From positions 1 through 39,247 of the forward strand of contig JAAYBQ010000180.1 of NCBI GenBank assembly GCA_012730035.1: a DNA stretch of 39,247 nt, given 5' to 3'. Positions within the stretch are counted from its first letter, which is position 1, and each line of letters begins with the position of its first letter. Under the pieces are notes generated by a model. The model had not been told where the DNA came from, ran no database searches, and saw nothing but the letters and a program-made list of their open reading frames with translations. Positions 1 to 39,247 of the stretch are shown piece by piece. Position numbers and translations under genes: made by a program. This stretch comes from Spirochaetota bacterium. GTDB lineage: Bacteria > Spirochaetota > UBA4802 > UBA5550.

Positions 1-240
1 AACATCATCAAGATGTTCAACCAGGTCATGGTGATATTTTTCGCGGGCGGTTTGCAGCCGTAAAGTGGCGATTTTTCTTGCGTCTTCAAGGCCCTCTTTA
101 TACAGGCTGAGGCTGTCGCTTTCTGAATCACCAAGATGGCCCCGTTCATCGGCGAATTCCAAACCGGAGATTTCGTTGGAAAAATTCTGTATTTTTACGG
201 ATAAATAATAGATATCAAATAAAATCGAAAGGAAATCCAA
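1..240 (-). CDS. Partial unknown protein (N-terminal 80 codons)
   Basis: An open frame runs from a TTG codon at 238-240 to the window edge with no stop. A strong purine-rich ribosome-binding site (AAGGGGGG) lies just upstream of the TTG, and no ATG or GTG occurs nearby, so TTG is the likely start. The visible part begins with a hydrophobic-aromatic stretch (MDFLSILFDIYYLS) and continues as a charged, helix-rich segment with acidic clusters (ESDSLSLYKEG, DARKIATLRLQ, VEHLDDV), which suggests a helical or coiled-coil protein. I do not recognise a family. The gene is divergent from the secreted protein at 753. The C-terminus lies outside the window, so length and function cannot be judged. Confidence 0.6.
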   Translation of the reverse strand, partial: MDFLSILFDIYYLSVKIQNFSNEISGLEFADERGHLGDSESDSLSLYKEGLEDARKIATLRLQTAREKYHHDLVEHLDDV

Positions 241-752
241 GGAGCCCCCCTTTTACAGTGACATTGTTTACATAATCTTTTCTATGTAAAAATTTCTCGC
301 ATTAAAACACTAACGATCATACTTAACCAGCATGCTTTAACCTTGCTGCATAATGTCACGCTGTCGAAAGAGCAGCTTAGGCTTTAAAAAAATTCGGCTT
401 GTATGGCTGTAACTACCGGTTATGAGTCTGCCGAAAAACGTTCAGCATTATAAATCATTCTGTTTTACTGTAAATCGCTGTAAAAAATATGCAAATTAAA
501 TTTTTGCCATAAACCTGCGCAGTGACAGCAATGTTTTACATTATATTTTAATCAGGAATATGACACAAAGTAATATTTATTCTCTGCTCAAGTGTAAAAA
601 TCTTCAGATTCCGGAATGTTTTATCTGTCCCTGATTCCATAAGCAGAGCATATTATAAATTTTTTATAATATTAATTATAATTAATATTTTATGTATTAT
701 ATTTATATATGAATTACGATTACAATATCAATATACCAAGGAGGCTTTATTC
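241..752. other. AT-rich intergenic region between divergent genes
   Basis: No gene of credible length or composition is visible. The stretch 655-712 is almost pure A/T, as expected for bent or easily melted promoter DNA ahead of the gene at 753. Short TGTAAA/TTTACA words recur (near 254, 267, 285, 464-474, 481, 533 and 593), one of them as the small palindrome TTTACTGTAAA at 464-474. These might be regulator sites, or simply a by-product of AT-rich sequence. Confidence 0.45.
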
Positions 753-1463
753 ATGAAAAAATTTTTAATCCCCATCTTTCTGGGAGTTTTTGCATTCTCC
801 TACTCAGCTCTTTCTGCTGCTCCATGCGTTAAATGGGACCAGGTCAAGAGTGATATCCAGAAGTACTTTGCAGAAAATAAAAACTTGAAGATGATATCAC
901 TTGAAAAAACCGGCGACGCGGAGTTCAATACTTTTACAACCCGTACAGGAAGATATACAACAGATAAAAATGGAAATACCGTTGAAATAGAAACACAGGA
1001 TGAAAGATGCGTTCAAAAAGCCAAAGTTGTATTTACCGATGATGCCAACAACAAGAAGACTCAAACCTGGTCTGTTATCTACCTGCCAAAAAATGGAAAA
1101 CTTGTTTACACTGGTTTTACAACAAGAGAAGAAGAAATCGAAGTTTCCAAAGACCTTGATCTTCCAGCTGATGATGAGCTGAAAAAACTGATAATTACTG
1201 AATGGAATAAGAATATCAGCGGTGACGACATAGAACTTGTTGATATAAAAGTGATAAATATAAAATTAAAATATTTTTCACATGCCAAGAACACCTCCAG
1301 GTGGATTGTTACAGTAGATATGGTAGTGGTCCGCAAGGGCGGAGTGTTTTCAGGAAATAAAGAATGCAATGTAAGCGGCGCAAATTTAGTGCTTGTAAAA
1401 AAACAGAAATCAGACCCGTGGGAACTTAGTTTCAGCAGCATGAGTTTCAGGTGCGACAGGTAA
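753..1463 (+). CDS. Secreted protein of unknown function
   Basis: A 236-residue protein with a clear Sec signal peptide: MKK, a hydrophobic core at residues 4-18, and a likely cleavage at SALSA-AP near residue 22. It is therefore probably periplasmic or outer-surface. The ATG follows a consensus AAGGAGG at 738-744 with 8 nt spacing, so the start is secure. The mature part seems to hold two similar halves (about residues 27-120 and 135-232). Each has a helix followed by beta-strands, with a WSVIYLP or RWIVTVDM strand and a C-terminal strand with aromatic residues. That layout could suit NTF2-like or similar alpha+beta domains, but this is inference only. Three cysteines remain after cleavage. 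The gene is AT-rich and transcribed alone, converging on the lipoprotein gene at 1561. No family recognised. Confidence 0.8.
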   Translation: MKKFLIPIFLGVFAFSYSALSAAPCVKWDQVKSDIQKYFAENKNLKMISLEKTGDAEFNTFTTRTGRYTTDKNGNTVEIETQDERCVQKAKVVFTDDANNKKTQTWSVIYLPKNGKLVYTGFTTREEEIEVSKDLDLPADDELKKLIITEWNKNISGDDIELVDIKVINIKLKYFSHAKNTSRWIVTVDMVVVRKGGVFSGNKECNVSGANLVLVKKQKSDPWELSFSSMSFRCDR

Positions 1464-1511
1464 GGATAAATAATTACCGGGAAGATTTCAGAAAAATTTT
1501 TCTTAAACAAT

Positions 1512-1550
1512 AATTCAGCGGTTTCCTGATTTCCAGGAGACTGCTGAATT
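1512..1550. terminator. Long hairpin between convergent genes (bidirectional terminator)
   Basis: The sequence shows two 17-nt arms that pair completely, with two G-U pairs in the plus-strand RNA, around the 5-nt loop ATTTC. Only four T residues follow on the plus side. It sits between the convergent ends at 1463 and 1561, so it probably ends transcription in both directions. Confidence 0.65.
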
Positions 1551-1560
1551 TTAAGCACGA

Positions 1561-2352
1561 TTAAAGCATTGAAATAACTTTATCGCTGCTATTTTCAATT
1601 GATGAATCAAAAGTTTTAATAGTGGTTTCATTGATATCGGCAGTCCAGCCTTTAAGAGGCATTGTTGTGTCAGCCATTTCAGAGAAATCTCTTTCCCTCT
1701 CGTCAGCCCTCGGGGTTGATATTATCAGATCTCCTTTTTTATCAACAAGCTGCATGCCTATAAAAGTCCTGGCCTTTGCAGAAACCCCTGATCCTTTAAA
1801 CCAGCTTTTTGAATATGCGAAATCGAAAGATAGAATTAAAACGGCATCTGATCCTGTCTGGATACAAAATTCTGATAAAAGTTGTTTTAATTCAACTTCT
1901 CCGTTGTTTATCCAGAGCAATGATGAATTATTCAGCTGCACATAGAAAGAAGAAGAATTTTTAGTATTTTTGTTCGACCATAATTCAAGTGGTTTATAAG
2001 CGCTGCTTTTTACAAATGCACCAACTGGCGTTATATTCCATTTAAAAGTTTCAGAAAGTTTTTTAATAACTATACTTTGAGATTTTTTCAGAAGCATCGT
2101 ACCACGAGGCTCGAATTCTTTAATTGCCTCTTGCGACTTTAAATCGGATTGAACTGTTGCATCAACAGCAAAAAATATCGGGGCTTGACGCTGATTATCA
2201 ATAGTGATTGCAGCCGGGCAATATACGCTTACAACAGCAATTTTTTTGACCCCGGAGAGTTGGTCTCGTTTTACATTAAGTAGCGTTCCACAACTGAAAA
2301 GAAAAACCGTAAGAAAAAATATCAGAACATGTCGGATTATTTTAATATTCAT
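1561..2352 (-). CDS. Lipoprotein of unknown function
   Basis: A 263-residue predicted lipoprotein. The chosen ATG at 2350-2352 has a GGGAGG ribosome-binding site directly upstream and gives a classic lipoprotein signal: MNIKIIRH, a hydrophobic core, then lipobox LFSC with the lipidated Cys at residue 20. The frame is open 25 codons further upstream, but that extension lacks a ribosome-binding site and would bury the signal peptide. The mature protein has a KKIAVVSVYCPA strand near residue 37 and a GSDAVLILSFDFAYSK segment near residue 165, followed by a GMQLVDKKGDLI strand. This resembles lipoproteins that combine an alpha/beta region with beta-strands, but I cannot name the family. AT-rich, convergent with the secreted protein at 753, and likely inner- or outer-membrane anchored. 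Confidence 0.75.
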   Translation of the reverse strand: MNIKIIRHVLIFFLTVFLFSCGTLLNVKRDQLSGVKKIAVVSVYCPAAITIDNQRQAPIFFAVDATVQSDLKSQEAIKEFEPRGTMLLKKSQSIVIKKLSETFKWNITPVGAFVKSSAYKPLELWSNKNTKNSSSFYVQLNNSSLLWINNGEVELKQLLSEFCIQTGSDAVLILSFDFAYSKSWFKGSGVSAKARTFIGMQLVDKKGDLIISTPRADERERDFSEMADTTMPLKGWTADINETTIKTFDSSIENSSDKVISML

Positions 2353-2697
2353 GTGATCCTCCCTGATTTGATTTTTTAATATAACGAACTGCTGATGTAA
2401 AACAGCCGGAGTCCTTCGGGCCACCACCGGAGCAGGCTCCAGGACTGTACACTGTCAATATATTGTATTTTGAAATCTACATCTCAATACTCAGTTTAAC
2501 ATTTAAGGATGCCGCAGGCAATTATTTTTAGTCATCTGTATTGTTTTTCTGCAGCCTGCAGCCTGTTCAGACTGTGAAAAATGCTGTTTTGAATAGAGCG
2601 TGGACGGCGGAGTTAGCCAACCACCCCCTGTCACGAAGTGCCGCAATCAAATTATTATTATATTCATGACTTTAAATTCCGGGAATGGTGTTTTAAA
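2353..2697. other. Intergenic region, no gene seen
   Basis: I see no coding frame with a ribosome-binding site. It must carry the promoter of the lipoprotein gene and the 3' end of the EIIC-EAL transcript. Minor structure: AGTCCT and AGGACT arms about 35 nt apart near 2410-2446, and a CTGCAGCCTGCAG motif near 2550-2563. A TTGACA occurs on the minus strand at 2453-2458, but no -10 box sits at the right distance. Confidence 0.4.
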
Positions 2698-4833
2698 TCA
2701 GGATTTGCTGTTTTTAAGACTGACATAATATTTGAAAAGATCATCAGGCTCCAGCGGAGGGCTGTAAAGGTAACCCTGGTAATGACGGCAGCCCAGCCTC
2801 TCAAGCGCTTTCTGCTGTTCGTGGTTATTGACAAATTCGGCGATTATCAATATATCCATTGCTGCTGCAAGTTGAACAATGGAGCTGATGATTTCGGTAC
2901 ACCTGGGATTTGTAAGAACCTCGTGAATCAGTTCTCCGTCCAGCTTTATGGTATCAAGGTTAAGCTCCTTGAGATACATCAGAGAGCTGTGCCCCATGCC
3001 GAAATCGTCCATGGCAACCCGCAGCCCCATGTTTTTAAGTTCATTCAGCCTCGCAATACGTTCAAGTCCTCCAAGCGACACCTGTTCTGTTATCTCAATC
3101 TCTATGCAGGAGGGAGCAAGCCCGGTCTCGTCCAGTACAGCTGCCACCTTTAACGGCAGGTGGGGATCATCAAGCTGGTACGGGGAAAGGTTTATGGAAA
3201 GCGATATATCGTCAATGCCCTCTTCACGCCACTGCTTCATTTTGCCGCAGGCAGTTTTAATTATCCATATTCCGAGTTCATGAATCAACGGGGTCTCTTC
3301 AGCTATTGCAACTGCCACAGGGGGAGCTATGGGGCCGAACTCCTTATGGTTCCACCTGAGAAGCGCCTCCATACCGGTCATTTTGTTCGATGAATCTACC
3401 TGCGGCTGGTACATCAGTTTTATTCTTCCGTTATGGAGGTCACGCGGGAGGTCCCCTGCAAGGAGCCTTGCGAGGTTGCCTGTATCATCCATGCGGTCCA
3501 GCAGTATAGTCGCCCGGTTTTCATCAAGATGCTTTACCTTTTCCACCAGATTCTGCAGGATAACCTGCTGGCCCTCGGCAAGCCGCTTTTCATACATCCG
3601 CACAAACGGCCAGTATATAGTAATTCCCACGGCAAGGTTGAAGAGTTGAAGTATAGCACCGCTCAGGGATCCTGTGGCCGCATAACCCCCTATAATAAGT
3701 GGTGTAGTCCACTCCACGGGAGATACAGTGAGGCTGACAAGACCCAGCGACATTGCGGTATATGTGACAGCTGTGAGTATAACCGGCAGAATAACGAATG
3801 GTATAAAAAGATAAAAGTTAAGTATTACTGGTATGCCGAAGACCATGATTTCATTAACATTGAAAATACCAGGGAGGGTAGATATGACAGCTATCTGTTT
3901 TGTGTTGCTTCTTCTTATCCCCAGAAGAAGCGCCACTATAAGACAGAGGGTGGCCCCTGATCCGCCCAGAAAAACAAATACGTCGAAAAACTGTTTTGTA
4001 AATATCTCGACTGGCGGAAGCCCCTGATCCGCCAGCCTGCGGTTAACCTCGAGCGCGGGTACAAACAGGGTCTGCGTTACGGGTTCAAGCACGTTATTGC
4101 CGTGTATTCCGAAAAACCAGAATAAATGTATAAGGCCCACGAATATGACAGCGGTAAAAAGTGATGACGACATGCCGGTAAACATGTTTTTAAGTCCCTG
4201 GTTGAGCGCAGCATGAACATCCTCGATACCGGCAGATGCCAGCAGTATATGCAGAAATGAAAACACGGAGATGGTGAGCATTGCCGGGACAAGTGAGCTT
4301 ATTGCCTGCGCAAGGTTGCGGTCCGCCGTGTTGCTGTAGAGGCGAATTTTGAGCCGCGGAACCGATGAGAAGTAAAGAAAGAGCAGTGATGATGTACACG
4401 CGATGAGAATGGCAATGAACACTCCCAGCGGCCCGAGCCAGTTAAGGAGCAGGTATCCCTGCTTCACATTCATCATGGCGAAGAGTGATGCCAGTGACAC
4501 TATGGCTGTTATCATCGGATTTACTTCATGCTTAATGCCCCTGAGGGAATTTCTTGCCATTGAGTAACTGATCGAAAGGAGCATGCCCGTAGCCATTATG
4601 GCGAATGTACCGCGATGCACGTATACGCCGAAACTGTTCCACCCTGATCCGAAAATACCGCTCATGAATTCCTGGTAGAGCTTTACAGGAAGGTTATTGA
4701 GGAAAATGGCAAAGGCGCCTATCATCATGACCGGGATCATAAGAGTGAGGCCCTGGCGTATTGATGTAATCACCAGGGTATCGCTTATCCTCCTCATAAA
4801 AGAAGAAGAGGCTGTTTTTATGTATGATATCAT
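2698..4833 (-). CDS. PTS sugar permease EIIC fused to EAL c-di-GMP phosphodiesterase domain
   Basis: The first ~425 residues are a multi-spanning permease of the lactose/cellobiose PTS EIIC family. The substrate-site signatures GIHGNNVL (about residue 242) and NEIMVFGIP (about 327) are both present. After a linker with a short coiled segment comes a complete EAL domain (about 440-700). Metal and catalytic residues visible: E of EALLRW (489), N of INLS (548), E of IEITE (580), the DD of MDDFG (609-610), K of IKLD (630), E of IIAE (666) and Q of YQGY (686). The usual AEGVE motif reads AEFVN, so the second Glu is missing. No EIIA or EIIB gene is nearby, so the protein may sense a sugar and hydrolyse cyclic di-GMP rather than, or besides, import. 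The ATG at 4831-4833 is preferred; an in-frame TTG lies 24 nt upstream, and neither has a well-spaced ribosome-binding site. Confidence 0.9.
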   Translation of the reverse strand: MISYIKTASSSFMRRISDTLVITSIRQGLTLMIPVMMIGAFAIFLNNLPVKLYQEFMSGIFGSGWNSFGVYVHRGTFAIMATGMLLSISYSMARNSLRGIKHEVNPMITAIVSLASLFAMMNVKQGYLLLNWLGPLGVFIAILIACTSSLLFLYFSSVPRLKIRLYSNTADRNLAQAISSLVPAMLTISVFSFLHILLASAGIEDVHAALNQGLKNMFTGMSSSLFTAVIFVGLIHLFWFFGIHGNNVLEPVTQTLFVPALEVNRRLADQGLPPVEIFTKQFFDVFVFLGGSGATLCLIVALLLGIRRSNTKQIAVISTLPGIFNVNEIMVFGIPVILNFYLFIPFVILPVILTAVTYTAMSLGLVSLTVSPVEWTTPLIIGGYAATGSLSGAILQLFNLAVGITIYWPFVRMYEKRLAEGQQVILQNLVEKVKHLDENRATILLDRMDDTGNLARLLAGDLPRDLHNGRIKLMYQPQVDSSNKMTGMEALLRWNHKEFGPIAPPVAVAIAEETPLIHELGIWIIKTACGKMKQWREEGIDDISLSINLSPYQLDDPHLPLKVAAVLDETGLAPSCIEIEITEQVSLGGLERIARLNELKNMGLRVAMDDFGMGHSSLMYLKELNLDTIKLDGELIHEVLTNPRCTEIISSIVQLAAAMDILIIAEFVNNHEQQKALERLGCRHYQGYLYSPPLEPDDLFKYYVSLKNSKS

Positions 4834-5019
4834 AAAAAAGAACCCGTATTCCCCCAAGCCATATTTATAAGATACAATATTTTGAGCATGTCAAGTACGT
4901 ATATTTTTATGTAAGGAAATTTTTTAAGGAAACCTGCAGTATTAAAACACTTCAAATGTGCTTTACCACTACTTTACTGCTGATATGTTTTTTCAGAGCA
5001 AGCAGAATCGGGTTAGTTC

Positions 5020-5048
5020 TTGACTTTCATTCTCGCGCATATTTTTAT
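5020..5048 (+). promoter_or_regulatory. Candidate sigma-70 promoter
   Basis: TTGACT at 5020-5025, a 17-bp spacer, then TTTTAT at 5043-5048 (an overlapping TATAAA lies 3 bp further on). It points to the membrane protein gene that follows and would start RNA near 5055. Confidence 0.5.
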
Positions 5049-5134
5049 AAATTAAATCTGTGGCAAAATGATAATTATTAATGCAGGCCCGGATTTACAG
5101 TATCAATCAGGGCCACCGGATAAGAGGTGAAAAG

Positions 5135-5785
5135 TTGACGGGTGAAAAAATTATTGATCTCGGGAGCGGAACAGGATGGGCATGGGTTAGCGCAACGGGC
5201 TATGGTGCGGGCCTGATTTTTATGATCATACTTGCTGTTGCGCTTATCGGGCATTCACTGATCCATAATGAAACAGGGGCTTTACGGAATTTCTGGATAG
5301 GCGGAATTGCTGCCCTTGCCGGTTCGATTTTTTTTGCGTACGAGGGCTCCCGCCTGTTTGTAACGGCAGCAATGATTAGAATTGAACCCACGGGTGCCTG
5401 GCATCTTTACGCTCCGGCCGGCAATAAGATCGGCTCTATTTCTGCAGACATGAACCGCTCTATTCTGCTCTGGGCAGAGGTTAATACTTATAAATCTTCA
5501 CCCTATTTTGATTCTCTGCATGGAATAGTCCGCACCGATAACGGCAAGGAATATTGTCTTAAGGTATCCGGAGCTTTTGACCTGCTGATACATCTTGGCT
5601 ACGGGTCTTACTGGCTTGACCATGATAACCTTACACTTGCCGAGGAAAAAGACGCAAAAGATAGAGGGGCGCGCATGGTTTATGCCGGAAAGAATAAAGA
5701 AGGGGGGATTCTTCTGCCTGAACATTCTTACGACGCAAAAGGGATTTCCAGTGTACGGGAATTTATTTTAACCCGGGCGCGGTAG
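5135..5785 (+). CDS. Small two-TM membrane protein of unknown function
   Basis: The frame is open from an ATG at 5081, but that ATG has no ribosome-binding site. The TTG at 5135 follows AGGTGA, a perfect six-base match to the anti-Shine-Dalgarno sequence, with good spacing, so I place the start there (216 residues). Two hydrophobic helices follow (about residues 22-42, YGAGLIFMIILAVALIG, and 52-72, WIGGIAALAGSIFFAY). A soluble, probably cytoplasmic, beta-rich domain makes up the rest (MIRIEPTGAWHLYAP, YCLKVSGAFDLLIHLG). This layout resembles small membrane proteins with a PH-like or DUF-type C-terminal domain, but no motif lets me name it. It stands alone between a divergent EIIC-EAL gene and a convergent WG-repeat remnant. 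Confidence 0.65.
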   Translation: MTGEKIIDLGSGTGWAWVSATGYGAGLIFMIILAVALIGHSLIHNETGALRNFWIGGIAALAGSIFFAYEGSRLFVTAAMIRIEPTGAWHLYAPAGNKIGSISADMNRSILLWAEVNTYKSSPYFDSLHGIVRTDNGKEYCLKVSGAFDLLIHLGYGSYWLDHDNLTLAEEKDAKDRGARMVYAGKNKEGGILLPEHSYDAKGISSVREFILTRAR

Positions 5786-5811
5786 ATCTATTTAAGCCGG
5801 GGTTTTTCAGC

Positions 5812-6522
5812 TTATCTCTTCCGGAATGTCATTATGATGTTCCCTTTTTTATCTATGAATCCGTATCCAGTTTCAGTTTCAATTCTGGCAAGACCATCTT
5901 GAAATGACCATGCCCTGATAAACTTGAACTCTATTGCTGCTTTCCCGGTTTTATCAATGAAACCATACTTTCCGCTCTTTTTTACAACTGCGAGTCCATC
6001 TGAGAACCGGTCGGCTGATTCAAATTGAAACTCTACAGCCATGTTCCCTTTATTGTCAAGAAAGCCATAATTACCGTTTTTTTTAACCAGGGCAAGCCCC
6101 TCGGTGAACATGGATGCGCTGTCAAACTGGAATTCAACAACAACACTTCCTTCTCTGTTAATATAGCCCCATTTATCTTTGCGGCATACGGGTGCAAGTC
6201 CGTCTGAAAAATGATCAGCATTATCGTATTCAGCTTTAATTATTACTTTTCCTTCTTTGTTAATGAAGCCGTATTTATAATTATCCTTTAAAATTTTTAC
6301 CCATGCAAGACCTTCTGAAAACCCCATTGAAAAATCAAATTCAGTTTCAAAAACTGTTTTGCCCTCCCTGTTGATGAAATCAACATGTCCATTCCTGCCG
6401 TTTTTCCAGACAGGTGCAAGCCCTTCATTAAAACTGCCTGCAGTTGCGAACTGGAAATCAATGACAACTTTTCCTTCTTTAATTCAGTAATTATTGCCAA
6501 AAGTATTTATCAGCGCCCCGGG
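5812..6522 (-). pseudogene. 5'-truncated WG-repeat protein remnant
   Basis: About six WG (KWG-type) repeats are visible, each reading roughly G-[YF]-I-[ND]-K-x-G-K, a beta segment, then F-x-[DE]-G-L-A. Repeat proteins of this type are common in Leptospira and other bacteria and probably form beta-sheet binding surfaces. The frame is intact from 6483 down to the TAA at 5812-5814. An in-frame TGA at 6484-6486 interrupts the repeat, replacing the expected GFIN after NNY. Upstream of it, homologous codons (ALINTFGNNY) continue to about 6522, where similarity ends just short of the stop of the next gene. No signal peptide or proper start exists; the only ATG (6325-6327) lies in mid-repeat. I therefore read it as a pseudogene that lost its 5' part, although a short product from 6327 is possible. 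Confidence 0.75.
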
Positions 6523-6535
6523 TAACAGAGTGTGG

Positions 6536-7546
6536 TTAAGCCTTTAATGCAAGTCCCGCGTCAAGGAGCTCCTGGTTGAGGTACGCGCCGCGGCTTATGA
6601 TGCCCTGAGCATCGGTTTCATCAGCAAGGTAGAATATGTCCGCCAGATATCGCCCGTATTTGTCATTCTTCCATGTTTTTATGCCTATTACCGGGCAGCG
6701 GGCCAGGCGCTTTTTTACATAGGCTGCGGCGCGTTCACCTTCGGCGGTGCCAAGTTCAGGCGCGTCTATTCCGCGAAGCCGCAGTTTAAGGCGGACAGTT
6801 GTATCAAAGCCGCAGTCTATGACGGCATGGATTGTGTCAGCATCTATTATATTATGGATGTATGCGCGGTAAAAGTAGAGATTATGCTCTGACCCTGCCG
6901 CGTCAAGTACGGTGTAGCCTGACGCTTTTTTACCTGTCTGTACCAGGCCGGACTGTATTGCGCCGCTGTTTTTTACATGTATGGTGCGGTATATGCTGAA
7001 CCCGCAGTCCACAGCCAGGGTTCCGGATTGCGGCACTGCAGCTGTTTTGTAGGTGTAGAGGCTGCCGCGGGTAACGGCAAGCTGCGGGGCTGTGTAGCCC
7101 TGCGCCGAGGTATGAATGCCGGATACGCGCTCCGCTTCGATTATGCTCCTGAGCTGGTAGTTTGTAAGGGATTCGCGTATTATCCTCTGTTCAAGGATAT
7201 TTCTCTGCTTCGGATTTTCAACCGTGAGCAGGGTAACGTAGTTGCTCCAGTCGATCTGCGGTGTGATTTTGTCATGGGCCCACTGGCGGCTGAACGCGCG
7301 CATATTCTTCAGGTTTGTGGCTGAGAAGCCGCGTCCGTATTGCGCGCTGAGGTCTTCAGAAAGTTTGCGGATAAGGTGTGATGCATATTCGTTCTTACCG
7401 CTGTACCTGCCTGCTGCTTCGGATATATGTTTACCGATCTGCCAGTATATTGAGATAGCCGATATCTTTGAATTTTCGCACAGAGAGGTTATTGTGCCGA
7501 GTATTTGTCCGTATTCATTGCTGTCGATGGAAGAGTTATTTGCCAT
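6536..7546 (-). CDS. DUF1016 N-terminal domain fused to thermonuclease (SNase) domain
   Basis: A 336-residue protein. Residues about 12-138 match the N-terminal DUF1016 (YhcG-type) domain: IYWQIGKHI, then GRGFSATNLKNMRAF. In YhcG this domain precedes a PD-(D/E)XK nuclease domain. Here that C-terminal part is absent. A linker (about 140-222) leads to a staphylococcal-nuclease-like domain (about 224-336). Its catalytic set appears complete by alignment to SNase: D235 and D237 (IIDADTI), R256, D261 and E264 (LRLRGIDAPE), and R299 (DKYGRYLADIF). It should cleave nucleic acid using Ca2+. There is no signal peptide, so it should act in the cytoplasm, unlike most SNases. The ribosome-binding site is weak. 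It lies directly upstream, on the same strand, of the truncated WG gene, and two perfect palindromes precede it. Confidence 0.85.
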   Translation of the reverse strand: MANNSSIDSNEYGQILGTITSLCENSKISAISIYWQIGKHISEAAGRYSGKNEYASHLIRKLSEDLSAQYGRGFSATNLKNMRAFSRQWAHDKITPQIDWSNYVTLLTVENPKQRNILEQRIIRESLTNYQLRSIIEAERVSGIHTSAQGYTAPQLAVTRGSLYTYKTAAVPQSGTLAVDCGFSIYRTIHVKNSGAIQSGLVQTGKKASGYTVLDAAGSEHNLYFYRAYIHNIIDADTIHAVIDCGFDTTVRLKLRLRGIDAPELGTAEGERAAAYVKKRLARCPVIGIKTWKNDKYGRYLADIFYLADETDAQGIISRGAYLNQELLDAGLALKA

Positions 7547-7583
7547 GCTGATTCCGGTATATGTTTTTCATGAACCGGCGGGT

Positions 7584-7613
7584 CCATAGTCTTGGCGTTA
7601 GCCAAGACTATGG
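7584..7613. repeat. Perfect inverted repeat, 13-bp arms
   Basis: Arms CCATAGTCTTGGC and its exact complement flank a GTTA loop. It lies about 40 bp upstream of the nuclease start codon and overlaps the proposed -10 box, so it could be an operator, or a hairpin in the 5' leader. Confidence 0.85.
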
Positions 7614-7633
7614 CGTGTTTTATATTTTGTCAA
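7605..7633 (-). promoter_or_regulatory. Candidate promoter of the DUF1016-SNase gene
   Basis: On the minus strand TTGACA (7628-7633) and TAGTCT (7605-7610) are separated by 17 bp. The -10 box is weak (3/6). RNA would start near 7598, giving a leader of about 50 nt. The -10 lies within one arm of the inverted repeat at 7584-7613, which would suit repression by a bound protein. Confidence 0.4.
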
Positions 7634-7641
7634 TAATTTTC

Positions 7642-7671
7642 CGCAACAGGTCAGATATCTGACCTGTTGCG
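7642..7671. repeat. Perfect 30-bp palindrome without loop
   Basis: Both 15-nt halves are exactly complementary, centred on AGATATCT, with outer arms CGCAACAGGTC. It lies 17 bp beyond the stop of the small gene at 7688 and just upstream of the -35 box of the nuclease gene. No T-run follows on the minus strand, so it is a poor terminator; a protein-binding site or recombination site is an alternative. Confidence 0.85.
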
Positions 7672-7687
7672 TTTACGCTGTTTTTAC

Positions 7688-8005
7688 TCAGCACTGCACT
7701 TCGGTTAAAAACACGCCGCATTTGGGGCAGTAGTATTCCAGGCGGTAATGGTCAAAATCAGCCTCTTCGTTTAATATCTCTTTTATCAGCTCGCTGCTGT
7801 ATTCAATTTCATTTTTATGATTTACAGTTTCAGTTCCATAACTGAGCGGGTAACCGCAGCTGCAGTAATAGATGATGCTTTCAGGTTTAAGTTTAATGCT
7901 TTTAAGTTCGGCGCAGAGCAGGCGCAGGATCTCGTCCCGGCTGTCTTTATCTGCGAGTTCTACGAGCCTCGCTGTTAAATCAATGCTGCCGGTATTTTTA
8001 TCCAT
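7688..8005 (-). CDS. Small protein with zinc-ribbon-like Cys pairs
   Basis: A 105-residue acidic protein. The first ~45 residues are helical (LTARLVELADKD, ILRLLCAELKSIKL). The C-terminal half contains YYCSCGYPL (CxC, residues about 47-49) and YYCPKCGVFL (CxxC, about 92-95). Together these four cysteines could bind one zinc ion, though the spacing of about 43 residues is long. No known family is recognised. A GAGG motif lies about 10 nt upstream of the ATG. It is oriented towards the nuclease fusion gene, but a 140-nt gap containing two palindromes separates them. It is divergent from the TPR gene at 8077, whose promoter lies between them. Confidence 0.65.
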   Translation of the reverse strand: MDKNTGSIDLTARLVELADKDSRDEILRLLCAELKSIKLKPESIIYYCSCGYPLSYGTETVNHKNEIEYSSELIKEILNEEADFDHYRLEYYCPKCGVFLTEVQC

Positions 8006-8021
8006 GGCGGATTAAACCTCG

Positions 8022-8050
8022 TTGACAAATCTCATAAATAATGCTATTAA
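8022..8050 (+). promoter_or_regulatory. Sigma-70-type promoter for TPR-kinase operon
   Basis: TTGACA at 8022-8027 (perfect), 17-bp spacer, TATTAA at 8045-8050 (4/6). Transcription would begin near 8057, 20 nt before the ATG at 8077, leaving room for the AGGAG ribosome-binding site at 8066-8070. Confidence 0.7.
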
Positions 8051-8076
8051 TAAATATGCCCCTTTAGGAGAAGGCA

Positions 8077-9420
8077 ATGAAAAAAATCATATTTATCATA
8101 ATACTCGCCTTTTCAGCAGCGTCAGCAGTACATGCTGAAAGCTTTGAATCTCTAATCACCGAAGGGGACAAATTTTTTTCTGCAGGTGATTATGCGCAGG
8201 CAGAAAAAATTTTTTCCCGCGCAATTGAGTTTGATCCGCGCAACCCGAAAGGATGGTGGTACAGGGGCGATGCCTTTTTTTTCATGAAGATGTATGACAG
8301 GGCCGAAAAGGACCTGACCAGGTCCATTGAACTTGACCCGACAAATGACAGGGTCTGGCGCCAGCGAGGCAACTGCTACTATAACCGTGGCATGTACAAC
8401 GAAGCAGCGAAGGATTACACAAAGGCCATTGAACTGAATCCGGGCAATTCCGAGTACTGGCTGTACCGCGGTGACTGCTACAAAAACCTGAACATGAAAG
8501 AGAAAGCCATATCCGATTACGTAAAGGCTGAAAGCCTTGGAAACAGCGAGGCCCGTACCCTGCGGCTTAAACTTGCAGGTTCACCCGATGACAATCTTTC
8601 ACCTGTAACAATAATAATAGATCCCTTTACAGGCGCAGTTGCGCATCTTAATGTACTCACCATTAAAGCCCTTGAGATAATTCCCAAAGAGGGTGTCGGC
8701 TACATTACCGGAAACAATTTTCCGCTGGGCTACCCGGTTGTAATCAAACTGGACACTCCCGGAAACTTTATTCCGGACAGCGAAGGAAAAATATATTTTG
8801 GCGCGGGCTTCGGTGTTTATGACAGCACCGGCGCGGAACTTGGAAAGGCTGACGATATATACAGCAACGCAACCGCAGGATTCCCGGCTGCATACATAAG
8901 TTCCCTTTCAATGACAGTTTCACTTTCAGAACCGCTTGAAAAAAATAAGACATACACCCTGAAGGTGTGGTTTTTTGATAAAAAGGGAACCGGTCGTATT
9001 GACATCACAATGAAGATGCGCGTGGCGGATAAACCCTCTGTCAGCTCCGGCATTCTTAAGACAAGGTCAAAGCTGGGGAGCGGCATAATCACCTCTGCTG
9101 TGAAGGGCTCTGTTGAATCTGTTACAATCATGGAAGGGGACTCAGCAGCGGATTTCAGCGGGCTTATGCCGGGAAAAAAATACTCTGTTGTTTTCAGAGG
9201 TGTAAAAGATTTCAGGGCAGCATCATTCAATTCATTTTTTATCGATGAGAACGGCCAGGCTTTCAATGAGCAGTCAGTTGTACTGCCGGGTGAAGGTACA
9301 ATTACATTGCCGGTGTCAACTGTGGGTCTTGCAAAAAAATCATATTACCTTTACATCAGGATCGACGGTAAAGAGGCAGGCACCGTTTACTGCATTGTTA
9401 TTCCTGTGTTTTTAAAGTAG
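8077..9420 (+). CDS. Secreted TPR-repeat protein
   Basis: A 447-residue exported protein. It has a Sec signal peptide (MKKIIFIIILAFSAASA, cleavage near VHA-ES, residue 21) and four tetratricopeptide repeats at about residues 24-155, each with the W/Y-x-x-x-G and A-I-E-L-[DN]-P pattern. The remaining ~290 residues are beta-rich, with PVVIKLDTPG, KTYTLKVWFFDKKGTG and YYLYIRIDGKEAG, and look like two or more Ig-like beta-sandwiches. TPRs serve protein-protein contact, so a periplasmic scaffold or ligand-sensing role is plausible. Good promoter and ribosome-binding site. A membrane histidine kinase starts only 9 nt after its stop, so the two are surely co-transcribed. This protein may supply the kinase's sensory input, which is my inference. 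Confidence 0.85.
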   Translation: MKKIIFIIILAFSAASAVHAESFESLITEGDKFFSAGDYAQAEKIFSRAIEFDPRNPKGWWYRGDAFFFMKMYDRAEKDLTRSIELDPTNDRVWRQRGNCYYNRGMYNEAAKDYTKAIELNPGNSEYWLYRGDCYKNLNMKEKAISDYVKAESLGNSEARTLRLKLAGSPDDNLSPVTIIIDPFTGAVAHLNVLTIKALEIIPKEGVGYITGNNFPLGYPVVIKLDTPGNFIPDSEGKIYFGAGFGVYDSTGAELGKADDIYSNATAGFPAAYISSLSMTVSLSEPLEKNKTYTLKVWFFDKKGTGRIDITMKMRVADKPSVSSGILKTRSKLGSGIITSAVKGSVESVTIMEGDSAADFSGLMPGKKYSVVFRGVKDFRAASFNSFFIDENGQAFNEQSVVLPGEGTITLPVSTVGLAKKSYYLYIRIDGKEAGTVYCIVIPVFLK

Positions 9421-9429
9421 GTATTTGTT

Positions 9430-10746
9430 ATGAATTTCAGTCTGCACACCCTTGCAGTTGTTCTTATATTTACAAATATTATCCAGGCTTTTGCTATTAC
9501 GGCACAGCATCTGTTCACAAGGATCTACCCCGGCACAGGTCTGTGGGTCTTTGGATATTTACAGTTTATTGCAGGACTTACCTTCACGCTCGCTAACGGA
9601 CTCCTGGTTTTTTCTCCGCTGCTGGCGATATTGGCGAACCTGTTTTTTATTGGCGGAATATACACACTGTATACAGGAATTAAAAGGTTCCTCGGCGAAG
9701 AAGAGAAGATCCGGCTGTTTATTGCGGGATTCACCTTGTTCAGCATGGCAATAATATATTATTCAGCTGTAAACGAAAGCTTCAAGGCAAGAGTCATACT
9801 TTTTTCGCTGGGATGGTCCGCAGTATCCTTTCTCATCTGCTATACCCTGATCAGGGGGAATGTACGGCATATAAAAAAATCAGCAGCGGTTCTCTCTGCG
9901 ATTCTCTTGCTGCAGGGGATATTCTTTATAATAAGAGCCATAATAACAGCAATAGAACCGCCCGTAGAATCATTCTTTGCGCCATCATCAATGCAGATCA
10001 TTGTGCTCCTTGTACTGCTGATCGCCGGCAACTGGCTGACCTTCTCGTTGATTATCATGGTAAACCAGCGGCTGAACGGTGAAATAAATGATGCCATGCA
10101 TGAAGCCCTTGTCAACAGGGAGAGGGCCGAAAAAACAAACCATGAGATGGAGATCCTGCTTAAGGAGGTTCATCACCGCATAAAGAACAACATGAACACA
10201 ATTATCGGGCTGCTCTCTCTTCAATCCGAAACCGTGAGCGACGCCCCGGCCGTAAACGCCCTGAAAGACGCTGAGAGCAGAGTAAGGAGCATGATGATCC
10301 TTTACGACAGGCTCTACAGGTCTGAATTATACACGGAGATGCCGGCACCGGAATATCTTGAACCCCTTGCCAGAGAGATACTGGATGGTTTTCCCGGAGG
10401 CAGGGATGTTACACTGCACACCGGCATTGATAATTTCATTATGAACCCCGAGACACTGTTCTATACCGGAATAATTATTAACGAGCTTCTTACAAATATT
10501 ATGAAACATGCATTCAGGAACATTTCGGAAAAAATAATTAATCTTTCTGTGAAAAACGATAAAAACCGCATTACACTCGCGGTGGAGGATAACGGGTGCG
10601 GTTTTCCCGCGGGATTTGACATCATGAAAACAACGGGGTTCGGGCTGCAGCTTGTGGTGATGCTCTCTGAACAGCTTGGCGGCAAGATCAGTACTGAAAA
10701 CCCGGCAGGTTCCAGAATTACAATTGTATTTAACATGGCACCCTGA
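9430..10746 (+). CDS. Membrane histidine kinase, HisKA_2 family
   Basis: A 438-residue sensor kinase. The first ~212 residues form about seven hydrophobic helices with short loops, so there is no large periplasmic sensor domain; the signal is probably sensed in the membrane or through a partner. A short coiled linker (213-245) precedes the HisKA_2 dimerisation/phosphoacceptor box LLKEVHHRIKNN, with H248 the likely phosphorylated residue. The HATPase domain has an N-box IINELLTNIMKHAF, a G1 box VEDNGCGF and a G2 box TGFGLQL, so it appears active. HisKA_2 kinases usually pass phosphate to a separate response regulator. None is adjacent; the nearest REC protein at 31454 lacks its phospho-acceptor. 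The gene follows the TPR gene by 9 nt. Confidence 0.92.
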   Translation: MNFSLHTLAVVLIFTNIIQAFAITAQHLFTRIYPGTGLWVFGYLQFIAGLTFTLANGLLVFSPLLAILANLFFIGGIYTLYTGIKRFLGEEEKIRLFIAGFTLFSMAIIYYSAVNESFKARVILFSLGWSAVSFLICYTLIRGNVRHIKKSAAVLSAILLLQGIFFIIRAIITAIEPPVESFFAPSSMQIIVLLVLLIAGNWLTFSLIIMVNQRLNGEINDAMHEALVNRERAEKTNHEMEILLKEVHHRIKNNMNTIIGLLSLQSETVSDAPAVNALKDAESRVRSMMILYDRLYRSELYTEMPAPEYLEPLAREILDGFPGGRDVTLHTGIDNFIMNPETLFYTGIIINELLTNIMKHAFRNISEKIINLSVKNDKNRITLAVEDNGCGFPAGFDIMKTTGFGLQLVVMLSEQLGGKISTENPAGSRITIVFNMAP

Positions 10747-10829
10747 ATTTTCTTTTTTATCTTTACCGGCTTTGAACAGTTTTTAAATGATTAAATCTCA
10801 AAAAATTGGCAGGGGCGACATAAATTGAA

Positions 10830-10860
10830 TTGACATTTTCGCCTGCCGGCAGTTCAGAAT
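10830..10860 (+). promoter_or_regulatory. Possible promoter directly upstream of pyrB
   Basis: TTGACA at 10830-10835 is perfect. The best -10 candidate, CAGAAT at 10855-10860, is 4/6 with a long 19-bp spacer. RNA would start within a base or two of the ATG at 10866, giving a leaderless message. The ATG itself has no ribosome-binding site. Weak on its own. Confidence 0.35.
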
Positions 10861-10865
10861 TAATC

Positions 10866-11819
10866 ATGAACTCACTGAACAGAAAAGACCTTTTAGACAT
10901 TGAATCCCTCTCAAAAGAGGAGATTCTGCTGATTTGCGATACGGCAAAATACTTCAAGGATGTGTTCACCAGGGATATCAAGTCTGTTCCGGTTCTTCGC
11001 GGAAAGACCGTGTGCACCCTGTTCTACGAACCCTCCACAAGAACGCGGCTCAGCTTTGAACTGGCAGCCAAGATGTTATCGGCCAACACAATAAATGTGC
11101 CGGTGACAACATCAAGCGTTGTCAAGGGGGAATCGCTCATTGACACAGTGCGGACCCTGGAGGCTATGAAAGCCGATTATATTGTAATGAGACATGCGGC
11201 CTCTTTAGCGCCGCATTTTTTATCTAAAAATATAAAGGGCTCGGTTATAAACGGCGGCGACGGCTTCCACGCCCACCCTACGCAGGCGCTGCTCGACACC
11301 TATTCGATTCTTGAAAAACGGGGCAGCCTTGAGGGGCTTCATATAGGTATTATCGGCGACATTAAACATTCTCGCGTGGCGCGCTGCGACGTACAGGCAT
11401 TCACAAAGCTGGGCGCAAGGGTTACCCTGTGCGGCCCGTCAACCCTGCTCCCCGATGAGTTCAGGCAGTACGGCGCCGATATAACATATAACCTTGACGA
11501 ACTGCTGCCCGAACTTGACGTGATCAACATGCTCCGCATACAGCGCGAAAGGCAGAAGGGATCGCTCTTCCCGTCAATAAGGGAATACCACCTGCTCTAT
11601 GCCCTGACCGAAGAACGTTTTAAAAAATGCAAACCCGATATTATCGTAATGCACCCCGGGCCCATGAACCGCGGTATTGAACTTGACGACGTTGTAGCGG
11701 ACTGCCCCAATTCAATAATCAACGAGCAGGTAACAAACGGTGTGGCCGTAAGGATGGCGATTTTCTACCTGCTGGCAGGGGGAAAGCCCCTGTCTGAAGA
11801 AGAGACTGAAGGAAACTAA
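10866..11819 (+). CDS. pyrB: Aspartate carbamoyltransferase catalytic subunit
   Basis: This enzyme joins carbamoyl phosphate and L-aspartate to form carbamoyl-aspartate, the second step of pyrimidine synthesis. Carbamoyl-phosphate motif EPSTRTRLSFE, the HPTQALLD motif and the C-terminal HPGPMNRG motif are all present, and the 317-residue length is normal. The frame also opens 12 codons earlier at a TTG (10830), but that TTG belongs to a TTGACA promoter-like box, so I use the ATG at 10866. No ribosome-binding site is visible for this ATG. pyrC follows after 4 nt. No pyrI regulatory subunit is present in the window. Confidence 0.95.
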   Translation: MNSLNRKDLLDIESLSKEEILLICDTAKYFKDVFTRDIKSVPVLRGKTVCTLFYEPSTRTRLSFELAAKMLSANTINVPVTTSSVVKGESLIDTVRTLEAMKADYIVMRHAASLAPHFLSKNIKGSVINGGDGFHAHPTQALLDTYSILEKRGSLEGLHIGIIGDIKHSRVARCDVQAFTKLGARVTLCGPSTLLPDEFRQYGADITYNLDELLPELDVINMLRIQRERQKGSLFPSIREYHLLYALTEERFKKCKPDIIVMHPGPMNRGIELDDVVADCPNSIINEQVTNGVAVRMAIFYLLAGGKPLSEEETEGN

Positions 11820-11823
11820 AAAA

Positions 11824-13113
11824 ATGGCAATAGTGATAAAAAACGGAAGGATGATCGACCCCGCAAGCGGAACCGATGACGGGCTTGACATTGTTATAAA
11901 CGGTGACCGCATAACAGATATTGGCCGGAACCTGGCCCCCGCCGCGGCGGACACTGTTGTTGATGCGGCCGGGTGTCTTGTCCTCCCGGGACTTATTGAC
12001 ATGCATGTTCACTTCCGCGAGCCCGGACGTGAAGACGTAGAGACAATTCTGGGCGGGTCAAGGGTTGCGGCGAAAAGCGGGTTCACATCCGTTGTGACCA
12101 TGCCGAACACCCAGCCGGTTATTGACAACCAGGCGCTTGTACGCTTCATAATAATGGAGGCCGCAAAGGGGCCGATCAACGTGTTCCCTGCGGCAAATAT
12201 TACCAAGGGCGGCAAGGGTGAAGAGATTGCCGAAATGGGCGAGATTGCCGGCGGGGGCGCTGTTGCCTTTACCGACGACGGCAGGCCAGTGATGAACTCT
12301 ATAACCATGCGGCGAGCCCTTGAGTATTCGCGCATGTTCAACATGCCCATACTTACACACTCCGAGGACAAGTCACTGGCCGATGAAGGCCTTATGAACG
12401 AGGGTCTTAACTCGATCCGCCTGGGGCTTAAGGGTATACCCAACGAGGCTGAAGAGGTGATGATCGCACGCGACATCCTTCTCACAAGGCTTACGGGAGG
12501 CAGAATGCATGTATGCCACGTATCTTCAGCAGGTTCGGTTGAACTTGTAAAGCGCGGCAAGAATGACGGCATCAATGTCACGTGCGAGACCGCGCCCCAT
12601 TATTTTTCGCTTACCGATGATGCGGTTGAAAAATTTCTTTCAATGGCAAAAATGAATCCGCCCCTGCGCACCGAAAAGGACAGGAGGGGAATAATCGAGG
12701 GGCTCAGGAGCGGTGTCATCGATGTGATCGCCACAGACCACGCTCCACACGCGCTTTTTGAAAAAATGCAGGAGATGGAATACGCGCCTTTCGGCATTGT
12801 CGGCCTTGAGACATCGGTACCCCTTATTATAACCGAACTTGTGCGCAACAACAACTTTACGTACATACAGGCATTCGATAAGGTTACATGCAACCCCGCG
12901 CGCATACTGAAACTGGACAGGGGTGTACTTAAGGTCGGCGGCTACGCTGACGTGACTGTGATCAACCCCGACACAAAAATAATTATTGATGACTCATTCT
13001 TTATTTCACGCTGCAAAAACATGCCGTTCACGGGTAGTGAACTGTACGGCAGCGTGGAGCACACCATCTGCAACGGCAGGCCGGTCTATTCAAGGGGGCA
13101 GCAAGTATCCTGA
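11824..13113 (+). CDS. pyrC: Dihydroorotase
   Basis: Amidohydrolase that cyclises carbamoyl-aspartate to dihydroorotate. The 429-residue length is typical of class I dihydroorotases. Zinc ligands H61 and H63 lie in DMHVHFREPG. The HVCHVSSAGSVEL segment supplies a further metal His, and the catalytic Asp is in ATDHAPH. The ATG follows the pyrB stop by 4 nt, with a GAAGGA ribosome-binding site inside the pyrB 3' end. The stop codon shares one base with the ATG of the DNA methyltransferase, so the three genes form one operon. Confidence 0.95.
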   Translation: MAIVIKNGRMIDPASGTDDGLDIVINGDRITDIGRNLAPAAADTVVDAAGCLVLPGLIDMHVHFREPGREDVETILGGSRVAAKSGFTSVVTMPNTQPVIDNQALVRFIIMEAAKGPINVFPAANITKGGKGEEIAEMGEIAGGGAVAFTDDGRPVMNSITMRRALEYSRMFNMPILTHSEDKSLADEGLMNEGLNSIRLGLKGIPNEAEEVMIARDILLTRLTGGRMHVCHVSSAGSVELVKRGKNDGINVTCETAPHYFSLTDDAVEKFLSMAKMNPPLRTEKDRRGIIEGLRSGVIDVIATDHAPHALFEKMQEMEYAPFGIVGLETSVPLIITELVRNNNFTYIQAFDKVTCNPARILKLDRGVLKVGGYADVTVINPDTKIIIDDSFFISRCKNMPFTGSELYGSVEHTICNGRPVYSRGQQVS

Positions 13114-15074
13114 TGAATCCTGTCCCTACAGGCAAGCAGGTTCTTTCAAGTTCCGAAACAGCAAGGATGCTCGGAATCTCTGTGACCTCGGTGCGCAACT
13201 GGGTGCGTCACGGGTTCATCTCTTCAATTTCGGCCGACAGCGAGCATCTTTTTTTTCATGATGACGTTCTTTCACTCCTTTCGCGCATCGAAAACGGTGA
13301 ACTGGCAAGGCTGAAGAGCAGGGCCAACAAGACCGGATCCTTAAAAACTTTTTTGCCCGACGAACTCTTTGAAAACGATGAGAACCGAGCGAGGGTGTCA
13401 TCGCTCGCGTCAATGATAATGGAATCGGCGATTGACACTTCTTCGGCAATGTTCGCGGTTTCACTCTCGCTGCTTCATAAAAAAGGGATGCTGGGCAAAA
13501 CATCACCCGATAGTTTTATCAATGGAGAAATCCCGTCCATAAGGGGGCGTAAAAATCTTTCTGCACTGCTCAGAGCATGGCGGATTAAAACCACGTGCGG
13601 CATTAACCCTGAAGTCTTATGCGACATAATCCGTATGGATATACCCGCTCAGAAAAACATTACCGGCATTATTTACCAGTCCATTCTTGCAGAGGGTGAA
13701 AAATCCAAACTGGGCTCGTACTACACCCCGGACAGGATTACTGCTGAAATCGCTGAACGGCTGCACGGCTACGGAAACATTTTTCTTGATCCCTGCTGCG
13801 GCACCGGGCAGTTCCTTATTGCCTTTGCCGAAAAATACCGCACTCCTGAAAACCTCTGGGGCATCGACATTGACCCTGTGGCAGTGAACCTTGCGAAGAT
13901 CAACCTTATGCTCATGTTCCCCGAACTTGACCCGCGTCTTAACATTTTCTGCAACGACTCGCTGATCAACTATAACGAAAGGCTTCTCTTTGACAACATA
14001 GATTCACTGCCCGAATTTGACGTTATTGCCACGAACCCTCCGTGGGGTTCGCACTACACAAAGGATGAAATGGCGCGCATAGCATATTACTATCCGGAGA
14101 TAAGGTCGGGCGAATCGTTCTCGTGGTTCCTTGTTAAGAGCATGCGCATGCTAAGGGAGACCGGCGCGCTCTGCTTTATTATGCCCGGGGCCGTAATGAA
14201 CGTCCGCATGCACAGCGATATACGCCGGTTCATGATTAACAGCTGCTCCATCACAAGGATCGAACACAGGCCCCGGCTTTTTAAAAACGTTTTCAGCCCG
14301 GCAGTAATTGTGGACATAAAGAGGCCGGGAAAGTCCGGGGACATTGAAATTTTATGGAATGATGAACGGTACATGCTCAACCCCGTACGGTTCCGCAAAA
14401 ACCGCGACACCGTTTTTGACATAAACCTGTCACCGGAAGACGAAAAGATAATCAATAAAATTTACTCGGTTAAACATTTAACGCTCGAAGGCCGGGCAAC
14501 CTGGGCGCTTGGAATTGTTACGGGCAACAACAGCCTCTTTGTAAACAGCGCCCCCGGTGAAGGTTATGAACCCGTGATTAAAGGCAAGGACATTGAGCCG
14601 TTCAGGATACTTGAAGGCGATTCATTTATCAGGTTCGAGCGCTCAAGGTTTCAGCAGTGCGCGCCTGAAAAGGTCTTCAGGTGCGGATCAAAGCTTGTTT
14701 ACAGGTACATTGCGGACCGCCCTGTGTTCGCGCACGACTGCAGCGGCAGGCTTACTCTTAACAGCGCGAACATTGTGATACCCGAAATTCCGGGCGTGCC
14801 CGTGAAATTTATAATGGGGCTGTTCAATTCATCGGTCTACCAGTTTATATTCAGAAAAAAGTTCAATTCAGTCAAGGTGCTGCGCAGTCATATCGAGGCA
14901 CTGCCTGTACCGGTAATCAGCGGGTCCTTAATGGATGATTTTATGAAACTTGTTGCCCGCATGGAACAGGGGGATTCCATGGAGGAACTGGACAGCATGG
15001 TGTGCCGGATACTGTGCCTTGACGAAAATGATTACCGGCACATAATCAAGTCCCTGTCTAAAACTACTCCCTGA
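13113..15074 (+). CDS. N6-adenine DNA methyltransferase with N-terminal MerR-like HTH
   Basis: A 653-residue protein. Residues 11-58 form a MerR/excisionase-like helix-turn-helix (SETARMLGISVTSVRNWVR, then a LFFHDDVLSLL wing). After a helical region (60-195) comes a gamma-type amino-methyltransferase core: motif X LGSYYTP (about 200), motif I LDPCCGTGQFL (225-235), the acidic GIDIDP (250-255) and catalytic NPPW (308-311). The C-terminal ~200 residues resemble the TaqI/Eco57I-type target recognition domain (ALGIVTGNNSLFV). It should methylate adenine at a specific site. No nuclease domain or adjacent restriction gene is seen, so it looks like an orphan enzyme. TGATG overlap with pyrC (1 nt) implies translational coupling. 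Its 3' end overlaps the opposite-strand esterase-like gene by 11 nt. Confidence 0.9.
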   Translation: MNPVPTGKQVLSSSETARMLGISVTSVRNWVRHGFISSISADSEHLFFHDDVLSLLSRIENGELARLKSRANKTGSLKTFLPDELFENDENRARVSSLASMIMESAIDTSSAMFAVSLSLLHKKGMLGKTSPDSFINGEIPSIRGRKNLSALLRAWRIKTTCGINPEVLCDIIRMDIPAQKNITGIIYQSILAEGEKSKLGSYYTPDRITAEIAERLHGYGNIFLDPCCGTGQFLIAFAEKYRTPENLWGIDIDPVAVNLAKINLMLMFPELDPRLNIFCNDSLINYNERLLFDNIDSLPEFDVIATNPPWGSHYTKDEMARIAYYYPEIRSGESFSWFLVKSMRMLRETGALCFIMPGAVMNVRMHSDIRRFMINSCSITRIEHRPRLFKNVFSPAVIVDIKRPGKSGDIEILWNDERYMLNPVRFRKNRDTVFDINLSPEDEKIINKIYSVKHLTLEGRATWALGIVTGNNSLFVNSAPGEGYEPVIKGKDIEPFRILEGDSFIRFERSRFQQCAPEKVFRCGSKLVYRYIADRPVFAHDCSGRLTLNSANIVIPEIPGVPVKFIMGLFNSSVYQFIFRKKFNSVKVLRSHIEALPVPVISGSLMDDFMKLVARMEQGDSMEELDSMVCRILCLDENDYRHIIKSLSKTTP

Positions 15075-15975
15075 GGTGCGCGTCAAAAAATTCCATTACC
15101 GCTGGAACCTGTATCTTCCACCATGTCCAGCCGTACTGGTAGCTCTTCTGCTCGCTGTATGTTATGCTGTACGCCGATGATTTGTTCTGCAGCTGTTTAA
15201 GCCTTATGGCCATTATACGTGACTGCCCCTCCTGGAATGCGTCGTTTCTGCCGCCGTGGTAAAGGAACACTGCCACGCCCGAAAGTTTCTCGGCGTTCCT
15301 GAGCGCATTGTCTTCGGTTTCCCATCTTAACCGGTTATTATTGTAGCTGCCGTAAACCGATTCAATCATTTTACTGGTCTGCATTATAGTCGGATCATAG
15401 TAGCCCGAAAGTCCCGCGGCCGCGCCGAACCTGTCAGCATAAGTTCCGGCCACAAGGATGGCGCCGTGAGCTCCCACCGTTACACCCATTATGCCCGTAT
15501 TTGATCTTCCCGATGCAAGGCCGAAACCTCCCCTTAAAAACGGCACAAGCACCTCGCCAATAAACTTTCCGCCCGGAATAATGTTCCATTTATTCACAGT
15601 CTCGGGGTAATAAGAGTTTTCATAAAGGGTTTTGCCCATTGCCGGGCATACTATAACAAACCTGTACCTGTTTGCGAGGGACTCAAGGCCGGCCCCGTTC
15701 TCCCAGTCCCTGCTGCCGTTGTCATACTGGTGCAGCGCAATTATGGTCCTGAACTTTTTGCCCGCTGCATAATCTTTAGGGAAAAAGATCTGAATCCTGG
15801 CACTCGATGCCTCACCGTTATAACTGAACGGAACCGCGATGTCCCTTTTCCATTTACCCGGAACAATTTCACCGCTGTACTTCTGCGTTGCCGTAGTTGA
15901 TATTTTTGTGTCACCCGCTGTACCGCAGGAAAATATAAATGGTATAATCATTAGAAGAAGTATATGTCTTTTCAT
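15064..15975 (-). CDS. Esterase-like lipoprotein, probably catalytically dead
   Basis: A 303-residue lipoprotein (lipobox FIFSC, Cys17) with the fold signature of esterase D/feruloyl-esterase-type alpha/beta hydrolases: IFFPKDYAAGKKF, a FVIVCPAMG strand, the nucleophile-elbow segment GIMGVTVGAHGA, and YHGGRNDAF with the likely acid D245. In active members the elbow is GxSxG; here T166 replaces Ser. The usual HxWxxW motif near the C-terminus reads YGWTWW, so the catalytic His appears to be Tyr281. Loss of both residues suggests a binding or structural role at the cell envelope. The ATG has a GGAG ribosome-binding site 8 nt upstream. The gene ends 11 nt inside the convergent methyltransferase gene. 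Confidence 0.8.
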   Translation of the reverse strand: MKRHILLLMIIPFIFSCGTAGDTKISTTATQKYSGEIVPGKWKRDIAVPFSYNGEASSARIQIFFPKDYAAGKKFRTIIALHQYDNGSRDWENGAGLESLANRYRFVIVCPAMGKTLYENSYYPETVNKWNIIPGGKFIGEVLVPFLRGGFGLASGRSNTGIMGVTVGAHGAILVAGTYADRFGAAAGLSGYYDPTIMQTSKMIESVYGSYNNNRLRWETEDNALRNAEKLSGVAVFLYHGGRNDAFQEGQSRIMAIRLKQLQNKSSAYSITYSEQKSYQYGWTWWKIQVPAVMEFFDAHLRE

Positions 15976-16114
15976 GGCATGCTCCAGGTGAATTTATATT
16001 TATAATATGCGCATAGAAGCGGATAAGGTCAAGCAGATTCTGCAATGTAAGGGCTGCACTCAATGTACCGGCAATGCAGCCGTTTACCCGCAGCGGCGCA
16101 TGTTCACGGCTGGA

Positions 16115-16789
16115 TCAGGGTATGTAGCCGTTCTCCTTCATGCTGTAAAATGAAAGATTGGTAAGGATTATGTGATCGATTACGGGTATGCCGATAATTC
16201 TTCCTGCATCTACAAGTCTCTTCGTGGTTTCAATGTCCTGCCTTGACGGCGTAAGTACACCCGAGGGATGATTGTGGGTGACTATAATGCCCGATCCCCC
16301 CTCCCTGATTGCGTCCCTGAACACCTCGCGCGGGTGTACAATTGCCTCGGTGATTGTGCCTATTGATATTACGCTCTTTCTGATAAGCATGTTCTTGTTG
16401 TTTATAACAAGCACGCGGAACTCCTCTTTCTGCGAGCCTGCAGTCTCGGGCAGCAGCAGTTCCCAGACAGCAAGCGGTGTGCTTATCTGCTTCAGGTCGG
16501 GCCTGTCCGTAATGACCCTCCTGCCGATCTCAAACGCTGCCTGAACCTTTACCGCCTTCTTGAGGCCGATACCGCGCTCGCTTGCGATCTCCCTTATGCC
16601 GCACCTTGCGAGCGCCGAAAGACCACCCGCCTTTTTTATTATACTGGCCGAAAGCTCCAGCACGTCGGCATACCTGGTTCCTGTACCCAGAACAACCGCA
16701 AGCAGCTCAATATCAGAAAGCTCCCTGACACTCTCGCCTTCGATGCACCTCTGCACCGGAAGCCTGTACTCACTGTGAATTATTCCCAT
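16115..16789 (-). CDS. radC: RadC family JAB-domain protein
   Basis: A 224-residue UPF0758/RadC protein. The N-terminal helix-hairpin-helix-like region (GGLSALARCGIREIASERGIG) precedes a JAB/MPN metalloprotease-like domain with the zinc motif THNHPSG followed by TPSRQD. The historical DNA-repair link of RadC has been questioned and its reaction is unknown. The start overlaps the 3' end of the phospholipase D-like gene by 10 nt, so translation is coupled. Length and motifs are normal. Confidence 0.93.
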   Translation of the reverse strand: MGIIHSEYRLPVQRCIEGESVRELSDIELLAVVLGTGTRYADVLELSASIIKKAGGLSALARCGIREIASERGIGLKKAVKVQAAFEIGRRVITDRPDLKQISTPLAVWELLLPETAGSQKEEFRVLVINNKNMLIRKSVISIGTITEAIVHPREVFRDAIREGGSGIIVTHNHPSGVLTPSRQDIETTKRLVDAGRIIGIPVIDHIILTNLSFYSMKENGYIP

Positions 16790-17802
16790 AATTTTTTCCC
16801 CCGGTAAAGACGGGCGAACTCACTCATGTACAGGCCGGCAATCTCCCTGCTGTCGATTATTATTATATTCTCGTCGTTTTTGGTATTGGCGTTCGCAGAA
16901 AGATTATACGAACCGGTTATTACCCTGTACCCGTCTATTATGATCACCTTGTGATGCATTACATGAACATTCCTGTCGGTTTCAACCGGAACCCCTTCGA
17001 TCTTCATCTTTGTGAACTCGGAATAATCGTTCCCCGAGCCCCTCTTCTCAAAGATGCCGGCAACCTTCAGGCCATCCCTGTGCCTTGCGATCATAGCCTC
17101 GCCTATATCGTCCGAGGTAAAAGAGAAGCACATAAAGTAGACCGAAGACTTTGCCTTTTTTATGCGGTTAAGAATTATTCTCTCGACATTATTCTCGGGC
17201 GCGAAGTAAACGTTAATGTCTATGCCGTCAACATCGGCGTAGTAATCACGCCTCAGCGCGGCAAAGGGTCCGGTCTCCCTTCTGTTGCCGAAGATTCCAT
17301 TGCCGTACATCTCTTCAAATTCCATCAGGTAAATCTCGGCAAGCTCAGCCGACCTGAACATTACAGCGTTGTTATTATTTTTACGGCCGCAATTATCGGT
17401 CGTGTTATATGAACCGGTAAATATAATCTCCCTGTCTATTACCGCGAACTTGTTGTGCATAAGCGACGGCGACTGGTCCGTAACAACCCGTATACCGGCT
17501 TCGAGCAGCCTGTTTATACCCGGCCCGGAAAAGTTCGCATCATCGGTAACAAGCCTCACATCCACACCACGGGCCTTCGCCCTCACCAGGGCATCCACCA
17601 CGGGCATTGCCGAAATATCGTAGAACGCGCCGTAGAATGAACCGGTGCAGCCTGCTATCAGCCGCACAAGGGCCTTTTCAGGATTGGTGCACCTGCCGCA
17701 CTTCCCGCCCGGGTCGGTAAAGTAGACTTCCCAGTTGCCCCCCGTGCCGGGGAACGCCCCGAATGGAACGAGCAGCATAATTATAAGTATTGCTTTTTGC
17801 AA
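16780..17802 (-). CDS. Secreted phospholipase D-like protein with two HKD motifs
   Basis: A 340-residue PLD-superfamily protein with two catalytic repeats: MHNKFAVIDREIIFTGSYN (about residue 117) and MHHKVIIIDGYRVITGSYN (about 280), each supplying His, Lys and Asp. Such enzymes act as phospholipases, cardiolipin synthases or nucleases (Nuc type). An N-terminal hydrophobic signal (AILIIMLLVPFGAFPG) suggests export, which would fit a periplasmic nuclease or lipase; two cysteines (GGKCGRCTN) follow. The start is TTG at 17800-17802, preceded by a GGCGGA ribosome-binding site. radC overlaps its end. I cannot tell nuclease from lipase activity by sequence alone. Confidence 0.88.
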   Translation of the reverse strand: MQKAILIIMLLVPFGAFPGTGGNWEVYFTDPGGKCGRCTNPEKALVRLIAGCTGSFYGAFYDISAMPVVDALVRAKARGVDVRLVTDDANFSGPGINRLLEAGIRVVTDQSPSLMHNKFAVIDREIIFTGSYNTTDNCGRKNNNNAVMFRSAELAEIYLMEFEEMYGNGIFGNRRETGPFAALRRDYYADVDGIDINVYFAPENNVERIILNRIKKAKSSVYFMCFSFTSDDIGEAMIARHRDGLKVAGIFEKRGSGNDYSEFTKMKIEGVPVETDRNVHVMHHKVIIIDGYRVITGSYNLSANANTKNDENIIIIDSREIAGLYMSEFARLYRGKKLWE

Positions 17803-17906
17803 AATCAGTCCGCCTTTGTTGAATTAAAAATCCTTTATGCCTGTAATACGACGCGGGTTCGCAAAAATGAAAAAATTTTTCAGCCTGCGGTCAAAAAAAA
17901 GTAGAT

Positions 17907-18872
17907 TTACGCGGGATTTTTGCCCGCCTGTGCGGACACGATCTGCTCTTTTCTTTCGAGCACCAGGTTCTCATATTCGGTAAAAAGCAGCTGGTCTTCG
18001 CGGCCGGGATTCATCGACCTTACCTTGGAGACCAGGGTCTGGTACGGTGATAGCTTTCTCGGGTCTTTTTCTGAATTAATTTTATCTTTAACAGTCTGTT
18101 CATCCCTCTGGATAAGGGCAAGGTAAAAAATAAACGCATTCTTAAGCTCAACGAGCATGTTCATGTTCTTCTTTACCTCGGGTTCATCACCTCTTTTTCC
18201 CAGTATGTCATCGATAAAATGTATAATATACTGAATGTCAAGCGCCGAGATGTCAAAGTCAAGAAGCAGCTGGTTAAGGTTGGACAGCGACATCCGTTTA
18301 AGGTGCATAAGCGCAAGAAAGACCGGGTTGTCCGACATTGTGTTTATGTTGGTATATTCAGGTTCCCTGGACTGTTTTTCCGTGGCCACTGCTGATGCTG
18401 ATGCGCCGGGATTAATAATCACCTCGCCGGGCTTGTACCTGCTTGTAATAACTGCGACCTCGGTCTCGGTAATGGTGGAATCTGTAATTATGTAATCAAT
18501 ACCCGTATCCGCGGGAATATCCCTCAGCATGCTCGAATAGCCCGAGACCATTTTAATCTCACTCGGTATCATGTCCGCCTTAATTCCCGTATCAAGGAAT
18601 ATGTATTTTCTTTTTTTGCCGATCATGTCGCGGTAGGGCAGAATAATTTTCCCTTCGCTGATTTTCAGAAGGGTGTACTCCCTGTCATAATCCCTTTCAA
18701 CGCTGAAGGTTGTGCCTATAAAAACGATCTTAGGTGTATCGTGAAGAAGGCTCCTTCCCTCTTCGTCGGCATAGATCGATTCCCCCTGCTTATTAAAGAG
18801 GAGGAACATCCCCTTTTTGTACATAATCTTCAGGGTCATGCCCGAAGGTGTTCTTTCTTCAGCGAATTCCAT
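17907..18872 (-). CDS. Unknown cytoplasmic protein
   Basis: A 321-residue protein without signal peptide or membrane segment. The N-terminal half is beta-rich (MTLKIMYKKGMFLLFNKQ, KIVFIGTTFSVERDYD, EYTLLKISEGKIILPY, KYIFLDTGIKADM). A spacer (about 165-190) leads to a helical C-terminal half (NLNQLLLDFDISALDIQYII, NMNMLVELKNAFIFYLAL). I do not recognise the family. The ribosome-binding site is weak (GGT). It is flanked by about 100-nt gaps on both sides, so it is probably a single-gene unit. Confidence 0.7.
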   Translation of the reverse strand: MEFAEERTPSGMTLKIMYKKGMFLLFNKQGESIYADEEGRSLLHDTPKIVFIGTTFSVERDYDREYTLLKISEGKIILPYRDMIGKKRKYIFLDTGIKADMIPSEIKMVSGYSSMLRDIPADTGIDYIITDSTITETEVAVITSRYKPGEVIINPGASASAVATEKQSREPEYTNINTMSDNPVFLALMHLKRMSLSNLNQLLLDFDISALDIQYIIHFIDDILGKRGDEPEVKKNMNMLVELKNAFIFYLALIQRDEQTVKDKINSEKDPRKLSPYQTLVSKVRSMNPGREDQLLFTEYENLVLERKEQIVSAQAGKNPA

Positions 18873-18976
18873 ATTTTTACCGGTTATATTCTATTACTGA
18901 CTATCCAGTTTATTGAACCTTTGTAAACGGACAGGTTATTCATAACATCCATTTCTGTTTTATTGCAAGCATAAAT

Positions 18977-19972
18977 TTACACCTTTGCCTTCACGTCCAC
19001 CGTGAGGGGATCACTTATGCCCGCATTAAAGTACATGTAACCAGCTCCCGCAATCATGGCAGCATTATCGGTGCACAGCAGGGGGGATGGAATCATTATA
19101 GTCTCATCCTGCTTTTTCTGCTCAGCAAGAAGTTCCCGCAGCCGTGAATTTGCCGCGACGCCGCCCGCCACTACCATTTTTTTTATGCCCCTGTCTCGCG
19201 CTGCAGCAAAGAGCCTGCGCGCAAGAATCTCAAGCGCGCGCTCCTGGAAGCTCCATGCGACTTCGGCTTTGTCAGCCCCGGGGAACTGCTTCATATAGTT
19301 TATAACAGCTGTTTTAAGCCCGGAATAGGAAAAACGCGTATCCCCCGGATCGGTCAGTATTTTCGGGAAAAGGTTTTTGCGCGCAACTGCACCCTTTGCA
19401 AGCCTGTCTATTACCGGCCCCCCGGGGTAGCCGAATCCCAGGAACTTGGCCACCTTGTCGTATGATTCACCCACCGCGTCATCGGCAGTGCGGCCGGCAA
19501 CCTCCATATCGCCGGGGCCCCTTACCTCGAAAAGCACGGTGTTCCCGCCCGAAATAAGCAGCCCCATAAAGGGATAGCCCGGGCCATGCCCCTCCAGAAA
19601 AGGTGCGTATAAATGCGCTTCAAGGTGGTTCACCGCAACCAGCGGGATCCCCAGAGCAAATGAAATGGTTTTGGCGCTCTGCAGCCCGATCATAAGAGAG
19701 CCTATAAGCCCGGGCCTGTTGGTGGCAGCCACGTAATCAAGGTCGCCAAAACCACTTCCGGACTCTAAGAGCGCAGAATGTATAAGCGGGTTAATCTTCT
19801 CAAGGTGTGCCCTTGATGCAATTTCGGGCACAACACCCGAGTATATGGAATGCAGGTCAACCTGGCTGTATATGCAGTTTGAAAGTATATCTTTGCCATC
19901 AGCAACAACCGCGGCCGCGGTCTCGTCGCACGAGCTTTCAAGGCCAAGGCCTATAATCCGTCCATCTTTCAT
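18977..19972 (-). CDS. tsaD: tRNA N6-adenosine threonylcarbamoyltransferase TsaD
   Basis: TsaD transfers threonylcarbamoyl from its AMP derivative to A37 of ANN-decoding tRNAs, the last step of t6A synthesis. The GLESSCDETAAAVV N-terminus, the metal motif NHLEAHLYAP, the ISGGNTVL nucleotide loop and VAGGVAANSRLR are all present, and 331 residues is a normal length. The ATG overlaps the ctpA stop by 1 nt (TAATG), so the pair is translationally coupled. The partner enzyme Sua5 is encoded at 26207. TsaB and TsaE are not seen in this window. Confidence 0.96.
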   Translation of the reverse strand: MKDGRIIGLGLESSCDETAAAVVADGKDILSNCIYSQVDLHSIYSGVVPEIASRAHLEKINPLIHSALLESGSGFGDLDYVAATNRPGLIGSLMIGLQSAKTISFALGIPLVAVNHLEAHLYAPFLEGHGPGYPFMGLLISGGNTVLFEVRGPGDMEVAGRTADDAVGESYDKVAKFLGFGYPGGPVIDRLAKGAVARKNLFPKILTDPGDTRFSYSGLKTAVINYMKQFPGADKAEVAWSFQERALEILARRLFAAARDRGIKKMVVAGGVAANSRLRELLAEQKKQDETIMIPSPLLCTDNAAMIAGAGYMYFNAGISDPLTVDVKAKV

Positions 19973-21330
19973 TAAAAACTTTTCAGCGCCGTGTTAAGCT
20001 GGTTGTCAAACTCCAGGTCGTAAACGGCCGATTTATGGAACCTGGCAACTTCGTATTTAAGAATATAGCCGGCGGTTTTTTCAGAAAGTTTAATCCCCTT
20101 ATCCGCAAGGTAGGTCCTGAACTCCTCCCTCGTCTTAAGGTCATCAACGGTCTTTGAATTCACGAATGCCCCTATTGCCTTCACGGTGCCGGCTTTGTTA
20201 AGCGCATCCTCCTCGCCTGCCTCGAAATCTATAAACGAAACCACTTTGTCAGGTGTGATCCCCTTTTTATGGATCATCTCGCCCGAGGGTGTAAAATACT
20301 TGGCTATGGTAATGTTAAACCCGATGTCCTTATCCATTACCACCCTGGTCTGCACCGAGCCCTTGCCGAAGGACTTTTCGCCCACGAGCAGGGCCCGTTT
20401 GTTGTCACGAAGCGCGCCGCTAAGCAGCTCCGATGCTGATGCGCTCCCCCTGTTTATGAGCACAACAACCTTGCCCGTATAGAACATCGGTATCCTTGAC
20501 CTGAAGACCTTTTCCACAGCATAAACATTACGCCCCTTTGTCGAAGCAATGACGCTATCTTTGTTAAGAAAAAGTTCGGCAATCTCTACGGCCGAATCAA
20601 TGGTACCGCCCGGATTAAACCTCAGGTCGAGCACAAGCTTCTCTATGCCATTGGACTTGAAGTACTCCAGGGCTTTTTTAACATCTGCAGTTGTTCCGCC
20701 CCCGAACTGAATAATCCGCAGGTAGCCCGTATTGTGTTCTTTAATAACGGCATACTCAACGCTGTCAACCTTGATCGGCGCGCGCTCAAGGTTATATGCA
20801 ATTTCGCTGTCATACCCTTCGCGCCTGACCGTAATCTTCACCTTCGAGCCGGGAATCCCCTTCATGTTTTTCATTATCTCGTCAAAATTATTATCTTTTA
20901 TGCGCTCGTCATCCACGCTGGTTATAACATCACCCGCTTCGATGCCGGCCCTGAATGCCGGTGAATTCTGTATGGGTGAAATCACCACAAGCTCTCCGTC
21001 CCTTACAGCCACCTCGACCCCGATCCCCACAAACCTTCCGCTCGTAAGTTCGTTCAGATCGGAAATCTCATCCTCGTTAAGGAACCTGGTAAACGGGTCA
21101 CCCAGCGAATCGATCATTCCCTTAATCGCGCCGTAGAACATCTTTTTACTGTCAGGTTCATCGACGTAATCGGAAATTATCACCCGGTATGCCTGGTGAA
21201 AGAAATCGAGATATTTATGTGATGAATTGGCAGCCGCAGAAATGAATGTAACGCTTATTCCCGTAAAGAGTCCCGTAAGGAAAGCAAGCAGCGTTAAATG
21301 AAAACGTTTTTCAGAAAAATTTTTGAACAT
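19972..21330 (-). CDS. ctpA: Carboxyl-terminal processing protease, S41 family
   Basis: A periplasmic, membrane-anchored serine protease that trims or degrades envelope proteins. I start it at the ATG 21328-21330, which has a GGAGAC ribosome-binding site. The longer frame to 21399 begins in a TTGACA promoter box and is rejected. From this ATG (452 residues): a TM anchor at about 11-33, a PDZ domain at about 97-175 (GIEAGDVITSVDDERI) and the S41 catalytic domain. Catalytic Ser about 300 (GSASASELLSGAL) and Lys about 323 (SFGKGSVQT) are present. tsaD is coupled at its 3' end. Confidence 0.94.
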   Translation of the reverse strand: MFKNFSEKRFHLTLLAFLTGLFTGISVTFISAAANSSHKYLDFFHQAYRVIISDYVDEPDSKKMFYGAIKGMIDSLGDPFTRFLNEDEISDLNELTSGRFVGIGVEVAVRDGELVVISPIQNSPAFRAGIEAGDVITSVDDERIKDNNFDEIMKNMKGIPGSKVKITVRREGYDSEIAYNLERAPIKVDSVEYAVIKEHNTGYLRIIQFGGGTTADVKKALEYFKSNGIEKLVLDLRFNPGGTIDSAVEIAELFLNKDSVIASTKGRNVYAVEKVFRSRIPMFYTGKVVVLINRGSASASELLSGALRDNKRALLVGEKSFGKGSVQTRVVMDKDIGFNITIAKYFTPSGEMIHKKGITPDKVVSFIDFEAGEEDALNKAGTVKAIGAFVNSKTVDDLKTREEFRTYLADKGIKLSEKTAGYILKYEVARFHKSAVYDLEFDNQLNTALKSF

Positions 21331-21370
21331 TTTTGTCTCCGGTAGACCAGGTTTAGTCTTATGAAAAATA

Positions 21371-21399
21371 ACTCTATTTTCTGTTACGCGTGGTGTCAA
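21371..21399 (-). promoter_or_regulatory. Promoter of ctpA-tsaD
   Basis: Minus-strand TTGACA (21394-21399), 17-bp spacer, TAGAGT (21371-21376, 4/6). RNA would start near 21364, about 34 nt before the ctpA ATG, with the GGAG ribosome-binding site in between. Confidence 0.65.
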
Positions 21400-21424
21400 T
21401 AAATATGCCCCGGCGGGGAAAAAA

Positions 21425-22030
21425 TTAATCCTGGTTATTTCTGCAGATTTTGCGGGAAAAATCGGTAAGTATGCGCGCAGTCATGCCCCAGACTGTAATT
21501 CCGTTAAAGTCATAAAAGTACACGTCGTATTCACGCCCCTCGTGGTTAAGCTTTTCGCACTTGTAAAAATTCTCGTTATAAAAAAGCTCAAATGGCACCT
21601 CAAGAATCTGCTCTGTCTCATCATCAAACGCGCTGTAATCAACCTTCGAGTTGAGAGCGCCGACAAAAACATTCACCTGGAAACCCATTATCGAAATGTA
21701 CTCATCGAACTCGCCGATCACCTCGATCAGCGAAGGTTCAATTCCGGTCTCCTCCTGCGTCTCCCTGAGCGCGGTATAGAGCAGGTCACGGTCAGTGTTC
21801 TCAAATCCTCCGCCGGGCATCGAGACCTGCCCCTTGTGGGTCGAGACCCTGTCGGTGCGCAGCTGCAGCAGAACGTGAGGGCTGCCGTCCTTTTCAAAAA
21901 AGAGCATCATTACAGCAGCCCTTCTGTAATCAGAAAAATTTATGGAACGCTTAGCCCTGTTTTTCAGTTTATCGCGGATGCTCTCCTTGAAAACCTCAAA
22001 GTCCACGGGCCTGTCAAACCTGATGTTCAT
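21425..22030 (-). CDS. Nudix hydrolase, CoA pyrophosphatase-like (NudL type)
   Basis: A 201-residue Nudix protein. The CoA-type signature appears as LLQLRTDRVSTHKGQVSMPGG, split here by function into an LLxxR strand and the GQVSMPGG turn, followed by the Nudix helix TALRETQEETGI with its metal-binding glutamates. Enzymes of this family hydrolyse CoA and related dinucleotides. The ATG at 22028-22030 has a GGCGGAG ribosome-binding site with good spacing; an ATG 24 nt upstream lacks one. The start lies 17 nt inside the fumarase beta gene, so it is the third gene of the fumarase operon. Confidence 0.88.
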   Translation of the reverse strand: MNIRFDRPVDFEVFKESIRDKLKNRAKRSINFSDYRRAAVMMLFFEKDGSPHVLLQLRTDRVSTHKGQVSMPGGGFENTDRDLLYTALRETQEETGIEPSLIEVIGEFDEYISIMGFQVNVFVGALNSKVDYSAFDDETEQILEVPFELFYNENFYKCEKLNHEGREYDVYFYDFNGITVWGMTARILTDFSRKICRNNQD

Positions 22031-22550
22031 AAATATCTCCGCCGTACATGTCACATGCTACTATTACGGGAAAGCCGCTCACCTCAAGCTCATAAACAGC
22101 CTCGGTTGCAAGGTCATCAAAAGCTATTACCCTGCTCGCAGTGATCCTCATGCTAAGGTAGGCTCCGGCACCGCCGATCGAACTGAAGTAGACTGCCTTA
22201 TATTTCTGTATTAATTCTTTTGTCTCTAAATCGCGTTTCCCCTTGCCAATCATCCCCTTTATGCCAAGACCGAGCATGGTCCCGCTAAAGGGGTCCATGC
22301 GTGAAGATGTGGTTGGCCCTGCAGCGCCGATAATTCTGCCCGGTGCCGGGGGTGTGGGCCCCACGTAGTATATTGTTTCACCCGCAAGGCTGAACGGCAG
22401 ATCCTCTCCACGGGCTATCATCCCGGCAATCCGCTGGTGAGCCTTGTCGCGCGCCGTAAGCAGCTTTCCGTAAAGCATGCACATGCAGCCAGCCCTCAGG
22501 CCCCTTATAACCTCATCGTTAAGCGGAAGTTCTATTCTTTTCCATTCCAT
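22014..22550 (-). CDS. Class I fumarate hydratase, beta subunit
   Basis: A 178-residue C-terminal-type subunit of the two-subunit, iron-sulfur class I fumarase. Signatures: GRIIGAAGPTTSSRMD with the substrate-binding TTSxRMD, GIKGMIGKG, and FSSIGGAGAYLS. With the alpha subunit it interconverts fumarate and malate. It could also be an L(+)-tartrate dehydratase beta subunit, as the families are close, but the absence of tartrate genes favours fumarase. The ATG overlaps the alpha stop by 1 nt. Confidence 0.92.
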   Translation of the reverse strand: MEWKRIELPLNDEVIRGLRAGCMCMLYGKLLTARDKAHQRIAGMIARGEDLPFSLAGETIYYVGPTPPAPGRIIGAAGPTTSSRMDPFSGTMLGLGIKGMIGKGKRDLETKELIQKYKAVYFSSIGGAGAYLSMRITASRVIAFDDLATEAVYELEVSGFPVIVACDMYGGDIYEHQV

Positions 22551-23401
22551 TAAAGTTCACACCCTGCCACGCGCAGTGAATGACAGTTCAGGTTAAGCGC
22601 AACGGGAAGCGACGCAATATGCGCGGGCGCCTCTTTAATGCATACCGCGCCCGCCGTTCCTGCGCCGCCGAAACCCATGGGCCCCACGCCTGAACTGTTA
22701 AGCCTTTCATAAATCCGTTTTTCCAGGTCACTGTAAAACGGGTTGCTGTGCCATGTACCCGCGGGCCGGAGCAGGGCCCTCTTCGAATTGGTCATTGCCG
22801 TGTCAGCCGTTCCCCCTATACCCACGCCAAGAAACAGGGGCGGGCACGGATTAGGCCCGGCCTTTACAACAGTATCTTCAATGTAATCTATTATCATATC
22901 AACGGAATCAGTGGGCCTGAACATGCGCAGCGCGCTCATGTTTTCAGACCCGCCCCCTTTAAGCATAAGGTCAAGCCTGAAGGTCTCACCCGGAACAATG
23001 TCCAGATGGATAAACGCCGGGGTGTTGGTGCCCGTATTCTTTCTCTCAAGCGGGTCGGACACAACAGACTTGCGCAGGTAGAACTTTCTGTAAGCCTCCT
23101 CAACCGCGGAGTTTACAGCGTCATAAATGTAATCACCCTCAAGACGCACCGACTGCCCCAGCTCAATAAATACCACCGCAACCCCCGTATCCTGGCAGAG
23201 CGGGATCTGTTCCGCCGCGGCGATTTCAGTATTCTCTATAAGTATGTTCATGGTCTCGCGCGCGATATCAGTTGACTCGTTCTCCCTTATGCGCGCAAAG
23301 CATTCTTTTATAAATGGGGGCGCAATAAAGCTGGTCTCGCGGATCAGGTCCACGAGTTTATCTTTAATCAGGTCTGTGTGGATTGTTCTGCTCATGGCCA
23401 T
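22550..23401 (-). CDS. Class I fumarate hydratase, alpha subunit
   Basis: A 283-residue subunit carrying the [4Fe-4S] cluster. Cysteines in IPLCQDTGVAVV, NPCPPLFLGVG and LNLNCHS fit the three ligands. The reaction is fumarate to malate; this enzyme type is oxygen-sensitive, which supports an anaerobic host. Two ATGs are possible (23401 and 23395), and neither has a ribosome-binding site. A TTGACA box lies exactly 35 bp before the second ATG, so a leaderless message is conceivable. The beta subunit and a Nudix gene follow in one overlapping operon. Confidence 0.93.
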   Translation of the reverse strand: MAMSRTIHTDLIKDKLVDLIRETSFIAPPFIKECFARIRENESTDIARETMNILIENTEIAAAEQIPLCQDTGVAVVFIELGQSVRLEGDYIYDAVNSAVEEAYRKFYLRKSVVSDPLERKNTGTNTPAFIHLDIVPGETFRLDLMLKGGGSENMSALRMFRPTDSVDMIIDYIEDTVVKAGPNPCPPLFLGVGIGGTADTAMTNSKRALLRPAGTWHSNPFYSDLEKRIYERLNSSGVGPMGFGGAGTAGAVCIKEAPAHIASLPVALNLNCHSLRVAGCEL

Positions 23402-23430
23402 AAGTCAGGGGGGAATATTTATCGTGTCAA
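23402..23430 (-). promoter_or_regulatory. Possible promoter abutting fumarase alpha
   Basis: Minus-strand TTGACA at 23425-23430. At 17-bp spacing the -10 position reads TGACTT, a poor match. If used, RNA would begin about at the ATG of 23395. Offered as a candidate only. Confidence 0.3.
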
Positions 23431-23539
23431 GAAATATATCAACTTTCTGTCATCCCCGTACCCGGCTGCGCGGGTAAAAACTGCAGCGGGCGAACTTCGA
23501 AAGAATCCCGGTTAATCTATGCGATGAAGTGCGAGAGTT

Positions 23540-24277
23540 CTATACCCGCATCTTTTTTTCAATCCTCATAATCGAGAACATAACACCGAAGAGTAAAAAA
23601 ATTATTATCAGAAAAATTAACGTTGCAAGTGCAATTATAAGCACCGTATTCTTTATCAAATCAGACCACTTGAATTTTAAATCTCTATTATTTATCAGTA
23701 TTTTTGCCCTTGATTCATAATCATTCTCATACCTGCCCATGACTTTTTGAAACAAATCATAATCAGATGAAATATTAGATTCTCTTTCGGCATCAAGAAT
23801 ATAATTCACATAACCCTTTGCATAACTTACGCCAAATCCTTCCCCATATTCCTTTTCATATTTTTTTATATCATTCAGCCACTTATTTTTAATCCGGGTA
23901 TCAAAATCATTAATCAGCTCCATCATTTTGTTTTTCTTCGCAACATTTGTTCCGTAATCTTCAGTAGCAACCTTTATGGATAGTTTCTCATATACGGGCA
24001 TTATCCTTTCCCATGATTCCTGCACTAATTTTGAGTACACAGCCTCTAATCGTTTCTCATTATCATCGACCTGATTTCTCTCTGTATATGATTCTACAGT
24101 CTCTTCAAAGTTTGATCTGTCATATTTTATCATCGGGACTTTGCTTTCTAAAAAAACCGAACTAAACTTAATCGCAAGTCCGGCAAAGAGGATGGTTATA
24201 CCAAAGAGCAAAAAAATCATAACAGTCATTGCAAAGAATCGGGACGTTTTCATTATTAAATTTTCAATAAAATCCAT
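23540..24277 (-). CDS. Two-TM membrane protein with large loop, unknown
   Basis: A 245-residue protein, AT-rich compared with its neighbours. One hydrophobic helix at about residues 13-38 and another at about 211-236 bracket a charged, helix-rich loop of some 170 residues (ERNQVDDNEKRLEAVYSKL, INDFDTRIKNKWLNDIKKY). That layout places the loop outside the cytoplasm, much like the sensor domains of receptors, but no kinase, HAMP or methyl-accepting part follows. The ATG has a GGTGA ribosome-binding site. I recognise no family. Composition and the long non-coding stretch upstream hint at recent acquisition. Confidence 0.7.
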   Translation of the reverse strand: MDFIENLIMKTSRFFAMTVMIFLLFGITILFAGLAIKFSSVFLESKVPMIKYDRSNFEETVESYTERNQVDDNEKRLEAVYSKLVQESWERIMPVYEKLSIKVATEDYGTNVAKKNKMMELINDFDTRIKNKWLNDIKKYEKEYGEGFGVSYAKGYVNYILDAERESNISSDYDLFQKVMGRYENDYESRAKILINNRDLKFKWSDLIKNTVLIIALATLIFLIIIFLLFGVMFSIMRIEKKMRV

Positions 24278-24604
24278 GATGATTCACCGGTAAAATAATA
24301 TTTCATTATCAATTTTAATTCCTTAACATTTTTCAGAATAAGGGCAACTATTACTACCCCCGTCGATGGCGGCGGTGTAATCAAATTACCATATTTTAGT
24401 AAAAAGTATTTTCAGGAATAAATTAATGATAATGCTGTAAATTTTAAACCTCTGTCCAGCAATTTTTATACATAATAGAGCATAATTTAAAATCAAGTAA
24501 GTACTGATGCTTCAACAGACTAAGATGTTCCCGGACTGAAAGGTGAATATGACAGCTCTTACTCCCTGCACATCAGCGCCTCCAGGCGTCACAATAAATG
24601 TTTA
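24278..24604. other. AT-rich intergenic region, no gene seen
   Basis: No supported reading frame. It separates the AT-rich membrane protein from the methyltransferase gene. A short CGCCT/AGGCG hairpin near 24569-24583 has no T-run and is unconvincing as a terminator. Confidence 0.4.
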
Positions 24605-25159
24605 CTACTTCTCGCCGTACGCAAGGAACATATCGAGTTTAATGCCGCCTTCAAGCTGCACGCTGCCTGCAGTTTCAATTGAGATATTTTTTACGCCTGC
24701 AAGTACAAACCACTCGTAAAGATCGGGCAGGTTAAAACCGTTATTCCTGAAGCCATATTTTTCTGTGACATCGGCATGTTTATGAAAGAGAAGGTCTGTC
24801 ACTGCCAGTTTTCCTCCGGGCTTTAGAATGCGTTTTATCCCGCAAATAAATGCTGCAGGGTCCGGTGAAACTGAAAGCCGAAGATGGGCAAATACATAAT
24901 CCGCAATCTCATCATCCAGTTTAATCTCATGGTCCGGGGACTGCACAACACGGACCTCGCGCAGGTGCCCGAACCTCTGCTTTAATAGACTTACCATCTC
25001 AGACGATGAATCCACAGCAATAACATTACACCCGGCGTTAAGCAGCCCCTCTGTAATAAAGCCCTCACCCGCTCCCACATCAACTGCTGTTTTACCCGGA
25101 TCAGCCTTTACCTGCATCACCGCCTCATCGCGCACCTGCACTGAGTTGAATTCTTCCAT
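24605..25159 (-). CDS. SAM-dependent class I methyltransferase
   Basis: A 184-residue Rossmann-fold methyltransferase. Motif I AVDVGAGEGFITEGLL binds SAM, with acidic NVIAVDSSSEM, post-motif ADYVFAHLRLS, and motif III-like ILKPGGKLAVTDLLFHKH. The substrate is unknown; the sequence resembles UbiE/ArsM-type small-molecule methyltransferases. I start it at the ATG 25157-25159, which follows AGGTG with good spacing. The frame stays open to 25249, but that extension crosses a strong terminator hairpin and lacks a ribosome-binding site. It sits 18 nt past the terminator of the bacterioferritin gene, so it depends on readthrough or on a promoter I cannot see. Confidence 0.82.
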   Translation of the reverse strand: MEEFNSVQVRDEAVMQVKADPGKTAVDVGAGEGFITEGLLNAGCNVIAVDSSSEMVSLLKQRFGHLREVRVVQSPDHEIKLDDEIADYVFAHLRLSVSPDPAAFICGIKRILKPGGKLAVTDLLFHKHADVTEKYGFRNNGFNLPDLYEWFVLAGVKNISIETAGSVQLEGGIKLDMFLAYGEK

Positions 25160-25176
25160 AACACACCTGCATGTTA

Positions 25177-25213
25177 AATAAAAACGCCGCCGTGACATAC
25201 TCAACCGGCGGCG
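25177..25213 (-). terminator. Rho-independent terminator after bacterioferritin
   Basis: Minus-strand CGCCGCCG (25206-25213) and CGGCGGCG (25185-25192) form an 8-bp GC stem with a 13-nt loop, followed at once by TTTTTATTT. It lies about 70 nt past the bacterioferritin stop and just before the methyltransferase start. Confidence 0.85.
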
Positions 25214-25284
25214 CTCCTCAATATCCCGGCCGGCACTCAGCACCCGCAAATCCGCAGGGCAGCGAACCGCCGGAAAAACTTCTG

Positions 25285-25755
25285 CTATTCCTTTACCTGT
25301 GTTGTAAGGAACACCTGCATTGACATCTGCTCAATCTGGCTCTGCAGCCCCTCGATACCATCCATGTGCGCGTCTTCATCATTCAGTATCTGCTGAAGAA
25401 GGTCGCGTGTGGCGTAGTCCTTTACTTCACCTGCAAGTACTATCGCGTCATTATATGCCTTGATCGCGCCCTCTTCGGCTATGTGGTCGTTTTCAAGCTG
25501 CTTGTCAACCGTGGCGCCTATAAGTATCTTGTTCAGGTTGCTTACTGTCGGTGTCCCCTCAAGGAAGAGTATGCGGCCTATAAGCTTCTCGGCGTGCTTC
25601 ATCTCGTCAATGGCACGCTTCTCAAAGTGTTTATGCAGCTTCTCGTATCCCCAGTCGTCGCACATTTCGGAATGCACCATGTACTGGTTAATGGCTGTAA
25701 GCTCATCCGCAAGGAGGCTGTTAAGCGCTGCTATAAGTTTTTCGTTCCCTTTCAT
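25285..25755 (-). CDS. bfr: Bacterioferritin
   Basis: A 156-residue iron-storage protein forming 24-mer shells; it oxidises Fe(II) at a di-iron site. Ligands are visible in ADELTAINQY (Glu), AIDEMKHAE (Glu and His), EEGAIKAYNDA region (Glu) and LNDEDAHMDG (Glu and His). The Met in DEMKHAE matches the haem-ligand Met52 of bacterioferritins, which separates it from plain ferritin. The ATG at 25753-25755 has a consensus AGGAG; the 13-codon upstream extension does not. Single gene with its own promoter and terminator. Confidence 0.94.
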   Translation of the reverse strand: MKGNEKLIAALNSLLADELTAINQYMVHSEMCDDWGYEKLHKHFEKRAIDEMKHAEKLIGRILFLEGTPTVSNLNKILIGATVDKQLENDHIAEEGAIKAYNDAIVLAGEVKDYATRDLLQQILNDEDAHMDGIEGLQSQIEQMSMQVFLTTQVKE

Positions 25756-25884
25756 TGTATTCTCCTGTTTTTTATCAGTATCAGCGGTTAACATTCCCGG
25801 CCGCCTGCACGGGGTTCGGCAGGCAGATTATAATTTAAGTTTTACCGGAGCTGTTGTTTACCGCATACCTTTTACTCTATTTAT

Positions 25885-25913
25885 ATAGTAAAAAACTCTC
25901 AGTTAAAAGTCAA
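25885..25913 (-). promoter_or_regulatory. Promoter of bacterioferritin
   Basis: Minus-strand TTGACT (25908-25913), 17-bp spacer, TACTAT (25885-25890, 4/6), in an AT-rich stretch. RNA would start near 25878, giving a leader of about 120 nt. I see no clear Fur box. Confidence 0.55.
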
Positions 25914-25984
25914 CCCTTTCATACACCCCGCGTTGCAAAAGGGGCAGAGAATCTAACACCTTTTTTGAAAATGCACGCCATTAA

Positions 25985-26140
25985 GAAATAATATGCTTGA
26001 TCCTCTATTCCGTATTCCTGCGCAGGGACATGCCGCAACTTAAAAAAACCATACTCGAGATCGACCCCAACGCCTTCATAACAATCATCGAGGCCTCGGA
26101 CGTAGTGGGAGTGGACGTGGGGAACCAGCCGCACTGGTAG
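25985..26140 (+). pseudogene. C-terminal remnant of a YitT-family (DUF2179) membrane protein
   Basis: About 51 codons, too short for a normal gene, translate to the hallmark C-terminal domain of YitT proteins: LILYSVFLRRDMPQLKKTI, followed by LEIDPNAFITIIEASDVVG, then a TAG at 26138-26140. In full YitT proteins this follows five or six membrane helices; none of that is present here. A TAA at 25982-25984 closes the frame upstream. There is no ribosome-binding site or plausible start. I read it as the tail of a deleted gene, left between bacterioferritin and sua5. The tail after VVG (VDVGNQPHW) also departs from the usual GEGF end. Confidence 0.7.
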
Positions 26141-26206
26141 AAGCTGATAAAAATAAATTGACTTAACCCCCGGTGCGCAAAATATGTCAGGTAACGGTCA
26201 TACACA

Positions 26207-27178
26207 ATGGAACTCTACGCCGCAACAGAAAAAAACATACAGATCGCAGCGGAGCTGATCCGCGGGGGGGGACTTGTCGCGTTCCCAACTGAAACAGTCT
26301 ACGGCCTTGGGGCAGACGGGCTTAACGCAACAGCCGCCGCATCAATCTTCGAGGCGAAAAAAAGGCCCTTCTTTGACCCTTTAATATTGCACATAGCGCG
26401 CATGGACTCGCTGTACGACATTGCCGAAACACCTGACAGCCGCATACTCTCACTGGCCGAAAAATTCTGGCCCGGGCCGCTCACCATAGTCGTTAAAAAA
26501 AAGCAGCATGTACCGGACATTGTAACTTCAGGCCTTGAAACTGTGGCAATACGAATGCCCGATCACCCTGTTGCACAAAAACTAATCGAACTTTCACGCA
26601 CACCCCTGGCCGCACCAAGCGCCAACAGGTTCGGCTCAATAAGCCCCACGTCAGCGCTTCACGTGTCGCGCCAGCTGCACGACTCGGCCGGCATTATCCT
26701 TGACGGAGGCGAATGCCACGTGGGCATAGAGTCCACAATAATCGCCTCATCGGGCAGCGGAATAACACTGCTGCGTCCCGGCGGCATACCGGTCGAGGCA
26801 ATAGAAGAGGCAGCGGGCATAAAACTTCAGGCGGCAGAGCAGGGCAGCATGCCGAACGCGCCGGGGCAGCTCCCTTACCACTACTCGCCCGAAAAGCCCG
26901 TACACCTGGTTGACCGCATAACAGAAGATATCCCAAACGCGGGTCTACTCTTTTTCAGGCAGCCGCAGTTTGTATGCCCCGCCGGGCGTTCCCTTGTACT
27001 CTCCCCGTCGGGCAGCCTGCGCGAGGCCGCGGCAAACCTCTTTGCCCACCTGCACATGCTCGACAGCATGGACATCGATTCAATATACGCGGAACGCGTT
27101 CCGGGCACAGGGCTGGGCCTCGGCATTATGGACAGGCTTACCAGGGCATCGATGAAAAAACAGTTGATAAAAACCTGA
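26207..27178 (+). CDS. Threonylcarbamoyl-AMP synthase, Sua5/TsaC type
   Basis: Makes threonylcarbamoyl-AMP from threonine, bicarbonate and ATP, the first step of tRNA t6A modification. The YrdC domain spans about residues 8-195: LVAFPTETVYGLGAD, EAKKRPFFDPL, the FWPGPLTIV loop, APSANRFGSISPT and the closing LRPGGI. The C-terminal ~100 residues form the extra Sua5 domain (GQLPYHYSPEKPV), so this is the long Sua5 form rather than short TsaC. Its partner TsaD lies at 18977. A TTGACT at 26158-26163 with an AAATAT about 16 bp on may be its promoter. Two genes follow on the same strand within a few tens of bases. Confidence 0.95.
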   Translation: MELYAATEKNIQIAAELIRGGGLVAFPTETVYGLGADGLNATAAASIFEAKKRPFFDPLILHIARMDSLYDIAETPDSRILSLAEKFWPGPLTIVVKKKQHVPDIVTSGLETVAIRMPDHPVAQKLIELSRTPLAAPSANRFGSISPTSALHVSRQLHDSAGIILDGGECHVGIESTIIASSGSGITLLRPGGIPVEAIEEAAGIKLQAAEQGSMPNAPGQLPYHYSPEKPVHLVDRITEDIPNAGLLFFRQPQFVCPAGRSLVLSPSGSLREAAANLFAHLHMLDSMDIDSIYAERVPGTGLGLGIMDRLTRASMKKQLIKT

Positions 27179-27214
27179 GAACGTATAAAACACACCGTAC
27201 AGGAGGAACTCGCC

Positions 27215-27976
27215 ATGCTGAAAATCAATACAACAAAGGGAAACTCTTTCATTACAGGATTCTCGACAACATTTGAGGCATTCGGAATAATACGTAAAAA
27301 CAGAATGACAAAGTTCCTAATAATACCGCTTATAATAAACATTGCCCTCCTGCTCTCAATAGCCTGGTACACCTTCGTAAAGGCCAGCCCCATGCTGCTG
27401 GAATTTGCCCGCTTTGACCAGTGGTACCTTAAGCCTGTGCAGTACCTTGTTTCACCCGTACTTGTGATCCTCCTCCTGGCTGCAGCCTTCTTCGCCTATT
27501 CAGTTACGGGGGCACTCATAGCATCGCCGTTCCTTGACATCATCTCACTTAAAACAGAAAAGGCCCTTGGCGGCAACGTTCCCGATCCCGGCTTCTCCCT
27601 TAAGGCGCTGGTGCGCATGGCCGCGGGCGTTGTAAAGCTTCTTCTCCTGACACTGGCACTCTACATAATAATACTTCCGCTCAACCTGGTCCCCGTTGCC
27701 GGCAGCGCAATATACGCCGCGGCGGGATTTCTGCTCACAGCCTTTTTCTGCGGCTTTCAGTTCTACGACATGCCCCTTGAAAGAAGGGGGCTTAACTTCA
27801 ACGAAAAATTTCATCTGTGCCGCAAGTTCGCCTCCACCGTTGCCGGTACGGGTGCGGCATTCATGCTCATATCTCTCATACCGGTTGCCGGTTTTCTCGG
27901 GATTATCGTGGCAACATCGGGTGCGGCAGCAGCGTTCCGCAGAATAATGGAACCCTCAATCACGGTGCAGGGCTGA
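27215..27976 (+). CDS. EI24/CysZ-like multi-spanning membrane protein
   Basis: A 253-residue inner-membrane protein with about four to six hydrophobic helices (FLIIPLIINIALLLSIAWY; YLVSPVLVILLLAAAFFAY; VVKLLLLTLALYIIILPLN; a C-terminal AFMLISLIPVAGFLGIIVA). The pattern FGIIRKNR near the start and the SPFLDIISLKTEKALGG segment fit the EI24/CysZ family. E. coli CysZ takes up sulfate, but many members are uncharacterised, so I do not assign a substrate. A near-consensus AGGAGG precedes the ATG. It lies between sua5 and tmk, probably in one operon. Confidence 0.85.
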   Translation: MLKINTTKGNSFITGFSTTFEAFGIIRKNRMTKFLIIPLIINIALLLSIAWYTFVKASPMLLEFARFDQWYLKPVQYLVSPVLVILLLAAAFFAYSVTGALIASPFLDIISLKTEKALGGNVPDPGFSLKALVRMAAGVVKLLLLTLALYIIILPLNLVPVAGSAIYAAAGFLLTAFFCGFQFYDMPLERRGLNFNEKFHLCRKFASTVAGTGAAFMLISLIPVAGFLGIIVATSGAAAAFRRIMEPSITVQG

Positions 27977-27980
27977 TCCG

Positions 27981-28595
27981 TTGAATCCAAAACCTCTGTT
28001 CATCGTGTTTGAGGGGATCGACGGCGCAGGCAAATCAACGCAGTGCGCAAGGCTTTATCATTACATATCACGACCGGGCACACAGGCAAGACACCTGGCC
28101 GAGCCCACTGACGGCCCCTGGGGACAAAAAATCCGCGGTGCGCTTCGTTCGGGAACGGCACTGTCTCGCGACGAACAGGTTGAACTCTTTATCCGCGACA
28201 GAATGGACGACATGAACATTAACATAAGGCCCTGCATGGAACAGGGGATCACCATTGTCATGGACAGGTACTTCTATTCAAACGCCGCGTACCAGGGGAT
28301 GGACGGACTTTCGCCGCAAAGTATAATCGACATGAACCTTGAGCATGGATTCCCCCTGCCCGACCGCGTCTACTTCATAGACCTTTCCGCAGAGTCTGCC
28401 ATGAATCGCGTAAGATCGCGAAGCGGTGAAAAAACCGAGCTATTCGAGAAGCAGTCATTCCTTGAAAAGGTGCGGCAGAACTTTCTTTCAATCGCAGACA
28501 GCCGATTCCTTGTAGTTGACGGGGCTCTTCCTGAGGATAAAATATTTGAAATAATCAAAGAGGACTTTGATAAACTGGCAGGTTCAACAGACTGA
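27981..28595 (+). CDS. tmk: Thymidylate kinase
   Basis: Phosphorylates dTMP to dTDP with ATP. P-loop EGIDGAGKST, the DR motif MDRYFYSNAAYQG and a C-terminal lid region (SRSGEKTELFEKQSF) are present, and 204 residues is typical. The start is TTG at 27981, four bases after the EI24-like stop, with GCAGGG as the ribosome-binding site; the frame offers no better-placed ATG. Last gene of the apparent sua5-EI24-tmk unit. Confidence 0.95.
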   Translation: MNPKPLFIVFEGIDGAGKSTQCARLYHYISRPGTQARHLAEPTDGPWGQKIRGALRSGTALSRDEQVELFIRDRMDDMNINIRPCMEQGITIVMDRYFYSNAAYQGMDGLSPQSIIDMNLEHGFPLPDRVYFIDLSAESAMNRVRSRSGEKTELFEKQSFLEKVRQNFLSIADSRFLVVDGALPEDKIFEIIKEDFDKLAGSTD

Positions 28596-28799
28596 CCGGA
28601 ACATTGTTATCAGGAAAATGTCATCCCGGCTCTTTTCTCTGTATGATAATTTGTTAAAATTACCCGAGGAATACTCTGCCGGGGGCGTTAAATTCAGGCG
28701 TTCAGCCTGCCAGGAGGGACTTTTTATAATAAATATCTGTTCATTTAGATTTCCCAATCGCAATCATGGCATTTATAAAATAGGCACCAATATAATGTA

Positions 28800-28827
28800 A
28801 TGACAATTCAGCAAAATTTAATACAAT
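28800..28827 (+). promoter_or_regulatory. Promoter upstream of the SppA-like gene
   Basis: ATGACA (28800-28805, 5/6), 16-bp spacer, TACAAT (28822-28827, 5/6). RNA would start near 28834, 23 nt before the ATG. A perfect TATAAT at 28791-28796 is an alternative -10 but lacks a good -35. Confidence 0.5.
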
Positions 28828-28856
28828 GACCTTAATATGGAACACCGGGAGACCCA

Positions 28857-31283
28857 ATGAAAAAATACATCTTCACTGCGGCAATACTTCTGCTCACATC
28901 AATCCCTTCATACGCAAAGGTTAACAACCCCTTTGCGCTTCCGCCCGACGCGCAGTCCGCAGCGTACGAAACCGGATCTTTCGCGTACACGGCTAATCCC
29001 GTATTTACCGACACCACGCTCCACCCCCACGCAGCGTACAGGTACATAAGCACTGAAGAGAACCCGACCCACCACGCTGCATTTACCATTTTCGGGTTCG
29101 CCCTCGGTTACTCATGGTATAATTCAGCATACAGCATCACTGACCAATCCTTTCATAAATCGGACACATCCATATACAGCATAAGCCGGGGATTTCTCTT
29201 CGGCGGTGTATTCGGGTTCGGCCTGGGCTATTGCGCGGGCTTTTCAGACATTGATGAATTCGACCGTTACCGCGCGTGGAACTTCGGCCTGCTCTACAGG
29301 CCCTTCAGCTTTGTATCATTCGGCGCATCTTTCAGGGATGCGGGCGGGCGGATCAACGGCAGGGCGCTCCAGCCTGTACAGGCATATTCAGTGGCGCTGC
29401 GGCCTTTCGGCGAATGGCTTACACTCTCGGCAGACTACACCACAGGTTCCGCATACCGCGATGACGCAACATGTTCATTCTCGGGCAGAATAGACCTCTG
29501 GCAGAGCGCATCCATCTTCGCGCGGTGCGACACATCGCGCAACTTCTCGGCAGGGCTGGCCATACCTCTTGACGCAAGAACAGGCAGCCCGGTGAACATC
29601 TCCCTTGACTGCTACGGGTCATTCAACAGTGAAGACCCCGAATACCGCAGCGCGGGCGCGGCCATAAGGTTCAGGCGAGGCAGGGGAACCAGTCTGCCCG
29701 TTGCGAACAACATGCTCTTCATAAACCTTGCGCAATCTTACGGAGAGAACGAGCCCGGGGGATTTTTCGCAAAGGGCAGGCCCGACTTTCTTGTGCTTGT
29801 TAACGGCATATATACGGCTGCCGACGATCCCTCAATCCACAGCATGTTAATTGAAATAGGCGAAACCGACGCGGGCTTCGCGCAGATACAGGAACTGCGC
29901 AGGTCCGTAAAATACTTCAGGGGCAAGGGCAAAAAGGTCCGCGTTATTATGAACTTTTCAGGGAACCGGCAGTACTACCTTGCCTCGTGCGCCGACGAAA
30001 TATACTTTTCTCCTCACAATGATTTTTCAATAACGGGGCTCAGCGCCAGTGTCTATTTTTTTAAAGGCCTCATGGACAAAGCCGGCATAGAGTTCCAGTC
30101 AGTAAGGCGCGGCGACTATAAATCCTTCAATGAGCCCTTTACCCGCACGGGAATGTCACCCGAGGCAAGGGCCAATCTTAACGAATTGATCACCGGCCTT
30201 AACGAACAGTACATCTCGGCCATAACAGAAAGAAAAAACCTCTCAAGAGAAAAAGTCCGGGAACTCTTTGACACAGGCCTCTACACACCCGAAGAGGCGC
30301 AGGCAAAGGGATTCATTGACCATATTATGTACAGTGACGACCTTAAAGAAATACTCCGCAAAGATAACACACTGCTGAAATTCGAACAATATTCACAGGA
30401 ACAGGCAATCAGCACGGGCTGGGGCAAACAGCCGGCCATAGCCATAGTATACGTCAGGGGGAGCATCGTCAGCGGACACGCAGGGGGCGGTGCAATAGCT
30501 AATGCCACGGGCGACGCTGACTACCGCAAAATGCTCGAACGGGTATTCGCAGACAGCAGCGTCAGGGGTGTTGTTATACGGGTCGATTCGGGCGGCGGGT
30601 CAGCTGCAGCCTCCGAGCTAATGTGGAAGTCACTGGTACACCTTAAAAAAAGGTACCCCAAACCCGTTGTCTTTTCGTTCGGAAACACTGCAGCTTCGGG
30701 CGGCTACTACATAGCATGTACGGGCGACAGAATTTTCGCAGAAAACGGCACAATAACAGGATCCATCGGTGTCATAGCCGGCAAGGTTTCGCTTAAGGAA
30801 CTCTACTCGAAACTGGGAATCAGCAGGGAGAGCATAACTCTCAGCGAATTCGCGGACCTCTACACCGAGTCCCGGCCGCTTACTGACAGCGAATACAGGC
30901 TCCTTGACCGGCAGACAGGCCTTATATACGACAGGTTCACGCAGAAGGTAATAGCTGCCCGAAAGCTCACTGCTGAAGAGGTCGAAAAGATCGCAGGCGG
31001 CAGGGTGCATACGGGACTTAACGCGCGCAGCAGTGGGCTTGTGGACGAAGAGGGCGGACTGTTCACTGCCGTGGAATTCTGCCGCAGCCAGTGCGGAATA
31101 ACCGGCACGTTCAGGATAGTACAGGTACCCGACCGAAGCGGGCTGCTGCAGGGCCTGCCCGGCCTTGAAGCGGCAGCGGCATCATTCGGCGTGCTCGATG
31201 TATTTTTCAGGAACCTGCAGGCGCTTGAAATGCTTGAGGGCCAGGTGCTCTATCTTCAGCCATACGTAATCGAGGTCGAATAA
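28857..31283 (+). CDS. sppA: Signal peptide peptidase SppA-like protease with N-terminal beta-barrel-like domain
   Basis: An 808-residue exported protein. After a cleavable signal peptide (cut near SYA-KV, residue 20), residues about 50-275 are a run of alternating, aromatic-rich, glycine-rich strands (GFALGYSWYNSAYS, GGVFGFGLGYCAGFS, FGLLYRPFSFVSFGASF) typical of outer-membrane beta-barrels. Residues about 285-800 are two tandem S49 domains as in the 67-kDa SppA. The catalytic Lys is K422 (RRGDYKSFNEPF) in the first half and the Ser is S614 (GNTAASGGYYIA) in the second, so the dyad is intact. Classical SppA is anchored by an N-terminal helix in the inner membrane; this one lacks that anchor and may act from the outer membrane. 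GGGAG precedes the ATG. Confidence 0.92.
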   Translation: MKKYIFTAAILLLTSIPSYAKVNNPFALPPDAQSAAYETGSFAYTANPVFTDTTLHPHAAYRYISTEENPTHHAAFTIFGFALGYSWYNSAYSITDQSFHKSDTSIYSISRGFLFGGVFGFGLGYCAGFSDIDEFDRYRAWNFGLLYRPFSFVSFGASFRDAGGRINGRALQPVQAYSVALRPFGEWLTLSADYTTGSAYRDDATCSFSGRIDLWQSASIFARCDTSRNFSAGLAIPLDARTGSPVNISLDCYGSFNSEDPEYRSAGAAIRFRRGRGTSLPVANNMLFINLAQSYGENEPGGFFAKGRPDFLVLVNGIYTAADDPSIHSMLIEIGETDAGFAQIQELRRSVKYFRGKGKKVRVIMNFSGNRQYYLASCADEIYFSPHNDFSITGLSASVYFFKGLMDKAGIEFQSVRRGDYKSFNEPFTRTGMSPEARANLNELITGLNEQYISAITERKNLSREKVRELFDTGLYTPEEAQAKGFIDHIMYSDDLKEILRKDNTLLKFEQYSQEQAISTGWGKQPAIAIVYVRGSIVSGHAGGGAIANATGDADYRKMLERVFADSSVRGVVIRVDSGGGSAAASELMWKSLVHLKKRYPKPVVFSFGNTAASGGYYIACTGDRIFAENGTITGSIGVIAGKVSLKELYSKLGISRESITLSEFADLYTESRPLTDSEYRLLDRQTGLIYDRFTQKVIAARKLTAEEVEKIAGGRVHTGLNARSSGLVDEEGGLFTAVEFCRSQCGITGTFRIVQVPDRSGLLQGLPGLEAAAASFGVLDVFFRNLQALEMLEGQVLYLQPYVIEVE

Positions 31284-31341
31284 CCGGGCCAGGGGCAATA
31301 TTTAAAGCAGCTGTTAATGAGCGGCAAAAATTCAACCCGCA

Positions 31342-31395
31342 GGGGCTGCCCCCTGTCCGTAAAACAGACTTTGGCAGCACCCCCGCTGATTTTTG
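31342..31395 (+). terminator. Possible terminator after the SppA-like gene
   Basis: GGGGCTGCC (31342-31350) can pair with GGCAGC-A-CCCC (31373-31384) with one bulged A, followed by GCTGATTTTTG. The loop is long (about 22 nt), and it runs into the next promoter. Weak. Confidence 0.35.
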
Positions 31396-31424
31396 TTGAC
31401 AAATCGCCCGATCCCCTGTTTAAT
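31396..31424 (+). promoter_or_regulatory. Sigma-70-type promoter of REC-GGDEF gene
   Basis: TTGACA (31396-31401, perfect), 17-bp spacer, TTTAAT (31419-31424, 5/6). RNA would start near 31431. A strong GGAGGAATTCA ribosome-binding site precedes the ATG at 31454. Confidence 0.75.
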
Positions 31425-31453
31425 TCAGAAATATATCCGCGTGGAGGAATTCA

Positions 31454-32395
31454 ATGAAGGTTATCCTGGTCAATCAGACAAAAACCATTCTTAAGGCAAT
31501 CGAGGAGATATCCGAAAACCTCCAGCTTGAAATACGGGTCGTGGCCGAATCAGAGCTTGAAGCCGAAATTGAAAACGACACCCCGAACCTGGTAATGCTG
31601 AACTGGGTCGACAGCATGACCCTTGAGACAATATCAATAATCCGCACCAAGCGCCCGGTTAAAGGTCACATATACATCCTTCTTACGGGAACAAAAGATT
31701 CCACATCCGATATCATCACAGGCCTTGAAACCGGCGCGGACGATTACATCACCGTCCCCTTTACCTCCAACGAGATAGAAGCAAGGCTTCGCATAGCAGC
31801 TGTTTTTATCCAGGTGCGCAACAGCCTTATCAGGACTCAGAAAAAACTTATCAAGCATACAAAAGAGGATCTGGCAACAACCCTGCTCAACAGGCGCGCA
31901 CTTGTAGATGAAATACTCGCTGAACTCGGCCGCGCTGCCAGAAAGGGGGAATTCACCTGCTCCATCATGATCGAAATTCACAACTACAACGAGCTCCTTA
32001 ACAGGCTCGGTGAAAGGATAATGAACGTTCTGCTCTCGGAATTCAGCGCACGCCTTAAACGCTGCATAAGGCCCTACGACAGGATCGGCAGGTTCGACAC
32101 CCAGAGATTTCTTGTTTTCCTGCCGAACACAAAAACCGGTGACGCGCGCAAGGTTGCAGGCAGGATGATAGCCAAGCTGCAGGAGAAAAAGTTTAAATAC
32201 AACGACGAGCGGGTCGAACCCGTTGTCTCCATCGGCATATCTGAACTGGACCCCTTTGACCTTGGCAAATCGGGAGACCCCGACACCCTGGCCATGAACG
32301 ACCTGGTAATCGAGTCATTCATCAGGAGGTCGGAGTTCGCAAGCCGGCAGGCCCGCGAAAAAGGAAAGAACTCTATAGAAATATATACCTTCTAA
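31454..32395 (+). CDS. Degenerate REC-GGDEF protein (non-canonical response regulator)
   Basis: A 313-residue protein. Residues 1-120 have the receiver fold, but all key phosphorylation residues are altered: the acidic pair near the start is replaced (VNQTK, N7), the phospho-acceptor position reads N50 (LVMLNWVDS), and the conserved Lys is V101 (ITVPF). The switch Thr (ILLTGT) and the GADDYI segment remain. After a helical linker, residues about 138-310 have the GGDEF fold, with LLNRRAL at the start and VSIGIS near the end, but the signature motif reads DTQRF (215-219) instead of GGDEF, so cyclase activity is unlikely. It may bind partners or GTP without catalysis. Strong promoter and ribosome-binding site imply it is well expressed. 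Confidence 0.87.
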   Translation: MKVILVNQTKTILKAIEEISENLQLEIRVVAESELEAEIENDTPNLVMLNWVDSMTLETISIIRTKRPVKGHIYILLTGTKDSTSDIITGLETGADDYITVPFTSNEIEARLRIAAVFIQVRNSLIRTQKKLIKHTKEDLATTLLNRRALVDEILAELGRAARKGEFTCSIMIEIHNYNELLNRLGERIMNVLLSEFSARLKRCIRPYDRIGRFDTQRFLVFLPNTKTGDARKVAGRMIAKLQEKKFKYNDERVEPVVSIGISELDPFDLGKSGDPDTLAMNDLVIESFIRRSEFASRQAREKGKNSIEIYTF

Positions 32396-32430
32396 CAGCC
32401 CGGATCTTCAGCAGGCTGCCTTTACCTGCG

Positions 32431-33660
32431 TCAGTCAATCTCGTGCAGAAACAGGCCGCTCCTCAGCTTGGGCTCAAACCATGTTGATTTCGGCGGCATC
32501 ATCATACCCGCGTCCGAAACCTCCATCAGCTGGCTTATCTCTGTGGGGTGCATTGAGAACGCCACTGCGAACTCCCCTGAATCGACAACCTTTTCCAGCT
32601 CAGCGGTACCCCTTATTCCCCCGACAAAATCTATGCGCTTATCCTTTCGCGGATCGGTTATACCCAGAATCGGCGCCAGTATCTTTTTCTGTATTATTGT
32701 AACGTCCAGCGACTCAATGGGATCGCGTGTAATATCGAACAGCGGAGTGACCGTGTACCACTCCCTGTCAATGTACATCGAGAACGTGTTTACTTTTTCC
32801 GGCACCTTTAAGCCGGTCTTCACAACTTTAAACTCTTTGCCCAGGGCTGCAATAAATGAATCCCTGTCCATGCCGTTCAGGTCCCTGACCACCCTGTTAT
32901 ATGCCAGTATCTTCAGCTGGCTGTGCGGAAAAAAGACCGCCATGAAGTAGTTAAACTCCTCGTCAGGGCTGTAACCCGGATTCTTCTCCCTGCGCATATT
33001 GCCCACGCGCACACCCGACGCAGCCCTGTGATGGCCGTCCGCAATATAAAGTTCATCGTTAACGAATGACTTTTCAATGGCGCTTATAAGCGCCGCGTCG
33101 TCAATAATGCGCGCTATGTGCCTTATGCCGTCGTCGGCCACAAAATCATAAACCGGTTCAGCCTTCATGGCCTTTTCCAGCAGCGCCCTCTTTTCGTCGT
33201 TGTCCCTGTATATAAGAAAAACCGGTCCCGTATTCGCGTTAAGTATGTCAAGGTGCCTTGTCCTGTCCTTCTCCTTATCCTCGCGCGTAAGCTCATGCTT
33301 CTTTATCAGGTTCTTCATGTAATCGTCAATGCTTGCGCACGCCACTATTCCGGTCTGCATGCGTCCATCCATAACCTGAGAGTAGAGGTAGAGCAGCGGT
33401 TTATCCTCGCGAATAAAATAACCCTCGTTTATAAATTTCTCAAGGGTTGACCTCCCCTTTTTATAAACCTGCTCTGAGTAGGGATCTACCGAACGGTCAA
33501 GGTCCATCTCTGCCCGCGAAATGTGAAAAAAACAGTATGGGTTCTCCTTTGCTATTTCAATAACCTCGTCCAGGGAAACAACATCATAGGGGAGTGACGC
33601 AATTTTATCCGCCAGATCTTTTCTGGGCCTGAGCGCCCTGAATGATTTCAATTTTGCCAT
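32431..33660 (-). CDS. DUF1015 family protein
   Basis: A 409-residue cytoplasmic protein of the DUF1015 family. The family motifs are clear: FRALRP at the start, SLPYDVVSLDE, KKHELTREDKEKDRTRH, the hallmark YIADGHHRAA, and a C-terminal FVGGIRG. The biochemical role is not established to my knowledge. The conserved HH and acidic residues suggest a metal- or nucleotide-dependent enzyme. The start ATG has an AGAGG ribosome-binding site. It stands alone, convergent with the REC-GGDEF gene 35 nt away. Confidence 0.9.
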   Translation of the reverse strand: MAKLKSFRALRPRKDLADKIASLPYDVVSLDEVIEIAKENPYCFFHISRAEMDLDRSVDPYSEQVYKKGRSTLEKFINEGYFIREDKPLLYLYSQVMDGRMQTGIVACASIDDYMKNLIKKHELTREDKEKDRTRHLDILNANTGPVFLIYRDNDEKRALLEKAMKAEPVYDFVADDGIRHIARIIDDAALISAIEKSFVNDELYIADGHHRAASGVRVGNMRREKNPGYSPDEEFNYFMAVFFPHSQLKILAYNRVVRDLNGMDRDSFIAALGKEFKVVKTGLKVPEKVNTFSMYIDREWYTVTPLFDITRDPIESLDVTIIQKKILAPILGITDPRKDKRIDFVGGIRGTAELEKVVDSGEFAVAFSMHPTEISQLMEVSDAGMMMPPKSTWFEPKLRSGLFLHEID

Positions 33661-34085
33661 GTATATGACCTCTTTTGTCAGGTTTAATTAAAAGTATGCT
33701 GCCTGCAATTTAAATCAGAAAAAAACGCAGGGCGCTGAATCTTCTTTGAGAAACCGATCCTTAAAAGATCAGGCACGGACCCTTTAAACAACCGTTAAGG
33801 ATAACCACTAATCCCAGATTCAATATTATTTTCAAGAAATAAAAAAGAGTAGATCGCCCTCTGACTATGGCTCCATGCCCGTCATTACAACAGCTGATGC
33901 GTATAATAAATGCTAAAACCTTACAGATGCTCAAATAATAACAAAATAAAACAATAATTCATATTTTTAATTTGACTTTTTTTTATAGTAATACATATTA
34001 TTCGTATAAAATACCAGATTATATTGTTTTTTAAACAAAAAATTTAACAAAAACAACGAAAGAACTATAAAAAACGGAGGCCTTT
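33661..34085. other. AT-rich regulatory region between divergent genes
   Basis: No gene is seen. It holds the 5' leaders of the DUF1015 and CoA-transferase genes, which diverge here. A strong promoter faces the CoA-transferase (see 33972). The last 130 bases are strongly A/T. Confidence 0.5.
33972..34001 (+). promoter_or_regulatory. Promoter of the CoA-transferase gene
   Basis: TTGACT (33972-33977), 18-bp spacer, TATTAT (33996-34001, 5/6). RNA would start near 34008, giving a leader of about 78 nt ending in a GGAGG ribosome-binding site at 34076-34080. Confidence 0.65.
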
Positions 34086-35435
34086 ATGAATTCAGTATCA
34101 CAAAAAAAAGACAGAACCAGAATCCATGGCCATTTTATGGATGATTATAAAGCCAAACTTATAACCGCAGAGCAGGCAGCCTCACTTGTTGAATCGGGCG
34201 ACCGCATATTTCTGGGGGGAGGCGTAAATATACCAGGCGGCTTTGCAAACGCTCTCGGGGCCAGGGCCGGCGAATTAAAAGACGTTACGCTCTACCAGGG
34301 ATTCGCCATGGGACTTTATGAACACATGAAGCCCGAAACAAAAAACAGTTTTAACATCGAAACAATGTTCGTAGGGCCCCTGGAAAGGATCTGCATGGGA
34401 TGGGGAGTGGGCTCGTACCTGCCGCACAGCTTTTCAGACCTGGGGAACGTTGCGCTGAAGGCGGCTCCAAACAAGGTGGTATTCTGCACAACCGCTCCTG
34501 ACAAAGACGGCTACGTCAACAAATCCTGCTTCGGAACATTCCTTCCCCGCAGGAAATGCCTCGAGCCGGCCGAAACTGTAATCTGCGAAATAAATGAACA
34601 CCTGCCCTGGTGCTGCGGCGATGACTTCAAGGTGCATATTTCCGAAATAGACTATATAATCGAGAACAGCCGCCCCATATTTGAACTGCCCGAAATCCCC
34701 ATTACCGATACCGAAAACATGATGGCCCGCTTCATAGTCGACATGATCCCGGACGGCGCGACAATACAGCTGGGCTTCGGCGGCCTGGGCAACGCCATAG
34801 GCCACATGCTCTACGGCAAAAAGGATCTGGGCATGCACTCAGAGGTTGTAACACCTTCAGTCACAGAGCTCCTTAAGGCCGGCGTACTTACAGGCGCCAG
34901 AAAAAATTTCATGCCGGGAAAGATCATCTCGGCATTCGCCGTGGGGACAAAGCAGTTCTACGAAGACCTTGACCATAACCCCGCGTTCGAATTCAAAGAG
35001 GTACACTGGGTCAACCAGCCCTCTAACATCGCGATGAACGACGGTATGATATCCATAAACACCACTCTCATGATGGACCTGACAGGCCAGGCTGCCTCCG
35101 AATCCATAGGCATAAAACAGTACAGTGGTACAGGCGGGCAGGTAAACTTTAACCATGGGGCCAAGATGGCAAAAAACGGAAAGCGCATACTGGCAGTGGC
35201 ATCAACATACACAGACAAAGAAGGGAATTTAAAATCAAAGATACTACCCACACTCCCCGAAGGCTCTGTTGTCACCACCGGAAGAAATGAAGTAAACTTC
35301 GTATGTACCGAATACGGTGTTGTGGACCTTCAGTATGAATCCATAACAAAGCGCGTAAAAAAGATGATATCAATTGCTCACCCGCAGTTCAGGGATGAAC
35401 TTACTTTTACCGCGAAGAAGGCCGCGTGGATATAA
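34086..35435 (+). CDS. Acetyl-CoA hydrolase/transferase family; 4-hydroxybutyrate/butyryl CoA-transferase-like
   Basis: A 449-residue family I CoA-transferase of the Cat2/AbfT group. The catalytic glutamate is probably E253 in LGMHSEVVTPS. CoA-binding glycine motifs LGFGGLGNAIG and QYSGTGGQVNFNHGA, and the C-terminal VCTEYGVVDL, are present. Such enzymes move CoA between an acyl-CoA (4-hydroxybutyryl, butyryl or propionyl) and acetate, usually in fermentation. The exact acid cannot be read from sequence. The N-terminal ~20 residues are an unusual charged extension. A TetR-type regulator is convergent with it, 45 nt away, and may control acyl-CoA metabolism. Confidence 0.9.
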   Translation: MNSVSQKKDRTRIHGHFMDDYKAKLITAEQAASLVESGDRIFLGGGVNIPGGFANALGARAGELKDVTLYQGFAMGLYEHMKPETKNSFNIETMFVGPLERICMGWGVGSYLPHSFSDLGNVALKAAPNKVVFCTTAPDKDGYVNKSCFGTFLPRRKCLEPAETVICEINEHLPWCCGDDFKVHISEIDYIIENSRPIFELPEIPITDTENMMARFIVDMIPDGATIQLGFGGLGNAIGHMLYGKKDLGMHSEVVTPSVTELLKAGVLTGARKNFMPGKIISAFAVGTKQFYEDLDHNPAFEFKEVHWVNQPSNIAMNDGMISINTTLMMDLTGQAASESIGIKQYSGTGGQVNFNHGAKMAKNGKRILAVASTYTDKEGNLKSKILPTLPEGSVVTTGRNEVNFVCTEYGVVDLQYESITKRVKKMISIAHPQFRDELTFTAKKAAWI

Positions 35436-35450
35436 TAGTTTACCGCAACA

Positions 35451-35472
35451 GCAACGGGTTAAAACCCGTTGC
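35451..35472. terminator. Hairpin between convergent CoA-transferase and TetR genes
   Basis: Arms GCAACGGGT and ACCCGTTGC enclose the loop TAAA, a perfect 9-bp stem. It is 15 nt past the CoA-transferase stop and 9 nt past the TetR stop. No T-run follows on either strand, so it may work through stem stability or protect 3' ends. Confidence 0.5.
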
Positions 35473-35480
35473 CCTGACCG

Positions 35481-36143
35481 TTACTCATCCCCCTGCTCAT
35501 CGGGCTCAATCTTTATCCTGAAGTTAAAATTCTTCATCCCCTTATCCTTCTTGACCCCGTTCATTACAAGCCTGAACAGCGGGTCAACATTCTGCAGCGG
35601 CTGGGTCCTGTCAGAGGGGCAATTATACATCAGCCATCTGATTACAACAAATTCAATGCTTCCAAGTATAACCGACCGCACAAAATAGGGATCTGTATCC
35701 TCCCTGAACTCGCCGGTCTGCATGCCCTCTTTTATCACATTTATAATTATATCGTAATAGGCAATAAGATCCTTATACGTGTCGGTCTCCATGAACTTTT
35801 TGTTCGTCTTCAGTGTCATAAGTGATATTGACGCAAAGAAGGGATTGTCCTGGTAGTATTTACACAGATGGTAGATCATACCGCGGATCTTGTTGGTGGT
35901 TCCGCTTATGTAGTTCAGGTGCGAATCGAGCATCTGCTTGGACAGCTCAATATTTTCACGCGGAATGCTGAAAAGGAGCTCCTCCTTTGATGAAAAATAC
36001 TCGTAGATTGTAGTATCCGAAACACCTGTCTCTTTTGCCACGTCAGATATGGTCGAATTCTGAAAACCTTTTTCCGAGAAGACTTTTTCGGCAGCTTTAA
36101 GAATCTGGTCTCTTCTGGCCTCTTTTAACGATTTAACTGTCAT
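35481..36143 (-). CDS. TetR/AcrR family transcriptional regulator
   Basis: A 220-residue repressor. The N-terminal HTH (about residues 12-57) reads AAEKVFSEKGFQNSTISDVA, then ETGVSDTTIYEYFSSKEEL, a clear TetR pattern. The C-terminal ligand domain (about 60-205) resembles the group that contains fatty-acyl-responsive regulators such as FadR of Bacillus, but the inducer is unknown. AGGAGACGGAA precedes the ATG. A palindrome at 36203-36220 overlaps its promoter region and is a good candidate for autoregulation. Confidence 0.9.
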   Translation of the reverse strand: MTVKSLKEARRDQILKAAEKVFSEKGFQNSTISDVAKETGVSDTTIYEYFSSKEELLFSIPRENIELSKQMLDSHLNYISGTTNKIRGMIYHLCKYYQDNPFFASISLMTLKTNKKFMETDTYKDLIAYYDIIINVIKEGMQTGEFREDTDPYFVRSVILGSIEFVVIRWLMYNCPSDRTQPLQNVDPLFRLVMNGVKKDKGMKNFNFRIKIEPDEQGDE

Positions 36144-36511
36144 TTCCGTCTCCTGATGGGGAATTTTACTCCATGTTGTAAAATAACATTAAATACAGAG
36201 TAAGACTTAATTTTAAGTCTGAAAAAACAGCATTTTGAGTCAAGAATTATTTTACAAACCGGGTGGTTATCTTTAGAGCTTATAGTATAATGGTGGTATT
36301 TTACAGCATGACTCTCAAGTCGGTCCCGATAAGGGCTTTTTTTAAGGTTATATGCCCATACTCCCCGGGCCATTCTGCAGAGTTTTTTAACAAAAACATC
36401 TGATTAAAGCTTTGTCTTTAACATGGATTAAAATAATAAATCCCGATTTCTTTATGGAATATTTCAGCATAAATCTGTAAATTATCCAATATCCATAAAC
36501 AGGGGTGATTT
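36144..36511. other. AT-rich intergenic region between divergent TetR and DUF4139 genes
   Basis: No gene is seen. It contains the TetR operator-like palindrome, a minus-strand TTGACT at 36238-36243 and a plus-strand TATAAT at 36286-36291 without a good -35. The DUF4139 gene has a GGGGTGA ribosome-binding site at the far end. Confidence 0.45.
36203..36220. promoter_or_regulatory. Candidate TetR operator
   Basis: Inverted repeat AGACTTAA-TT-TTAAGTCT, perfect 8-bp arms with a 2-bp centre, 60 bp upstream of the TetR start codon. Downstream of the minus-strand TTGACT (36238-36243), it covers the expected -10 region, as expected for an autorepressor site. Confidence 0.6.
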
Positions 36512-38326
36512 ATGAAACGCATTTCCGGAATTATTATGCTGCTGGTTCTTTTTACTGTTCTGAACGACTCAATGCTCACATCCGCGCCATCCACGGTTAA
36601 CAGCAAAATCACAGCGGTAAAACTCTATACCAACAGGGCCGAAATCACAAGGGTCTGCAGAATAAAGCTGGTAACGGGTTCCAACACCATACTCATAGAG
36701 GGGCTTCCCGACAACATGATCGACTGGTCCGCACGGGGCATGCTCCCTGAAAAATACAATGGCCGAATTGTCTCTCTTGAAATCATGAGACAGGCACTGA
36801 TTGAAAAGAAAAAAAAGAGAATACACGACATAGAAAAAAAGCTGGAGGAGCTCAGGGACCGTGACGCCGAGCTCGCGGACGACATGACAAATATCCGCCA
36901 GCAGGAGATATTCCTCGACTCAATCGTCGAATTCACAAAGAACACAGCCTCAAAGGAACTCGAAACCAGGATCCCCCAGACCGGCCTCTGGTCAGGGACA
37001 ATGGATTACGTAAGTTCAAAACGCAAACAGTTGCTTACGGCAAGCAGGAGCATACAGAAAAAACGGCGCGCGCTCGCAGAGGATATACAGAAGCTCGAGT
37101 TTGAACTCAGCCAGCTCGCGGGTACTTCATACTATTCAAGCTACAAGAAGCTTAATATGGCAGTAGACAAGAACACCAGGTCAAGCATGATCCAGCAGTA
37201 CGGCGATTTTACCGATTCGTATGCCGAAATGGAACGCACCATAAAAAACGAGAGTTCCGGGGTCGCCACCGAAAAAAGAATCATGCTCAATATATACTCC
37301 GCGGTCGAAGGTGAAACCGATTTCACCTTCAGCTACCTTATTCCCGACACTTACTGGCAGATGACCTACGACTTCAGGGCAAGCAGAAACGACAACAGCA
37401 TCGAGGTAATACTCTACGCCGACGTTTACCAGAAGACAGGCGAAGACTGGGAGAACATTGACCTCTCGCTCTCAACCGGGGCGCCGCAGAACAGCATCGC
37501 GATCCCCGCAATCCCCCCGTGGTACCTTAAAAAACGTGAATCCTACAGGGCTGACTACGAAGGCGCTTCCGGCATGAGCAACTACAAGGCGAAAAAGGCC
37601 GAGGCTGCTACAGACAGAAACAGCGACCAGGAACAGGACGATTTTATTCCGCAGGCCACGATACAGACAAGCGGCCTTTTTCTTGAGGTAAAAATACCGG
37701 TTAAGCAGACCATCGAATCCGCGAACCGCTACCAGAAAAAACTTATCAAGTCCTATTCATTCCGGTCGGGCAAAGGGCTCAAATACTACTACAAGACTGT
37801 CCCCGACAGTTCGGGCAGAGTCTACCTCATGGCAAAGACCTCAAACCAGACCGAGCTTCCCTGGCTCGGCGGAGAGGCGCAGGTCTTTCTTGAAAATGAA
37901 TTTATCGGCAGGGTGCAGATCCCGGATACATCGGTAGGCAAAGAGGAGGAACTTGTACTCGGAGTTTCGCAGGAGATCACCGCGAAGAAAGAACTTGTCA
38001 AAAAGTACGAAGACAAGTCGGGTGTCTTCGGAGGCAAAAGACGCATGGTCTATTCCTACACAATTACCGTTGAAAATAATTCCAGGGAGACTGCCGAGAT
38101 ACTTATACTCGACAACTTCCCTGTTTCACAGAATGACGACATAAAGGTTGAGATCGAAAAACTCTCTGCGCAGTACCAGCAGGATGAGGCCACGAAAAAG
38201 ACAACAGAGTACCGGCAGGGAATCCGCAGATTTTCAGTATCGGTCACGCCCGGTGCAAAACGCGAGATAACCTATGATGCCGTAATAACCTTTGACAAAG
38301 AGATAAATGTAGATGGATTAAGGTAG
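36512..38326 (+). CDS. DUF4140/DUF4139 domain protein (mucoidy-inhibitor MuiA-like)
   Basis: A 604-residue exported protein with an N-terminal hydrophobic signal ([11 protein letters not shown], likely cut near residue 25). The DUF4140 domain (about 30-130: [25 protein letters not shown]) leads into coiled-coil segments (about 90-135 and 170-210, rich in K, E and R). The DUF4139 domain (about 225-600) carries [32 protein letters not shown] and the closing [15 protein letters not shown]. The family's function is unclear; MuiA-like proteins were linked to mucoidy in other bacteria, which I would not transfer here. It is followed 8 nt later by pyruvate kinase, so the two are likely co-transcribed. 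Confidence 0.88.
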
Positions 38327-38333
38327 AATCAAC

Positions 38334-39247
38334 ATGAGAAAAACAAAGATAATATGCACACTGGGCCCCGCGCTCGATGACCCGGCTATTCTTAAACGGA
38401 TATTTCTTACCGGAATGGATGTGGCCCGGCTTAATTTTTCACACGGAACACACGAAGAGCACCTTGTCAGGGTAAACCTCTTCAAGCAGATAAGGGCCGA
38501 ACTGGGCAGGTCTGCCGCGCTCCTGCTCGACACCAAGGGCCCCGAGATCCGTCTTAAAAAATTCAGGAACGGCAAAATAATGCTCCCCACCGGTTCAAAG
38601 TTCATACTTACCACGGAGGATATTGAAGGTGACGAGACCAGGGTTTCGGTAACCTACAAAGAGATCACAAAGGACCTGGCAAAGGGGAACAGGGTGCTTA
38701 TCGATGATGGTCTCATCGACCTCAAGGTAACATCTGTAACCGATACCGAGGTTATATGCGAGGTTATAAACGGCGGCGAACTCAGCGACAAAAAAGGTGT
38801 AAACCTGCAGGGGGTAACCGCACGCATGCCCTTTATGAGCGACCAGGACAGAAGAGACCTGCTCTTTGGCATTGAGAACGATTTTGAATTTGTGGCCGCA
38901 TCATTTGTGCGCAACGCCGATGACGTTAAGCAGATCAAGAGTTTTCTCGAGGAACACGGCGGCGGATTCATAAAGGTGATTTCAAAAATTGAGAACAGGG
39001 ACGGCGTAAAGAATATTGACGAGATTATCCGCGTAAGCGACGGAACAATGGTAGCGCGCGGCGATATGGGAGTCGAAATTTCATTCGAAGAAATACCGCG
39101 GCTCCAGAAGCTCATAATCAAAAAAACCCTTAACGCGGGCAAGCCTGCAATCACAGCGACACAGATGCTCGACTCAATGATCCGCAACCCCAGGCCCACG
39201 CGCGCAGAAATAACCGACGTGGCCAACGCGATTTACGACGGCACCAG
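38334..39247 (+). CDS. pyk: Pyruvate kinase (partial, 3' end outside window)
   Basis: Converts phosphoenolpyruvate and ADP to pyruvate and ATP, the last glycolytic step. The frame is open from ATG 38334 to the window edge (304 codons). Visible signatures: [12 protein letters not shown] at the start, [27 protein letters not shown], the B-domain (about 70-165), [16 protein letters not shown] with the catalytic Lys and metal Glu, [11 protein letters not shown] and [11 protein letters not shown]. The C-terminal regulatory domain lies beyond the edge. An AAGG-type ribosome-binding site overlaps the end of the DUF4139 gene region. Confidence 0.96.

Follow-up and report, generated by a model that had tools for sequence, protein, structure and literature searches.

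A DUF1016_N–SNase fusion in a Spirochaetota bacterium as a candidate DNA-targeting nuclease of genome conflict

A gene of a Spirochaetota bacterium encodes a protein in which a DUF1016_N domain is followed by a degenerate SNase-like barrel and an SNase domain. The protein is most likely a lone DNA-targeting nuclease with a role in genome conflict, defensive or selfish, and we give about even chances to the reading that it is a cytoplasmic DNA endonuclease that works without a partner in conflicts with phages or other mobile DNA. In the mechanism that we propose, the PD-(D/E)XK end of a YhcG-type protein would have been replaced by a phage-type, two-lobed staphylococcal nuclease, and the resulting protein would be encoded by a scattered accessory gene that has no dedicated partner and would act against phage or other mobile DNA. 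Where we discuss below how the protein binds DNA, cuts and selects its targets, and what its biological role is, we infer this from sequence comparisons and structural models. The window, that is, the whole stretch of DNA that was analysed, comprises 39,247 nucleotides (GCA_012730035.1, contig JAAYBQ010000180.1, positions 1 to 39,247, forward strand), and its relevant features are listed in Table 1.

Table 1. Features of the fusion gene and its immediate surroundings in the window
Feature	Position	Strand	Basis
Fusion protein (DUF1016_N, degenerate SNase barrel, SNase), 336 aa	6536..7546	-	ORF, Pfam, AlphaFold2 model
N-terminal helical domain, aa 9-146, putatively ParB/Noc-like	7109..7522	-	Pfam, model, PDB matches
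Five-stranded middle barrel, aa 163-216, a degenerate SNase-like repeat that lacks catalytic residues	6899..7060	-	Profile comparison, model
SNase domain, aa 222-336	6539..6883	-	Pfam; PDB structural matches
Active-site segment, aa 235-264: D235, D237, R256, D261, E264	6755..6844	-	Alignment
R299, equivalent of R87 of staphylococcal nuclease	6650..6652	-	Invariant in 71/71
Perfect palindrome, 13-bp arms, upstream of the gene	7584..7613	.	Recurs in G000:C111
Perfect palindrome, 15-bp arms, upstream of the gene	7642..7671	.	Recurs in G000:C111
5′-truncated WG-repeat gene ending beside the fusion stop codon	5812..6484	-	Pfam, sequence

The original prediction had placed DUF1016_N in residues 1-140 and joined it to an SNase domain. 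Both domains were recovered by Pfam in the product of the ATG-initiated open reading frame, each above its curated cut-off: DUF1016_N (PF17761) at aa 30-138 (E 1e-23, 84.4 bits versus a cut-off of 32.8) and SNase (PF00565) at aa 254-334 (E 2.5e-7, 31.5 bits versus 21). No match to YhcG_C, the PD-(D/E)XK domain PF06250, was obtained by Pfam in the window protein or in the aligned members of its family, and this domain was matched in 12 of the 12 YhcG proteins used for comparison. The PADLOC candidate defence family PDC-S02 matches the N-terminal half of the fusion only, at about aa 3-145, and not the nuclease part. No export signal, as had been predicted, is visible by eye in the N-terminus (MANNSSIDSNEYGQ). 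The same genome has a second copy with the same architecture on another contig (C185), 36% identical to the fusion of the window, and one separate SNase gene; no DUF1016_N gene other than the two fusions was found in it. Because of this second copy and of 71 full-length homologues, the fusion is not an assembly accident.

An AlphaFold2 model of the protein was built on 67 homologues (mean pLDDT 91.3, pTM 0.70). It shows helices at aa 9-146, the five-stranded barrel at aa 165-215 and the SNase domain at aa 225-329. When the complete model was compared with the PDB, staphylococcal nuclease came out best (E 6e-6), in agreement with the SNase fold that had been expected. The barrel repeats the start of the SNase domain (LYTYK...VDCGF versus LYFYR...IDCGF), with the motif VDCGF at aa 179-183 matching IDCGF at aa 243-247. 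A comparison of the barrel and SNase profiles gave a probability of 73% and a score of 32.7. In none of 60 column shuffles did these values exceed 0.8% and 11.1, and a reversed profile gave 1.6% and 13.5. The VDLGF residues of the barrel are present in 65 of 71 aligned fusions. Since the barrel has no catalytic segment, it reads as a dead tandem copy of SNase; it would probably contribute to gripping nucleic acid or to the positioning of the active lobe. Three relatives (L099, L101 and L103) have no middle barrel, and in their profile matches DUF1016_N is directly followed by SNase.

The barrel-plus-SNase half is matched by the phage endonuclease family phrog_452 (E 3.2e-25 over aa 201-331), a full-length member of which, AMM45036.1 of Bacillus phage SP-15, has the same order of barrel and then SNase. 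Like the fusion, these endonucleases combine a degenerate barrel and an SNase domain with DLGF-type motifs; unlike the fusion, they have no DUF1016_N, and the 336 aa of the window protein, with DUF1016_N in front, do not correspond to the standalone phrog_452 size of about 200 aa. With staphylococcal nuclease (thermonuclease, PF00565) the fusion shares the fold and the catalytic positions, the equivalents of D19, D21, R35, D40, E43 and R87. It differs in having no secretion signal and in that its SNase is preceded by a DNA-binding-like domain and a dead repeat. The six catalytic residues that had been named at the outset (D235, D237, R256, D261, E264 and R299) are all present at their positions, and with this complete set the SNase lobe is, as judged from its sequence, intact. 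This C-terminal lobe would be the one that cuts, probably with Ca2+; the activity that characterises SNase is a Ca2+-dependent cleavage by which a 3′-phosphate is left.

The N-terminal domain had been proposed to target DNA, and the structural comparisons point in that direction. Modelled alone (pLDDT 89.9), it gave ten best PDB matches that are all ParB or Noc, each of them weak and by itself not significant (E 0.47-1.7). In addition, 18 of the 71 aligned proteins match the ParB HTH family, and the HTH_ParB matches of relatives fall at aa 87-140. The agreement among the best PDB matches together with the HTH_ParB matches supports a ParB/Noc-like helix-turn-helix in this domain, through which DUF1016_N may bind DNA. 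A helical fold that contains a helix-turn-helix would thus be shared with the DNA-binding domains of ParB and Noc (PF17762), but the fusion has no ParB CTPase domain and the similarity is weak at the sequence level.

Relatives were collected by a scan of one genome per species, which produced at least 80 loci; as the scan relied on one motif, taxa other than those recovered are under-represented. The alignment of 71 full-length proteins was assembled from these loci, the copies of the source genome and Leptospira plasmid records. Among the matches listed, the homologues belong mainly to Omnitrophota, Leptospiraceae and Alphaproteobacteria, with additional ones on Leptospira plasmids. In individual Pfam scans of the aligned proteins DUF1016_N was found in 71/71 and SNase in 68/71. 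D235, D237, T238, R256 and R299 are invariant in all 71, E264 is kept in 67, and at the position of D261 48 proteins have D, 19 have N and four have W. As this Ca2+-ligand position is N or W in 23 of 71, classical cutting is not required of every member. The four proteins with W are the Leptospira plasmid fusions L028-L031, which are under purifying selection in spite of the loss of the ligand aspartate. Nei-Gojobori estimates of dN/dS in twelve close pairs, which include paralogues within one genome and plasmid copies, ranged from 0.08 to 0.25 over the full sequence and from 0.04 to 0.25 within the SNase part. These results indicated that the fusion is a real protein family under purifying selection.

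DUF1016 has been described as a PD-(D/E)XK family (PMC1913061) and as cargo of mobile elements (PMC4316617). YhcG/DUF1016 nucleases (PF17761 plus PF06250; PADLOC PDC-S02) have in common with the fusion the DUF1016_N domain, the size of about 340 aa, the habit of occurring as lone genes and the presence on plasmids and mobile elements. They differ from it in that the fusion has a two-lobed SNase instead of YhcG_C and forms its own branch in the tree of the N-terminal domain. In this tree the 71 fusions and 12 YhcG proteins, each verified to contain DUF1016_N and YhcG_C, are separated by one branch (SH-aLRT 92), so that a single nuclease swap, as had been suggested for this gene, suffices to explain the split. 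A quick full-length tree groups the named Leptospiraceae, the Alphaproteobacteria and the Myxococcota sequences into one branch each; the long branch of the window protein lies close to Omnitrophota sequences, in a position that is not firm. No published DUF1016–SNase fusion was found in the open-licence literature, where the DUF1016 papers do not contain the term SNase; the fusion joins parts of known families.

The fusion is scattered over several bacterial phyla and is often present in many copies. Many relatives occur in genomes with 4-18 matches, counts that include partial copies; examples are 15 in a 1.8-Mb Omnitrophota genome, 14 in Leptospiraceae UBA2033 and 18 in a deltaproteobacterial bin. 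On plasmids, the near-full-length matches listed are all from Leptospira, and most of the other annotated DUF1016_N matches listed are PDDEXK proteins. Six pattern matches in viral contigs included no confirmed relative of the fusion. Among phage records only SP-15 had a coverage resembling that of the full-length fusion; SP-15 was rejected as a phage-borne fusion, since the coverage comes from two neighbouring proteins, the upstream one of which, as read, is unlike DUF1016.

The palindromes near the gene had been taken as the flanks of a mobile cassette. Both are located on one side of it, between the start of the fusion and the next open reading frame, and form strong hairpins when folded (z -10.1). 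One further occurrence of the pair lies at G000:C111:14946-15033 in this genome, between ordinary chromosomal genes and with no fusion gene nearby. Their position on the same side and their recurrence without the gene led to rejection of the palindromes as cassette ends; the pair is a dispersed intergenic feature. Such hairpins, about 30 bp apart and found twice in the genome in unrelated intergenic regions, possibly represent a dispersed repeat family. An integron gene cassette was also rejected, because with the palindromes upstream of the gene there is no attC behind it. No structured RNA family was detected in the window by Rfam. The broken neighbour that had been noticed is indeed there: it is the WG-repeat gene next to the stop codon of the fusion, in which one in-frame TAA breaks the reading upstream of the repeats.

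A defence island is not what the window contains. Read from translations, it is otherwise occupied by housekeeping genes (pyrB, pyrC, tsaD, fumarase, tmk and pyruvate kinase). The gene that adjoins the fusion on the side opposite the WG repeats encodes a 105-aa zinc-ribbon-like protein, for which no homologue was found in 19 genomes of the family. Directly after pyrC lies a lone gene for an Eco57I/TaqI-type N6 DNA methyltransferase with a specificity domain and an HTH (13113-15074), and no restriction partner is evident for it. The paralogue on contig C185 adjoins DUF2442 and DUF4160 genes, which can be read as toxin-antitoxin genes. No conserved partner gene emerged from the 103 immediate neighbours of relatives, among which no Pfam family occurs more than three times and no PADLOC family more than four; ORF6N, Bro-N, DUF4143 and AbiEi each appear two or three times. 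Several Leptospiraceae copies adjoin genes for HsdM and HsdS (type I restriction-modification), an AAA_21 ATPase (putative AbiEii-type) or YhcG, and raw counts, taken without a matched control, showed no overall enrichment of defence genes among the neighbours.

Arguments for a role in genome conflict include the filing of DUF1016_N proteins by PADLOC as candidate defence family PDC-S02, the location of some relatives beside restriction-modification, AbiEii-type or YhcG genes, the DUF4160/DUF2442 genes beside the paralogue and the sporadic distribution. Against a defensive function speak the lack of a conserved partner and of a general defence neighbourhood and the housekeeping character of the window; a count of 4-18 matches per genome and stable orthologues at some loci would also be unusual for a typical defence gene.

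The mobility of relatives is supported by Leptospira plasmids, dispersed copies and decayed relics. The repeated unit in Leptospiraceae consists of the fusion gene and a non-coding trailer of about 620 bp with a common end point (GCGTTAGGG...AGCCCGGCGCATTAGCCGAG...GCGCAACGCC) and unrelated flanks. The fusion genes next to the trailer copies are full, truncated or decayed; at one trailer copy no gene remnant was detected. Dispersed repeats with decayed relics were observed at L049:7921-9700 and in L053, L057, L060, L107, L038 and L041. By inspection, the trailer was rejected as an integron attC because its core-like repeats (GCGTTAGGG...GCGCAACGCC) are in the wrong order, and Rfam found only two tRNAs in the Leptospiraceae loci and no family in the trailer. 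A Leptospiraceae contig also has a long tandem array with a period of about 100 bp (L109:9769-11395). In genome G049 a Y1 transposase gene is directly upstream of the fusion; at L003:2617-3242 the two copies of a 38-bp direct repeat (97% identical) enclose such a gene (IS200-like), which is directly upstream of a fusion gene. Two of the Leptospira plasmid fusions L028-L031 lie among RHS-type cassettes and two next to Rpn (Transposase_31) genes. Several fusion loci of Omnitrophota are stable orthologues. At one Omnitrophota locus (G116; L061, L062, L069) the upstream flank of one locus is combined with the downstream flank of another in a related genome, as a result of either recombination between copies or misassembly. 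The mobile units of Leptospiraceae and the stable orthologues of Omnitrophota show that the family has both mobile and settled members.

These observations could also be accounted for by a selfish nuclease, homing-like or transposon-borne, the cutting activity of which mainly promotes its own spread or retention and not host defence. We regard this explanation as somewhat unlikely. It would fit the 9-14 profile matches per Leptospiraceae genome, the gene-plus-trailer repeats with their common right end and decayed relics, the Y1 transposase upstream of one fusion and the solitary, partnerless genes, and a precedent for nucleases that aid transfer exists in the Rpn family (PMC5350276). In a single instance, two related genomes become collinear in the chromosomal flank 13-15 bp past the trailer end; however, the left flank differs, so this right boundary does not amount to a clean empty site for the unit, none of which was found. 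Its left end is undefined, and neither terminal repeats nor target duplications were established for it. The stable Omnitrophota loci, the strong purifying selection even between paralogues and the absence of a trailer from the window copy also count against selfishness. In a specific version, which we consider quite improbable, the gene and its non-coding 3′ trailer would form a selfish unit of a new class that spreads through bacterial genomes by SNase cutting at sites chosen by the ParB/Noc-like domain. If true, this unit would resemble homing endonucleases in logic but would use a nuclease fold that is not known to act in this way.

It is unlikely that the fusion is a host protein for nucleic-acid maintenance or regulation (repair, recombination or RNA turnover) that expanded by duplication. 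Lineage-wise clades, the many paralogues in small Omnitrophota and Rickettsiales-like genomes and the stable orthologous loci are compatible with such a function, but just 8 of the phylum's 296 genomes passed the full-profile cut and, within the family, the source genome alone did so (1 of 20), as expected if the gene is not a common housekeeping one in this clade, and fusions are carried on Leptospira plasmids. SNase is a known effector domain and plasmid copies lie among RHS-type cassettes, but a secreted or injected effector, or an inert relic, is very improbable given that no signal peptide or delivery domain was seen and that active site and reading frame are conserved under purifying selection.

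Returning to the DNA-targeting nuclease in genome conflict, DUF1016/YhcG proteins are widespread and present on plasmids and mobile elements, and they have no established function. The family described here is one of cytoplasmic bacterial SNases with an internal dead repeat, and in some small genomes it has expanded to roughly ten copies or more. A natural exchange of nucleases, with the N-terminal domain retained, suggests that this domain is an independent targeting unit, which would give a testable reading of DUF1016_N, namely ParB/Noc-like DNA binding.
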